Made by a program: the position numbers and the translations under genes
Shown here: positions 1 to 64,000 of the stretch, in pieces
Layout of the letters: every line of letters starts with the position of its first letter
Numbering within the stretch: position 1 is the stretch's first letter
Origin: Cryobacterium sp. GrIS_2_6
GTDB taxonomy: Bacteria > Actinomycetota > Actinomycetes > Actinomycetales > Microbacteriaceae
Length of the DNA stretch: 64,000 nt
NCBI RefSeq assembly: GCF_035984545.1
Contig: NZ_JAXCHP010000001.1
Coordinates: 3,224,001 to 3,288,000, forward strand
Direction of reading: 5' to 3'
Notes under the pieces: generated by a model
What the model saw: only the letters and a program-made list of their open reading frames with translations
Databases searched by the model: none
Told to the model about the DNA's origin: nothing

Positions 1-1732
1 CTGCCGGGGCGTACACGGTGTCCTCTGTCGGATCGATTCCGACGCCGGGCCCGACGATTCCCTTGCTGAACACGGGGTCAGGAACCTCGTCGAGCGGAAC
101 GACGATACCGGCGACGGGCGAACCGATCGTGGCCAGGAGGGTGGCCAGTGCGGTCGCCGTTCCTGTGCTCGGTGCGGTCGCCGTAGCCGCATGCGCGGTA
201 CCGGCGGAAACCGGTGCTGCGACGGGTGCGACGTGTGCGGACTTCATGCTCGCTGCGGCTTCATCGTCCGCAACCTGGGCGGCAACTTCCGCCTTCTGCT
301 CCGGCGTCTGGTAGCCGGAGAGGATCACGAGGATCATCGCGGTGAAGAAGGCTGCAGCGATGGCGATCGTGTACAGCGGGATGTTGTTGAAGGCGGGGAT
401 GGTCAACAGCGAGGTGAAGACGAAAGCGCTGGTCTTGACGCCGCCGCCGAGCCCGATGATGACGCCACCGACGAGGCAACCGATGAGCATGCGCGGGTAG
501 ATGCGCTTGAAGCGGAGATGGATTCCGTAGAGAGACGGTTCGGAGATGCCGCCGAGGAGACCGGCAGCGAGAGCGCCTGTCGCGGTCTGCTTCATCAAGC
601 GGTCCTTCTCGCGAATGGCGAGGAAGAGCACACCGGCGGTCGCACCGAAGCACGCGAAGTTCCAGGCGCCCATCGGGCCCTGGATGAAGTCAAATCCGAG
701 GGACTGGATGTTGAGCAGCATGATCGCGTTCAGCGGCCAGTGCAGGCCGAGCGGAACCATGAACGGGTAGGCCAGCGGGATGACAACCGCGAAGATGAAC
801 GGCGAGAAATCGTTGATCGACTTGAGGAAGTTACCGAGACCGGCTCCGCCGTACACACCGATCGGGCCGATCAGGAAGGCGGTCAGCGGGATCATGATGA
901 GCATGCTGATGAACGGCACGAAGATCAGCTGGACGCTGGACGGGATGATCTTCTTCAAGAGCACGGTCAGGGCGGCGAGCACTCCGGCCATCAGCAGGGG
1001 CGGGAACACCTGCGAGCTGTAGTCGAATACCGTCAACGGCAGTCCGAAGATCTGCACGACGGATGCGTGGCCGCCGAAAACGGACGCCGCACCATCGGTC
1101 TTGCCCAGGGCCGTGAAGCCGGGGAGCATGACGACGGCCATGATTCCGAAGCCGACCCAGGGGTCGGCGCCCATCCGCTTGGAGGCGTTGTATGCCACCA
1201 TCAGCGGCAGGAAGACGAAGACGCCCTGCCACATCAGGTTCACGAACTGCCAGGACGGATCAAGGGTGACGCCGGGCGCGTTCCAGGCCGGGATGACACC
1301 GAGGGTCGCCATCAAGGCCATGAATGTAATGAACAGCGACGCGCCCAGCAGCGCACCGAGGATCGGCCGGAACGAGTCCGACAGAACCTCGAAGAACGTG
1401 TCGAGCCCGGCGAACTTGCCGCGCGGACCCTTCGCCTTCCCCGCGGCCTTCATGTCAGCGATGGAGTCGCCGGCACTAATCTTCTTCATTTCGGGTAGCG
1501 CCCAAATCTCGTTGTATACGGTCTCAACCGCACCGCCGATAACGACCTGGTATCGGTCGCCGGTTTGGGGAACGGCGCCCAGAACCACCGGGATGGCCTC
1601 GACGGCCGCCTGGTCGATTCCGGATGCGTCCTTGAGCTGGAAGCGAAGCCGGGTGGCGCAGTGGGTGAGGCCCACGATGTTCCCGGCACCTCCAATACTT
1701 TGAACAATGTCTGCAGCAGGTTTTGACGCCAC
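1..1732 (-). CDS. PTS beta-glucoside-type EIIBCA permease (3' end outside window)
   Basis: Phosphotransferase permease that imports and phosphorylates a sugar, of the beta-glucoside/sucrose/trehalose EIIBCA family. About 577 residues are visible. The EIIB domain is first, with the phosphorylated cysteine at residue 25 in GLTHCATRLRF. Next comes a multi-span EIIC membrane domain containing GGISEPSLYGI. After an Ala/Thr-rich linker, the start of an EIIA domain (SPVAGIVVPLDEVPDPVFS) runs off the window edge. The start is a GTG at 1732-1730, preceded on the minus strand by AGAAGGAG at about 7 nt. The exact sugar cannot be told from sequence. No BglG-type antiterminator gene lies within the window. 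Two inverted repeats upstream (1818-1833 and 1851-1882) are candidate control sites. Confidence 0.9.
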   Translation of the reverse strand, partial: MASKPAADIVQSIGGAGNIVGLTHCATRLRFQLKDASGIDQAAVEAIPVVLGAVPQTGDRYQVVIGGAVETVYNEIWALPEMKKISAGDSIADMKAAGKAKGPRGKFAGLDTFFEVLSDSFRPILGALLGASLFITFMALMATLGVIPAWNAPGVTLDPSWQFVNLMWQGVFVFLPLMVAYNASKRMGADPWVGFGIMAVVMLPGFTALGKTDGAASVFGGHASVVQIFGLPLTVFDYSSQVFPPLLMAGVLAALTVLLKKIIPSSVQLIFVPFISMLIMIPLTAFLIGPIGVYGGAGLGNFLKSINDFSPFIFAVVIPLAYPFMVPLGLHWPLNAIMLLNIQSLGFDFIQGPMGAWNFACFGATAGVLFLAIREKDRLMKQTATGALAAGLLGGISEPSLYGIHLRFKRIYPRMLIGCLVGGVIIGLGGGVKTSAFVFTSLLTIPAFNNIPLYTIAIAAAFFTAMILVILSGYQTPEQKAEVAAQVADDEAAASMKSAHVAPVAAPVSAGTAHAATATAPSTGTATALATLLATIGSPVAGIVVPLDEVPDPVFSKGIVGPGVGIDPTEDTVYAPA

Positions 1733-1817
1733 CTTGGTCTCCTTCTGGTGTGGATGCGGTACGTGTGACTCCCGCGGGCAGAGCTCAGGGCGACCGTGCG
1801 GGCCGGCTGAGAAGTTC

Positions 1818-1833
1818 GTGTGGATATTCACAC
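1818..1833. promoter_or_regulatory. Imperfect palindrome upstream of the PTS gene
   Basis: GTGTGGATATTCACAC is a 16-bp near-palindrome with one mismatched pair of positions. It lies about 85 bp upstream of the PTS start codon. The size and symmetry fit a dimeric repressor site, but the cognate regulator is not identified. Confidence 0.4.
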
Positions 1834-1850
1834 ATCATTAGCAACGTACA

Positions 1851-1882
1851 CGAATTTTGTGCACATCTCAGCACCAAATTCG
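1851..1882. promoter_or_regulatory. Inverted repeat (12-bp arms, 8-nt loop) upstream of the PTS gene
   Basis: Left arm CGAATTTTGTGC and right arm GCACCAAATTCG match with one mismatch around an 8-nt spacer. It is AT-rich compared with its surroundings. It could be an operator or an RNA hairpin in a long leader of the PTS gene. It does not resemble the BglG/LicT antiterminator consensus. Confidence 0.4.
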
Positions 1883-2166
1883 ATCACGGCAGCCTCAGCG
1901 CGGACTCGTCCCCCGACATCCGCCGTGCACATCGAGAGTTGCCGTTCCCGCCGCGTTGCGCCGGCGCACAACGGTCACCGGGCACAAACGGCGATCCTCG
2001 GCGAGAAGCAGCAAGCACACGACGAATTCTTGCGCTCTTCCGCAGTAAAACGCCGTTGAAGCCCGGATACGCTGGACCGAACGCCACACAGGCGCGTTCA
2101 CCCCGCACCACACGCACAACCCAGACAGCGCCGCGACCGCGGCATTCACGAGGACGGGAGGTTCCC

Positions 2167-3552
2167 ATGTCGAATTACAGTGCAGAAGCATTGGTCGGTG
2201 AGCCCGAGGTTCTCGAGGACACCCCGAACCTCACCACCTCCCCGGCGTGGGTGCGGCTCAAGGCCGCCGCCTCGGCGATGCAGGCGATCCAGGCCCCAGA
2301 CGGTTCGGTCCCTGAGGCCACCGACCGGCCGGATGCCGCCGCGCACGTCGCCGACATTCGTTCCGCCGTCGAGGAGCTCGCCCCGCGCTTCCCGCACGAT
2401 GCCGGCTACCTCGCGGCGCTCGACCGCGACTTCGCCCGCTGGGCCAACGAGGACTTCGGCGTGCCCGACTTCTTCGACTCCCTGATGCAGTTCCAGCCGC
2501 AGCAGCACCGGACCGATGGCATCCGCCACCTCGTCGTCTTCCCGATGTACACCCAGAACGGCAGCACGAGCCGCCTGGTCGAGGCTGTGCTGATCGAGGT
2601 CATCTGGCCGGAGTTCGTGGCCGAACTCGAGCAGCAGTACACGAACAAGCTGTTCGTGCCGATCCGGTTCCTGGATTTCACGCCCGGCTACGACACCAAT
2701 TCCGCCGTGCTCTTTCCCGAGACGGTCGCGATGCGCGAAATCCCGACCTTCACCTGGGGAGCGATCTTCGCCGACCGGGAGGCCGCCCGATTCCGCAGGG
2801 TCGTGGGCGCCGCATCCGCGATCACCCGCCTCGACCTGCCCGCCGAGGCCGCGGCACTCCTCGACGACCAGCACCTCACCGAGGAAAACTTCGTGATGTG
2901 GGACCTCATCCACGACCGCACCCACATGCGCGGTGACCTGCCGTTCGACCCGTTCATGATCAAGCAGCGGATGCCGTTCTTCCTCTACTCCCTCGAGGAA
3001 CTGCGCTGCGACCTCACCGCCTTCCGCGAGTCGGTCACGATCGCGCGCGACGACACCGCGAGCCCCGAGGCGCGCAGGCACGCGAACCTCGTGCAGTACG
3101 CGGTGATCTTCGACCGGATCTTCCGCTTCGCGATCAGCGGCAGCCGGGTGCGCAACTACGACGGGCTCGGCGGCCAGCTGCTGTTCGCGTGGATGCACCA
3201 GCACCACGTGCTGCACTGGACGGACACCGCGCTCAGCCTCGACTGGGACGCCGTCCCCGACGTCGTGATCGCACTCGGCGCCCGGATCGACGAGCTCTAC
3301 TGGGCCTCGATCGACCGGCCGAAGAAGGCGCACTGGCTCGCCGCGTACGCGATGATCGCCGAGACGCTCACGCCGAACCCGGCTTCGGCCTGGGCGCGCG
3401 GGCTCCCGCTCGAGGTGCTCGCCGGACCTCCGAAGGGGTACACCGACCTCGTGCTCGACGACGAATTCCCGCTGTCGATGTTCTTCGAGGCGCTCGATAA
3501 GAAGATGAAGACCGTCATCGAGTCGACGGCCGGCATCACCGGACGCGACTAG
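2167..3552 (+). CDS. DUF6421 family protein
   Basis: 461-residue protein that I recognise as the actinobacterial DUF6421 family, function unknown. The ATG at 2167 (MSNYSAEALVGEPEVLED) follows GGGAGG. The open frame extends upstream, but that part is low-quality Arg/Ser/Thr-rich translation without a start signal. No transmembrane segment or signal peptide is visible. The sequence is acidic and rich in aromatic residues. The stretch WDLIHDRTHMRGDLPFDPFMIKQ places two His and several Asp close together, which could be a metal site (inference). A SDR gene follows after 15 bp, suggesting a two-gene unit. Confidence 0.75.
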   Translation: MSNYSAEALVGEPEVLEDTPNLTTSPAWVRLKAAASAMQAIQAPDGSVPEATDRPDAAAHVADIRSAVEELAPRFPHDAGYLAALDRDFARWANEDFGVPDFFDSLMQFQPQQHRTDGIRHLVVFPMYTQNGSTSRLVEAVLIEVIWPEFVAELEQQYTNKLFVPIRFLDFTPGYDTNSAVLFPETVAMREIPTFTWGAIFADREAARFRRVVGAASAITRLDLPAEAAALLDDQHLTEENFVMWDLIHDRTHMRGDLPFDPFMIKQRMPFFLYSLEELRCDLTAFRESVTIARDDTASPEARRHANLVQYAVIFDRIFRFAISGSRVRNYDGLGGQLLFAWMHQHHVLHWTDTALSLDWDAVPDVVIALGARIDELYWASIDRPKKAHWLAAYAMIAETLTPNPASAWARGLPLEVLAGPPKGYTDLVLDDEFPLSMFFEALDKKMKTVIESTAGITGRD

Positions 3553-3567
3553 GCCGGGCGGCCGACG

Positions 3568-4314
3568 ATGACCGGGCTGCCGGCCGACCACACGGATGGC
3601 CCGGGCCCCGGTGGCGGGACAGGTCCTGCCGGCGGGATCAGGCCTGCCGGCGAGGCCGTCGCCGGCCGCACCGTGATCGTCGCCGGCGCGACGAGTACCG
3701 CCGGGCTGGCCGTGTCCGGGGCGCTCGCGGGGGCCGGCGCCCGTGTGATCGTCGTCGGGTCGAACCAGCAGCGCCTCGCCGGGCTCATCGCGAGCGTGCC
3801 CGGCGCGTTCTGGTATACCTGCGATCTCGCCGACGGTGCGGCCGTCACCGACCTCGCCGAACGCGTCCATGCCGATCACGGCATGGTCGACGGGCTCATT
3901 CACCTCGTCGGCGGCTGGCGCGGCGGCGGCGGCCTTGCCGGCCAGTCGGACGAGGACTGGGCATTCCTGCACCGGAATATCGTGACCACGCTCCGCAACA
4001 CGAGCCGCGCCTTCAACGCCGACCTGCTGGCCTCGCCGGCAGGCCGCCTCGCCGTCGTCTCGTCGGTCTCGGTGGATGCGCCGGCCCCCGGCGGTGCGAA
4101 CTACGCCGCGGCGAAGTCGGCGGCGGAAACGTGGACCCGCGCCGTCGGCCACGGCTTCGCGAAGGCGGCCTCACCGAGTGGTCAGACCGCCGCGACCGCG
4201 ATCTTCGTAGTCCGCGCCCTCGACGGCCTCGAACCCGAGCTCGCCGAACGGGTCGTCGCTCTCTGGGCTGTGCCTGCGGCATCCGTCAACAACACGCGCA
4301 TCCCCCTCGGCTGA
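3568..4314 (+). CDS. SDR family oxidoreductase
   Basis: Short-chain dehydrogenase/reductase of 248 residues with a Rossmann fold. The nucleotide-binding turn is GATSTAGLAV rather than the classical TGxxxGxG. The catalytic Ser lies in VVSSVSVDAP and the YxxxK pair is in NYAAAKSA. Residues 1-25 are a Gly/Pro-rich tail, so an internal start is possible. It lies 15 bp after the DUF6421-like gene and is probably cotranscribed and functionally linked to it. Substrate unknown. A GC-rich hairpin (4352-4371) follows the stop and may terminate the pair. Confidence 0.85.
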   Translation: MTGLPADHTDGPGPGGGTGPAGGIRPAGEAVAGRTVIVAGATSTAGLAVSGALAGAGARVIVVGSNQQRLAGLIASVPGAFWYTCDLADGAAVTDLAERVHADHGMVDGLIHLVGGWRGGGGLAGQSDEDWAFLHRNIVTTLRNTSRAFNADLLASPAGRLAVVSSVSVDAPAPGGANYAAAKSAAETWTRAVGHGFAKAASPSGQTAATAIFVVRALDGLEPELAERVVALWAVPAASVNNTRIPLG

Positions 4315-4331
4315 CTGCCCCGCCCGACAAT

Positions 4332-4407
4332 TGTTGCCGCTGCGAACATCTGCGGCCCGCGCGGGGGCCGCTCTTGTCGCACCGGCAACACGTCGCACCG
4401 GCAACAC
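4332..4407. repeat. Three-copy 14-bp motif upstream of the ABC operon
   Basis: A 16-bp unit, GTCGCACCGGCAACAC, is tandemly duplicated exactly at 4376-4391 and 4392-4407. Its 14-bp core TCGCACCGGCAACA also occurs inverted, with one mismatch, at 4332-4345. A GC-rich hairpin (arms GCGGCCC/GGGCCGC) sits between the inverted and direct copies at 4352-4371. A possible -10 (TAGCGT, 4425-4430) lies just downstream, so the motifs could be operator copies for the ABC operon. Confidence 0.5.
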
Positions 4408-4453
4408 TTAGTGGAGAGGCGCGCTAGCGTGGGCATGGATACGGAGGAGGGGC

Positions 4454-5338
4454 ATGCTCTCGATCGAGCACGTCAGTAAGCGGTTCGGCACCCGGCAGGT
4501 GCTGACCGACGTGAGCTTCGACATCTCCGACGGCCGCCTGACCGGCTTCGTCGGCGCGAACGGCGCAGGCAAGACCACCGCGATGCGGATCATCCTCGGC
4601 GTGCTGTCGTCCGACTCCGGCGACGTTCGGCAGGGCGGGGTGCCGCTCACCGCCGACGACCGCCGCCGGTTCGGCTATATGCCCGAGGAACGCGGGCTGT
4701 ACCCCAAGATGAAGATCGGCGAGCAGCTCGTCTACCTGGCCCGCCTGCACGGTTTGCCCCCGGCATCCGCACGGCGCAATACCGCAGAGCTGCTCGAGCG
4801 CCTCGGCCTCGGCGAGCGCAGCGGCGATCTCGTCGAATCGCTCTCCCTCGGCAACCAGCAGCGTGCGCAGATCGCGGCGGCCCTCGTGCACGACCCCGAG
4901 TTCCTCGTCCTCGACGAGCCGTTCTCCGGACTCGACCCGCTCGCAGTCGAGGTCGTGATGGGCGTGCTCGGCAGCTATGCCGCACGCGGCGTCCCCGTGC
5001 TGTTCTCCTCGCACCAGCTCGACATCGTCGAACGCCTCTGCGATGACCTCGTCATCATCGCCCGCGGCGAGATCCGCGCGAACGGCCCCCGCGACGAACT
5101 TCGCGAGCGGCACAGCAGCCCGCGCTTCGAGATCCGTACGGCTGACGACGCCGGCTGGATCCGCACGGTGCCCGGCGTCGACGTCCTCGAGGTGAGCGGC
5201 GGTTTCGCGGTCTTCGAAGCCCAGACGGATGCCGCGAGCCAGGCCGTCCTCCGCCTGGCCCTCGAGCGCGGCCCGGTCCTCACTTTCAGCCGGCAGCGCC
5301 CGAGCCTGGCCTCCATCTTCAAGGAGGTCGTGCAGTGA
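4454..5338 (+). CDS. ABC transporter ATP-binding protein (NatA-like)
   Basis: 294-residue ATPase subunit of an ABC-2 type exporter. Walker A GANGAGKT lies at about residues 34-41, the signature is LSLGNQQRAQ, and Walker B is FLVLDEPFSGLD. A C-terminal extension of about 80 residues after the ATPase core resembles the DUF4162 tail of NatA-type proteins. The ATG follows GGAGGAGG. The last codons overlap the start of the permease gene by 4 nt (GTGA), so the two are translationally coupled. The family includes NatAB sodium exporters and drug exporters; the substrate here is unknown. Confidence 0.92.
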   Translation: MLSIEHVSKRFGTRQVLTDVSFDISDGRLTGFVGANGAGKTTAMRIILGVLSSDSGDVRQGGVPLTADDRRRFGYMPEERGLYPKMKIGEQLVYLARLHGLPPASARRNTAELLERLGLGERSGDLVESLSLGNQQRAQIAAALVHDPEFLVLDEPFSGLDPLAVEVVMGVLGSYAARGVPVLFSSHQLDIVERLCDDLVIIARGEIRANGPRDELRERHSSPRFEIRTADDAGWIRTVPGVDVLEVSGGFAVFEAQTDAASQAVLRLALERGPVLTFSRQRPSLASIFKEVVQ

Positions 5339-6459
5339 GCGATCGCTCGGGAACGGCCGACCGGTATCCGGCGCCGACGCTTCGGCAGAGCGTCTGGCTT
5401 GTGGCGACCCGGGAGATCGTGGCCCGGCTCCGCAGCAAGGCCTTCCTGATCTCCACGGGCATCCTGTTGCTCGTCTCGATCGGGTCCGTCGTGGCCGGCG
5501 GTCTCGCGAGCCAGAACCAGACCCTGCCCAAGGTCGCGGTGGTCGGGTCGGCCGCCGCGCAGGTCGTGCGCCAGGCCGGCACGCTGGCCGCCGTCGAGGC
5601 CGACGATCTCGCCGCCGCAGAGGCCCTCGTGCGTGCGGGCACGGTGACCGCCGCGATCGTGCCGGCGGAATTGCAGGCCGGCTACCCGCTGCCCCTGCGG
5701 GTGATCGCCCTCTCCGGGACCCCGCTCGAGGTCGTCGGCGTCCTGAGCCTCCGCCCGGAGGTGACCCTTCTGGAACCATCGAAACAGGGCGAGGGCCTCG
5801 TCTACCTCGTCGCGATCGGGTTCGGGCTCGTCTTCTTCATGTCGGCGATCACCTTCGGCTCCACGATCGCGCAGAGCGTCGTCGAGGAGAAGCAGACCCG
5901 CGTCGTCGAGATCCTGATGACGACCATCCCGGTGCGGGCGCTCCTCGCCGGCAAGGTCGTCGGCAACAGCATCATGGCCTTCGGGCAGATCGTCGCGATC
6001 GGCTTGCTCGTCTCGATCGGCATGGCGGTGACCGGCCAGCACGTCCTGCTCGGCGACATCGGCCCGTCGCTGGTCTGGTTCGCGGTGTTCTTCGCGTTCG
6101 GGTTCGTGATGCTCGCCTCGCTGTTCGCGGCGACGGCGTCGATGGTGTCCCGGCAGGAGGATGTCGGCTCTGCGACCTCGCCGGTGCTCGTCCTCGTGAT
6201 GATTCCCTATTTCCTGGTGATCCTGTTCAACGACAACCCCACCGTGCTCGCGATCATGTCCTATATTCCGTTCTCGGCACCCGTCGGCATGCCCATGCGG
6301 ATCTTCCTCGGCACAGCCGCCTGGTGGGAGCCACTGCTCTCGCTCTCGATCCTGCTCGCCTCCACCGCGCTCGTGATCCTGATCGGCTCCCGCATTTACG
6401 CGAATTCACTCCTCCGGATGGGGGCACGGGTCACCTTCCGCGAGGCGCTCCGGGGCTGA
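5335..6459 (+). CDS. ABC-2 type transporter permease (NatB-like)
   Basis: 374-residue membrane subunit partnering the preceding ATPase. One transmembrane segment lies near the N terminus (about residues 35-60), followed by an extracytoplasmic domain of roughly 120 residues and then about five hydrophobic segments. The motif SVVEEKQTRVVEILMTT is typical of ABC-2/NatB permeases. It starts with GTG inside the stop of the ATPase gene. The architecture supports sodium or drug efflux, substrate unknown. Confidence 0.9.
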   Translation: MSDRSGTADRYPAPTLRQSVWLVATREIVARLRSKAFLISTGILLLVSIGSVVAGGLASQNQTLPKVAVVGSAAAQVVRQAGTLAAVEADDLAAAEALVRAGTVTAAIVPAELQAGYPLPLRVIALSGTPLEVVGVLSLRPEVTLLEPSKQGEGLVYLVAIGFGLVFFMSAITFGSTIAQSVVEEKQTRVVEILMTTIPVRALLAGKVVGNSIMAFGQIVAIGLLVSIGMAVTGQHVLLGDIGPSLVWFAVFFAFGFVMLASLFAATASMVSRQEDVGSATSPVLVLVMIPYFLVILFNDNPTVLAIMSYIPFSAPVGMPMRIFLGTAAWWEPLLSLSILLASTALVILIGSRIYANSLLRMGARVTFREALRG

Positions 6460-6531
6460 GCGGATGCGCGAGCGACGGTCCGCGAGCACATCTCACAGTG
6501 GCGGCGGAGCCGGATGCGCAAGGATGGAGGG

Positions 6532-7656
6532 GTGACTCAACTCCATGACCTTTCCTCGCGCGGTTTCGCCTCGGACAATTACTCCGGGGTGCACCCCGAG
6601 ATCCTCGAGGCGATCGGCAGGGCCAACGGCGCCCACCAGATCTCCTACGGCGAAGACGTGTACACCGAGCGCCTCCAGCAGGTGTTCGCGCGGCACTTCG
6701 GCGAGGGCACAGAGGCCTTCCCCGTCTTCAACGGAACCGGCGCGAACGTAGTCGGCCTGCAGTCGATGCTGCCGCGCTGGGGCGCCGTCATCTGCGCCTC
6801 GACCGCGCACATCAACTCGGATGAGGGCGGCGCCCCGGAGAAGGTCGCCGGCATCAAGCTCCTCACCATCGACACCCCAGACGGCAAGCTCACCCCCGCG
6901 CTGATCGACCAGCAGGCCTGGGGCTGGGGCGACGAGCACCGCGCCCAGCCGCTTGTCGTCTCGATCACCCAGACCACCGAGCTCGGCACCGCGTACAGCA
7001 TCGGGGAGGTGCGGGCCATCGCCGACCACGCGCACGCGAACGGGATGACCCTGCACATGGACGGCGCCCGCCTCTCCAATGCGGCCGCGGCGCTCGGCGT
7101 CCCGTTCCGCGCGTTCACGCGCGACGCCGGCGTCGACGTGCTGAGCTTCGGCGGCACAAAGAACGGGATGATGTACGGCGAGTGCATCGTCGTTCTCAAC
7201 CCCGAGGCATCCGCCGGACTGGTCTACCTGCGCAAGCTCAACATGCAGCTCGCCTCGAAGATGCGGTTCATCTCGGCACAGCTGATCGCGCTGCTCGATG
7301 GCGACCTCTGGCTGCGGAACGCCGGCCACGCCAACGCCATGGCCACGAAACTGCGGACCGCCCTCGACGACGGCATCGCCGACGGCTCGATCACGGGTGT
7401 CTCCTTCAGCCAGCCCACCCAGTCCAACGCCGTGTTCGCGGTGCTGCCGCCCGGCGTCGCCGACAGCCTGCGGGAGGCGTTCCGCTTCTACGACTGGAAC
7501 CCGGCGACCGGCGAGGTGCGCTGGATGTGCGGCTTCGACACCGAGGAGGCCGACATCGACGCCTTCGTCGCCGCCCTCAAGGTCGAACTCGAGTCGGCTC
7601 GCGCACTCGCGAGCGACCAGGACACGGCGCCGACCCCCGAACCGGCCGAACGATGA
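6532..7656 (+). CDS. Low-specificity threonine aldolase family PLP enzyme
   Basis: PLP-dependent enzyme of the beta-eliminating lyase/threonine aldolase family, which cleaves L-threonine or L-allo-threonine to glycine and acetaldehyde. 374 residues. The pyridoxal lysine is in SFGGTKNGMM and the cofactor-binding Asp/Arg region is LHMDGARLSNAAAALG. I prefer the GTG at 6532 (MTQLHDLSSRGFASDNYSG) because AAGGA lies 7 nt upstream and homologues begin this way; an in-frame ATG lies 18 nt earlier. The stop overlaps the ATG of the acyl-CoA ligase by 4 nt (ATGA). Confidence 0.9.
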   Translation: MTQLHDLSSRGFASDNYSGVHPEILEAIGRANGAHQISYGEDVYTERLQQVFARHFGEGTEAFPVFNGTGANVVGLQSMLPRWGAVICASTAHINSDEGGAPEKVAGIKLLTIDTPDGKLTPALIDQQAWGWGDEHRAQPLVVSITQTTELGTAYSIGEVRAIADHAHANGMTLHMDGARLSNAAAALGVPFRAFTRDAGVDVLSFGGTKNGMMYGECIVVLNPEASAGLVYLRKLNMQLASKMRFISAQLIALLDGDLWLRNAGHANAMATKLRTALDDGIADGSITGVSFSQPTQSNAVFAVLPPGVADSLREAFRFYDWNPATGEVRWMCGFDTEEADIDAFVAALKVELESARALASDQDTAPTPEPAER

Positions 7657-9353
7657 ACGCCTTCGCCAACAAACCCTGGCTCGGCTCGTACGCCCCCGGG
7701 GTGCCGAGCACCATCCCGGCCCCCTCCGACACCCTCGTCGGGATGATCGAGGCCTCCTGCCGGCTCTACGCCGACGCGATCGCACTCGACTTCTTCGGCG
7801 GCACCACGAGCTACACCCAGCTCGGGGAGCAGATCTCGCGCGTCGCGAACGGGCTGATGCGCCTCGGCGTCAAACCCGGCGACCGGGTCGCTCTCGTGCT
7901 GCCCAACTGCCCCCAGCACGTCGTCGCGTTCTACGCCGTGTTGCGCCTCGGCGCGATCGTCGTCGAGCACAACCCGCTCTACACCGAGCGCGAGCTGCGG
8001 CACCAGTTCGAAGACCACGGCGCCCGGGTCGCGATCGTCTGGGACAAGGTCTACACGACCGTGCGCGACTTCCCGGCCGACCTGGGACTCCGCACCGTCG
8101 TCGCCGTCGACCTCACGGATGCGATGCCGCTCGTCAAGCGCCTCGCCCTGCGGTTGCCGATCAAGCAGGCCCGGTCCTCGCGAGACGCACTCACCGTCTC
8201 CGAGCTGCCGAAGGACGCCATCGAGTGGTCCTCCCTCGTCCGCGCCCGCAAGCTCCGCCACAACCACCCACGACCGGCCCTCGGCGACACCGCGGTGCTG
8301 CAGTACACCAGCGGCACGACCGGCACCCCGAAGGGCGCGATCCTCACCCATTCAAACCTGCGGGCCAACGCGCTCCAGGGCGAAGCGTGGGTGCCCGGCC
8401 TCACCCCCGGCCAGGAGGTCTTCTACGCCGTCCTGCCGATGTTCCACGCTTACGGCCTCACCCTCTGCCTCACCTTCGCGATGGCGACAGGGGCCCGGCT
8501 CGTGATGTTCCCCAAGTTCGACGAGAACCTTCTGCTGGATGCCGCGAAGCACACCCCGCCGACGTTCCTTCCCGCGGTCCCGCCGATCTACGACCGGCTG
8601 GTCACCGCTGCCGAGAAACGGAACGTGAGCCTGCGCAGCATCCGCTTCTCGATCTCGGGCGCGATGAGCCTGCCCGTCTCGATCGTCGAACGCTGGGAGT
8701 CCGCCACCGGCGGGCTCCTCGTCGAGGGGTACGGCATGACCGAGGCCTCGCCGATCGCCGTCGGAAACCCGATCGGCCCGAGCCGCCGCCCCGGCACCGT
8801 CGGAGTGCCGTTCCCGAGCACGGAGATCCGCGTCGTCGACCCAAAAGACCCGTCGATCGACCGCGGTGTCGAGGAAGAGGGTGAGTTGCTCATGCGCGGC
8901 CCGCAGGTCTTCTCCGGTTACTGGGACCAGCCGAGCGAGACCGCCAAGGTGCTCCTCGAGGGCGGCTGGCTTCGCACCGGCGACATCGTGCGCGTCTCCG
9001 CCGACGGCTTCGTCACCATCGTCGACCGCATCAAGGAACTCATCATCACCGGCGGGTTCAACGTGTCGCCGTCCGAGGTCGAAGCCGCTCTTCTCTCACA
9101 CCCCGACGTCGCCGACGCCGCCGTCGTTGGCATCGCGAGCAAGAACGGCGGCGAGGACGTCGTCGCCGCGATCGTGCTCACCGACGGCGCCGTGCTCGAC
9201 GTCGACGCCCTGCGCTCATACTGCCGCACCCGGCTCTCGGCGTACAAGGTGCCCCGGCACATCGTCGAGGTCGAGGAACTCCCCCGCTCGATGATGGGCA
9301 AGGTGCTCCGCCGCCAGGTGCGCGACAACCTCATCGCCGCCACCCCCGCCTAG
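7653..9353 (+). CDS. Long-chain fatty acid-CoA ligase (AMP-forming)
   Basis: 566-residue member of the adenylate-forming superfamily that activates fatty acids as acyl-AMP and then acyl-CoA. The P-loop is YTSGTTGTPKGA, the A5 motif is VEGYGMTEASP, and the A7/A8 region GGWLRTGDIVRVSADGFVTIVDRIKE is followed by GGFNVSPSEVE. The C-terminal A10 lysine is in PRSMMGKVLRR. The ATG at 7653 overlaps the aldolase stop, so it is probably translated by coupling. The long open frame upstream of this ATG is a shadow of the aldolase gene. The exact chain-length preference cannot be read. Confidence 0.93.
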   Translation: MNAFANKPWLGSYAPGVPSTIPAPSDTLVGMIEASCRLYADAIALDFFGGTTSYTQLGEQISRVANGLMRLGVKPGDRVALVLPNCPQHVVAFYAVLRLGAIVVEHNPLYTERELRHQFEDHGARVAIVWDKVYTTVRDFPADLGLRTVVAVDLTDAMPLVKRLALRLPIKQARSSRDALTVSELPKDAIEWSSLVRARKLRHNHPRPALGDTAVLQYTSGTTGTPKGAILTHSNLRANALQGEAWVPGLTPGQEVFYAVLPMFHAYGLTLCLTFAMATGARLVMFPKFDENLLLDAAKHTPPTFLPAVPPIYDRLVTAAEKRNVSLRSIRFSISGAMSLPVSIVERWESATGGLLVEGYGMTEASPIAVGNPIGPSRRPGTVGVPFPSTEIRVVDPKDPSIDRGVEEEGELLMRGPQVFSGYWDQPSETAKVLLEGGWLRTGDIVRVSADGFVTIVDRIKELIITGGFNVSPSEVEAALLSHPDVADAAVVGIASKNGGEDVVAAIVLTDGAVLDVDALRSYCRTRLSAYKVPRHIVEVEELPRSMMGKVLRRQVRDNLIAATPA

Positions 9354-9372
9354 CCCACCAGCCCAGCCCGGC

Positions 9373-9435
9373 TCGCGAAAGCGGGTGAATCGTCGTTGTC
9401 CCGCGCTGAGACCGGCGATTCACCCGCTTTCGCGA
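9373..9435. repeat. Intergenic palindromic element A
   Basis: Perfect 20-bp arms (TCGCGAAAGCGGGTGAATCG and its complement), extending to 23 bp with one wobble, around a 17-nt loop. It lies between two genes of the same strand. The arm sequence recurs almost identically in element B at 11369-11431, which marks it as a dispersed repeat and not a one-off terminator. There is no T-run on either side. Confidence 0.75.
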
Positions 9436-9567
9436 CACACGGGGACCCACGGGGACACGCGGACGCGCAGTATGCGTGTGCATGGAATAACGGCGCGGCT
9501 CGCGCGTTGAAGAGAGCGGGTCAGCGTTGCCCCGGACACCCACACACTCCAGACGAAAGACGGGCAC

Positions 9568-10161
9568 ATGACCCTCATCACCGACACCCTCAGCCGCGCC
9601 GCCGACACGACGTCGCCCCTTCTCCCCGCGCTCTCCGGACGCTGGAGCCCGCGCGGCTTCGACCCGACCGCGGTCATCGACGAGACGACCCTGACCACGC
9701 TTCTCGAGGCCGCCCGCTGGGCCCCGTCCGCGAGCAACATCCAGCCGGCCCGCTTCATCGTCGCGCGCCGCGGCACCGCGAGCTTCGCCAAGGTATACGA
9801 GGGCCTGATGGGCTTCAACAAGTCCTGGGCGGATGCCGCGTCCGTGCTCATCGTGAACATCGCGCACCTGCCGATCGACGAGACCCGCGAGAACCCGTGG
9901 GCCCGCTACGACCTCGGCCAGGCAGTCGCGCACCTCACCATCCAGGCCCAGGAAGAGGGGCTGTACACCCACCAGCTCGGCGGCATCGACGGCGCGGCGA
10001 TCGCCGAGGCCTTCGGCCTCACGTCCGACCTGGCCGTCGTCTCTGTGACCGTCCTCGGTGTCCTCGGTGACGTCGACGCCCTCTCCCCCGAGCTCTACGC
10101 CCGTGAGATCGCGCCGCGCACCCGCAAGCCCCTCACCGAGCTCCTGCTCGCCAACGACTAA
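9568..10161 (+). CDS. Nitroreductase family protein
   Basis: FMN-dependent oxidoreductase, 197 residues, normal for the family. The N-terminal FMN-contact region SGRWSPRGFDP and the motif WAPSASNIQPARFIVA are typical. A C-terminal motif common to this subgroup reads APRTRKPLTELL. The ATG follows a purine-rich stretch (GAAAGACGGGCAC). It stands alone between two palindromic elements and converges with the alcohol dehydrogenase gene. The natural substrate is not known. Confidence 0.88.
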   Translation: MTLITDTLSRAADTTSPLLPALSGRWSPRGFDPTAVIDETTLTTLLEAARWAPSASNIQPARFIVARRGTASFAKVYEGLMGFNKSWADAASVLIVNIAHLPIDETRENPWARYDLGQAVAHLTIQAQEEGLYTHQLGGIDGAAIAEAFGLTSDLAVVSVTVLGVLGDVDALSPELYAREIAPRTRKPLTELLLAND

Positions 10162-10176
10162 CCCACCCCACCTCCC

Positions 10177-10239
10177 CCGCGAGAGTACGGAAAAGGCCCC
10201 TTCACGCGAAGTGAAGGGGCCTTTTCCGTACTCTCGCGG
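10177..10239. terminator. Bidirectional terminator, perfect 29-bp hairpin
   Basis: Arms 10177-10205 and 10211-10239 are perfectly complementary over 29 bp around the 5-nt loop GCGAA. The stem contains GGAAAAGGCCCC and its complement, giving a U-rich 3' arm in both directions. It lies between the convergent nitroreductase and alcohol dehydrogenase genes, the expected place for a shared terminator. The stem is unusually long, and its ends (CCGCGAGAG) resemble the ends of elements A and B. Confidence 0.85.
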
Positions 10240-10262
10240 CCAGGAACGCTGCGAACGGCGGG

Positions 10263-11309
10263 TTAGGGACGGAGGAGGACCTTGATCGCGCGGCGCTCGT
10301 CCATCGCGGCGTACGCCTCGGCGACGTCGGCCAGCGGCAGCTCCAGGTCGAAGACGCGGCCCGGGTTGATCTCCCCGGAGAGCACCTCCGGCAGCAGTTC
10401 CTCGATGTAGCCGCGCACGGATGCGACGCCGCCGTTGATCCCGACGTTACGGCCGAAGAGGGGCTGCATCGCAATCGGGCCACCGGTGGGCACGCCCACG
10501 TAACCGACCATTCCGCCCGGGCGGGCCGACGCAACCGCTTGCTCCATCGATTCCCTGGTTCCGACGCACTCGAGCACGAAGTCCGCGCCGATGCCGTCGA
10601 ACATCTCGTGGATCTTCGCGACGCCCTCGGCTCCACGCTCCTCGACCACGTCGGTTGCGCCGAATTCGCGCGCGACGACCTGCCGTGAGGCGTGCCGGGA
10701 CATGGCGACGATCCGCGAGGCCCCGAGACGCTTCGCGGCGATGATCGCACACAGGCCCACGGCGCCGTCACCCACGACGACGACGGTGCTGCCCGGGGTC
10801 ACTCCCGCGGAGACCGCGGCGTGGTGCCCGGTACCCATCACATCTGCGAGGGTCAGCAGGCCCGGGATCTGGGCATCCGTCGGCTGGGACGGTGTCGCGA
10901 CGAGGGAACCGTCCGCGTGCGGCACGCGCACGCGCTCGCCCTGGGCACCGTCGGCGAAGCCGCCGAGCCGGTCGTCCGCACCCCACCAGCCGCCGTGCAG
11001 GCACGACGTGCTCACGCCGTTCCGGCAGTTGATACAGGTGTTGTCGCAGTCGTAGAACGGTGCGATGACGAAGTCGCCGACCTTGATCGTCGTGACGTCT
11101 GCGCCGATCTCCTCGACGACGCCGACGAATTCGTGGCCGATCCGGTGCGGCTCGGTGGTCGGCTGCACGCCGCGATACGGCCACAGGTCGGAGCCGCACA
11201 CGCAGGCCGCGACGACACGCACGATCGCGTCACCGCCGGTCGAGAGAATCGGGTCGGGTACTTCTTCGAGGCGGATGTCCCGCTCGCCATAGATCACAGT
11301 TGCACGCAT
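10263..11309 (-). CDS. Zinc-dependent alcohol dehydrogenase family protein
   Basis: 348-residue medium-chain dehydrogenase/reductase. The catalytic zinc site includes Cys in CVCGSDLW and the HRIGHEFVG motif. The structural zinc cysteines are in CDNTCINCRNGVSTSC, with one position spaced unusually. The NAD(P)-binding turn is VVGDGAVGLCAIIAAKRLGA. The ATG at 11309 starts MRATVIYGERDIRLEEVPDP, which is typical. The gene is monocistronic between the bidirectional terminator and element B. The alcohol substrate is unknown. Confidence 0.9.
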   Translation of the reverse strand: MRATVIYGERDIRLEEVPDPILSTGGDAIVRVVAACVCGSDLWPYRGVQPTTEPHRIGHEFVGVVEEIGADVTTIKVGDFVIAPFYDCDNTCINCRNGVSTSCLHGGWWGADDRLGGFADGAQGERVRVPHADGSLVATPSQPTDAQIPGLLTLADVMGTGHHAAVSAGVTPGSTVVVVGDGAVGLCAIIAAKRLGASRIVAMSRHASRQVVAREFGATDVVEERGAEGVAKIHEMFDGIGADFVLECVGTRESMEQAVASARPGGMVGYVGVPTGGPIAMQPLFGRNVGINGGVASVRGYIEELLPEVLSGEINPGRVFDLELPLADVAEAYAAMDERRAIKVLLRP

Positions 11310-11368
11310 GCTCCGAGCCTAGTTCCCGACCTCGCCAGCACGCCGTCGCCCAGCCCCCGTTCCGCTGA

Positions 11369-11431
11369 CCGCGAAAGCGGGTGAATCGTCGGTTTCAGGT
11401 TGCGAAAACGACGCCTCACCCGCTCTCGCGG
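11369..11431. repeat. Intergenic palindromic element B
   Basis: Arms CCGCGAAAGCGGGTGAATCG (left, continuing TCG) and their imperfect complement (20 of 23 pairs) around a 17-nt loop. The left arm is the same sequence as that of element A. It lies between the start of the alcohol dehydrogenase gene and the end of clpB, both on the minus strand. Confidence 0.7.
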
Positions 11432-11450
11432 TGATAAGGGCGCCAGCGCT

Positions 11451-13637
<2,187 letters not shown>

Positions 13638-13680
13638 GGGAAGATCCTTTCTCTCGTGCGACAGCCCGCCGACAGGAAAA

Positions 13681-13701
13681 GCTGAGTCGCATCGACTCAA
13701 G
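13681..13701 (-). promoter_or_regulatory. HAIR operator (HspR site) of clpB
   Basis: On the minus strand it reads CTTGAGT-N7-ACTCAGC, matching the HspR inverted repeat CTTGAGT-N7-ACTCAAG except at the last two bases. It lies 44 bp before the clpB ATG and overlaps the last two bases of a -10 box, TAAACT (13700-13705). Binding of HspR would block transcription start. The hspR gene is in this window. Confidence 0.85.
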
Positions 13702-13822
13702 TTTAGAGGCTGCCGACGCTTGGCGCCAGCACTCGCGTCCGGCGGTACCGGTGCCATAATGACCGCAAACAGCGGCAGGCGACAGCGCCGCCGAGACACG
13801 CCTTCGATGATGAGGAGCCCCG

Positions 13823-15754
13823 ATGACCTTCCATCCCCTCGACCCGCTGACGGCCGACGAGTTCACCGCGGCCGCAGCCATCCTCGCCCGCGAGCGCGGT
13901 GTCGGACCGGGCTGGCGCTTCGCGTCTATCGAACTCGTCGAGCCGGGCCGGCACGCCAGGTCCGCCTTCGATCGTGCCGGTGCGGTCCCCGAGCGCCTCG
14001 CCAGGCTCGTCGTGCTGAACCGTGCCGAGAACAGCACCTGGGTGGCGGTCGTCTCCCTCAGCGCAGACGCCCTGCTCGACTGGACCACGGTGCCGGGCGT
14101 GCAGGCCAACTTCACGGTCGACGAGTGGGACGAAGCGGATGCGGCTCTCCGCGCGCATCCGGAGGTCGTCGCCGCCCTCGCGCGCCGGGGCATCACCGAT
14201 CTCGACACCGTTTTCATCGACACCTGGACCTACGGTGACGCCGTCATCCCTGAGCGATTCCGGGGCAGGAGGATCGGCTGGTCCGACGTCTGGGTGCGCG
14301 CGGAGGCGGGCGCCAACCCCTATGCGGGACCAGTGAGCGGACTACACTTCGTGATCGACGTGAACACGATGGAACTCCTCGACGTCGAGGACTCGTTCGC
14401 GGTCGACCGCCCGGCCGTGATGGGCGAATACGTGCCGCACCTCATCCCTCCCCGCATCCGAGACCTGAGCCGGCGTCCTCCGCTGAGGCCGCTCGACATC
14501 ATGCAGGCTGAGGGGCCGAGCTTCACCGTCACCGGCCACCGGGTCGAGTGGCAGAACTGGTCGCTCCGGGTCGGCTTCAACTACCGGGAGGGCATGACGC
14601 TGCACGAGGTGAGCTACCGGGACGGCGAGCGCGTCCGCCCGATCGCCAACCGGCTCTCCTTCGCCGAAATGGTCGTGCCCTACCGGGATCCGAGCGTCGA
14701 CCACTTCCGTCGCACGGCTTTCGACATCGGCGAGTGGGGCCTGGGCTTCATGACGACCTCACTCGAACTGGGCTGCGATTGCCTCGGCGAGATCCGCTAC
14801 CTCGACGCCGTTCTGCACAACAGCGCCGGCGAACCGTACTCGATTCCCAACGCCATCTGCATCCACGAAGAGGACAACGCGGTGCTCTGGAAGCACGTCG
14901 ACCACGACGGCGGATCGGAGGTTCGACGGATGCGTCGCCTCGTCGTCTCCTTCCACGTCACCGTCGCGAACTACGAATACCTCGTTTACTGGCGCTTCTA
15001 CCAGGACGGCAATATGGAGTGCGAGGTGCGCGCGACCGGGATCATGGTCGTCACGAGCCTCGACGCGGGCCAGCCACATCCGAACGGCACCCTTGTGGAC
15101 ACCCGCACATACGCCCCCTTCCACCAGCACTTCATCGTCGCCCGGATGGACCTCGACATCGACGGGACCGAGAATACGGTGTTCCGCTCCGAGACGCGCG
15201 TCGAGCCGATCGACGAAGCGAATCCGCTCGGCCTCGCCCTCACCCAGCGGAACACGCCCATCGAGACCGAGGGCTTCGACGACTACGACTGGGCGACCCA
15301 ACGCAGCTGGAAGGTCGTGAACGAGGCGACGTTGAACGGGCTCGGCACCCCGGTGTCGTACAAGCTCGTTCCGGGCGGCGCCATCCCCTCGTTCTTCGAC
15401 CCCTCCTCGCCGGTGTTCCAGCGCGCCCAGGTGATCGGGCACACGGTGTGGGTCACCCCCGGAGACGAGACGCAGCGCTGGCCCTGCGGCGAGTTCGTCA
15501 ACCAGAGCGCGGTCGACCACGGCCTGGCCGAGTGGACCCGCGCCGGGCGACCGGTGCGGAACACCGACGTCGTGCTCTGGTACGTCTTCGGCATCCACCA
15601 CATCACCCGCCCGGAGGAGTGGCCGGTCATGCCGGCCGACACCGTGTCATTCTGGCTCAAGCCGGTCGGCTTCTTCGACCGCAACCCCTCCCTCGACGTG
15701 CAGCCGAGTGCCGCAGGACACGCGCACGGACATGAGCATCACGACCCGCACTGA
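13823..15754 (+). CDS. Copper-containing primary amine oxidase
   Basis: Oxidises primary amines to aldehyde, ammonia and H2O2 using a topaquinone cofactor and copper. 643 residues, normal length. The topaquinone precursor is Tyr384 in NYEY. The copper ligands are His434 and His436 in FHQHF and His593 in GIHHI. The catalytic base is Asp301 in FDIGEW. The block [16 protein letters not shown] is strongly conserved with Arthrobacter phenylethylamine/histamine oxidases. The ATG at 13823 follows GAGGAG. No signal peptide, so cytoplasmic. A universal stress protein gene follows after about 90 bp. The product lets the cell use amines as nitrogen or carbon source. Confidence 0.95.
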
Positions 15755-15843
15755 CCGGCACTGACCGGCATTGAGCAGCACAGGCCACGAAGCGCACAGA
15801 CCAGCCCCACCGATATTTCACCGAGAACCCAGGGAGATCCAGC

Positions 15844-16752
15844 GTGACCAGGACAGCGAACTACGTCGTCGCCTACGAAGCGACCGATCGCGGCAATGAT
15901 GCCATCGAACTCGGGGTCGCCCTCGCCCGGCTGACCGGAGCCGAGCTGCGGCTGTGCCTCGTACTGGCGCACTCCACTATCGCGCCCTCCCGGCTGCGCG
16001 CCTCCGGCTCCGACTTCGAGGCGCTCCTCGAACACCAGGGCCTCGAATGGCTCGCCGGCGCCGCGGCGAGGGTGCCGGCCGACATCGTGGCCACGACGCA
16101 CCTGATCTGGGCGGATGCGACCTCCGACGGGCTGCTGAGGGCCGTCACGGAATTCGACTCCGACCGGATCGTCGTCGGAGCCTCACGCCACGGCATCCGC
16201 GGTCGCTACACGATCGGCAGTGTCGCAAACGCCCTCCTGCACGCTTCGCCCGTGCCCGTCGCCCTCGCGCCGCACGGGTACCTCGCCCCGGCGCAGATCT
16301 CCCGGATCACCTGCGCGATCGGCACCCGGCCCGGCTGGTCGACTCTCCTCGATTCTCTGCTGGCGTTCACGGAGGGCCACAGCGTTGATGTGCGCTTCCT
16401 CACCCTCGTCGAGGTCGACGCCCGGCGCGCCCAGCATGGCGAGTCGACGCCCGCTGTCGAGGCGTCCCGGGCCGCGGAGAGCACGGCACATCTCGAATCG
16501 GTGCTCGAGTACTACTCGACGCGATTGCCTGCTCCGGGCGCCATCACGACCGAGGTCGCCGTCGGCGAGAACGTGGAGTCCGCCGTGGAGGGAATCGAGT
16601 GGCGAGCGGACGAAGTCGCCTTCGTCGGTTCGAGCCGCCTCGCCCAGCCGACGACGATCTTCCTCGGTATCACCGCCCACCGCATGCTCAATGCCCTTCC
16701 CGTGCCGCTCCTCGTGGTACCCACCGGCGCCGCCGCACTCCTCGCCCGCTGA
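15844..16752 (+). CDS. Universal stress protein, two tandem UspA domains
   Basis: 302 residues with two UspA-like domains. The first (about 1-145) ends with the nucleotide-loop pattern VVGASRHGIRGRYTIGSVANALLHASPVPVALAP, where G-x2-G-x9-G(S/T) suggests ATP binding. The second (about 155-300) ends FVGSSRLAQPTTIFLGITAHRMLNALPVPLLVVP and has a weaker loop. The start is GTG at 15844 after GGGAGA. It lies downstream of the amine oxidase on the same strand and may be cotranscribed. A strong hairpin follows its stop. Confidence 0.88.
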   Translation: MTRTANYVVAYEATDRGNDAIELGVALARLTGAELRLCLVLAHSTIAPSRLRASGSDFEALLEHQGLEWLAGAAARVPADIVATTHLIWADATSDGLLRAVTEFDSDRIVVGASRHGIRGRYTIGSVANALLHASPVPVALAPHGYLAPAQISRITCAIGTRPGWSTLLDSLLAFTEGHSVDVRFLTLVEVDARRAQHGESTPAVEASRAAESTAHLESVLEYYSTRLPAPGAITTEVAVGENVESAVEGIEWRADEVAFVGSSRLAQPTTIFLGITAHRMLNALPVPLLVVPTGAAALLAR

Positions 16753-16753
16753 G

Positions 16754-16786
16754 CGGTATCGGAGGCCGCCGTCGCCTCCGATACCG
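16754..16786 (+). terminator. Hairpin terminator after the universal stress gene
   Basis: 13-bp perfect arms CGGTATCGGAGGC / GCCTCCGATACCG around a 7-nt loop, starting 2 bp after the stop codon. No clear T-run follows, as is common in actinobacteria. Confidence 0.7.
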
Positions 16787-16838
16787 TCACACCGTGGGAG
16801 AATGGGGTTCGACCTTCTAAGGAACCCTCTTCCCCCTT

Positions 16839-19800
16839 ATGGCTCACTCTCTCAGCTCACACGAGATCGCCCTCCTCGTCGGAAGTCAGGCCTTTTCGCG
16901 CGGTGAACGTTATGCGCGCAACGGCCACGTCCTGTCCGAAGTCTGGGACGACTCGGGCACGAGGCTCACCGGAAAGGTCCGCGGCACCGGACGCACACCG
17001 TACACGGTGACCATCTCGTTCGTCCTGAATCCCGCCGGGGTCGCGGTGCGCGCGACCGGGCTCTGCACCTGCCCGATGCGGAGCAACTGCAAGCATGTCG
17101 CCGCCCTGCTCGTCACGAGCCGGAACGGCGGGAATCCGGGCTCGATCGAGGCCGACGAGGCCGACGTCGACCGCTTCCGCAGGCGCTCCGCGCCGCCGGC
17201 CCTGTATGCACTCCAGTCCCCCGCAGCAGCATCCGCAGCGCCCGCCCCGACCGTCCCGCGCTGGCGCAGCGCGCTCGGCGGCCTGCCCACCCCCGGAGAG
17301 ACGGCCGCGCGGACAGGGACGGAACTCGCGTTGCAGTTCCAGGTGCTCGCCCCGGTCAACTCCCGGTTCCAGTCCGGTGGGCGGCACCTCGCCGCCCGGC
17401 CGATGCTGCTCGGCAAGCAGGGCCGCTGGATCCGCGGCGCCCTGACCTGGGACAACCTCGCCCAGACCGCGGGCACCGCCCAGCGCGCCCAACGGCGGGT
17501 GCTGTCCGCGCTCTACGCCCTGCACCTCGCCGGACGCCCGTATTACGGCTCGGCGACGCAGTGGATCCAGCTCGACGACTTCCCGGACCGGGCACTCTGG
17601 GGCCTGCTCGAGGAGGCGACGGCCGCCGGTATCCCGCTCATCTCCACCTCGGGCGCCCAGGATCCCGTGCGCATCAACGAGCGTCCGGCATCACTCGAGC
17701 TCGACATCCGCCGCACACCCGGCGGCCTCGCGCTCACCCCGACCGTCGTACTCGACGGGCACCGGCTGCCCGGCGGCCGGTTCGGTTTCACGGGCGACCC
17801 GGCGCACGGCATCTACACCTGGCAGGATGCCCCCGCCGGGGACCCGACCGGGGGCAGGCTCACCCTCGCGCCGCTCGCCGTCGAGGTCAGCAGGGAGCTG
17901 CGGAACCTCGCCGCCACCGGCCAGTCCATCGACGTGCCCACCGCCGACGAGCCCGACTTCCTCACCGAGTATTACCCGTACCTCCGCGACCGTGCGCGCG
18001 TCACGAGCCGCGACGACTCGTTCGAGCTGCCCGAAAGCCCGCGCCCCGCGCTCACGCTCACGCTCAGCCATCAGGCGGATGCCCGCATCGCCCTGAACTG
18101 GGCATGGCGCTACCAGGCGGGCCCGGCAGCCACCGGTACCACCACCAGCACCGAAACCCCCGCCGGGGCATATGACCTCGAACTGCGGCCGGCTCCCGGA
18201 GAGCACCGCTACCGCGACTCCGCCGCCGAGGCACGGATCCTCCGGTCCGTCGACGAACTGCTCGCACCCCTCGCCGAACTCGCCCCGCGACGCGGCGGGG
18301 TGCCCCGGCTGTCCGGGCACTCCGAACTCACCGGCGCCGGCATGATCGACTTCCTCGAGGGGGTCGTGCCGCGGCTCGAAGCACTCCCCGACGTCCTCGT
18401 CGTGCAGAGCGGCGACGTGGTCGACTACCGCGCGGCGGACACCGCCCCGGTGATCAGCGTCGGCACGAGCGAGCGCCTGGACGACCGGGACTGGTTCAAT
18501 CTCGCGGTGTCCGTCTCGATCGACGGAGAGGACGTGCCATTCGACGTGCTGTTCCGGGCCCTCGCCACCGGCCAGGACATCCTCATCCTCCCGAGCGGCA
18601 CGTACTTCAGCCTCGACCGGCCCGAACTGCACACCCTGCGCCGCCTGATCGAGGAAGCCCGCAGCCTCCAGGAACCATCCGCGACCTCCCTCGGCATCAG
18701 CCCCTTCCAGGCCGATCTCTGGGAGGAACTGCAGGAACTCGGCGTCGTCACGAGCCAGGCCGCCGGCTGGCGCGACATCGTCGCCGGGCTCACCGACGTT
18801 GAACAGGTACCGACGCTCCCGCTGCCGGACGGCGTTCACGCGACACTCCGCAGCTACCAGCAGTCCGGCTTGGAATGGCTCGGCTTCCTCCACGACCACC
18901 GGCTCGGCGGGATCCTCGCGGACGACATGGGGCTCGGCAAGACCCTGCAGGCGATCGCCCTGATCAGCCGCGCGGTGGCCGGGCGCGACAGCGACGCACC
19001 CGCGCACCCGTTCCTCGTCGTCGCGCCCACGAGCGTCGTCTCGAACTGGGCCGCGGAGTGCGCGAGATTCGCGCCGGACCTGCGCGTCGCATCCGTCACG
19101 GAGACCTCGCGCAAGCGGGCGACGGGCATCGCAGCCCTGCACGCCGAAGCGGATGTCGTGATCACCTCGTACACGCTGTTCCGCCTCGACTTCGACGAGT
19201 ACAACGCGGTGCCGTGGGCCGGTCTCCTGCTCGACGAGGCCCAGTTCGTGAAGAACCGCGCGTCCAGGGCCTACCAATGCGCCCGGCGCCTCGACACACC
19301 GTTCAAGCTCGCGATCACCGGCACCCCGCTCGAGAACAACCTGATGGAGTTCTGGTCGCTGCTGTCGATCACCGCGCCCGGCCTGTTCCCGAGCCCCACC
19401 CGCTTCGCGGACTACTACCAGAAGCCCATCGAACGGGATGCGAACGAGGAACGGCTCACCCAGCTGCGCCGCCGCATCCGCCCGTTCATGCTGCGCCGGA
19501 CCAAGGAGGAGGTCGCCGGTGACCTGCCGAGCAAGCAGGAGCAGGTGCTCGAGCTCACCCTGAACCCCCGGCACCGGGCTGTCTACGACACCCACCTGGC
19601 TCGGGAACGGCAGAAGGTGCTCGGCCTGATCGAGAACCTGAACGCGAACCGTTTCGAAATCTTCCGCTCCCTCACGATGCTCCGCCAGCTCAGCCTCGAC
19701 GCGGGGCTCTACGACGCCAAGTACGACGGAATCCCCTCCACCAAGCTCGACGCGCTCCTCGAACTACTCGAGGACGTCGTCGCCGGCGGGCACCGCACCC

Positions 19801-20240
19801 TCATCTTCAGCCAGTTCACCCAGTACCTCGGCCGGGCCCGCAACCGGCTCGAAGCCGCCGGCATAAGCTACTCCTACCTCGACGGCAAGACCCGCAACCG
19901 GGCTGCGGTGATCGACGAGTTCAAGACCGGCACCAATTCGGTCTTCCTGATCAGCCTCAAGGCCGGAGGCTTCGGGCTCAACCTGACCGAGGCGGACTAC
20001 GCCATCCTGCTCGACCCCTGGTGGAACCCCGCGACCGAGGCGCAGGCCGTCGACCGGATGCACCGGATCGGCCAGACCAAGAACGTGTTCGTCTACCGGC
20101 TCGTCGCGAAGAACACGATCGAGGAGAAGGTCATGGCGCTCAAGGCCACCAAGGCACGCCTCTTCGACAGCGTGCTCTCCGCCGACGGCGCCAGGGGAAC
20201 CGCGCTCACGGCCGCGGACATCCGCGAACTGCTCTCCTGA
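16839..20240 (+). CDS. SWIM zinc finger / SNF2-family DEAD-like helicase
   Basis: 1133-residue Swi2/Snf2 ATPase. A SWIM zinc finger (C76-x-C78, C84-x-H86) lies near the N terminus. A central SNF2-associated region of about 550 residues follows. The helicase core starts with RSYQQSGLEWLGFLHDH; Walker A DDMGLGKT lies near residue 695 and the DEAQ box near 799. Motifs SAT-like TGTPLENN, LKAGGFGLNLTEAD and DRMHRIGQTKNV complete the set. This is the HepA/RapA-like bacterial SNF2 class, a double-stranded-DNA translocase that remodels protein-DNA complexes. The ATG follows a weak purine stretch. Exact role unknown. Confidence 0.93.
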   Translation: MAHSLSSHEIALLVGSQAFSRGERYARNGHVLSEVWDDSGTRLTGKVRGTGRTPYTVTISFVLNPAGVAVRATGLCTCPMRSNCKHVAALLVTSRNGGNPGSIEADEADVDRFRRRSAPPALYALQSPAAASAAPAPTVPRWRSALGGLPTPGETAARTGTELALQFQVLAPVNSRFQSGGRHLAARPMLLGKQGRWIRGALTWDNLAQTAGTAQRAQRRVLSALYALHLAGRPYYGSATQWIQLDDFPDRALWGLLEEATAAGIPLISTSGAQDPVRINERPASLELDIRRTPGGLALTPTVVLDGHRLPGGRFGFTGDPAHGIYTWQDAPAGDPTGGRLTLAPLAVEVSRELRNLAATGQSIDVPTADEPDFLTEYYPYLRDRARVTSRDDSFELPESPRPALTLTLSHQADARIALNWAWRYQAGPAATGTTTSTETPAGAYDLELRPAPGEHRYRDSAAEARILRSVDELLAPLAELAPRRGGVPRLSGHSELTGAGMIDFLEGVVPRLEALPDVLVVQSGDVVDYRAADTAPVISVGTSERLDDRDWFNLAVSVSIDGEDVPFDVLFRALATGQDILILPSGTYFSLDRPELHTLRRLIEEARSLQEPSATSLGISPFQADLWEELQELGVVTSQAAGWRDIVAGLTDVEQVPTLPLPDGVHATLRSYQQSGLEWLGFLHDHRLGGILADDMGLGKTLQAIALISRAVAGRDSDAPAHPFLVVAPTSVVSNWAAECARFAPDLRVASVTETSRKRATGIAALHAEADVVITSYTLFRLDFDEYNAVPWAGLLLDEAQFVKNRASRAYQCARRLDTPFKLAITGTPLENNLMEFWSLLSITAPGLFPSPTRFADYYQKPIERDANEERLTQLRRRIRPFMLRRTKEEVAGDLPSKQEQVLELTLNPRHRAVYDTHLARERQKVLGLIENLNANRFEIFRSLTMLRQLSLDAGLYDAKYDGIPSTKLDALLELLEDVVAGGHRTLIFSQFTQYLGRARNRLEAAGISYSYLDGKTRNRAAVIDEFKTGTNSVFLISLKAGGFGLNLTEADYAILLDPWWNPATEAQAVDRMHRIGQTKNVFVYRLVAKNTIEEKVMALKATKARLFDSVLSADGARGTALTAADIRELLS

Positions 20241-20319
20241 CCGCCATCAGGCTGTGAGCTCTCTCAGCAGGAAGGGCCGGTAACAGGGCAGAACCGTCTT
20301 GCAACCCAGCGCACAAACC

Positions 20320-20325
20320 TATAAT
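20320..20325 (+). promoter_or_regulatory. Consensus -10 box for the glycosyltransferase gene
   Basis: Perfect TATAAT with TTGCAA 15 bp upstream. Transcription would begin near 20332, after the first in-frame ATG (20330), which supports the later start at 20378. Confidence 0.6.
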
Positions 20326-20377
20326 TTGGATGAAGTCTGCCCTCCCGGGCTCTTGGCCGTCTGCAGAGGTGAGTGAA

Positions 20378-21697
20378 ATGTCCTACATTCTTGACCAGGT
20401 CGACCACCGAGTCCGACGCGTTCTCACGCCCGCCCGCCGCCTGTGGCTGGAAACCCCGCGCACCCTCGTGATCGGCTTCATCGCCATCCACGTCGTGTTC
20501 CTCCTGGCCCTCCTGCCCGCGATCCTGACCGGCAACGTCCTCGGCGACCTGCCCCTGTACCGCACATGGGCCCAGCAGGGCCTCGTGCACCACGTCTGGA
20601 TGGGCATCAACGTCGAGTGGGTCTACCCGATCGGCGCCCTGTTCCCGATCGTGTTCGCCGGCCTCGGCGGTCCGCTGTTATACCAGCTGATGTGGTTCCT
20701 GATGACGGCCGCACTGAACGCCCTGGCCGTCATGGTGCTCACGGATGCCGGCCGCAAGATCAGCGGCTACCGTTCCGCCTGGTTCTTCCTCCTGATCAGT
20801 TTCGTCCTGAGCCCCGTCGGCCTGCTCCGGCTCGAGGGCCTCACCGCCCCGCTCGTGATCATGGGTCTTGTCCTCCTCGCCCGTCGCCCGGTCGTGGCCA
20901 CCGCACTGCTCACCATCGCCACCTGGGTGAAGGTCTGGCCGGCGGCCGTCGTCGTCGCCGTCGTCGTCGCGTCCCGGCGTCGCATCACGGTGATCCTCAC
21001 GGGCATCGCGGTCACAGCCGGCGTCGTCGCCACGGTCTTCGCTCTCGGCGGACTCAAGTACATCACCGGCTTCGTCACGATGCAGTCCGACCGGGCCATG
21101 CAGCTCGAAGCGCCGATCACGACCCCCTGGGTCTGGCTCGCCGCCCTCGGCCACCCGAACACGTTCATTTACCAGAACTACGCAATCGCCACCCGCGAGG
21201 TCAGCGGACCCGGCACAACGCTCGTCGCCTCCCTGATGAACCCGCTGATGTTCATCGCCATGGGGGCGATCGTCACGCTCATGCTGGTCGCGTTGCGCCG
21301 TCACCACGACGTCTCGCAGCTCCTGCTCGTCGGGTCGCTCGCGCTCGTCGGCGCCTTCATCATCTTCAACAAGGTCGGGTCCCCGCAGTACATGCTGTGG
21401 CTCGCGCCCGTCGTCATCGTCGGAGTCAGCCACAGCTGGCACGCCTGGCGTGCGCCGGCGTACATGATGGTCGCCATCGGCGTTCTGACCACGCTGATCT
21501 TCCCGGTGTTCTACATGCCGCTCGTCAACGGTGACCTGTCGGCGCTCGTGCTGCTGACGGCGCGCAACGGCCTCCTGATCGTGATGTTCGGCTGGTCTCT
21601 CGTCACCCTGTGGCGCATGGTCGTGGCTCCCGTCACCTCGCCCGCACTGCTGTCCCGCCGCCTGGCCGCCGGCAACTCGCGTAGCGTCGCCGCCTGA
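20378..21697 (+). CDS. GT87-like polytopic membrane glycosyltransferase
   Basis: 439-residue protein with about ten hydrophobic segments. It resembles the GT87/DUF2029 family of polyprenol-phosphate-mannose-dependent mannosyltransferases, which build lipoglycans on the outer face of the membrane. The first extracytoplasmic loop carries the Asp motif in NVLGDLPLYRTWAQQG. The ATG at 20378 follows GAGGTGA and agrees with the promoter. The ATG 48 nt upstream would precede the predicted transcription start. The acceptor is unknown. Confidence 0.8.
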   Translation: MSYILDQVDHRVRRVLTPARRLWLETPRTLVIGFIAIHVVFLLALLPAILTGNVLGDLPLYRTWAQQGLVHHVWMGINVEWVYPIGALFPIVFAGLGGPLLYQLMWFLMTAALNALAVMVLTDAGRKISGYRSAWFFLLISFVLSPVGLLRLEGLTAPLVIMGLVLLARRPVVATALLTIATWVKVWPAAVVVAVVVASRRRITVILTGIAVTAGVVATVFALGGLKYITGFVTMQSDRAMQLEAPITTPWVWLAALGHPNTFIYQNYAIATREVSGPGTTLVASLMNPLMFIAMGAIVTLMLVALRRHHDVSQLLLVGSLALVGAFIIFNKVGSPQYMLWLAPVVIVGVSHSWHAWRAPAYMMVAIGVLTTLIFPVFYMPLVNGDLSALVLLTARNGLLIVMFGWSLVTLWRMVVAPVTSPALLSRRLAAGNSRSVAA

Positions 21698-21831
21698 CCC
21701 GTCGGCAACCCGCGCAGTCTCCACCCGGACACAGCCCGGCGCAGCGCTGCCGTGCGTCGCTGACGGTCCGGAACGGTCCGGGCCGCCTGGGCGATTCCCG
21801 GTTGGGTCCCCGGCCGGGGGACAATGGAGTA

Positions 21832-22473
21832 GTGACTTCACCAACGACCTTCGCCCTTATCCGCCACGGCCAGACCGACTGGAATGCCGCCATGCGGATC
21901 CAGGGTCTGTCGGACATCCCGCTGAACGACACCGGGCGCGCGCAGGCCGCCGAGGCTGTCGGCCACCTGGCGGACTACGACTGGGACTTCATCGTCTCCT
22001 CGACCCTGTCCCGGGCCGCGGAGACCGCCGACCTCATTGCCGACGGCCTCGGCCTCACGGTGACCCGCCGCATCCCGGAGATCGTGGAACGCAACTACGG
22101 TCCCGCAGAGGGCCTGAGCGCCGGCCCTGAGCTCGACGCCCTGCGCATCGATGGCGGTCCGACCGGCAACGGCGGCTTCATCGGCGCGGAGCCCGAAGCG
22201 GATGTCGCCGCGCGCGGCCTCGAGGCCTTGCGTGAGCTCGCCGCAGCGCACCCCGGGGCCCGGATCATCGTCGTCTCCCACGGCACGCTGATCCGCCTGA
22301 CCCTGATGAAGGCCCTCGGCGAGTTCGTCGGCACCATCGCAAACGCGGCCCTGACCGTGGCCAGCCTGGACGACACCGACTGGTCGCTCCAGGTACTCAA
22401 CGGCGAGGTGCTGACGGCCACAGACGACCTCGACAACGACCGCGACGCCCTCGACGCCGTCCCCGCCCGCTGA
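21832..22473 (+). CDS. Histidine phosphatase family protein
   Basis: 213-residue member of the histidine phosphatase (phosphoglycerate mutase-like) superfamily. The catalytic motif is LIRHGQTDWN at the N terminus, the second arginine motif is SSTLSRAAETADLI, and the second histidine is in VSHGTLIRLTL. The GTG at 21832 (MTSPTTFALIRHGQ) is preferred over an ATG 30 nt earlier, because homologues start just before the RHG motif. A GACAAT box lies 6 nt before this GTG, so the mRNA may be leaderless. Substrate unknown; the gene converges with the rRNA operon. Confidence 0.88.
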   Translation: MTSPTTFALIRHGQTDWNAAMRIQGLSDIPLNDTGRAQAAEAVGHLADYDWDFIVSSTLSRAAETADLIADGLGLTVTRRIPEIVERNYGPAEGLSAGPELDALRIDGGPTGNGGFIGAEPEADVAARGLEALRELAAAHPGARIIVVSHGTLIRLTLMKALGEFVGTIANAALTVASLDDTDWSLQVLNGEVLTATDDLDNDRDALDAVPAR

Positions 22474-22499
22474 CCCCTCCCGCTGACCTCCGCGGGTTG

Positions 22500-22563
22500 G
22501 GCGCCAGTTGCGCCGTTACGCGCCAGGCGTGCCTGGTGCGTAGCGGCGTAAGTGTCGCGCGGG
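22500..22563. repeat. Imperfect palindrome between phosphatase gene and rRNA operon
   Basis: Arms near GCGCCGTTACGCGCCAGGC and GCCTGGTGCGTAGCGGCGTAA pair over about 20-28 nt with a few mismatches. It lies between convergent transcripts. It could terminate the phosphatase mRNA or be another dispersed palindrome. Confidence 0.5.
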
Positions 22564-22610
22564 GCCGACGGGTGGCCTGCGGATGTCGGCTGCGTTTCGC
22601 GGGTTAAAGC

Positions 22611-22640
22611 AGAAAAGCCACCCCGTGGGGTGGCTTTTCT
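22611..22640 (-). terminator. Terminator of the rRNA operon
   Basis: Arms AGAAAAGCCACCCC / GGGGTGGCTTTTCT, 14 bp, almost no loop. On the minus strand the stem ends in CTTTTCT just downstream of 5S rRNA. Confidence 0.9.
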
Positions 22641-22656
22641 GGTGTTTCTAAGTTAA

Positions 22657-22774
22657 GTCCGGCGGTGTCCTACTCTCCCACAGGGTCCCCCCTGCAGTAC
22701 CATCGGCGCTGAGAGTCTTAGCTTCCGGGTTCGGAATGTGACCGGGCGTTTCCCTCTCGCTATAGCCGCCGAAA
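22657..22774 (-). rRNA. rrf: 5S ribosomal RNA
   Basis: About 118 nt. The minus strand starts near GTTTCGGCGGCTATAGCGAG and ends near GGACACCGCC; the two ends are complementary, as in 5S rRNA. The internal sequence CCGAACCCGGAAGCTAAG is the conserved loop region. Boundaries are accurate to a few bases. Confidence 0.95.
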
Positions 22775-22844
22775 CATCTTTCGATGGATCGATTCTATAT
22801 TTTTCAGTTATAGATCCCGGCTGTTATGCCGGGGTTGTTCTCGA

Positions 22845-22882
22845 CCGTACGTCGAGAACCACATAGTGGACGCTTGCAGCTT
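22845..22882 (-). promoter_or_regulatory. 3' arm of the 23S rRNA processing stem
   Basis: This 38-nt stretch matches, in inverted form and with few mismatches, the stretch at 26139-26175 just upstream of 23S. Shared core: GAGAAC-x-ACA-x-AGTGGACGC. In the precursor RNA the two arms enclose 23S and form a long double-stranded stem, the usual substrate for RNase III. Confidence 0.75.
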
Positions 22883-22900
22883 ATTCAAACTGGTGTGTTA

Positions 22901-27997
<5,097 letters not shown>

Positions 27998-28559
27998 GTT
28001 TGATTGCACAAGACCCGAAAGCCCCGGCACATCTAGTGTGACTGACCGCCGGAATAGGCGAACCAGACACAAGTTTGAAACTGACAGAACAAATCATTAC
28101 TGACTTGCTTTGTTGTTATAAATGTTTTCCAAAGGAATCTCTTGATTCTTCACCGCTAGAAACGGATCCAAACCACGAGGTTTTTGGCATTTGACATTGT
28201 GCACGCTGTTGAGTTCTCAAGGATCGGACACCTCGGCTTCAGGCCCTTGCAGGCTGTCGCTCCGAGGCAATTCCTTATTCTTCTTTCGTGTCGTTTCGCT
28301 CGGTCCCCCGCTAAGGGAATCTGGTGAAACGCCATCAATCTCGATCATCGAATTTACGCGCTGATCGGGATTGGAAGTGGTCCCGCTTGAGGCCGGTAAG
28401 CGCTTCGGCTTTCCGAACCTGTGGGGTGACTTAGATGACTTTACGGTGAACCGTGGGGGGCCGCAACTCCCGGTCACATCCCGGGCGTGTCGGAAAGATT
28501 GCACCCCTGTTTCGGGAAGGTTTCGCGCCCCTGAATGCCTTCCGAAACCCTGCGGCTGC
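27998..28559 (-). promoter_or_regulatory. rRNA operon leader and promoter region
   Basis: 562 nt without a gene. On the minus strand, TTGCGG (28461-28466) and TAAAGT (28438-28443) are separated by exactly 17 bp and form a good promoter. Downstream, CCTTGAGAACTCAAC (28208-28222) matches the conserved actinobacterial rRNA leader boxA-type antitermination site, followed by AGCGTGCACAATGTCAAA. Other promoters may also be present. Confidence 0.75.
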
Positions 28560-29711
28560 CTACCGGCGCACGGAAACCGTGACCGTGAACTTGGCGTTCC
28601 GACCGACCTGGTGCGTCGGCCCGACCAGGCGGGTGAGCGCCGGCCGGTAGCCGAGGTGTGTGTTCCACACCGTCCAGAGCTCACCGCCGGGCCGGAGCAC
28701 CCGCGCGGCGTCGGCGAAGAGCTTGAGCGCGATGCCGGCGTGCACGGAGGATCCGATGTGGAACGGCGGATTCAACAGGATCAACTCACTGGAAGCATCC
28801 GCCTGGGATCCGAGCGCATCATCGCGCACGACCGTGACCCGATCGGCGACCCCGTTGGCGATCATTGTGGCCCCGGCGGATGCGACGGCGGCGGCCGACT
28901 GGTCGCTCGCGATCATCGTGAGTCCGGTTCGGCGTAGCGCGAGCGCGGCCGCGAGCACACCCGTGCCGCAGCCGAGGTCGATCGCGCGGACGGCATCCGG
29001 TTTCATGCGGTCAAGGAATTCGAGCAGGTACCGGGTGCCGATGTCGATCGTGGTGCCGGCGAACGCGGCGCCGTGCGCGCACACGGTCAGACCCAGGTCG
29101 TCGTGCCTGCTGACGTGCGGCCAGGCCTGGCTCGCCGATTCCGTCGCCCGGAGGGGACCGGAGGCATGCAAGACCCGGGACTTCTGCCGGGCCGGGGAGA
29201 CCTGGAGCCGCTCGAAGTGCCGCGCGAGGACCTCGTTCATGGCCGGGGTCATGTGCTTGAGCCGCCCGCCGGCGACAACGACGACCGCGGGATCGGCGTA
29301 CCGGGCGATCGCCTCGGCGATCTCGTCGAGCGCGGCGAGGCTGCGGGGCAGCTGGAGGAGGACAAGGGTCGCGCCGGTCAGGAGCTCGTGGCCCAGTGGG
29401 AACGAGCGGTAGCGGTCGGTGAGACCGAACTCGTGGGCATTCCGGGCCAGGGCCGCCTCGCCCGAGAGTGCGTCCTGGTGCACGCGGATGCCGGTGGCCC
29501 CGAAGAGCGCAGCGGCGCCGAGGGTGAGGGCGCCATACCGGTCGTCGACGACAACGAGCCGTTCGGCGGGAAGGCTCGCCGCCGCCTCGTCGAGGATCAG
29601 CCGGTCGCTCGCGTCGACGGCAAAAAGGTTGGAGGCCTCGACGTCGGGGAAACGCCGGAGCGCGGCGAAGTCGAACGCAGTGGGGTCGAAAGCAGTGGGG
29701 TCGGGCACCAC
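28560..29711 (-). CDS. RsmC/RlmG-like class I SAM methyltransferase
   Basis: About 383 residues in two domains. The N-terminal half (to about 170) is a degenerate methyltransferase-like domain. The C-terminal half is a true Rossmann methyltransferase with SAM motif AIDLGCGTGVLAAALA and catalytic NPPFHIGSS, the signature of rRNA guanine-N2 methyltransferases RsmC and RlmG. The ending NAKFTVTVSVRR resembles RlmG. The start is uncertain: GTG at 29711, 4 bp after the hspR stop, fits best; a TTG at 29729 is an alternative. An ATG at 29798 would overlap hspR by 83 nt. It is the last gene of the dnaK operon or has its own promoter. Confidence 0.82.
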   Translation of the reverse strand: MVPDPTAFDPTAFDFAALRRFPDVEASNLFAVDASDRLILDEAAASLPAERLVVVDDRYGALTLGAAALFGATGIRVHQDALSGEAALARNAHEFGLTDRYRSFPLGHELLTGATLVLLQLPRSLAALDEIAEAIARYADPAVVVVAGGRLKHMTPAMNEVLARHFERLQVSPARQKSRVLHASGPLRATESASQAWPHVSRHDDLGLTVCAHGAAFAGTTIDIGTRYLLEFLDRMKPDAVRAIDLGCGTGVLAAALALRRTGLTMIASDQSAAAVASAGATMIANGVADRVTVVRDDALGSQADASSELILLNPPFHIGSSVHAGIALKLFADAARVLRPGGELWTVWNTHLGYRPALTRLVGPTHQVGRNAKFTVTVSVRR

Positions 29712-29715
29712 GGGA

Positions 29716-30132
29716 TCAGCGGCCGTCAAGCGGGCGCCAGATGACCATCTGGTTCGCGCGGCGGGTTCGGGTGCCCGCGCGCATCGAGATGACCTCACCG
29801 GCCGAGCCGGCCGCGAAGACGCGGCGACCCGACCGGTTCAGCAGTTCATCGGCGAGGGCCGCTTCGAGTTCGCGCAAACGCGATTCGAGACGGCGCACGT
29901 GGTCCTCGAGCGCGATGATCCGCCGGATGCCCTCGAGGCTCACGCCTTCGGCACCCAGCTCCGCGATTTCACGCAGTTTCACCACATCACGCATCGAATA
30001 CCGGCGAGACCGGCCCGGGGTGCGGTCCGGACTCACCAGTCCCAGGCGATCGTACTGTCGCAGCGTCTGCGGGTGCATGCCCGCAAGCTCTGCGGCCGTC
30101 GAAATGACGAACACCCGGGAGTTCTCGTCCAC
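29716..30132 (-). CDS. hspR: Heat shock repressor HspR (MerR family)
   Basis: 138-residue MerR-family regulator. The winged helix-turn-helix spans about residues 8-75 (VFVISTAAELAGMHPQTLRQ, then RRYSMRDVVKLREI), and a coiled-coil dimerisation helix spans about 80-105. HspR binds HAIR sites and needs DnaK as corepressor, which links repression to free chaperone. It starts at GTG 30132, 2 bp after dnaJ. HAIR sites lie upstream of dnaK (two) and clpB (one) here, so it represses its own operon and clpB. Confidence 0.95.
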   Translation of the reverse strand: MDENSRVFVISTAAELAGMHPQTLRQYDRLGLVSPDRTPGRSRRYSMRDVVKLREIAELGAEGVSLEGIRRIIALEDHVRRLESRLRELEAALADELLNRSGRRVFAAGSAGEVISMRAGTRTRRANQMVIWRPLDGR

Positions 30133-30134
30133 CG

Positions 30135-31145
30135 TCAGTCTCTCGCTCTCGCCAGCAGTTCGTCGCGCGGGTTCTCGTCGGAAAGGGCCGCCGCGAAAGC
30201 AGCGAGCTTCTCCTCGGCGTCCTTCGACAGGTGCGACGGCACCGCGACCTGGACCTCGGCGAGCAAGTCGCCGGTGCCCTTCGGAGTCACAACGCCGCGT
30301 CCCTTGACCCGCAGGACCCGCCCGCTCGGTGTGCCGGGGGCGATGCGCAGTTTGACCGGCGCTCCGCCCAGGGTCGGCACTTCGATCGTCGCGCCGAGAG
30401 CTGCCTCGACGAACGTCACGGGCACGTGCAGCCTGAGGTTCAGGCCGTCACGCTCGAAGACGGGGTGCTTGCGCACCGTCACGGTGAGGACGATGTCACC
30501 GGCCTCGCCGCCGTCCGGGCTGTGCTGGCCCTGGCCGCGGAGCTTGATCTTCTGCCCGTCGGCGACGCCGGCGGGAATCCTGACCTTGATGGCCCGGCCA
30601 TCCTGCGTCTGCAGGGTGATCTGGTCGCCGTGGGTCGCGGTGATGAAGTCGACCGTCGTCGACGCGATCACGTCCCGCCCGCGGGTCGGTCCGCCGTAAC
30701 CGCGGAACCCTCCCGTGGACGTTCCGAAACCGCCGCCTCCGGCGCCGCCCCGGCCGAACATGCCGCCGAGCAGGTCGTCAAACCCGCCCTGCTGCTGGTA
30801 GGAGTAGCCCTGTTGCCGGGCACCCCCACCGAACATGCCGCCGAAGACGTCGTCGAAACCGCCACCCTGTTGGGCGCCTCCGCCACCGGGGGCGGTGAAG
30901 CGTGCTCCACCGCCCATGGCCCGCACAGCGTCGTATTCCTTCCGCTGTGCGGGGTCGCCGATCACCGAGTGAGCCTCGCTGATTTCCTTGAACTTCGCTT
31001 CGGCCGCAGGATTGCCCGGATTGGAGTCCGGGTGATACTTGCGGGCGAGCTTGCGATAGGCCTTCTTGAGGTCGGCCGGCGTCACGTCTTTCGAGACGCC
31101 GAGGACCTTGTAAAAGTCTTTGTCGAACCAGTCCTGGCTAGCCAT
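30135..31145 (-). CDS. dnaJ: DnaJ/CbpA-type co-chaperone without zinc finger
   Basis: 336-residue Hsp40 that stimulates DnaK ATPase and delivers substrates. The J domain (about 9-75) contains the essential HPD in KYHPDSNPG. A Gly/Phe-rich region with repeated GGFDD and GGMFG spans about 85-155. The C-terminal substrate-binding domains follow. The four CxxCxGxG zinc repeats of DnaJ proper are absent, so this is the class II (CbpA-like) form. The ATG at 31145 overlaps the grpE stop by 8 nt. Confidence 0.93.
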   Translation of the reverse strand: MASQDWFDKDFYKVLGVSKDVTPADLKKAYRKLARKYHPDSNPGNPAAEAKFKEISEAHSVIGDPAQRKEYDAVRAMGGGARFTAPGGGGAQQGGGFDDVFGGMFGGGARQQGYSYQQQGGFDDLLGGMFGRGGAGGGGFGTSTGGFRGYGGPTRGRDVIASTTVDFITATHGDQITLQTQDGRAIKVRIPAGVADGQKIKLRGQGQHSPDGGEAGDIVLTVTVRKHPVFERDGLNLRLHVPVTFVEAALGATIEVPTLGGAPVKLRIAPGTPSGRVLRVKGRGVVTPKGTGDLLAEVQVAVPSHLSKDAEEKLAAFAAALSDENPRDELLARARD

Positions 31146-31742
31146 CGCTCGGTACCTGGACTACGACCTTGGCAACACGCAGCAGCGTCGAGCCCAGGAA
31201 ATAGCCGGTCTCGACCACCTCGCCGACCGTGTCGACCGTCACATCGGGCGTGGGCATCTGGAAGATGGCCTCGTGCACGGTGGGGTCGAACGGTTCGCCG
31301 ACCGTGCCGAACGGCTTCACGCCGAGGCGCTCCACGCTCGTGCGCAGTTTGGCTGCGATGGTGCTGAATGCGGTGTCTGCGACGAGGTCGCCGTGCTTCT
31401 CGGCACGGTCCAGGTCGTCGAGCACCGGGATCAGGCCCTTGACGACGTCCACCGTCACGCGCTCACGCTCGATCTCGCGGTTCGCCTCGGTGCGCTTGCG
31501 GTAGTTCGCATACTCGGCGGTGACCCGCTTGAGGTCGGCGAGATGTTCGCTCGTCGGCTCTGCGACCTCGCGCGTGGCGGCGTCCAGGATGTCCTGGACC
31601 GTCAGCTCGTCTTCCTCAATGCCCTCAGCGGATGCAGCGGCCTCGGAGTCGGCGGATGCCTCGGCTGCCGCAGATTCCTCCGCGGCGACCGGCTCCACCT
31701 CCTCGTCGGACGGCCCGTTGACCGGACCCTTGTCCTTGGCCA

Positions 31743-31743
<1 letters not shown>
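31138..31743 (-). CDS. grpE: Nucleotide exchange factor GrpE
   Basis: 201 residues. GrpE releases ADP from DnaK. The first 60 residues are acidic and low-complexity (EEVEPVAAEESAAAEASAD). A long coiled-coil (about 70-120, LKRVTAEYANYRKRTEANRE) is followed by the beta domain, with GVKPFGTVGEPFDPTVHEAIFQ. The ATG shares its A with the dnaK stop (TAATG). Located second in the operon. Confidence 0.95.
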
Positions 31744-33611
<1,868 letters not shown>

Positions 33612-33668
33612 GTGTGCGTTCTCCTTCAAAGTGTGAGCTCAACGGGACAATCGGTATGATCGACCAGA

Positions 33669-33689
33669 GTTGAGCGGTATTGACTCAAG
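33669..33689 (-). promoter_or_regulatory. HAIR operator 1 of the dnaK operon
   Basis: Minus strand CTTGAGT-N7-GCTCAAC. It overlaps by two bases a -10 box (CACACT, 33688-33693). That box has TTGACT at 33711-33716 as -35, with a 17-bp spacer. The placement relative to -10 is identical to that in clpB. Confidence 0.88.
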
Positions 33690-33731
33690 TGTGGCACCGC
33701 CCGAAATCGGAGTCAAGCCAGCCAGCTGAAA

Positions 33732-33752
33732 GTTGAGTGTGAGTGACTCAAC
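33732..33752. promoter_or_regulatory. HAIR operator 2 between dnaK and the MFS gene
   Basis: GTTGAGT-N7-ACTCAAC, a perfect 7-bp inverted repeat with a 7-nt spacer. It starts exactly 63 bp from the start of HAIR 1 (about six helical turns), on the upstream side of the dnaK -35. It lies 55 bp before the divergent MFS start codon and could affect both genes. Confidence 0.85.
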
Positions 33753-33807
33753 TTTGAATTCCCGATCAATTTCCCCACTGTTCCCCGGCGGCCACTACTC
33801 TGAGCGC

Positions 33808-35127
33808 ATGACTGGGACAGCGGAACAGCGAGGCACGGCAGAACACCCCACCCCGGCCGGGCGCGGCGTGATCGCCTGGAGCCTCTGGGACGGCGGTTCG
33901 GCCGCGTTCAACGCCGTCGTCACGACCTTCGTCTTCACGGTGTACCTCACCGGGCCGTCGTTCGGCGACAAGGACGTCATCTCGGCCCAGCTCGGCTGGG
34001 CGCTCGCGATCGCCGGCCTGCTCGTGGCCCTGCTCGCGCCGATCACGGGGCAGCGCTCCGACGCCTCCGGTCGCCGCAAACTCTGGCTCGGCGTCAATAC
34101 CTTCATCGTCGTCGGCCTCACCGCCGCGATGTTCTTCGTGCAGGCCTCGCCCGACTTCCTGCTGCTCGGACTGATCCTCCTCTCCGCCGGGACCGTGTTC
34201 TACGAATTCGCGACCGTCAACTACAACGCGATGCTCGGCCAGGTCTCCACGCCGAAGACGATCGGCAGGGTCAGCGGCTTCGGCTGGTCGATGGGCTACT
34301 TCGGCGGCATCGTGCTGCTGCTCATCCTCTTCTTCGGCTTCATCCACCCCGACGTCGGTCTCTTCGGCGTCACCGACGCCAACGGGCTGTCGGTGCGGGT
34401 GTCGATGCTCATCGCGGCAGCCTGGTTCGGCCTGTTCGCCCTGCCGCTTCTCTTCCGGGTGCCCGAGTACGCGGCTCCCACCACCGCCCGGCGTGAGCGG
34501 GTCGGCTTCTTCCGTTCCTATGTCCTGCTCGGGCGCGATATCGCCGCGCTCTGGCGCAACAACCGCCAGCTGGCCCTCTTCCTGATCGCGAGCGCGGTCT
34601 TCCGCGACGGGCTGACCGGGGTGTTCCAGTTCGGCGGCATCCTCGCGGCAGGCACCTTCGGATTCTCGAGCGGCGACGTGATCATCTTCGCCATCGTCGC
34701 CAATATCATCGCCGGAATCTCTACGGTGCTCGTCGGACGCCTCGATGACCGCCTCGGGGCCAAGAACGTGATGGTGGTCGCCCTGTCCGGCACCATCGTC
34801 GCCGGACTCGCCGTCTTCTTCTTCGCGACCGGCGGCGCGACGATGTTCTGGATCTTCGGCCTGCTGATGTGCGTGTTCGTCGGCCCGGCCCAGTCCGCGA
34901 GCCGCAGCTTCCTCGCCCGCGGCATCCCGGCCGGGCGCGAGGGCGAGATCTTCGGCCTCTACGCGACGACCGGCAAGGCGGCGACGTTCCTCGCGCCGAC
35001 GCTCTTCGCCCTTTTCGTCAGCCTCTCGGGCAGCCAGGTCTGGGGCATCCTCGGCATTGCCCTCGTTCTCCTCGTGGGCCTGCTGATGCTTATCCCGGTG
35101 AAATCGGCGCAGCACCACATCGGTTAG
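33808..35127 (+). CDS. MFS transporter, UMF1/Atg22-like
   Basis: 439 residues and about 12 hydrophobic segments. The beginning AWSLWDGGSAAFNAVVTTFVFTVYL and the loop GQRSDASGRRKLWL match the UMF1 family of major facilitator proteins. The ATG at 33808 (MTGTAEQRGTAEH) is chosen because the upstream 25 codons run over the HAIR 2 site. No clear ribosome-binding site; GAGCGC lies just before. Substrate unknown. It is divergent from dnaK. Confidence 0.85.
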   Translation: MTGTAEQRGTAEHPTPAGRGVIAWSLWDGGSAAFNAVVTTFVFTVYLTGPSFGDKDVISAQLGWALAIAGLLVALLAPITGQRSDASGRRKLWLGVNTFIVVGLTAAMFFVQASPDFLLLGLILLSAGTVFYEFATVNYNAMLGQVSTPKTIGRVSGFGWSMGYFGGIVLLLILFFGFIHPDVGLFGVTDANGLSVRVSMLIAAAWFGLFALPLLFRVPEYAAPTTARRERVGFFRSYVLLGRDIAALWRNNRQLALFLIASAVFRDGLTGVFQFGGILAAGTFGFSSGDVIIFAIVANIIAGISTVLVGRLDDRLGAKNVMVVALSGTIVAGLAVFFFATGGATMFWIFGLLMCVFVGPAQSASRSFLARGIPAGREGEIFGLYATTGKAATFLAPTLFALFVSLSGSQVWGILGIALVLLVGLLMLIPVKSAQHHIG

Positions 35128-35203
35128 CTGAACGGCCTCTGTTCATCGTCTGGACATCCGCTGTGATCTCGCCGACGGCCGGGTTTTTTGTCAGGCTGAA
35201 GTC

Positions 35204-36004
35204 ATGACAACTCAGCAGATTCAGAAGGCCGAACTTCTCAACGCGCTCCACGTCCCGGGCACACCGCTCATCGTGACGAACGTCTGGGACGCCATCACCG
35301 CGAAGATCGTGTCGGAGGCTCCCGGCGTGAAGGCCCTTGCCACGGCTTCGCACTCCGTGTCCAATGTGCGCGGCCTCGAAGACGGCGGCGGCCTCACGGT
35401 CGACGAGGCGATCGCGGCGGCCCGCATCATCATCGGCGCGGTCGACCTGCCCGTTTCGGTCGACTTCGAGAAGGGCTACGCAGCGGATGCCGCGGGAGTC
35501 GCCCGCAATGTCCGTCGCCTGATCGAGGAGGCCGGCGCCTCGGGCATCAACCTCGAGGACTCGATCGGCGCCGCGAAGGCCCCGCAGTACGACATCCAGA
35601 CCGCGGCCGCCCGGGTGGCCGCCGCGCGCACCGGGGCCGACGCCGCCGGCGTGCCGCTCGTGATCAACGCCAGGGTGGACACCCTGGCGGGCGGCGGCGA
35701 GTGGAGCGAGGCCGTCGCCCGCGCCAACGCATACCTCGACGCCGGTGCCGACGTGATCTTCTTCCTCGGTCTCGGCGACGAAGACAAGGTCAAGCGAGCA
35801 CTCGACGAGGTCAACGGACGCGTGTCTGTGATCGGGCACCCGGGCGCCGTTCCCCTGGCCCGCCTCGCCGAACTCGGGGTCTCCCGGGTGAGCTTCGGGC
35901 CCGGCACGCTCGGCCTCACGCTCGCCGCACTCCAGCGCTCGGCAACCCAGCTCACCTCTCTCGGGGAATACCCGGACGATCTGGGATTTCCCTTCTCGCT
36001 CTAG
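35204..36004 (+). CDS. Isocitrate lyase/PEP mutase family protein
   Basis: 266-residue alpha/beta-barrel enzyme. The Mg-binding and substrate motifs VTNVWDAITAK, SVDFEKGY and GINLEDSIG match the PEP mutase/2-methylisocitrate lyase superfamily. The KKCGH catalytic loop of true isocitrate lyases is absent. The most similar functional class would be carboxy-phosphoenolpyruvate or oxaloacetate-type C-C lyases. The ATG at 35204 gives MTTQQIQKAELLNAL. It is flanked by an MFS transporter and a small membrane protein, with no obvious operon. Confidence 0.87.
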   Translation: MTTQQIQKAELLNALHVPGTPLIVTNVWDAITAKIVSEAPGVKALATASHSVSNVRGLEDGGGLTVDEAIAAARIIIGAVDLPVSVDFEKGYAADAAGVARNVRRLIEEAGASGINLEDSIGAAKAPQYDIQTAAARVAAARTGADAAGVPLVINARVDTLAGGGEWSEAVARANAYLDAGADVIFFLGLGDEDKVKRALDEVNGRVSVIGHPGAVPLARLAELGVSRVSFGPGTLGLTLAALQRSATQLTSLGEYPDDLGFPFSL

Positions 36005-36073
36005 CGTCAGCGCGTGGTCGTCGGCGCGGCGGGATGAGGAATATGCTCGGGAGAAAGTGAGAGGTCTCCCGAC

Positions 36074-36520
36074 ATGAAATTCAGTGTCTCCGCCGTGCTA
36101 GTCCGCGGCTTCCTGATCGGTCTGCTCATGTTCGGAGCGGTGTCGTCGTTTGCCGGCATGATCCTGCTGTCGGTGGCGAACGGGGGAGGCATCCCGCTCG
36201 CGTACCTCGACGGCACCCCGTTCTCGTCGTACGTCGTGCCCGGGCTCGTCCTCGGCGTGATCGGCGGAGGCACGCAGCTCCTCGCCGCGGTCGGACTGCT
36301 GCGCCGCAACAGCTGGGCGCTGATCGCCGCGGTCGTCGCCGGGTTCGGCATGATGATCTGGATCTTCGTCGAGATCGCCGTGATCAGGCAGTACTCGGAC
36401 CTGCAGCCGGTGTACTTCGCCCTCGGCGCACTCGAACTCATCCTCGTCTACGCCCTGCTCGGCCTGGCACCCCGCATGGTGCGCGGGCTCACGCCGGCCC
36501 GCGAGCGCGTCTCGCGGTAG
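36074..36520 (+). CDS. Small membrane protein, unknown function
   Basis: 148 residues with four hydrophobic segments (about 8-35, 52-78, 84-105 and 112-133). Short charged loops; the C terminus is basic (RMVRGLTPARERVSR). The ATG follows GAGAGG at about 9 nt. I do not recognise the family. Codon use is like the neighbours, so it appears to be a native gene. Confidence 0.75.
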   Translation: MKFSVSAVLVRGFLIGLLMFGAVSSFAGMILLSVANGGGIPLAYLDGTPFSSYVVPGLVLGVIGGGTQLLAAVGLLRRNSWALIAAVVAGFGMMIWIFVEIAVIRQYSDLQPVYFALGALELILVYALLGLAPRMVRGLTPARERVSR

Positions 36521-36546
36521 CGGTCCCGTAGCCGCATTTGCGGGTG

Positions 36547-37080
36547 TCAGCGGATGCGGGTGGCCTCGTTGTGCTCGACGAGCACCCAGGTCGCGCCCTC
36601 GTCGTTGGAGACCCAGCCCTCCCACGAGTAGGCGTCCTCGGTGATGGACACGAAGTTCCAACGGATCGGCCGGCCGTCGGTGCCGGTGCCGTCCTGGCGC
36701 AGGCCATTGCGGTGCGGGGTCGCGACGAGGTGGCAGTACTCGCCGATGGCTGGGGCGAAGTAGCTGACCCGCCACGCGCCGGCGTGCGGGTCGTAGACGC
36801 GCACGGCCATGGCCACGGTTTCCCGGCCGTACGGATGCGTGTCGCTCACGGGGACGTCGACGACCTCGACGTCCTGCACCGCACGCCCATCGAGCACGAA
36901 TTCGACGATCCAGGTGAACTGGCGCTCGTGCCAGTCGCCGGTGGCCTCGTCGAGGCGTGAGCCCTTCGCGGCCCAGCTGCCGACGAGCCGGCCGAAGCGA
37001 CGCATCCGGCCCGGGTATTCGGGCGTCGGGCCGGGCGCGATGAGCGCCTGGGCAAAACCGGGTACGGATGTCGTCGTCAT
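36547..37080 (-). CDS. Lipocalin-like / DUF1579-like protein
   Basis: 177 residues, soluble, rich in Trp and aromatic beta-strand patterns (GSWAAKGSRLDE, HERQFTWIVEFVLDG, AWRVSYFAPAIGEY). This resembles the DUF1579-like beta-barrel family, with no assigned enzyme activity. The mRNA may be leaderless: a TAAAAT box (37088-37093) ends 7 nt before the ATG. It lies head-to-tail after dcd on the same strand. Confidence 0.65.
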   Translation of the reverse strand: MTTTSVPGFAQALIAPGPTPEYPGRMRRFGRLVGSWAAKGSRLDEATGDWHERQFTWIVEFVLDGRAVQDVEVVDVPVSDTHPYGRETVAMAVRVYDPHAGAWRVSYFAPAIGEYCHLVATPHRNGLRQDGTGTDGRPIRWNFVSITEDAYSWEGWVSNDEGATWVLVEHNEATRIR

Positions 37081-37176
37081 GCTTGCGATTTTACCGGCCG
37101 CGTGTTGCGCCCGTGTGAACGCGTCCTCTCGCTCTGGATCAGGTCTTTTCCGGCGAGATCGGAACGGGAGCTGCGG

Positions 37177-37779
37177 CTACTCGACGTCCGCGGTCGGGGC
37201 GATGGAGACATCCGTGCGGTGGAAGTTCTGGAACGAGCGCGACGCCGTCGGCCCGCGCTGGCCCTGGTAGCGCGAGCTGTACTGGCTGGAGCCGTACGGG
37301 CGTTCGGCGGCGGAGCTCAGCTGGAAGAAGCAGAGCTGGCCGATCTTCATGCCGGGCCAGAGTTTGATCGGCAGGGTGGCGACGTTGCTGAGTTCGAGGG
37401 TCACGTGGCCGGTGAAGCCCGGGTCGATGAATCCGGCCGTCGAATGGGTGAGGAGGCCGAGGCGGCCGAGCGAGCTCTTGCCCTCGAGGCGGGCCGCGAT
37501 CGTGTCGGCGAGGCTGACCTTTTCATAGGTGGAGCCGAGCACGAATTCACCGGGGTGCAGGATGAACGGTTCGTCGTGGGGGATCTCGATCAGCCGGGTG
37601 AGTTCGGGCTGGTCCTCCGCCGGATCGATATAAGGGTACTTGTGGTTGTCGAACAACCGGAAGTACCGATCGATGCGCACGTCGACGCTCGAGGGCTGGA
37701 TCATCTCCGGAGCGTAGGGCTCGAGCCCGATTCGTCCCGCGTTGATTTCGGCCTTGATATCACGATCGGAGAGCAGCAC
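37177..37779 (-). CDS. dcd: dCTP deaminase, probably dUMP-forming (bifunctional)
   Basis: 200 residues. Converts dCTP to dUTP and, in the actinobacterial form, directly to dUMP and diphosphate, supplying dUMP for thymidylate synthesis. The core motifs [28 protein letters not shown] and [14 protein letters not shown] match the Mycobacterium tuberculosis enzyme, known to be bifunctional. The ending [24 protein letters not shown] is also conserved. The ATG at 37779 ([12 protein letters not shown]) is the standard family start. The last 15 residues beyond the usual QNF are extra. Confidence 0.95.
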
Positions 37780-37851
37780 GGGTCCAGCCTAACGGCGAGG
37801 ACTTGATATGCTGGCACGGTTCCGGTGCAGGCACTGCCCGCGACCGGACGC

Positions 37852-37922
37852 GCGGATGTAGTTCAATGGTAGAACTTCAGCTTCCCAAGCTGATAGCGCG
37901 GGTTCGATTCCCGTCATCCGCT
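37852..37922 (+). tRNA. tRNA-Gly (CCC)
   Basis: 71 nt that fold as a cloverleaf. Acceptor stem GCGGATG/CATCCGC; anticodon stem TCAGC/GCTGA with loop TTCCCAA, giving anticodon CCC; T loop GGTTCGATTCC. The discriminator is T and the 3' CCA is not fully encoded. This decodes GGG. Confidence 0.97.
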
Positions 37923-37980
37923 CCGTGTCACTTCCCGACGCCTCGTTTCCGGTATTCTCGACGCGGACTGAGGAGTACCT

Positions 37981-38763
37981 GTGACTGACCCCACCTTGCG
38001 AATGCCGGACACTGTTTTGCGGGCGGTGCTGGACCTGGGCGACCTGCCGTTGGAGGCTCCGCCGCTGCCGACCCGGTTCCGGAACCCGGTGCTGAACGCC
38101 GACTGGTTCGTCGACGGTGAAGGCGAGAACGACGAAGAAGAAGTGGCCGTGTTCTCCCTCGGGTTTGAGGGCGGTGAGCTGCACCTGGAAACGACGCCTG
38201 ACGGTGTCGAGCACCACTTCCATGGCGCCGACGGGGAAGAGAGTGATCGCAGCCCGTGGCCGAAGCGGGAGACGAGGGAACTGGTGGCGTGGGCCCTGGC
38301 GCTCGTGAAGCACACTCTCCCTCTGCTCGAAGATCTCGCGGAGGACGCCGAAGAGGCCGCCGACTGGCACCACGAGGGGCTTCGGGTCTACGCCCGCGAC
38401 TTTGGCGCGGTGCCCCTGGAGATCGTGGACGTTGCCATTCCCGGCGAGCAGATGATGCTGCCCTGGCTGGGGTCCGGGCGCACAGACCACCTGCACACGG
38501 ACGACGAGGCACGCAGCCTGATCCTCACCTGGAACCCGGAGGACGCGGACCCCGAGACGCCGATTGTGCGGGCGTGGCTCGATGCCGGTACGGGGGAACC
38601 GGTCTCCGAAGCGGTCGCCGGGGTCGACTGGGTTGCGGTCGGGCTCCCCGAGGAGGAAGTGCGCGCGTGGTTCGAAGCGTTTTACCTCAACCACGAGGTC
38701 CTCGACGACCCCGCCGAGCTCATCATGCGTGCCGCCCTGAACCGGATCGCGGGCCTGGGCTAG
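37981..38763 (+). CDS. Acidic protein of unknown function
   Basis: 260 residues, strongly acidic (for example ENDEEEVAVF, EDLAEDAEEAADW), no membrane segment, no signal peptide. Tryptophans recur in DWFVDGE, DWHHEGLRVY and DWVAVGLPEEEV. I do not recognise a domain. The GTG at 37981 follows GAGGAG at 5 nt. The gene sits 58 bp after the tRNA-Gly gene and converges with the gntK-edd-eda remnant. A short imperfect hairpin (CTGGGCT/AGCCCAG) follows at 38767-38797. Confidence 0.7.
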   Translation: MTDPTLRMPDTVLRAVLDLGDLPLEAPPLPTRFRNPVLNADWFVDGEGENDEEEVAVFSLGFEGGELHLETTPDGVEHHFHGADGEESDRSPWPKRETRELVAWALALVKHTLPLLEDLAEDAEEAADWHHEGLRVYARDFGAVPLEIVDVAIPGEQMMLPWLGSGRTDHLHTDDEARSLILTWNPEDADPETPIVRAWLDAGTGEPVSEAVAGVDWVAVGLPEEEVRAWFEAFYLNHEVLDDPAELIMRAALNRIAGLG

Positions 38764-38806
38764 GCCTGGGCTCGGCCTCGCCAAAGCCCAAGCCCAGTGC
38801 CGGCGT

Positions 38807-39396
38807 TCAGGGCCGCAGGCCGGCGGCCTGGCGGGCCAGCCCTTCGATGCGCGTCCAGTCGCCGAGTTCAATGGCATCCAGCGGAGTGATCCATGTGCCG
38901 CCGATGTACCCAACGTTGGGCAGCGCGAGGTAGACGGCGCGCTCGCGAGCGTGATCCCGCCCGTCGGACAGAACCGCGCTTCCGGCAGGGGCGCCGCGAG
39001 TGAGCGCAGCACGGCGTGGCCGCCGGAAGCCTCTGCGGAGAAGAACTTCATCTCCGGGTGTCCGCGCTCGATCAGCCGCAGGAGCTCCGGCGCGATCGCG
39101 GCGCCCGGCAGGTAGGGCAGACCGGATGCGTCCATCGCGTCGAGCAGGGCATCGGTCGACCCGGGAGAAATCAGGAACCGAGCCCTGGCTTCGACGGCCC
39201 GACTCACGAGGTGCGGATTGTTGACCGTTCCGGCGCCGACGACGGCGTCGGGCACCTGGTCGGCGATGGCGCTGACCGCACGCAGTGCAGCCGGGGTGCG
39301 CAGCGTCACCTCGATGACCGGAAGGCCACCCGCGACGAGTGCCCGAGCCAGTGCCACCGCGCGGTCGGCATCCTCGATGACGACGACGGGGATCAC
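38807..39396 (-). pseudogene. eda: KDPG aldolase remnant, frameshifted
   Basis: 2-keto-3-deoxy-6-phosphogluconate aldolase, last enzyme of the Entner-Doudoroff pathway. Visible: IEVTLRT with the catalytic Glu, MKFFSAEASGG with the Schiff-base Lys, and RFCPTGGIT. Shortly after this, near 38936-38945, the frame is lost. The proper ending (AVYLALPNVGYIGGTWITPL through AAGLRP) is intact in the next frame and stops at 38807. Restoring it needs one added base or two removed. The N terminus is also cut: the GTG start at 39396 falls where homologues already have about 10-15 residues. The Lys neighbour Pro (FFPAEASGG) is Ser here. The gene is inactive as read. Confidence 0.9.
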
Positions 39397-39530
39397 GGGG
39401 TTCCGTAGAAGGTGCAGGTGCCTGCGGAGTGGTACGACGCCGTCTCGGCCTCGAGAAGTTGCTCGCGGTCGGCTAGGCCTTCGGCGTAGAGCTGGCGGAT
39501 CCGGCTCTTTTCCTTCCTGGCGGCCTCCTC
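39393..39530 (-). pseudogene. edd: 6-phosphogluconate dehydratase fragment
   Basis: About 42 codons remain of a dehydratase of about 600 residues. [13 protein letters not shown] and [14 protein letters not shown] match the E. coli Edd segment [13 protein letters not shown]...[14 protein letters not shown], which includes an iron-sulfur cysteine. It is fused in frame after the gntK tail and ends where the eda sequence begins, so both sides were removed by deletion. The TGA at 39395-39393 overlaps the GTG of eda. Confidence 0.85.
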
Positions 39531-39994
39531 GGCGGGCGGCCTGGCGACATCGATGAGGATGCCTCGTTCGTCGGAATCCAGAGGCTCCAGCGTGTCGAGC
39601 TGCGAATCAAGGAGGGTCGTCGGCATGAAGAGGTCGAGCCGAGCGGACATCCGTGCGCCGAGCAGGTGATGATGCCGGGAACATCGGCCATCGTGTGCTC
39701 GATGATCCATGACGACACGGTGTCGAGCCATGGCCAGCGGTCGTCGTCGGTGAGCGGGGTACCCGACGCCATCTTGTTGACGTTCGCCTCGGGATGCAGA
39801 TCGTCACCCTCGGCGAAGTCCCACCCGAGCCGGCCGGCGAGCAGAGCAGCCACCGTCGACGTGCCCGACCCGCAGACACCCATCACGACCAGGACGGGTT
39901 GCCGACCGGAGGCAACGACCGGGAGTTGCGGGTCGCCGCTGGCGCTGGCTGGTGGGGTGGCGTCGGTCACCGCGGGTGCTGTGGATGAGTACAT
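39531..39994 (-). pseudogene. gntK: Gluconokinase remnant with internal deletion and lost P-loop lysine
   Basis: Gluconate kinase, first step of gluconate catabolism. The start (ATG 39994 after GAGAGG) and most of the N-terminal half are intact: [49 protein letters not shown]. The Walker A lysine (GSGKS) is Thr (ACG instead of AAG). At about 39657 roughly 85 bases are missing, equal to the KKxYRDxLR and beta-strand region, and the frame shifts. The downstream part ([18 protein letters not shown]...[14 protein letters not shown]) continues in another frame and joins the edd fragment. The gene cannot encode an active kinase. Confidence 0.92.
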
Positions 39995-40109
39995 CGTCGT
40001 CCTCTCGCGAGGGCGCATCGGCGCGACCTCATTGTCAGGCCAGCGGCACCAACCCGGCGAGCGCGGCGCTCGACCTCGGCCCGGCGCGCTTCCCTGCTAT
40101 CGTGCGTGG

Positions 40110-40628
40110 ATGATGACCGAGGGGTTCACGATTCGCCGCACGACGGCGGCAGACTGGCGCGAGATCCGGGAACTTCGACTGGAGATGCTCCGCGACACGC
40201 CCCTCGGCTTCGGGGAGACCTTCGACGCCGCGCTCGCCCACGACGAGGCCGAATGGACCATGCGCGGAGCACGCGGCACCGATGAGCATTCGATCGTCGT
40301 CGTGGCGATCGCGCCCTCTGGGCGCTGGGTCGGGACGATGGGCGGCTACGTTCCCGACGAGGCGACGGGTGCGCTGCTCGTCGGTGTCTACGTTGCGCCG
40401 GACTACCGCGGCGGGGCGGCCGGCGTGACGGATGCCCTCCTGTCGCGCATCGAGTACTGGGCGCTCACGGAATCGGGTCGGCTCACGTTGCACGTGCACG
40501 AGCACAACGACCGCGCCCGCGCCGCCTACGAGCATCGCGGCTTCACGGCAACCGGCATGACCGCGCCCTACGACCTCGACCCGACGACCCGGGAACTCGA
40601 GATGGTCAAGCAACTCACGGCGTTATAG
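40110..40628 (+). CDS. GNAT family N-acetyltransferase
   Basis: 172 residues with the acetyl-CoA fold: TIRRTTAADWREIRELRLEML at the N terminus, strand LLVGVYVAPDYRGG with motif A (RGGAAGVTDALL), and LHVHEHNDRARAAYEHRGF. A TATCGT box lies exactly 6 nt before the ATG at 40110, so the transcript is probably leaderless. The long open frame upstream is the antisense of gntK. It is divergent from the broken operon. Substrate unknown. Confidence 0.88.
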   Translation: MMTEGFTIRRTTAADWREIRELRLEMLRDTPLGFGETFDAALAHDEAEWTMRGARGTDEHSIVVVAIAPSGRWVGTMGGYVPDEATGALLVGVYVAPDYRGGAAGVTDALLSRIEYWALTESGRLTLHVHEHNDRARAAYEHRGFTATGMTAPYDLDPTTRELEMVKQLTAL

Positions 40629-40642
40629 GCGGGGGTCGCATC

Positions 40643-41392
40643 ATGAGGATCGTCGTAGCCGGGGCGACCGGCACCGTCGGAAGGCACGTCGTCCTTGCCG
40701 CCGAGCGCCGTGGTTATGAGGTCGTCCCGCTGTCACGCTCGACCGGGCAGGACGTCAGCACCGGCGTCGGACTCGACGCGGCGCTCACGGGAGCGGATGC
40801 CGTGATCGACGTCATGAGCGTGGCGAGCACCTCAGCCGCAGCATCCGCCGAGTTCTTCAGCGCGGCGACCAGGCACCTGCTCGCCGCGGAAGTGCGCCAG
40901 TCGGTGGGACACCACGTGGCGCTATCGATCGTCGGAATCGACTACCTTCCACTCGGGTACTACGCAGGGAAGGTCGAGCAGGAGCGCCTCGTCACCGCCG
41001 GGCCGGTGCCGTTCAGCATCCTGCGAACCACCCAGTTCCATGAGTTCGTGCGGCAGGTGCTCGGACGCGCGTCGTTCGGCCCGATCGCTCTGGTCCCCGC
41101 CGGACTGCTGCGTCCGATTGCGGCGGCCGACGTGGCCGACGCCCTCATTGCGATCGCCGAGGGCACCGAGCGGGGACGTCACCGCGACCTGCGCGGGCCG
41201 CGCGACGAGAACCTCCTCGACATGGCGCGCACGGTCATCCGGGCCGACGGGCGACGGATGCCGGCACTCGGGGTGTCCCTGCCCGGCGCGTACTGGCGCG
41301 GCCTGCGTTCCGGGGTGCTGCGCGGCACCGGGGACGAGGCCGAGGCTCCCACGACATTCGACGAGTGGCTGGCCGCCGGGCCGTCGTCTTAG
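40643..41392 (+). CDS. NmrA-like NAD(P)H-binding protein
   Basis: 249 residues. Rossmann turn MRIVVAGATGTVGRHVV. The middle carries GYYAGKVEQERLVTAGPVPFSILRTTQFHEF, typical of atypical SDRs of the NmrA/NAD-dependent epimerase group, with a YxxxK placed at YYAGK. It lies 14 bp after the acetyltransferase gene on the same strand and is likely cotranscribed. Function could be quinone-type reductase or redox sensing (inference). Confidence 0.82.
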   Translation: MRIVVAGATGTVGRHVVLAAERRGYEVVPLSRSTGQDVSTGVGLDAALTGADAVIDVMSVASTSAAASAEFFSAATRHLLAAEVRQSVGHHVALSIVGIDYLPLGYYAGKVEQERLVTAGPVPFSILRTTQFHEFVRQVLGRASFGPIALVPAGLLRPIAAADVADALIAIAEGTERGRHRDLRGPRDENLLDMARTVIRADGRRMPALGVSLPGAYWRGLRSGVLRGTGDEAEAPTTFDEWLAAGPSS

Positions 41393-41409
41393 TCCTGGCT
41401 GGCGCGCGG

Positions 41410-42273
41410 CTACTCGAGCAGGGCGCGAAGGCCGACGAGCGCGGTGAGCTGGTGCTCATAGATGGGCGCGTTCCCTGAGGAGGTGTCATCGCCGCGGCCG
41501 ACGTGGAACGGGTTGATGCGCACGATCGGGATGTCGTACCGAGAGTGCAGGTCCCAGGTCAGGTTGCGCAGGTTCATCACGGTGAGGCCGACCCCGATCT
41601 CGAGGATGACCGAGCTGCCGAGGTCCTCCGCTGCAAGGGGGCGCTGATAGTCGAGGAAGTCGTCCTCCTGGAGTTCGTTTGCGGCGTTGTTGAACCAGTA
41701 GTCGTCGAAGAAGAGCACGTTCGGCCGGGCCAGGCTCCCGCAGGTGGGACAGAAGGTGGTGGCAAGCGTCGGGTCGACGGTCGGGAAGACGCCGTGTGCC
41801 TCCGGTTCGGCCAGGCACTGGGAGCGATCGTAGGCGCCGTGGATCTCGAGGAGCTTCTCGGCAGGGAAGCCGTGGTCGGTGAACGCGGTGTCGACATTGG
41901 AGGTGAGTACGAAGTAGTCCTTCGCGGCGGCATCCAGCCAGTCCTGGACCACGAAGTACGGGTCTGCGGGCCGGGAGGGCTTCTCCGATTCGCGCATGTC
42001 CCGCCAGGTCTCCCGGAAGAACGCAGCCTGCTGGTCGGGTTCCTCGAGCCAGAGCGGCGCGCAGGAGTGCTCGAGGTTGGTGTGGCCATAGTGCGAGACG
42101 GTGTCACCGTATGCCGCGTTGTCCCCGGTCCAGTAGACCGGCGTTCCGATGTCGGCGCTCATCCCGGCGCCGGCGATCACGATGACGCGATGCGCCCGCG
42201 CGAGTAGTGCGCGACTCGGGGCGAGCGGGGTGTGCAGAACGGATGCTGCCGGTTGGGCGGACGGGACGGGCAC
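41410..42273 (-). CDS. SIR2 family NAD-dependent deacylase
   Basis: 287 residues. NAD-binding motifs are VIAGAGMSADIGTP and TSNVDTAF, and the catalytic His lies in EIHGAYDRSQC. A possible zinc site uses CLAEP and CPTCG (four-Cys set incomplete by spacing). The LTSNVD triad with Asp resembles macrodomain-linked SirTM sirtuins more than CobB, but a His is kept. The GTG start follows GGAGAT. No macrodomain gene is next to it; the neighbour is a divergently oriented SDR and a same-strand SRAP gene. Confidence 0.82.
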   Translation of the reverse strand: MPVPSAQPAASVLHTPLAPSRALLARAHRVIVIAGAGMSADIGTPVYWTGDNAAYGDTVSHYGHTNLEHSCAPLWLEEPDQQAAFFRETWRDMRESEKPSRPADPYFVVQDWLDAAAKDYFVLTSNVDTAFTDHGFPAEKLLEIHGAYDRSQCLAEPEAHGVFPTVDPTLATTFCPTCGSLARPNVLFFDDYWFNNAANELQEDDFLDYQRPLAAEDLGSSVILEIGVGLTVMNLRNLTWDLHSRYDIPIVRINPFHVGRGDDTSSGNAPIYEHQLTALVGLRALLE

Positions 42274-42325
42274 GGAATATCTCCAGCTGCGGCCCGATTC
42301 GACGGCCGCCCTTCCATTGTGCGCC

Positions 42326-43027
42326 TCAGGACAGCGGCCGGATGAGCGCCGGGTCCTGCCGTTCGGCGCTGGGCACCCGCACGCTGTTCACCCGCCGGGA
42401 CACCGGGTAGCTCTCGATGTGGGCTGCGACGGAGATAGACGTTCGGTCAAGGAGGTCAAGCAGGTGATTAGGGTCGGTGAGCTTTCCCGGCTTGAGCCAC
42501 TCGTCCCATACGTTCCGTTCGAGGAATGCAGGCATCCGGTCGTGGATCTCGCCCGAAGCGTCGCGGGCCTCCCTCGTGATGATCGTCATGTTGTGGGACC
42601 AGGAGTCGTTACGCTCCTTGCGCGCCGCGTAGAGTCCGGCCGCGGCGAGGAGCCCGTCGCCGTGGATGAAGTGCGGCTGCTTGCCGTCTGGGAGGTCCTC
42701 CCACTCGTAGTAACCCGTCATCGGGACGATGCAGCGGCGGGAATCGAAGGCCGTGCGGAACATCCCGTTGGTGGCAACGGTCTCGAGGCGTGCGTTGATC
42801 GGCGCGGGTCGTTTGCCACCGGTCGACCAGGCCGGCGTGAGCCCCCAGGTCGCCGCGTCCACCTCGCGGGTGATCGTGCCGTCGTGTTCCCACTCGCGGA
42901 CCACCGGAACCCGGTCGGTCGGCGCGATGTTGTACGACGGCCGCCAGTCCCGAAAGTCGCCGCCGGTCGCGACGAACTCCTGGATCAGATCGTCGGTGTC
43001 CTTGTCCATCGCGAAGCGTCCGCACAT
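42326..43027 (-). CDS. SRAP domain protein (YedK/HMCES-like)
   Basis: 233 residues. These proteins shield abasic sites in single-stranded DNA by a covalent thiazolidine link to Cys2. MCGRFAMDKD gives the exact N-terminal Cys after Met removal. The second active-site parts are present: PSYNIAPTDRVPVV, INARLETVATNGMFR and IVPMTGYYEWE, and the His is in HDRMPAFL. Promoter TTGTCA-N17-TACCCT ends 6 nt before the ATG, so the mRNA is leaderless. The frame further upstream is not coding. Confidence 0.95.
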   Translation of the reverse strand: MCGRFAMDKDTDDLIQEFVATGGDFRDWRPSYNIAPTDRVPVVREWEHDGTITREVDAATWGLTPAWSTGGKRPAPINARLETVATNGMFRTAFDSRRCIVPMTGYYEWEDLPDGKQPHFIHGDGLLAAAGLYAARKERNDSWSHNMTIITREARDASGEIHDRMPAFLERNVWDEWLKPGKLTDPNHLLDLLDRTSISVAAHIESYPVSRRVNSVRVPSAERQDPALIRPLS

Positions 43028-43033
43028 GACCTC

Positions 43034-43062
43034 AGGGTATTCCGTCAGGTGCGTCCTGACAA
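43034..43062 (-). promoter_or_regulatory. Leaderless promoter of the SRAP gene
   Basis: Minus strand TTGTCA (43057-43062), 17-bp spacer, TACCCT (43034-43039), then 6 nt and the ATG. Confidence 0.7.
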
Positions 43063-43114
43063 TCGCGCCGCTAGGCTGTGCGCAACCGGCTTTCGCATCT
43101 CTGGAGGAGTCACC

Positions 43115-43708
43115 ATGGGTCTCTTTTCGCCCGGTTTCCTGGGCCGTCGCCGCGAACCCGTCCCCGGGCTGCCGCCGGGACAGCACCTCGTCACGGACTT
43201 CCCGGTGCTCTCGATCGGACCCACCCCGCGGGTGTCCACCCAGGAATGGCGCTTCAGCATCACGAGCGAGTCCGGGCTGATGACCACCTGGACCTGGGAC
43301 GAATTCCAGGCGCTGCCGCAGGAAGACGTGACCGTCGACATCCACTGTGTGACGAGCTGGTCGAAGTTCGGCACCGGCTGGCGCGGCGTCTCCCTCGACA
43401 CGCTGCTCGACGGCGTCGACACCCGGGCCGGGTTCGCGATGGCCCGCAGTTACGGCGGGTACACGACCAACGTGCCGCTCGACGAGCTGCGCGGCGGCAA
43501 GGCCTGGGTGGCGCTCCAGTTCGACGGCGCCCCGCTCGCTCCGGAGCACGGCGGCCCTGCCCGGCTGCTCGTGCCCGCGCTGTACTTCTGGAAGAGCGCG
43601 AAGTGGGTGCGGAGCATTGAGCTGTCGACCCGCAACGATCCCGGTTTCTGGGAACAGAACGGGTACCACATGCACGGCGACCCCTGGCGTGAAGAACGGT
43701 ACTGGTGA
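43115..43708 (+). CDS. Sulfite oxidase-like molybdopterin oxidoreductase
   Basis: 197 residues with the sulfite-oxidase fold. Cofactor-binding Cys is in DIHCVTSWSKFGTGWRGV, matching the Mo-pterin ligand of YedY/MsrP-like enzymes. The C-terminal part (LLVPALYFWKSAKWVRSIEL) is conserved in this group. No signal peptide or Tat motif, so probably cytoplasmic. The ATG at 43115 follows GGAGGAG. Its stop overlaps the GTG of the flavin reductase. Substrate unknown. Confidence 0.9.
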   Translation: MGLFSPGFLGRRREPVPGLPPGQHLVTDFPVLSIGPTPRVSTQEWRFSITSESGLMTTWTWDEFQALPQEDVTVDIHCVTSWSKFGTGWRGVSLDTLLDGVDTRAGFAMARSYGGYTTNVPLDELRGGKAWVALQFDGAPLAPEHGGPARLLVPALYFWKSAKWVRSIELSTRNDPGFWEQNGYHMHGDPWREERYW

Positions 43709-44523
43709 GTGACTTCCCGGCGAGTGCCGCCCGTTCCACGTGGAACGCGTCGGACTGGCACGACGCCCTGGTCGTCGAGGCCTACGCCGAAACCCCGACG
43801 GCACGCACGATCCAGATGCGACCGCCCGCCTCAACTGCCCTGCCGCCACTGCCCGGGCTCGTCGCGGGCCAGCACATCGACGTTCGCCTGACCGCACCGG
43901 ACGGCTACACCGCAGTACGCTCGTACTCGCTCGCCTCTGCCGCACCGGGTGGGCTCCTCGAGATCACCGTTGAGGAACTCGACGATGGCGAGGTATCGCC
44001 GTATCTCGTGCGCGGCCTCGATGTCGGCGACCGGCTCGAGATCCGCGGACCGATCGGCGGCTGGTTCGTCTGGCGCGAGGAGGAACCCGCGCCGGTGCAC
44101 CTCATCGCAGGCGGCTCCGGCATCGTTCCGCTGATGGCCATGATCCGCGCCCATGAGGCGGCCGCGCACCCGGCTCCGTTCCGCCTGCTCTACTCGGTGC
44201 GCTCACCGGAGATGGTGTACTACCGCGCAGAACTCGAGGAGCTCACCCGGGTCTCCCCGCGCTTCGACCTCGACTGGGTGTACACCCGGCGTGCCCCGAG
44301 CGGATGGCCCCACGCACCCGGCCGCCTCGACGTCACCCGCCTCGCGGCGAGCGTCCAGCCCCTCGGCAACGACGCGCTCACGTTCGTGTGCGGCGCGACC
44401 CCCTTCGTCGAGTTCGTGGCGGACGCCCTCGTGCGGGCTGGCCGGGATCCCGCCCGGATTCGGACCGAGCGGTACGGCGGCGCGGACGGCGGCACGGACG
44501 GGGGCGCGGAGGGCGCCGCCTGA
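43705..44523 (+). CDS. FAD/NAD-binding ferredoxin-reductase-like protein
   Basis: 272 residues. FNR module: FAD motif RSYSLASAAPG, NAD motif LIAGGSGIVPLMAMIR, and the C-terminal VCGATPFVEFVADALVRAG. The C-terminal tail is Gly-rich. No iron-sulfur cysteines are present, so electrons go from NAD(P)H to the flavin and on to the partner. The GTG at 43705 sits inside the end of the molybdopterin gene (GTGAG overlap), so the two are translated together and probably form an oxidoreductase/reductase pair. Confidence 0.9.
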   Translation: MSDFPASAARSTWNASDWHDALVVEAYAETPTARTIQMRPPASTALPPLPGLVAGQHIDVRLTAPDGYTAVRSYSLASAAPGGLLEITVEELDDGEVSPYLVRGLDVGDRLEIRGPIGGWFVWREEEPAPVHLIAGGSGIVPLMAMIRAHEAAAHPAPFRLLYSVRSPEMVYYRAELEELTRVSPRFDLDWVYTRRAPSGWPHAPGRLDVTRLAASVQPLGNDALTFVCGATPFVEFVADALVRAGRDPARIRTERYGGADGGTDGGAEGAA

Positions 44524-44533
44524 GCCAGCCGGC

Positions 44534-45376
44534 TCAGCCGACGGCACTCGAGACGAACAGCACGGCCTCGCTCGCGACGAGGTCGTCGAGCTCCAGCACC
44601 CGGTCGAGGTCGTGCCCGGCTGCGAGCGCCGCGGCGTGCTGCTCAGGCGTCTGGGGCGCGAGGCGACCCTGCATGAATCCGCCGAGTGCCCGCACGGCGC
44701 AGGCCGCGATGATGCCCTCGGGTGTCCCGCCGATGCCGACGACGACGTCGACGTCGGTCCCTGAGGTCGCGGCCGCGACGGCGGCGACGATATCGCCCTC
44801 TCCGACGAGCCGGAGCTCGGCGCCGGTCGCGAGGATCTCGGCGATGAGCGCCCCGTGGCGGGGCTTGTCGAGCACGACGACGACGAGGTCGCTCACGGCG
44901 ACCCCGGTGACGGCGGCGAGCCTGGCCAGGTTCTCGGCGATCGGGCGGCGGATGTCGACGACCCCGTGGCCGGCCGCGCCGCAGATGAGCTTGTCCATAT
45001 AGAAGACGTGGACGGGATCGAACATCGTGCCGCGCGGGGCGAGCGCGATCACGCAGATCGAGCCGGGGAGACCGGAGGCCGCGAGGCGGGTGCCGTCGAG
45101 CGGGTCGACGGCGACGTCGCAGAGCGGGGCGCCGCCCTGGCCGAGCGCCTCGCCGTTGGCCAGCATCGGGGCCGCATCCTTTTCGCCCTCGCCGATGACG
45201 ACGGTGCCCTGGAACGGAGCATCGGCGAGCACGGCCCGCATGGCCGTGACGGCGGCGTCGTCGATGGCGATCTTGTCGCCCCGGCCGAGCCAGGGCAGGC
45301 AGGCCGCCGCAGCGGCATCCGTCGCCTCACGCACGCGGGCGACGAGGGCGGCGGGATAGGAGTGCGCGCCGAGCAC
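44534..45376 (-). CDS. GlpX-like class II fructose-bisphosphatase, short form
   Basis: 280 residues, against about 330-360 in typical GlpX. Active motifs are present: VVIGEGEKDAAPML, DVAVDPLDGTRL, GTMFDPVHVFYMDK and GIGGTPEGIIAACAVRALGG. The protein stops at DLVASEAVLFVSSAVG, where homologues continue with GDLLKGVRY and the THSIVMRS strand; no continuation is readable in other frames. It ends 10 bp from the convergent reductase gene. Start GTG 45376 is the best available, since the upstream in-frame stretch lacks ATG or GTG. It may be a paralogue with altered function. Confidence 0.85.
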   Translation of the reverse strand: MLGAHSYPAALVARVREATDAAAAACLPWLGRGDKIAIDDAAVTAMRAVLADAPFQGTVVIGEGEKDAAPMLANGEALGQGGAPLCDVAVDPLDGTRLAASGLPGSICVIALAPRGTMFDPVHVFYMDKLICGAAGHGVVDIRRPIAENLARLAAVTGVAVSDLVVVVLDKPRHGALIAEILATGAELRLVGEGDIVAAVAAATSGTDVDVVVGIGGTPEGIIAACAVRALGGFMQGRLAPQTPEQHAAALAAGHDLDRVLELDDLVASEAVLFVSSAVG

Positions 45377-45508
45377 GACGGCGCCGGAACCGGAGCCACG
45401 GGGGATGCCCGTTGGCTCGATTTGCGGCTCGGCGGAGGGACGGACGGGAACGGGTGTACCGGAGACTGGAATGGCGTCAGCCTAACTCTTCCATGTTACG
45501 AACGAGGG

Positions 45509-46396
45509 TCACGAGTGCGCCAGAGCCCTGCCGTCGGCGTCGAGGTAGTCCCGCCAGGACCGCTTCGGCGCCCAGCCGAGCAGGCGCTGCGCCTTCGCGC
45601 TCGAGATGCCAGAGGCATCCGGGCGGGAGAGGGGCCGCAGCGGGATCGTGTCACCAAAGTGCGCGTGCAGGATCGCGGCGAAGTCGCGCCCGCCGGCAGT
45701 GTCCGGCGCGGCGATGTAGAACACCTCATGGCCGGGCAGCTCCGATTCGGCGGCGAGCACGATCGCGTCCGCGAGGTCGGATGCATCGGTGTAGCTCCAC
45801 AGGTTGCCGCTGGCCAGCGCGGCGTCGCGCACGAGCGGCCCGAGGTTCTGCTCGTAGTTGTCCTCGTTCTGCACCCAGCTCGGCCGCAGGGAGATGCACC
45901 GGATGTCCGAACGTGCGACGGCGGCATCCATCAGCTGCTCCCCGAAGAGTTTGGTGAGCGCGTACGGGTCCTGCGGGTGCGCCGGGTGGTCCTCGTCGAC
46001 GGGAGCGTACTCAGGCAGGAAGCCGCGCTCGGCGAACAGGAATCCCGGCACCGTCTCGCTCGAGATATTCACGAAGCGTGGGACACCGAAGCGGACGGCG
46101 GCCTCGAGAACGTTGAAGGTCGCCATCAGGTTGGTGCGGAACACGACGTGGGCGGGGTTCGCGGTCGGGTCCGGGATCGCGGCGGTGTGCACGACAGCGT
46201 CGGCGCCGCGGATCACCGCGAAGGCCTCACCGGCATCCGTCAGGTCGGCCATCTGGTAGCGCGCCGCGCCCTCCACCGCCCGCTCGAAGACCGGGCGGGC
46301 GAGGTCGACCCCCGTCACGTCGTGACCTGCTGCGAGCAGCGCCTGGACGGCGGCCCGACCGACTTTTCCGTTGGCACCGGTGACGACGACCTTCAT
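45509..46396 (-). CDS. NAD-dependent epimerase/dehydratase family protein
   Basis: 295-residue extended SDR. GxxGxxG turn VVVTGANGKVGRAAV, catalytic Ser in NISSETVPG, and YxxxK in DPYALTKLFGEQ. The ending CxG-like SSAKAQRLLGWAPKRSW is typical of sugar epimerases. The ATG follows GGGAGCG. It stands apart from the ABC operon, with its own region of about 60 bp. Substrate unknown; uronate dehydrogenase-like enzymes are closest in style. Confidence 0.87.
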   Translation of the reverse strand: MKVVVTGANGKVGRAAVQALLAAGHDVTGVDLARPVFERAVEGAARYQMADLTDAGEAFAVIRGADAVVHTAAIPDPTANPAHVVFRTNLMATFNVLEAAVRFGVPRFVNISSETVPGFLFAERGFLPEYAPVDEDHPAHPQDPYALTKLFGEQLMDAAVARSDIRCISLRPSWVQNEDNYEQNLGPLVRDAALASGNLWSYTDASDLADAIVLAAESELPGHEVFYIAAPDTAGGRDFAAILHAHFGDTIPLRPLSRPDASGISSAKAQRLLGWAPKRSWRDYLDADGRALAHS

Positions 46397-46460
46397 GAGC
46401 GCTCCCTTGCTGAACGTGGTGAAAGCCTCACGCTACCGCGCCCGGGCCTACTTACTCCGC

Positions 46461-47288
46461 TCAGACTCCGATGTCGCGCTGGCGCAGCACGAGGGCCGTC
46501 ACCGCCGCGACGAGCAGGGAACCGCCGTAGAACGCAAGGAGCGCAAGCGGCTGGGCCCCGTTCGTCATCGGGTAGTTTCCGAACGCCCAGTAATAGGGCG
46601 AGAGCCCGTGCAACCACTCGAGGTCGGCGCTCTGGTTGCCGAGGGCGTTGAAGACGTAGCCGACGACCGCGACGAACGCGCCGGCGCCGATGCCCCACAC
46701 CCTGCGGCCCGTGAGCGCGCCGCCGAGCATCGCGACACTGCCGCAGAGCAGCACGAGGCCCGCGAAGAGCAGGCAGGTCTGGGCCAGGTACCCGACGTCG
46801 ATGCCGAGCTGGCTCGGGCCGTCGAGGAGCGCGATGAGCACGAACATCAGGGCGGTGATCAACAGAACCTTCAGCATGATCGCCGCGAACCGCTCCACGA
46901 CCACCTGCACCCGGGTGACGCCGTGGGCGAGGGTCAGCTCGAGCTGGCCGGACTCCTCGTCGCCGCCGAGCATGGCCGCGCCCCAGCCGATCGAGGCGAT
47001 GCTGATCAGAAGGAACCCGATCAGGCCGAAGACCGTCGCCTGGGTGTAGCCGGCGCCGGTACTGATCTGGTCGTAGTTGAGGGTGCGGATCAGGGCGCGC
47101 GGCAGCGAGTCGATGAGCTTCTGCATCTCGGACGTGCCGATCATGCTCGGGTAGAGCGGCAGGTAGAGGAAGATCGCCGCCGCAATGCCGATTCCCCAGC
47201 CGAGCAGGGCACGCCGACCGTCTGCGAACGCCTTGCCGAAGATCGGCAGGGGCGCGCGGCGGACATCCGTCTTCGCGGACGCGGTCAT
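46461..47288 (-). CDS. ABC transporter permease, ABC-2 type
   Basis: 275 residues with about six hydrophobic segments. It is the membrane partner of the ATPase encoded next. The first loop after the first segment is LPLYPSMIGTSEMQKLIDSL, and GGDEESGQLELTLAHGVTRVQVVVERFAA is typical of this permease family. The ATG overlaps the ATPase stop (ATGA). Likely an exporter of a small toxic compound regulated by the TetR protein at the head of the operon. Confidence 0.88.
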   Translation of the reverse strand: MTASAKTDVRRAPLPIFGKAFADGRRALLGWGIGIAAAIFLYLPLYPSMIGTSEMQKLIDSLPRALIRTLNYDQISTGAGYTQATVFGLIGFLLISIASIGWGAAMLGGDEESGQLELTLAHGVTRVQVVVERFAAIMLKVLLITALMFVLIALLDGPSQLGIDVGYLAQTCLLFAGLVLLCGSVAMLGGALTGRRVWGIGAGAFVAVVGYVFNALGNQSADLEWLHGLSPYYWAFGNYPMTNGAQPLALLAFYGGSLLVAAVTALVLRQRDIGV

Positions 47289-48343
47289 TTCGGTTCCTTC
47301 CTTTCCGCGCGGGTCCCGCGGGCGGTTCGGCTCGCCCGGGAGGGCCGGTGCGACTCTGCGGAATCCTCCGGCGCGGTGTACAGCGCGAGCACGGATTCCT
47401 CGAGGTCGGGTTCCTCGAGAACGAGGTCCGTGAGGTCGAGCGTGGAGACGGCCTGGATGAAGGGCTGGATCGCACCCTCGAGGGTCGCGGTCGCCTCGAT
47501 GGCTGCGGCCCCAGCGGGGCTCGTGACGGCCGTGCAGACGAGCCCGGCCATGCCGTCGAGCCGGCCCAGCCGCTCGGAGAGGTCGGCGGGGCGGATGCCG
47601 GTGGCCGTCATCCGCAAGTGACGCACGGCCGTCTGGCGCAGGGCCTCGACGCTCGCGACGGTGATGATGCGCCCGTCCCGGAGGATCGCGACCTCGTCGG
47701 CGGCCTGCTGGATCTCGCTGATCACATGCGAGGACAGGAATACGGTCTGGCCGGCGTCGCGGGCCTCCTTGACGAGCAGCAGGAACTCCTGCTGCATCAG
47801 GGGGTCGAGACCGCTCGTCGGTTCGTCGAGCACGAGAAGTTCCGGCTCGTGCATGAACGCCTGCACGATCCCGAGCTTCTGCTTGTTGCCGCGGGAGAGC
47901 TTGCGCACCGGCTGTGCGAGGTCGAGGTGGAACCGTTCGGCGAGTTCTTCAATGTGCCCGGTGCGGACGGGACCGGAGATGTCGGCGTAGTGCTGCAGGA
48001 GCTTCCGTCCGGTGATGCGGCCCTCGAGGATGAGCTCCCCGGGCAGGAAGCCGATCCGCCGGCGCAACTCGGGGCCGGCGTTGCGCGAGTCGGTGCCGAG
48101 AACGGTCGCGTGCCCGGAGCTCGGCCGGATGATGTCGAGCAGGGCGCGCATGGTCGTGGTCTTGCCCGCTCCGTTGGGGCCGATCACCCCGAAGACGCTG
48201 CCCCGGGGAACCGTGAAGGTCACCCTATGGAGGGCCTGGGTGCTGCCGAAGCGCTTGGTGATCTCGAAAGCCTGGATCGCGGCATCCGTGGGCGGGGACG
48301 ACGCGCCGGGATGTGGCCAGCTCGCTGTTTCGACGTGACTCAT
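47285..48343 (-). CDS. ABC transporter ATP-binding protein
   Basis: 352 residues. Walker A GPNGAGKTTT, signature LSRGNKQKLG, and Walker B LLVLDEPTSGLD. A C-terminal extension of about 120 residues after the core is variable. The last 25 residues are basic (RPSRASRTARGTRAERKEPK). The start overlaps the tetR stop (ATGA) and the stop overlaps the permease start. Together the three genes form a compact tetR-ATPase-permease unit. Confidence 0.92.
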   Translation of the reverse strand: MSHVETASWPHPGASSPPTDAAIQAFEITKRFGSTQALHRVTFTVPRGSVFGVIGPNGAGKTTTMRALLDIIRPSSGHATVLGTDSRNAGPELRRRIGFLPGELILEGRITGRKLLQHYADISGPVRTGHIEELAERFHLDLAQPVRKLSRGNKQKLGIVQAFMHEPELLVLDEPTSGLDPLMQQEFLLLVKEARDAGQTVFLSSHVISEIQQAADEVAILRDGRIITVASVEALRQTAVRHLRMTATGIRPADLSERLGRLDGMAGLVCTAVTSPAGAAAIEATATLEGAIQPFIQAVSTLDLTDLVLEEPDLEESVLALYTAPEDSAESHRPSRASRTARGTRAERKEPK

Positions 48344-49074
48344 CGGGTGTCCTCTCGACTGGGGTATTCCTGGGCCGGCATGGTCTCTGCTGCGGGTGCC
48401 GCCCCGGGCTCAGCAGCGGGCTCCGGAGTGGCCGCGAGCGCGTTCCGGGTGACGTTCAGCACGGTCTCGTCGGTGTAGAGCCCGTGGGTGTACAGCTCGA
48501 CCGACGGCAGCGCGAGCCGCCGCATCGTCACCTGGCCGAGGCCCCGGCCCTCGAAGCCGAGCGACCGGGCGAGGTGTGTGCTCATCGTCATCATCGCCAG
48601 GCTCGTCATCGCGACCAGGACCGCCACAGCGCGCGGGTCAGAGGAGGGGTTCATGCTTCCGTCCGCGATTCCGGCCCGGACGATCGCCTCGGTCTCGTCG
48701 ACGATGGTGTCCACGAAGTTCCGGCCGGCCGCCGTCTCCTCCGCGATCGCCCGCGACAGGTAGGCGACGTCGACCTCGTACTCCGCGGGGTTCGCGAGGT
48801 ATCCCTGGATCACGGCCTGGAGTCCCGCCGGGCTCGCCTTGTCGCGCGCCGCGGCCAGCATAGTACCGATCACGAATTCATCGCACTCCCCGCGGAGGCG
48901 CTCCTTACTGCCGAAGTGATGCACGACAAGGCTCGCGCTCACGCCGGCGGTGGCGGCGATCGCCCGCAGGCTCGATTTGCGGAAGCCGTCCTGAGCGAAA
49001 TGAACGATCGCGGCATCCCGGATCAAGGCCCGCGCCGTGAGATCCTCCGGTGGAGAGGGACGAGCTGTACGCAT
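48340..49074 (-). CDS. TetR family transcriptional regulator
   Basis: 244 residues. The helix-turn-helix is ALIRDAAIVHFAQDGFRKSS followed by LRAIAATAGVSASLVVHHFGSK. The ligand-binding half is long, with a Pro/Ala/Glu-rich tail (TPEPAAEPGAAPAAE). Start at ATG 49074 (MRTARPSPPEDL) is chosen because a TTGACC-N17-TAGCAT promoter ends 7 nt before it. Two upstream ATGs in frame would precede the transcription start. A perfect 15-bp palindrome overlaps the start, so it probably represses its own operon. Confidence 0.9.
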   Translation of the reverse strand: MRTARPSPPEDLTARALIRDAAIVHFAQDGFRKSSLRAIAATAGVSASLVVHHFGSKERLRGECDEFVIGTMLAAARDKASPAGLQAVIQGYLANPAEYEVDVAYLSRAIAEETAAGRNFVDTIVDETEAIVRAGIADGSMNPSSDPRAVAVLVAMTSLAMMTMSTHLARSLGFEGRGLGQVTMRRLALPSVELYTHGLYTDETVLNVTRNALAATPEPAAEPGAAPAAETMPAQEYPSREDTR

Positions 49075-49111
49075 GTTCAACATGCTAAACACTTGTTCAG
49101 TGCGGGTCAAG
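49071..49111 (-). promoter_or_regulatory. tetR promoter with overlapping palindromic operator
   Basis: Minus strand -35 TTGACC (49106-49111) and -10 TAGCAT, spaced by 17 bp. Perfect palindrome GCATGTTGAACATGC (49071-49085) overlaps the -10 end and the ATG. An imperfect half GAACAAGTGTTT lies inside the spacer. Repressor bound here would block initiation of a leaderless mRNA. Confidence 0.7.
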
Positions 49112-49168
49112 GCCCTGACCGGCTGTCAGGCAGGTGTGGGAAAATCGGGTGAACCCTGGAGGTTTCCC

Positions 49169-50062
49169 ATGTCAACCGTTCCCACAGCGCTTCCCGTCCT
49201 GCCGGCGTCCGTCCACCTCGCCCCCGGCGTCGGCGGCCTCCCCATCGTCCGTGTCACCGGCCGCGCCGGGTCGGCCGAGGTGTACCTGCACGGCGCGCAC
49301 GTCGCCTCCTGGGTTCCGGCCGGCGGCGCCCCCGTGCTCTGGATGAGCGCGGCGAGCCGCTTCACCCCGGGCACCGCCATCCGCGGCGGCATCCCGATCT
49401 GCTTCCCCTGGTTCGGTCCGAACGCAGCGGATGCGACGGCACCGGCCCATGGGTTCGCCCGCTTGACCGAGTGGCAGCTGTCCGGCGCCGCCGAGGTCGC
49501 TGACGATGTGGTGCTGACCTTCCACCTGACGGACTCGCCCGCGACGCGCGCGTCGGCGTGGCCGCATCCGTTCGAGGCCCGCTACACCGTTACCGTCGGT
49601 GCGACGCTGCGCCTCGAACTGACCGTGACCAACCGGGACACGGTGGCCGTGACCGTGGAGGAGGCGCTGCACAGCTACTTTGCGATCGACGACATCCACC
49701 GGACGACGATCGCCGGGCTCGAGGGCGCCCCGCTCCTCGACAAGGTCGCGGGCGGCACGCTCGAGCAAGGGTCCGACGGCCCCATGGGCTTCGTGGCGGA
49801 GACCGACCGGGTCTACCCCGGCACCACGGCCACCACGGTCATCAAGGACGGAACGCGCAGCATCGCCATCGCGAAGACCGGCTCCGAGAGCACCGTCGTC
49901 TGGAACCCGTGGATCGACAAGGCTGCGGCGATGGCGGACTTCGGCTCGCAGGAATGGACCGGCATGGTCTGCGTCGAGACCTGCAACGTGGGCGCCGACG
50001 CGATCACCCTGGCCCCCGGCGCGAGCCACACGATGACGGCGGAGTTCACGGTCACGGCCTGA
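49169..50062 (+). CDS. D-hexose-6-phosphate mutarotase (YeaD-like)
   Basis: 297 residues of the aldose-1-epimerase fold, glucose-6-phosphate 1-epimerase type. Motifs: VLWMSAASRFTPGTAIRGGIP with the phosphate-binding Arg, and CFPWFGP. The catalytic His lies in APAHGFARLTEW and the general acid/base Glu in EEALHSYFAI. The ATG at 49169 follows CTGGAGG at a good distance. It is divergent from tetR but its function (sugar-phosphate anomer conversion) is unrelated to it. Confidence 0.9.
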   Translation: MSTVPTALPVLPASVHLAPGVGGLPIVRVTGRAGSAEVYLHGAHVASWVPAGGAPVLWMSAASRFTPGTAIRGGIPICFPWFGPNAADATAPAHGFARLTEWQLSGAAEVADDVVLTFHLTDSPATRASAWPHPFEARYTVTVGATLRLELTVTNRDTVAVTVEEALHSYFAIDDIHRTTIAGLEGAPLLDKVAGGTLEQGSDGPMGFVAETDRVYPGTTATTVIKDGTRSIAIAKTGSESTVVWNPWIDKAAAMADFGSQEWTGMVCVETCNVGADAITLAPGASHTMTAEFTVTA

Positions 50063-50063
50063 T

Positions 50064-51521
50064 TCAGGCGGTCGGGGAGACCGGGGCGTCGCGGAGCAGC
50101 CAGCCGATGGCGTCCGCGGCGCTCCACCCTTCCGGATGTGCAGCGAGGAGCACGGCGGCCCCGTCGGTGTCGTTGCCGAGCGTCAGAAGCGGCGCCTCGA
50201 CGTAGCCGGTCTTGCGGGTCTGGCCGAGGCCGACGGTCGCGGTGAGCGCGTTGCAGAGGCAGGCGCGGCCGGCGGCATCCGCGGCGGTGCCGCCCTTGCG
50301 CACGTACATGTGCACGGGTTCGCTCGGGCAGCGGAACCCGACCGTGCCGTCCTTCTTCGCATAGGGCTCGCGCAGGTAGCTGAGGTCGCAGAGACGCACC
50401 CGGTCGGCGTAGACCGCCGGTTCGGACAACGTGCCCGGCAGCTGGGCGACCTTGAACGGGAATCCCGTCGGCGAGGCGGCGGCGTCGGTGCGGATCGAGA
50501 GCTCCGTCGCGTCGAGGCGGCCGAGCACCTGGTCGCGCAGTTCGGGGGCGAGGCCGGACTCCTGGCTGAGCGCGAACAGGGTGCCGACCTGCACGCCCTG
50601 TGCTCCCGCGGCGAGCGCGACGGCGAGGCGTTCCGGCTGGCCGTAGCCGCCGGCGAGCCAGAACGGCAGGCCGAGTTCGGCGATCTTGACGATGTTCGCG
50701 TCGTCGCGCGGGCCATAAATCGGCTGGTCGTCGTCGTCAAGGGTGAGCCGGCCGCGCGGGGGTGCGTTGTGCCCGCCGGCCGTCGGGCCCTCGATGATGA
50801 ACCCGTCCGGGCGGATGTCCGCATCGCGCGCGAGGTAGAACGCGAGCACGTGCGCCGAGACGATGGCGAGGAAGAACGGGCGGAGTAACGGCGGGAAGGT
50901 CTCCGGCGTCAGCCCGAGGACGTCGACGGGATCCACGCTCACGGTGTGGACGGCATCCGCTTCGGCCCCGTGCACGTCGATGTCGATCGTGCCGACCCGG
51001 CCGGCGGCGAGCTCATCGAGGAGGTGCGGGATCTGGCGCGGGATGCCGGCGCCCATCAGGACGTAGTCGGCCCCGGCGAGCATGGCGCCGAGTGCGGCCG
51101 GCGGGGTCGCCATCTGCACCTTCTCCATGTAGTTGATCCCGACGATCCCGGTGTGGCCCTCCTTGGCCAGCCAGACCTCGGTGAAGTTGCCGAGCACGCT
51201 GAGCTCCTGCTGCTCGCGGGTCGGCTTCAGGGACAGTTTGGGCACAGGAAGGTACGGCTCGCCCTCCGCGCGGCCCTCGGCCTGGAAGTAGCGCTCGAGG
51301 ACGGGCGCGACCAGGGCGGGAACCGGGAACGCGGCGAGCGCACGGCGGATGTGTCCGCCGGCGTCGCCGTCCTGAAGCCTGCGCGTGAGGACGGAGTCGA
51401 GGGCGACGCCGGAGACGACGCCGAGCTGGCCGGTGCGGGCCACCGCATTGGCGAGCCGCCAGGACGAGACGGCCATGCCCATGCCGCCCTGGATGACCAC
51501 GGGCAGTGTTCTGTCGGACAA
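50064..51521 (-). CDS. Nitronate monooxygenase family protein
   Basis: 485 residues. FMN barrel of the 2-nitropropane dioxygenase type. The beginning is VVIQGGMGMAVSSWRLANAVA; middle FIIEGPTAGGHNAPPRG and ALAAGAQGVQVGTLFAL are typical flavin- and phosphate-binding segments. The TTG at 51521 is preferred because GGAGG lies 5 nt upstream; a more distant start adds an Arg-rich stretch. The family oxidises nitronates such as propionate-3-nitronate, but many members are uncharacterised. A Cys-containing C-terminal segment (RCPSEP, RACLCNALTA) is also present. Confidence 0.85.
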   Translation of the reverse strand: MSDRTLPVVIQGGMGMAVSSWRLANAVARTGQLGVVSGVALDSVLTRRLQDGDAGGHIRRALAAFPVPALVAPVLERYFQAEGRAEGEPYLPVPKLSLKPTREQQELSVLGNFTEVWLAKEGHTGIVGINYMEKVQMATPPAALGAMLAGADYVLMGAGIPRQIPHLLDELAAGRVGTIDIDVHGAEADAVHTVSVDPVDVLGLTPETFPPLLRPFFLAIVSAHVLAFYLARDADIRPDGFIIEGPTAGGHNAPPRGRLTLDDDDQPIYGPRDDANIVKIAELGLPFWLAGGYGQPERLAVALAAGAQGVQVGTLFALSQESGLAPELRDQVLGRLDATELSIRTDAAASPTGFPFKVAQLPGTLSEPAVYADRVRLCDLSYLREPYAKKDGTVGFRCPSEPVHMYVRKGGTAADAAGRACLCNALTATVGLGQTRKTGYVEAPLLTLGNDTDGAAVLLAAHPEGWSAADAIGWLLRDAPVSPTA

Positions 51522-51812
51522 GAGGGCCTCCGTCGATCTGCGCCGGGGCGTCCGCCGCGAGAACGGGGGTGCCACTGCAGTCGCTGAGACCGGGGGTGAT
51601 CAGTTGCAGGGCGCAGGGCAATCGTAACTCACGGCATATTCCCGAATCGGGTTGCATTCGGGCCGCGACCCCGTGACCGGGATACCGAATCGTGGCAGAC
51701 TCGATGAGTAAGACGGAGATGGAGGCTGGCCTGCATCCGCGCCAGAGTCTGCGGGCAGGCATGTGATGACACACCATGTGAGACAACGCTTGTAAGCGAA
51801 AGGACGCTTGAC

Positions 51813-52079
51813 ATGAGTTTCATCGGATTTCTACTTCTCGGCCTGATCGCCGGCGCGATCGCCAAGGCCATCCTGCCCGGCACCCAGGGCGGCGGCTGGT
51901 TCGTGACCCTGCTCCTCGGAGTGGTCGGCGCGGTCCTCGGCGGCTGGCTCGGGTCCCTCCTCTTCGGCGTCGGCATCGGCGATTTCTTCCAGCTGTCCAG
52001 CTGGTTGCTCGCCATCGCAGGGTCGATCATCGTGCTGCTGATCTATGGCGCCGTCGTCAACCGGAGGCACACCGCGTAG
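51813..52079 (+). CDS. GlsB/YeaQ/YmgE family stress membrane protein
   Basis: 88 residues, three hydrophobic segments and a Gly-rich pattern (GLIAGAIAKAILPGTQGGG, GVVGAVLGGWLG). This is the transglycosylase-associated/GlsB family, linked to stress and envelope maintenance. The ATG at 51813 follows GAAAGGA at about 8 nt. Confidence 0.87.
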   Translation: MSFIGFLLLGLIAGAIAKAILPGTQGGGWFVTLLLGVVGAVLGGWLGSLLFGVGIGDFFQLSSWLLAIAGSIIVLLIYGAVVNRRHTA

Positions 52080-52151
52080 CGGCGGCCGGAAACGCCCGGT
52101 GCATCACCACCGTCACCTGCGCTGCCCGCCTCAGAAACGGTAGCCGCCACC

Positions 52152-52685
52152 CTAGAGGTGCTCTGACATCGCGGTGACGTCGTGCAGGTGATGCACCGGG
52201 TCATGCACGAAGTACTGTCCCATCGTCGTCACCGTGAACCGGGCGCCGTCGCTGCGCCTGCCGACGCGGCCAAGGTCGGCGGCGGGAACCGCGGCAAACG
52301 CAACGGCCGCGGATGACGCGGCCTCGGCCAGTTCGACGGCGACCCGTTCCGGGGCCTGCTCGCCGTACCGTTCCGCCACCGCCGTCGCGTCCTGGTCCCA
52401 GTTCGGGAACAGGGGGTCGTCCTCGATGCGCATCAGCGCGAGCCGGACGGTGAAGATGCGGAACACATCGCGAACGTGGGCGGCGTACTCCAGGGCGGAC
52501 CAGGCGTGCTCGTTCGGCCGCACCGCGACATCCGCTCGCTCGAGCACGGGCAGCCAGGCCGCGGCGTTCTCGCGGATCAGCCGCGGGATGTCCTCGAAGA
52601 CGACTTCGGCGGCGACGAAACCGCACTCGGGGCAGGGGTGCTTGAGCACCCAGGTCCAGTCCTTGGTGTCCGGGGGAATATTCAT
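52152..52685 (-). CDS. DinB family protein
   Basis: 177-residue four-helix bundle. The metal-binding His trio of DinB-type proteins is visible: WSALEYAAHVRDVFRIF, and HDPVHHLHDV at the C terminus. An N-terminal CPECGF sequence adds a possible zinc knuckle at residues 18-21. The enzymes of this fold include thiol transferases such as mycothiol-dependent maleylpyruvate isomerase; the exact reaction here is unknown. The ATG at 52685 follows no strong ribosome-binding site. Confidence 0.8.
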   Translation of the reverse strand: MNIPPDTKDWTWVLKHPCPECGFVAAEVVFEDIPRLIRENAAAWLPVLERADVAVRPNEHAWSALEYAAHVRDVFRIFTVRLALMRIEDDPLFPNWDQDATAVAERYGEQAPERVAVELAEAASSAAVAFAAVPAADLGRVGRRSDGARFTVTTMGQYFVHDPVHHLHDVTAMSEHL

Positions 52686-52769
52686 GCCGCGAGCCTACCA
52701 ATCCGCTGTGAGGTTCATTCCGAACTACTGGCAACCGCACCCCCGCGGTCTCTACCAGGAGGAAATCTC

Positions 52770-53180
52770 ATGCGCACTTCACCGAACCGCCTCGTCGCCA
52801 CCGTCTTCGGAGCCGTCTACCTGCTCGTCGGCCTGCTCGGCTTCGCCGTCACGGGCGGGGTCAGCTTCATCGCCACCCAGGGCGGGCTCCTGCTCGGCCT
52901 CTTCGCCGTCAACCCGCTGCACAATGTCGCCCACCTGCTGATCGGCGCCGCACTGCTCATCGCCGGACTCTCGGGCGTCACCGCGGCCAAGTCCGTCAAC
53001 ACCACGATCGGTGCGGTCTACCTGCTCCTCGGCATCGTCGGGTTCTTCATCGCGAGCTCAGCGCTCAACATCCTGGCCCTGAACACGGCAGACCACTTCC
53101 TGCACCTCGCGAGCGCGATCGTGCTGCTCGGGGCGGGCCTCGCCGCCGACAAGGTCGTTCGCCACTCCGCGGTCGCCTGA
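52770..53180 (+). CDS. DUF4383 family membrane protein
   Basis: 136 residues with four hydrophobic segments. The pattern NPLHNVAHLLIGAALLIAG and LNTADHFLHLASAIVLLGAG, with paired His-containing helices, is typical of DUF4383. Function unknown. The ATG at 52770 follows AGGAGG perfectly. A second membrane protein gene follows after 78 bp. Confidence 0.87.
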   Translation: MRTSPNRLVATVFGAVYLLVGLLGFAVTGGVSFIATQGGLLLGLFAVNPLHNVAHLLIGAALLIAGLSGVTAAKSVNTTIGAVYLLLGIVGFFIASSALNILALNTADHFLHLASAIVLLGAGLAADKVVRHSAVA

Positions 53181-53258
53181 ACCGCCGGCCCCTCTACACC
53201 GGCATTCGCCACGAAGCACGCCGCACCCCGAACCCCGCATCCACGAACAGGAGCTTCG

Positions 53259-53819
53259 ATGACCCCGATCAGCCGCCTCTGGCTCTCCTCTGCCGCCATC
53301 GGCGCGGGAACGATCCACCTCGCCGTGGGTGCGAGCGCCCCGGTGCTCCTCATGATCACCCTGGTCGGGCTCGGCGCTGCCGAGCTCGGCTGGGGCGCCG
53401 TAACGTTGGTCCGGGGGCGGGCACTCGCCCCAGGGGCAGCGCTCTTCGGAGCCCTGATCCCCGTCTTCGTCTGGGGCGCCGTCGCAACCCTCGGCAGCGG
53501 CCTCGGCGTGCCGGCGACCGCGACCGGTCTCCCGCTCCAGCCGATGGCCACCGCCACCCTCTTCGACCTCTTTCTGGCGGGCGGCCTCGCCGTAGCCGCG
53601 CGTCGAGCCGCCGCAGTACCCGAACCAGGGGCGGCCGCCACCGCGGAACCGGGCGGGTGGCGCTTTCTCGCGGCCCTCATGCTCGCCGCCATCGTCGTCT
53701 CCGGGCTCACTACCCCGGCGCTTGCCGCAACGGATGCCGGCGCGCACGCCGTCCCGCACGGCTCCCACGGTCTTCCCTCGGCCCCGACCCCCGAGACCCC
53801 GGCCAGCCACCACCACTAG
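53259..53819 (+). CDS. Membrane protein of unknown function
   Basis: 186 residues with about five hydrophobic segments. The C-terminal end carries a His-rich tail (HAVPHGSHGLPSAPTPETPASHHH), which could bind metal (inference). The ATG follows AGGAGC. I do not recognise the family. It sits next to the DUF4383-like gene and converges with a helicase gene, 7 bp apart. Confidence 0.75.
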   Translation: MTPISRLWLSSAAIGAGTIHLAVGASAPVLLMITLVGLGAAELGWGAVTLVRGRALAPGAALFGALIPVFVWGAVATLGSGLGVPATATGLPLQPMATATLFDLFLAGGLAVAARRAAAVPEPGAAATAEPGGWRFLAALMLAAIVVSGLTTPALAATDAGAHAVPHGSHGLPSAPTPETPASHHH

Positions 53820-53826
53820 ACGCGGG

Positions 53827-55119
53827 TCAGGACGCGGGCAGGGCGCCCTGGCTGCCCATGAACCGCTGCACGTCCTCGTCGACGATGATGTCGCTCGGCC
53901 GCAGCGGCCGGGTGAGGTAGAGGCCGTCGAGGCCGGTCAGCCGGCTGAGGGCAACGTAGGTCTGGCCGGGGCTGAAGGCCCGGGTGCCGAGGTCGACGAT
54001 CGCCCGTTCGTACGTCGCGCCCTGGGACTTGTGGATGGTGACCGCCCAGGCCAGCCGCAGCGGGAACTGGGTGAACTCGGCGACGACGTCCCTGCTGAGC
54101 TTCTTCGTCGCCTGGTTGTAGCTGTACTTGTACTTCTCCCACACGGCCGGCTCGACCTCGTGCGTCGTCCCGTCGATCTCGACGTAAACCGTCGAATCCA
54201 CCTTCGTGACCGTGCCGATGCTGCCGTTGACCCAGCGCGGGCCGCCGTCGAGCGGGGAGTCGTTGCGCAGGAACATCACCTGGGCGCCCACCTTGAGCTC
54301 GAGCACCGCGTCCGCTGGATAGGTGCGGCCGCCGAAGTCACCGGTGACCTCTGCCTTCGCGGTGAGCGCCTTGCCCGGCAGTCGCTTGAGCGCGGCCGCG
54401 TTGATCCGGTTGACCGCGTCGTTGCGGGTGGCGAGGGTGATCACGCCCTCTGCAGGCGGGGTGCGGGCGCCCGCCGCGTTGAGCGCGCCGCCGATCTCCG
54501 CGGTCACCTGCCCGTAGCGCACGGCGTTCAGCATGTGCCGGAAGTCGGCGTCCCGCTGCCGGTGCACCTCGGTGAGTTCGAAGATGCGCAGTTCAGCGCC
54601 CTTCCAGACCTTCGCGTCGAAGAACCACATCGACCGGTAGGTGTCGGTGAAGTACGCCCGCTCGTCGGAATCGCCGGGGACGGGCGCGAGCTGGTACGGG
54701 TCGCCGAACAGCACGATCTGAACACCGCCGAAGCTGTCGTTCGGGCGCTGCCTGGCCTGCCGGAGGCTGCGGTCGATCGCGTCCATCAGGTCGGCGTTGA
54801 CCATCGAGACCTCGTCGATCACGACGGTGTCGATCGTGTTGAGCAGCTTCTTGACCTGGTCGTTCTGGTCGATCGCGTGGTCGGCGATGACGCCGATCGG
54901 CAGCCGGAAGAGCGAATGGATCGTCTGCCCGCCCACGTTGAGCGCCGCGACACCGGTCGGGGCGGCGATCACGATCTGCTTGCTGGTGTTCCACGACAGG
55001 TGGTTCAGCAGCGTCGACTTGCCGGTGCCGGCGCGCCCGGTCACGAAGACATTCTGGCGCGTGTTCTCGATGGCCTGATAGACCTCGGCCTGCTCACGCG
55101 ACAACGAAATCGGGGACAC
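53827..55119 (-). CDS. Pif1-like helicase / RecD-like ATPase
   Basis: 430 residues, superfamily 1B helicase. Walker A GRAGTGKSTLL, motif Ia APTGVAALNVGG, motif II VVIDEVSMVNADL, motif III LFGDPYQLAPV, motif V/VI TIHKSQGATY and TYVALSRLTGLDG. The size matches bacterial Pif1-type proteins, which unwind DNA 5' to 3' and resolve secondary structures. The ATG at 55119 (MSPISLSREQAEVYQ) is natural; no strong ribosome-binding site. Confidence 0.93.
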   Translation of the reverse strand: MSPISLSREQAEVYQAIENTRQNVFVTGRAGTGKSTLLNHLSWNTSKQIVIAAPTGVAALNVGGQTIHSLFRLPIGVIADHAIDQNDQVKKLLNTIDTVVIDEVSMVNADLMDAIDRSLRQARQRPNDSFGGVQIVLFGDPYQLAPVPGDSDERAYFTDTYRSMWFFDAKVWKGAELRIFELTEVHRQRDADFRHMLNAVRYGQVTAEIGGALNAAGARTPPAEGVITLATRNDAVNRINAAALKRLPGKALTAKAEVTGDFGGRTYPADAVLELKVGAQVMFLRNDSPLDGGPRWVNGSIGTVTKVDSTVYVEIDGTTHEVEPAVWEKYKYSYNQATKKLSRDVVAEFTQFPLRLAWAVTIHKSQGATYERAIVDLGTRAFSPGQTYVALSRLTGLDGLYLTRPLRPSDIIVDEDVQRFMGSQGALPAS

Positions 55120-55269
55120 GGGTCGCTTTCAGTAGGAATGGAGGGAGCATTCCACTGTATCCGCCCTGGCCGGTGCCGGGGGCGGATGCCGGGCATCCGT
55201 GGACGACGCAGCTCCCGGCCCGCACTCACGCACGCCGGCACCTCAGAATCGCGCCCGTAGAATGTGGAC

Positions 55270-56346
55270 GTGAGCAACCGCGACCGCACGGCCCTGCGCG
55301 ACCGGGGTCGAACCCTCGTCGCCATCGTCGTGGTTGTCGTCCTCCTCGTCGCCGCGCTGTTCGCGGCGATCGGCTCGCTCAACCGCGAGGTATACAGCGC
55401 GGGTGGTTTTGTGCGCCAGTACCTCGACGCCCTGGCCAGGCACGACACCGCGAGCGCACTGAGCCTGCCGGGGGTGACCCCGACAACGGCAGAGCTCACG
55501 GCGGCCGGCCTGCCGACGGAACTTGCCGACACGCTGCTTCGGGCATCCGTGCTCAGTTCGATCACTGCGATCAGGCTCGTCAGCGACACGGTGAAGCCGG
55601 ACGCAGCCGACACAGGCACCGGCACCGGCACCGCCGAGGTGCACACCGTGACCTACGCCTTCGACCTCGACGGCGCGCCGCAGACGATGGAGTTCCGGGT
55701 GGCCAGGGCTGGAACGTACGCGGCGGTCTTCGACTCGTGGCGCTTCGACACCAGCCCCCTCGCGGTGCTCGGCGTCACGGTCTTGCACGAGGCGAGTTTC
55801 TCGGTCAACGGCCTCACCCTCGATACGCGCGCGCACGCGGCGGCCGACGCCCCGGTGACGTTCTCGAACCAGGCCGCGTACCTCGCGTTCGCCCCGGCCC
55901 GGTACACGATCGCGCACGAGTCGGCCCTGCTGAGCGCGGCGCCGCAGTCGGTTCCCGTGACGCAGTCCGGGGCGACGGATGTCTCGGTCGACGCCGAACC
56001 GAACGCGTCCTTCGTCGGGCAGGTCCAGTCTGAGCTCAACGCCTTCCTCGATTCCTGCGCGACGCAGACGGTCCTGCAGCCCTCGGATTGCCCCTTCGGG
56101 ATCGAGATCAACGACAGGGTCAAGTCGGTGCCGACCTGGTCGATTCCCGAATACCCGGCCGTGACGCTCGCCGCCGGGGACACCGCCTTCGACATGCCGG
56201 CGACGGCAGGCAGGGCGCACATCAAGGTCGCCGTGCAGTCGCTCTTCGACGGGGACCTCAGCACCCGGGACGAGGACGTTCCGTTCGCGGTCGCGATCCA
56301 GGTCGTGGTCGGGGCCGACGGGGCGCTCGCGATCCAGCTCCGCTGA
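55270..56346 (+). CDS. Membrane-anchored extracytoplasmic protein, unknown function
   Basis: 358 residues. One transmembrane helix near the N terminus (about residues 17-39, TLVAIVVVVVLLVAALFAAI) anchors a large outside domain of beta-rich sequence. It includes two Cys (DSCATQ and SDCPFG), possibly a disulphide. A Thr/Gly repeat (DTGTGTGTAE) lies near residue 115. The GTG at 55270 is preferred over one at 55264: TAGAAT (55258-55263) lies 6 nt before it, suggesting leaderless mRNA. No family recognised. Confidence 0.75.
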   Translation: MSNRDRTALRDRGRTLVAIVVVVVLLVAALFAAIGSLNREVYSAGGFVRQYLDALARHDTASALSLPGVTPTTAELTAAGLPTELADTLLRASVLSSITAIRLVSDTVKPDAADTGTGTGTAEVHTVTYAFDLDGAPQTMEFRVARAGTYAAVFDSWRFDTSPLAVLGVTVLHEASFSVNGLTLDTRAHAAADAPVTFSNQAAYLAFAPARYTIAHESALLSAAPQSVPVTQSGATDVSVDAEPNASFVGQVQSELNAFLDSCATQTVLQPSDCPFGIEINDRVKSVPTWSIPEYPAVTLAAGDTAFDMPATAGRAHIKVAVQSLFDGDLSTRDEDVPFAVAIQVVVGADGALAIQLR

Positions 56347-56362
56347 CCGGTTCCAGCAGGGA

Positions 56363-58372
56363 CTAGGGCTGGCGGGTGTCGCGCGAGGCGAGCCGCTTGA
56401 GCTGGGCGTTGTAGCGGATGAGCTCGGCCTCGCCGGTCCGGTCGGCGTTGCGGTCCTTGCGCCGGGTTTCCTTCTCGTCGCTGCGGGACCACTGGATCGC
56501 GACGGCGATCGCGAGTGCGATCGTCGGGATCTCGCCGACGCTCCAGGCGATGCCGCCGCCCAGCTGTTGGTCGGCGATCGCACTGACCCCCCAGGTGCGG
56601 CCCATCGCGCCGTACCAGTCGGCGAGGAGCAGGCCCGTCCCTGTCATCAGGGCGACCCCGAAGAAGGCGTGGAATGCCATCGTGCCGAGGAGCAGCAGCA
56701 GCCGGAAGGCGTAGGGCAGCCGGTACGGCACCGGGTCGATGCCGATCAGGGACTGCACGAACAGATACCCGGTGATCAGGAAGTGCACGACCATCCACTC
56801 GTGCCCGATGTGGTCGGTCGTCGCCCAGCTGAACAGGTTCGAGTAGTAGAACACCCAGAGGGACCCGGCCCAGAGCACCGCGGCGACGATCGGGTTCGTC
56901 AGGACGCCGGCGTACCGGGAGTGCACCGCGAGGAGGATCCACTCGCGGGCTCCGCGGCTCTCGTCTGTGCGCTTGTGGATGGCCCGGGCGGCGAGGGTGA
57001 TCGGGGCGCCGGGCACGAGGAACACCGGCACGAGCATGGTGAGCGCCATGTGCATCAGCATGTGCGACGAGAACAGGTACTTCGCGTACAGGTTGGCGCC
57101 GCCGTTGGTGATGTAGAAGAGGATGAGCATCCCGACCACCCAGGAGACGGTCCGGTAGACAGGCCAGGAGTCGCCGCGCCCCCGCAGCCGGTACACCCCG
57201 GCCAGGTAGAAGAAGAGCCCGAAGGCGCAGAACAGCACCCAGGCCAGGTCGAAGTCCCACTCGGTGAAGTACCGGGCGAAGGTCAGCTCTGGCGGCAGCA
57301 GCTCGCCGGTGAGGATCTGCGCGGGGGTCGAGGTGGCGACCTGGGTCGCCACGACCTGGGCGACCGGGGTCGCGGTACGGGCGAGCGCCGCAGCAACCCC
57401 TGAGGCGAGTCCCATGAAAGCGAGCTCGCCGACCACGAGCCACCAGAACCAGGTGCCAGCGCTGCGGCCGGCGGCGCCCGGTCCCGCGAGCGTGGCCCGG
57501 CGCATCCGCTCGACGAGGAACCGGCGTTGCAGCACGCCGAAACCGCCGAGCGTGATGAGGGCGACGACCTTCACGAGCACGAGGATGCCGTACGGCGTCA
57601 GAAGCCGGTCGATACTGCCGATCCGCAGTTCGGCGCTGACGTAACCGGAGGCCGCGACGACGATGAAACTCACGAGGGCGAGCGTCGAATACCGGCCGAT
57701 GACGGCGTTGATGCGCGTGCCGTCGAGCTGTTTGCGGAGCACGACGACCGTCAGGAGCCCGCCGAGCCAGATCGCCGCGAACACGAGGTGCAGGCCGAGT
57801 GCCGTGATCGCGACGTCGTGGCCCTGGCTGCCCGCTGCGTGGCCCTGGAGCGCCATCGGAACGAGGGCGCCGATCGCGAGGGCCGTGACGAAAACGAGCC
57901 CGGTCTGGCTGCGCACCGCGAAGCACAGCACCGTGACGCCCGCGGCGATGAGCGTGGTCGCGAGCCAGGCCTGGCCGAGTTCGATCTGGCTGAAGAACTG
58001 GCCGGCGGTCGCGCTGAAGCGGTCGTCGAAGGCCAACGGGACATCCGTCACCTGCAGGAACGTCAGGAACCCGGTGAGCGCGGAGGCGGCGGTGAAGAGT
58101 GCCGCGGCTCCCGCGGCGAAGTCGAGCGAGGTGCCGTATGCGCTCTCGCGGGGGCTGAGCGCGAAGCAGGCGAGCACGAGGGCGCCGATCGTGCCCGCGG
58201 CACCCAGGTTGACGAGCAGCTTCGCCACCGGGAGTCCCCAGCGCACGAGCGGCCCCGGGTCGGCGAGCAGTTGCGCAGCAGCGCCGCCGCCGTAGGCGAG
58301 GGCCAGCAGGGTCGAGAGCACGGCCACCAGGAGGAGGGCTGCAGGACCGGAGATCCGCACGAGACGAGACAC
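56363..58372 (-). CDS. CopD domain / CtaG cytochrome c oxidase assembly fusion
   Basis: 669-residue polytopic protein of two parts. The N-terminal half is a CopD-like copper importer domain, with GHAAGSQGHDVAITALGLHL carrying His ligands and LHLVFAAIWLGGL. The C-terminal half is a caa3-type CtaG domain, containing YITNGGANLYAKYLFSSHMLMHMALTMLVPVF and the paired His of SSHMLMHM. Such fusions in actinobacteria are thought to supply copper to cytochrome oxidase. It begins at GTG 58372, after GGAG. Confidence 0.9.
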   Translation of the reverse strand: MSRLVRISGPAALLLVAVLSTLLALAYGGGAAAQLLADPGPLVRWGLPVAKLLVNLGAAGTIGALVLACFALSPRESAYGTSLDFAAGAAALFTAASALTGFLTFLQVTDVPLAFDDRFSATAGQFFSQIELGQAWLATTLIAAGVTVLCFAVRSQTGLVFVTALAIGALVPMALQGHAAGSQGHDVAITALGLHLVFAAIWLGGLLTVVVLRKQLDGTRINAVIGRYSTLALVSFIVVAASGYVSAELRIGSIDRLLTPYGILVLVKVVALITLGGFGVLQRRFLVERMRRATLAGPGAAGRSAGTWFWWLVVGELAFMGLASGVAAALARTATPVAQVVATQVATSTPAQILTGELLPPELTFARYFTEWDFDLAWVLFCAFGLFFYLAGVYRLRGRGDSWPVYRTVSWVVGMLILFYITNGGANLYAKYLFSSHMLMHMALTMLVPVFLVPGAPITLAARAIHKRTDESRGAREWILLAVHSRYAGVLTNPIVAAVLWAGSLWVFYYSNLFSWATTDHIGHEWMVVHFLITGYLFVQSLIGIDPVPYRLPYAFRLLLLLGTMAFHAFFGVALMTGTGLLLADWYGAMGRTWGVSAIADQQLGGGIAWSVGEIPTIALAIAVAIQWSRSDEKETRRKDRNADRTGEAELIRYNAQLKRLASRDTRQP

Positions 58373-58433
58373 GGCTCCAGCTTAACCGGCCAGCCGGGTG
58401 GGTATGCCGAGAGCGGATGCCGCGGACCGGACG

Positions 58434-58471
58434 CAGAGGAGGGCGCCGGCCGAAGCCGACGCCCTCCTCTG
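58434..58471 (-). terminator. Terminator of hupB with UUCG loop
   Basis: 17-bp stem (one mismatch) whose loop reads TTCG on the minus strand, closed by C-G, a stable UUCG tetraloop. It lies about 90 nt after the hupB stop, beyond the 9-bp repeat. Confidence 0.75.
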
Positions 58472-58473
58472 TA

Positions 58474-58554
58474 TGAAGCAGGTGAAGCAGGTGAAGCAGG
58501 TGAAGCAGGTGAAGCAGGTGAAGCAGGTGAAGCAGGTGGAACGGGTGGAACGGG
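58474..58554. repeat. 9-bp minisatellite after hupB
   Basis: Seven perfect tandem copies of TGAAGCAGG (58474-58536) and two diverged copies TGGAACGGG (58537-58554). It lies between the hupB stop codon and its terminator, so it is probably in the hupB 3' untranslated region. The length is a multiple of 3, but no ribosome-binding site supports translation. Confidence 0.9.
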
Positions 58555-58562
58555 TGCCGATG

Positions 58563-58850
58563 TTACTTGGCGGCGGCCTTCAGCTTGCTGCCGGCGGTCA
58601 GCTTGACGCGGTGGCCTGCTGCGATGGCGATTTCTTCGCCGGTCTGCGGGTTGCGGCCGGTGCGCGCCGCGGTGGCGGTGCGCTCGACGCCGAGCCAGCC
58701 CGGGATGGTGACCTTGCCGTCGCTCGCGACGGTTTCGGCGAGTGCGGCAAAGAAAGCGTTGAGCACGCTGTCGACGGCAACCTGGCTCTGGCCAGAGTCT
58801 GCGGCAACCTTGGCAACGAGCTCGGTCTTGTTCAGCGACTTGTCAGCCAT
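58563..58850 (-). CDS. hupB: HU-family nucleoid protein
   Basis: 95 residues, normal for HU without the long basic C-terminal tail seen in mycobacterial HupB. Body: MADKSLNKTELVAKVAADSG, GKVTIPGWLGVERTATAARTGRNPQTGEEIAI, where the DNA-binding arm has GRNPQTG. Ends in lysine-rich KLTAGSKLKAAAK. The ATG at 58850 follows GAGGAGG. HU bends and compacts DNA. Its 3' region holds a minisatellite. Confidence 0.97.
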   Translation of the reverse strand: MADKSLNKTELVAKVAADSGQSQVAVDSVLNAFFAALAETVASDGKVTIPGWLGVERTATAARTGRNPQTGEEIAIAAGHRVKLTAGSKLKAAAK

Positions 58851-59160
58851 TGAGTGTCCTCCTCGGACCTTCGTCTGTAAAAAACAGGTATGCGGGTAAT
58901 GCGGGCGACGCCAGAAGGCGCATCCGTTGGTCGGTTGGACCGCGTTGAATCTAACAGAGTTCCGGGAACTTCCGCGTATTTCCGGCGTTTTTCGGCATCT
59001 TGGGGCGCTTTTTGCCCTTCCGGGAGTGCCATTTCCGCTGTACGCGGAATCCGGGGTCCCTCGACGAGACATCCGCCCGGGTACGAGAAAGGGGATGTCG
59101 ACCGAAGTCGACATCCCCTCATTCGCGTAACCGGAGTTCAGCGAAGCGATTCAGCGGGTG
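58851..59160 (-). other. Region between hupB and rpsN
   Basis: 310 bases with no gene. Contains the terminator of the rpsN operon (59090-59119) and presumably the hupB promoter, with an A/T-rich leader and a TAGATT candidate -10 (58949-58954, minus). No convincing -35 is seen. Confidence 0.6.
59090..59119 (-). terminator. Terminator of the rpmB-rpmG-rpsN operon
   Basis: 13-bp perfect arms AGGGGATGTCGAC and its complement around a loop that reads TTCG on the minus strand, followed by TTTCTCG. A classic UUCG-capped intrinsic terminator. Confidence 0.85.
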
Positions 59161-59466
59161 TTACCAGCTGGACTTGGTGATGCCGGGCAGCTCGCCGCGG
59201 TGCGCCATGTCGCGGAAACGCACGCGCGAGATGCCGAACTTGGAGAGGTGGCCACGGGGGCGACCGTCGACGGCGTCGCGGTTGCGCACGCGCACCGGCG
59301 AAGCGTTGCGGGGAAGCTTCTGGAGGCCGAGGCGGGCTGCCTCGCGCGACTCGTCCGTACCGGACTCGTCGACGAGGGCCTTCTTCAGCTCCAGGCGCTT
59401 GACGGCGTAACGGGCAACAACGATCTTGCGCTGTTCGTTACGGGCGATCTTGCTCTTCTTGGCCAT
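59161..59466 (-). CDS. rpsN: 30S ribosomal protein S14, zinc-free long form
   Basis: 101 residues. Starts [24 protein letters not shown] and has no CxxC pairs, so it is the long (C-) type that needs no zinc, unlike the short 61-residue type. Motif [30 protein letters not shown] is typical. It lies 3 nt after rpmG. In actinobacteria such forms are often switched on by zinc shortage under Zur control. Confidence 0.96.
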
Positions 59467-59469
59467 GTG

Positions 59470-59637
59470 TTAGCGCTCCTCTCGGAAGTCAACGTGCTTG
59501 CGCACTACGGGGTCGTACTTCTTGAGCACGAGACGGTCGGGGTCGTTACGACGGTTCTTGCGGGTCACATATGTGTAACCGGTGCCGGCCGTCGAGCGGA
59601 GCTTGATGATCGGGCGGACGTCATGCTGCTTGGCCAT
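59470..59637 (-). CDS. rpmG: 50S ribosomal protein L33, zinc-free form
   Basis: 55 residues, [20 protein letters not shown] followed by [21 protein letters not shown]. No CxxC motif. The ATG overlaps the rpmB stop by one base (TAATG). The stop is followed after 3 nt by rpsN. Confidence 0.96.
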
Positions 59638-59873
59638 TAGATTTTCTCCCCACGGGCGAGCAGGTCCTTGACGACCGACTCAATGCCACGAGCATCGATA
59701 ACCTTGATTCCCTTGACCGAGAGGGTCAGGGTGACGTTACGGCGCAACGAAGGCACGTAGTACTTTTTGGTCTGTACGTTCGGGTCGAAACGACGCTTGG
59801 TGCGTCGGTGCGAGTGCGAAACGTTGTGTCCAAAGCCGGGAACGGCTCCGGTCACCTGGCAGGTTGCTGCCAT
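59637..59873 (-). CDS. rpmB: 50S ribosomal protein L28
   Basis: 78 residues, [20 protein letters not shown], then [20 protein letters not shown]. Only one Cys, so no zinc knuckle. The ATG at 59873 follows GGAGGAG. The upstream 13 codons in frame are not translated. It is the first gene of rpmB-rpmG-rpsN. A perfect 7-bp hairpin (GAAGGGC/GCCCTTC, 59891-59908) lies about 18 nt before the start, just upstream of the ribosome-binding site. Confidence 0.95.
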
Positions 59874-59890
59874 GGTTCTCCTCCAATACC

Positions 59891-59908
59891 GAAGGGCGAA
59901 TGCCCTTC
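59891..59908 (-). promoter_or_regulatory. Hairpin upstream of rpmB
   Basis: Perfect 7-bp arms GAAGGGC/GCCCTTC with a 4-nt loop, placed immediately before the ribosome-binding site. It may be an RNA element for translational control of the operon. No clear Zur box was seen in the 175 bp upstream. Confidence 0.45.
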
Positions 59909-60048
59909 CCAAGATCTCTTGTCGGCCGTACGCAGCAGTTTCACTTCACTGGTTCAGGAAGCGAAGCCGATGCATTCCGGCAGTGCACGCAAAGATATGC
60001 GCAGCAACCGCCAACTCTACGGGTCGACGGGTGTCCGCGCAACTCGGC

Positions 60049-60453
60049 TCAGGCGATAACGGCGGCGGATGCCGCGGTGCACGCCGCGCACAGGCCGAAT
60101 ACGTCGACGACGTGGGCGGCCTGGGTGAAGCCGTGCTCGGCGGCGACGTTTTTCGCCCAGGTTTCGACGGCATCCGCTTCGATTTCAACGGTGAGGCCGC
60201 AGTGCCGGCAGATCAGGTGGTGGTGGTGCTCTGTCGTGCTGCAGGCCCGGTAGAGGCTTTCGCCGTCGGGCGACTGCAGGCAGTCGGCCTCGCCTTCGCC
60301 CGCGAGGTCGGCGAGGGCGCGGTAGACCGTCGCGAGCCCGATCGGGGATCCGGTGGCGTGCAGGCGGGTGTGCAGGCCTTGCACGCTCACGAATCCGACC
60401 GTGTCGCTGAGGGCGGTGCGCACGGCCTCGCGCTGCCAGGTGTTGCGCTTCAT
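60049..60453 (-). CDS. zur: Zinc uptake regulator Zur (Fur family)
   Basis: 134-residue Fur-family repressor. DNA-binding half contains GFVSVQGLHTRLHATGSPIGLATVYRALADL. Zinc/metal ligands: HHHHLICRHCGLTVEIE and VFGLCAACTA form the two Cys pairs (CxxC) with His. The pattern HHHHLICRxCG and EHGFTQAAHVVDVFG closely resembles Streptomyces Zur. The ATG at 60453 overlaps the permease stop (ATGA). Encoded last in the znu operon, so it is autoregulated if the operon is Zur-controlled. Confidence 0.93.
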   Translation of the reverse strand: MKRNTWQREAVRTALSDTVGFVSVQGLHTRLHATGSPIGLATVYRALADLAGEGEADCLQSPDGESLYRACSTTEHHHHLICRHCGLTVEIEADAVETWAKNVAAEHGFTQAAHVVDVFGLCAACTAASAAVIA

Positions 60454-61322
60454 GACTCCCACCCTAGGCTCGCCCGGGCGGCGGCACGACCGGAAGCCGG
60501 CCGGGTGGGCAGGGCGGCGGTCCGGGAACGGCCGGCCCGGGAGCGGAGCTGACGCACGGCGAGAGCCAGGAGGAAGAACGCTGCTGCGGTGAGCGCGATC
60601 GCGGGCCCGGCGGCGACGTCGAGGGCGCGCGAGAGCAGTACCCCGCTGATCCCGGCCGTCGCCCCGAGGACGGGTGCCGCGATGAGGATCTGACCCGCGG
60701 TGCGGGCGAGCAGGCGCGCGGCGGCCGCGGGGGCTGCGATCAGGGCGATCGCGAGGATTGCGCCGACCGCGGGCATCGCGGTGACGACGGTCGCGGTGAT
60801 GAGGCCCAGGGTCAGAAGTTCCATCGGCCATTCCCGGTATCCGGCCGCGCGGTATCCACTCGCATCGAAGGTCGAGAACAGCAGTTCCTTGCCGAAGAAG
60901 ACGATCACCAGAACGGCGACCACGAGGACGCCGCCGGCGAGGCCGATGTCGGAACCGGTCGTGGTCAGGATGGATCCGACGAGGAACGAATCGACGTGAA
61001 CGGGTAGCGACGGGTTGAGCGCCTGCAGGAGCACCCCGAGCGCGAAGCCCGCCGTGAGGACGATGCCAGAGGCCACCTGGCTGCCCTGGCGGCGCACCCG
61101 GCCGATCACGGTCATGATTCCGACGATGGCGATGCTCGCGACGAAGGCCCCGAGCGGAATGCTCAGCCCGAGCATCGCCGCGGCGACCGCGCCGGGGAAG
61201 GTGGCGTGGGTGAGGGCCTGGGCGAAGAAGGTGCGCCGGCGCAGCACGACGAGGGAGCCGACGAGGCCGCACAGTGCGCCGATCACGGTCGCGGCGATGA
61301 GGGCGGTGCTGAAGTAGTCCAT
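60450..61322 (-). CDS. Zinc ABC transporter permease, second copy
   Basis: 290 residues with about eight hydrophobic segments. The ABC-3 family signature is ALTHATFPGAVAAAMLG, followed by the coupling-helix region. The tail is Arg/Ala-rich. The ATG at 61322 shares a base with the stop of the other permease (TGATG). It is one of two ZnuB-like permeases here, probably forming a heterodimer. Confidence 0.92.
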   Translation of the reverse strand: MDYFSTALIAATVIGALCGLVGSLVVLRRRTFFAQALTHATFPGAVAAAMLGLSIPLGAFVASIAIVGIMTVIGRVRRQGSQVASGIVLTAGFALGVLLQALNPSLPVHVDSFLVGSILTTTGSDIGLAGGVLVVAVLVIVFFGKELLFSTFDASGYRAAGYREWPMELLTLGLITATVVTAMPAVGAILAIALIAAPAAAARLLARTAGQILIAAPVLGATAGISGVLLSRALDVAAGPAIALTAAAFFLLALAVRQLRSRAGRSRTAALPTRPASGRAAARASLGWES

Positions 61323-62233
61323 CAGCGCACCGCCGCAGGCCGAGGCTGCGGCGCGCGCAGCCGGTCATGCCGGAGCCTGCCGTGCCGGAGCCGGTCGAGC
61401 AGGAGTCGGCCGACGAGGGCGAAGGCATAGCCGGCGACGAGCACGAGCACGACGGTCGCGCCGCTCGGCAGGTTGATGCCGGCCCCCACCGATGCCATGT
61501 AACCGAGGGAGAGGCCGAGCCACGCCGCGACGGCGGCGAACACCGCCGCGACCGGGAACAGCAGCCACAGGCGCACGGTCACGAGCCGTGCGACCGCACC
61601 GGGAACGATCAGCACCGCGAGCACGAGCAGGGTTCCGACGGCGCTCGACGCGGCGACGACGACGAGCGCGATCGCCACGTTGAGCACGAGGTCGAGCACG
61701 AAGGGCCGGTAGCCGACGGCGGAGAACCCGGTGCGGTCGAAGGCGCGGAAGAGTTGCTCCTTGAGTGTGACTCCCACGAGGAGGAGGGCGATCGCGCAGA
61801 TCACGACCGTCTGGACGACCTCGACCACGCTGATCGTGAGCAGCCGCCCGAACAGGAGCTGTTCGAGCTGGCCGACATAGTTGGTCTGCCGGGACACGAC
61901 GATCACGCCGATGCTGAACATGGCCGTGAACACGATCGCGATCGCGGCGTCGACCGGCACTGCCTTGCGCATCAGCACCGCCAACACGATCGCGGTGAGC
62001 ACGGCCGCGACGATCGCCCCGGCGAAGAGGCCCTCACGGCCGCCCCAGACGAACCCGATCGCGATGCCGGGAAACACCGCGTGCGTGAGCCCGTCGCTGA
62101 TGAATTCGAGCCCGCGCAGGTTGACGAGCACGCCGACGATGCCCGCGACGAGGCTCAGCACGAGGAGCACTACGAGGGCGCGGGACATGAACGGCAGGGA
62201 GAAGGCGTCGAGAAGCGCGCCCCAGGCATCCAC
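61322..62233 (-). CDS. Zinc ABC transporter permease, first copy
   Basis: 303 residues with about eight hydrophobic segments. [19 protein letters not shown] is the ABC-3 permease motif. The C terminus carries Arg/His repeats ([12 protein letters not shown]). The ATG is next to the ATPase stop. Together with the next permease and the ATPase it makes the membrane complex. Confidence 0.92.
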
Positions 62234-63025
62234 TCAGTGCCCCGTGTGGCTGGGCACGACGACGGTGTGCTCGTCGAGTTCGACCCCGACGGACCGGAAG
62301 GTGCGCTGGACGTTCTCGAGGCTGAGCACCTCGTCGAGCGGGCCGAAGGCGACCTGGCCGCCGTTCAGCAGGAGGACCGATTCGCAGACGTCGCGGGCGA
62401 GTTCGAGGTCGTGCGTCGAGATGAGCACGGCAACGCCATCGGTCTTGAGTCGCTTCACGGTGTCCACGAGCGCGTTGCGGTTCTCCTGATCGAGTCCGTT
62501 GAACGGTTCGTCGAGCAGGAGCAGGCGGGGCCCGGATGCGAGGGCGCGGGCGAGGAGGCCGCGCTGCTGCTGGCCCCCGGAGAGTTCGCCGAACCGGGTC
62601 CTGGCGCGTTCGGAGAGCCCGACGGCCTCGAGGGCCGCGGCGACGTGCGCGCGGTCGCGTTTGCCGGGCAGGCGCAGCCAGCCGAGGGAACGGTACCGCC
62701 CCATCATCACCACCTGCTCGAGGGTGACCGGGAATTCCGGGTCGAGCTCGTCGGCCTGGGGCACGTACCCGACCGCGCCTGCGGGGGCAGGGGATTCACC
62801 GAGCACCTCGACCGTGCCTGCTGTGCGATGGATCAGGCCGAGCACTCCCTTGAGCAGGGTCGACTTTCCCGAACCGTTCGGCCCGATCAGGGCGACGGCC
62901 TCGCCCGCGCGCAGGTCGAAGGTGACGTCTTCGAGCGCGGGCGCCTGGGCGTATGCGAAGGATGCCCCGGCCACGTGGAGGGCGAGCGGCGCGGTGGTCC
63001 GCGGTTGAGAATCGTTCTCGTTCAC
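62234..63025 (-). CDS. znuC: Zinc ABC transporter ATP-binding protein
   Basis: 263 residues. Walker A GPNGSGKSTLL, signature LSGGQQQRGL, Walker B LLLLDEPFNGLD, and the switch His in STHDLELA. The GTG start at 63025 follows the znuA stop after 4 nt. The first codons overlap a Zur-box-like palindrome at 63006-63020. It powers the ABC-3 permeases. Confidence 0.94.
   Translation of the reverse strand: MNENDSQPRTTAPLALHVAGASFAYAQAPALEDVTFDLRAGEAVALIGPNGSGKSTLLKGVLGLIHRTAGTVEVLGESPAPAGAVGYVPQADELDPEFPVTLEQVVMMGRYRSLGWLRLPGKRDRAHVAAALEAVGLSERARTRFGELSGGQQQRGLLARALASGPRLLLLDEPFNGLDQENRNALVDTVKRLKTDGVAVLISTHDLELARDVCESVLLLNGGQVAFGPLDEVLSLENVQRTFRSVGVELDEHTVVVPSHTGH
63006..63020 (-). promoter_or_regulatory. 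Zur-box-like palindrome at the start of znuC
   Basis: Minus strand CGAGAACGATTCTCA. It matches 12 of 15 positions of the Streptomyces Zur consensus as I recall it (TGAAAACGATTTTCA), and its core GAGAA-NNN-TTCTC is symmetric. It lies inside the first codons of znuC, so it could control an internal promoter for znuC-B-B-zur. Coincidence with the coding sequence is possible. Confidence 0.45.
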
Positions 63026-63029
63026 GTGT

Positions 63030-64000
63030 TCACTCTCGCAGGTCTGCCGGGACGGCGGTGGGGGCTCTGCCCCAGGACTCGAGGATCAGGCGCACATTGT
63101 GCAGCTGGGAGGCGACGTAGGTGGCACCGTCGCTGCCGGCCGGGCCGAGGGAATCGCCATACAGGGCGTCGTCGCCGGAGTACACGGTGACGCCGGCCTG
63201 CCGGGCGATCGTGTCGGCGGCCTTGGGGCTGATCGAGGCCTCGGAGAACACGGCCTTGACGCCGGTGGCCTTGATCTTCGTGACGAGCTGGTCAATTTCG
63301 GTTGCGCTCGGTTCGGCGTTGTCGTCGAAGCTCGGGATCACACTGCCGACGTAGGTGATGCCGTATGCGGCCGTGAAATAGCCGAAGGCGTCGTGGTTGC
63401 TGACGAGAAGCCGCTCCGCGGCGGGGACGGGGTCGATGTTCGCGCGGATCCAGCCGTCGAGCGCGGCGAGCGTGCTTCCGTAGCCGGTGGCGTCGGCCGT
63501 GAAGGCAGCTGCCCGGTCGGCGTCGGAGGCACTCGCGGACGCGAGACCGGCGGCGATGGTGCGGGTCATGGCTTCCGCGTTGGCGACGTCGGTCCAGATG
63601 TGCGGGTTGCCGCCCGCGTGGTCGTGTGCGGCATCCGCCGTGTGGGGGGCCTCGTCGTTTCCGGCGCCGCTCTCTGCGATCGTGATGCCCGCGTCGGAGT
63701 CGATCGTGACGCCGTGGAAGCCGGAGGCGTCGATCGCGTCGGTGAGCCATTCCTCAAGGCCGACGCCGTTGATCACGAGCACGTCGGCGCGGCCGAGGGC
63801 GGTCAGGTCGGCCGCGGACGGGTCGTAGCTGTGCGCGCTCTGGTTCGGCTGGATGAGCTGGGTCAGCGTGACGCCCGGGGCGTCGCCGATCACGTTGCGG
63901 GCGAGGTCGGCAACCTGGGTGGTCGTCGCGACGACCCGGAGGTCGCCCGATGCTCCTCCGGAGCCTCCGGCCGAACCGGGCGTCGTGGCCGAGCATCCGC
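63030..64000 (-). CDS. znuA: Zinc ABC transporter substrate-binding lipoprotein (5' end outside window)
   Basis: At least 323 residues; the signal peptide runs off the window. The visible part starts with GCSATTPGSAGG, where Cys at 63993-63995 follows Gly as in a lipobox, so it is probably a lipoprotein. TroA fold: ATTTQVADLARNVIGD, then His ligands in SAHSYDPS, NPHIWTDV and SNHDAFGYF, and the Asp pair near the end (YSGDDALYGDS). A His-rich loop (APHTADAAHDHAGG) typical of zinc binders lies before NPHIW. First gene of the operon. Confidence 0.93.
   Translation of the reverse strand, partial: GCSATTPGSAGGSGGASGDLRVVATTTQVADLARNVIGDAPGVTLTQLIQPNQSAHSYDPSAADLTALGRADVLVINGVGLEEWLTDAIDASGFHGVTIDSDAGITIAESGAGNDEAPHTADAAHDHAGGNPHIWTDVANAEAMTRTIAAGLASASASDADRAAAFTADATGYGSTLAALDGWIRANIDPVPAAERLLVSNHDAFGYFTAAYGITYVGSVIPSFDDNAEPSATEIDQLVTKIKATGVKAVFSEASISPKAADTIARQAGVTVYSGDDALYGDSLGPAGSDGATYVASQLHNVRLILESWGRAPTAVPADLRE

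Follow-up and report, generated by a model that had tools for sequence, protein, structure and literature searches.

A very probable relic of an Entner-Doudoroff operon in Cryobacterium sp. GrIS_2_6 and a gntK-edd fusion frame in its relatives

The window is a stretch of 64,000 nucleotides (G000:C1:3224001-3288000) from the genome of Cryobacterium sp. GrIS_2_6 (G000; 4.34 Mb, two contigs). Three relatives from the same genus, G033, G061 and G065, were used as comparison genomes; their operons are at the loci L040, L044 and L045, respectively, and the gntP-gntK-gntR region of G000 is at L048. Pieces of gntK, edd and eda are found on the minus strand of the window at 38807-39994, all of them where the initial annotation had placed them. 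In the order of transcription these are two pieces of the gluconokinase gene, about 39 codons of edd (6-phosphogluconate dehydratase) and most of the KDPG aldolase gene (Table 1). The start codon of gntK (ATG) is at position 39994, and the stop codon of eda occupies 38807-38809. The open frames of the remnant have lengths of 181, 112 and 535 aa, the last of which runs into sequence antisense to the neighboring 260-aa gene.

Table 1. Features of the remnant and of the adjoining genes (window positions)
Feature	Position	Strand	Basis
Front part of gntK, original ATG to first deletion	39655..39994	-	TIGR01313 profile 1-80, alignment to three relatives
Later gntK part, not in frame with the front part	39515..39654	-	TIGR01313, identity to relatives
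Internal edd piece, about 39 codons, between the 663-base and 1194-base deletions	39400..39514	-	TIGR01196, G033 identity
eda without codons 1-13 and with a one-base loss near 38936	38807..39399	-	Pfam Aldolase, alignment
GTGA overlap of the GTG at eda codon 15 with the accidental stop of the edd piece	39393..39396	-	Alignment, coordinates
260-aa gene without Pfam match, adjoins eda in three relatives too	37981..38763	+	
GNAT acetyltransferase gene, divergent from gntK, kept in three relatives	40113..40628	+	
Junction of the 82-base deletion in gntK; one copy left of the relatives' 11-13 base direct repeat	39655..39665	-	
Junction of the upstream deletion; operator-like palindrome gone	40041..40043	-	

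The 181-aa frame matches NCBIfam TIGR01313 (E 8.6e-29, profile 1-80), and the frame that follows it matches the same family (E 4.4e-7, profile 106-156); the later gntK part is 83-87% identical to the three relatives. The best gntK piece scores 100.4 bits, which is below the TIGR01313 cut-off of 113.75, and is therefore not classed as a GntK; its P-loop is also broken. The edd piece matches TIGR01196 (E 4e-15, profile 184-225) with 55.1 bits against a cut-off of 708.25 and is thus not a full-length Edd. It had been estimated at about 42 codons; the piece is real but comprises about 39 (approximately 115-116 bases when set against the whole copy), corresponding to residues 409-447 of the fused protein of the relatives, and is 97.4% identical to G033 over 115 bases. 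The eda remnant matches Pfam Aldolase (E 1.8e-43) and is 94.3% identical to G033. The E-values of these pieces are far beyond chance. The trimmed N terminus and the single frameshift first reported for eda were both recovered, as was the GTGA overlap between the edd piece and eda, which is accidental.

A DNA search of 57 genus genomes, including G000, identified G033, G061 and G065 as the three other genomes in which the pieces of eda, edd and gntK all have strong matches. When the complete G033 gene was used for a protein search, the operon was found in 3/57 genus genomes; G000, one of the 57, gave no match. In the three relatives, as in the window, the 260-aa gene lies on one side of the operon and the GNAT gene on the other. 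At this locus it is whole in G033 and G061, with which the alignment to an intact related operon proposed in the initial annotation was made, and has one extra base late in edd in G065. Relative to G033, approximately 2 kb was lost from the window. Because the whole counterparts in sister species are near-identical, each lesion can be read off. An empty-site comparison with other genus members did not succeed: in 19 further genomes with matches (identity 60-68%, one 45%), the stretches covered around 26 loci contained no other flanking protein.

Genes with TniB and DUF4379 domains are present beyond the 260-aa gene in G033 (L040:8977-11954) and G065 (L045:11448-14518). The alignment of these two genomes to the window ends at the window tRNA-Gly(ccc) (37852-37924), a tRNA not found in the two stretches, which probably reflects a transposon insertion beside the tRNA. 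In G061, about 4.1 kb (L044:765-4880) separate the epimerase gene from the GNAT gene, its neighbor in the window, and the locus therefore varies on both sides. The extra base in G065, around L045 8135, shifts the edd frame in an assembly rated 83% complete; it is either a sequencing error or an early lesion, a second start of decay.

Alignment offsets gave 82, 663 and 1194 bases missing inside the operon, both against G033 and against G061. A gap of about 85 bases near 39657 had been reported; the gap is real, its size is 82 bases and its position is that of the repeat in Table 1. The direct repeat that bounds it is 13 bases long in G033 and 11 in G065, with a single copy left in the window, and replication slippage at this 11-13 base repeat was probably the cause. 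As read by eye, there is one shared base at the junction of the 663-base deletion and no shared base at that of the 1194-base deletion; that both lengths are multiples of three is taken as chance. A fourth deletion upstream of gntK, which took the operator and was missed in the initial annotation together with the intact gntP-gntK genes elsewhere, amounts to 138 bases against G033, 139 against G061 and 126 against G065. The change of the Walker-A (P-loop) Lys of gluconokinase to Thr is confirmed at 39860-39862. The lesions that abolish function are the three inner deletions, the upstream deletion, the Walker-A substitution and the eda frameshift. The initial annotation's account of the gntK-edd junction, a fusion brought about by the deletions in the window, was rejected. 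The fusion is older: G033 and G061 have the two genes as one 831-aa frame already, and it was within this fused gene that the 663 bases were lost.

In G033 and G061, gntK is preceded by a palindromic ATCTGATTAATCAGATT-like unit in three overlapping copies, and in G065 by a close version. With at most one mismatch, TCTGATWAATCAGATWA occurs at one place in G000 and at two places each in G033, G061 and G065, where overlapping matches were counted as one place; the reversed-pattern control gave 0 matches in 4/4 genomes. The exact pattern TTAATCNGATTAA has no match in G000. One palindrome is located between gntP and gntR in 4/4 genomes. In the three relatives the second precedes the fused operon; in the window, no counterpart precedes the remnant. 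The gene facing gntP codes for a GntR-FCD regulator, and we infer that this regulator controls both palindrome sites as putative operators, which for the relatives points to a two-site gluconate regulon.

Elsewhere in G000 (L048) an intact gntK is located beside gntP, the gene for a gluconate:H+ symporter, and a GntR regulator gene, and one match to 6-phosphogluconate dehydrogenase (gnd) was found. As these genes remain, entry of gluconate into the pentose phosphate pathway is probably retained, and gluconate use as such was probably not lost in G000. No other edd was found in G000. The loss is thus unitary for edd, without a functional copy elsewhere, but not for gntK, of which the proposed search for further copies showed an intact one.

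Private changes in eda (199 codons) number 5 synonymous and 11 nonsynonymous in the window lineage and 9 and 1 in the G033 lineage (Fisher p 0.0053). For the flanks, the window lineage has 7 synonymous and 2 nonsynonymous changes in the 260-aa gene and 1 and 3 in the GNAT gene, and the eda counts do not differ significantly from the pooled flanks (5/11 versus 8/5, p 0.14). The eda contrast is therefore clear against the sister G033 and not clear against the flanks. Between the window and G033, the flanking genes share 96.6-96.8% identity, as against 85.4% and 83.0% for the two gntK pieces; the value for eda is 94.3% and that for the edd piece 97.4%. In contrast to the flanks, the gntK pieces have G065 rather than G033 as the nearer relative (88.3% and 86.5% identity), which indicates a locus of mixed history; G033 and G061 are 94.9-96.5% identical in gntK versus 90.7-92.6% in the flanks. 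Because of this mixed history, the counts for the gntK front (12 synonymous and 10 nonsynonymous in the window, 3 and 5 in G033) are hard to read. An exchange of gntK alleles among these species is likely and leaves the verdict of loss unaffected.

The remnant is very probably a non-functional relic of an Entner-Doudoroff operon which in the relatives consists of a gntK-edd fusion gene and an overlapping eda. The operon would have been present in the common ancestor of G000, G033, G061 and G065 and would then have decayed in the lineage of the window. Through at least four deletions, the Walker-A substitution and the frameshift, it has lost its operator, the active site of gluconokinase, the greater part of Edd and the final part of Eda. 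Judged from gene content, the cell would import and phosphorylate gluconate via the separate gntP-gntK, and 6-phosphogluconate would then pass to 6-phosphogluconate dehydrogenase. The case is one of ordinary, recent, lineage-specific gene loss, and the early view of an operon eroded recently by several separate events agrees with the identity of eda (94%) and edd (97%) to the whole G033 genes and with the lack of a second edd.

An operon that is whole in the organism and appears broken by assembly or sequencing error is very unlikely. A single assembly is available and one deletion sits at a direct repeat, where assemblers can collapse sequence; however, a repeat of 11-13 bases is unlikely to be collapsed, one base and no base are shared at the two remaining inner junctions, and the gaps have no bearing on the point changes, namely the Walker-A Lys to Thr substitution and the 11 nonsynonymous changes in eda. 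A new function of the remaining frames, such as a short protein from the gntK front or from the edd-eda pieces, is extremely improbable: the three frames are open, but the Walker-A Lys is gone, about 39 residues are all that is left of Edd, the sequence upstream has been deleted and nonsynonymous changes predominate in eda. Next to no probability is given to redundant debris beside a complete gntK-edd-eda set elsewhere. The intact gntK and two other aldolase-family genes in G000 would fit such a set, yet the sole other PF00920/TIGR01196 match in G000 is a dihydroxy-acid dehydratase (IlvD), which refutes it for edd within this assembly, and the other aldolase genes adjoin a 2-keto-3-deoxygluconokinase-type sugar kinase gene in one case and a galactonate dehydratase gene in the other. 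Read as a decayed operon, the locus is a clean case of the loss of the Entner-Doudoroff route, and it also points to a GntK-Edd fusion protein in the relatives.

In G033 (L040:4774-7269) and G061 (L044:5648-8143) gntK and edd form a single open frame of 831 aa, the stop of which overlaps the eda start as TGATG. The 831-aa protein scores 183.8 bits with TIGR01313 and 972.6 bits with TIGR01196, both over the cut-off. The G033 fusion has kept the kinase P-loop, 189/190 near-invariant Edd columns and 4/4 invariant Cys, as compared with 77 Edds (80 Edd loci minus three with stops inside the match). By eye, a ribosome-binding-like sequence precedes both gntK and eda in G033, and none was seen before a possible internal GTG common to the three relatives. 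The three fused kinase sequences form one side of a branch with a support of 100/100 in an unrooted tree of 20 rows, and this tree does not show that the fused kinase arose from the gntK of the genus itself.

With two candidates scored per genome, the GntK-Edd fusion was found in 0/398 family genomes at E <= 1e-100, a set that held no genome known to match, and 1/396 phylum genomes matched at E <= 1e-100, with the Edd part only; with this scope, both negatives are weak. The gene order had been described as exactly that of a catabolic operon, which holds only in part; it recurs with separate genes in an Aeromonas caviae record, but within the stretches covered, some of them short, no gntK was recognizable near 83 other Edd loci (80 named loci, the best 80 of at least 586, and three same-order loci). 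Nine plasmid-collection records covered at least 80% of the query; among the three examined, two have a separate gntK just before edd and one has gntK after eda. An Azospirillum record has gntK directly before edd as separate genes, and solved relatives are separate enzymes (e.g., 2gp4 and 4eun). On balance, these sequences favor as the ancestor of the relic a predicted bifunctional gluconokinase-6-phosphogluconate dehydratase, which would convert gluconate to 2-keto-3-deoxy-6-phosphogluconate in one polypeptide, would be confined to this small clade and would share its GntR-type operator with gntP. If so, the window shows how fast a fused shortcut is discarded when separate gntP-gntK and gnd remain.

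The closest known systems are the operons of G033 and G061, which share the locus and the gene order, with identities to the window of 94% and 89% in eda and of 97% and 91% in the edd piece, respectively; they are whole and have the operator-like element, both of which the window lacks. The GntK of G000 at L048 belongs to the same family, TIGR01313, and has the same operator-like element in its region, but is a separate protein of 205 aa with an intact P-loop and stands apart from the fused kinases in the unrooted 20-row tree. In actinobacterial edd-eda pairs, among the best 80 of at least 586, Edd is up to 73% identical (Longimycelium, L120) and eda is often close downstream, but in none of the 80 named loci was a gntK found close to edd. 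The Aeromonas caviae record (L177) has the same gntK-edd-eda order on one strand; it differs in having gntK and edd as two genes divided by a stop, and its Edd and GntK are 55% and 44% identical, respectively, to the G033 protein.
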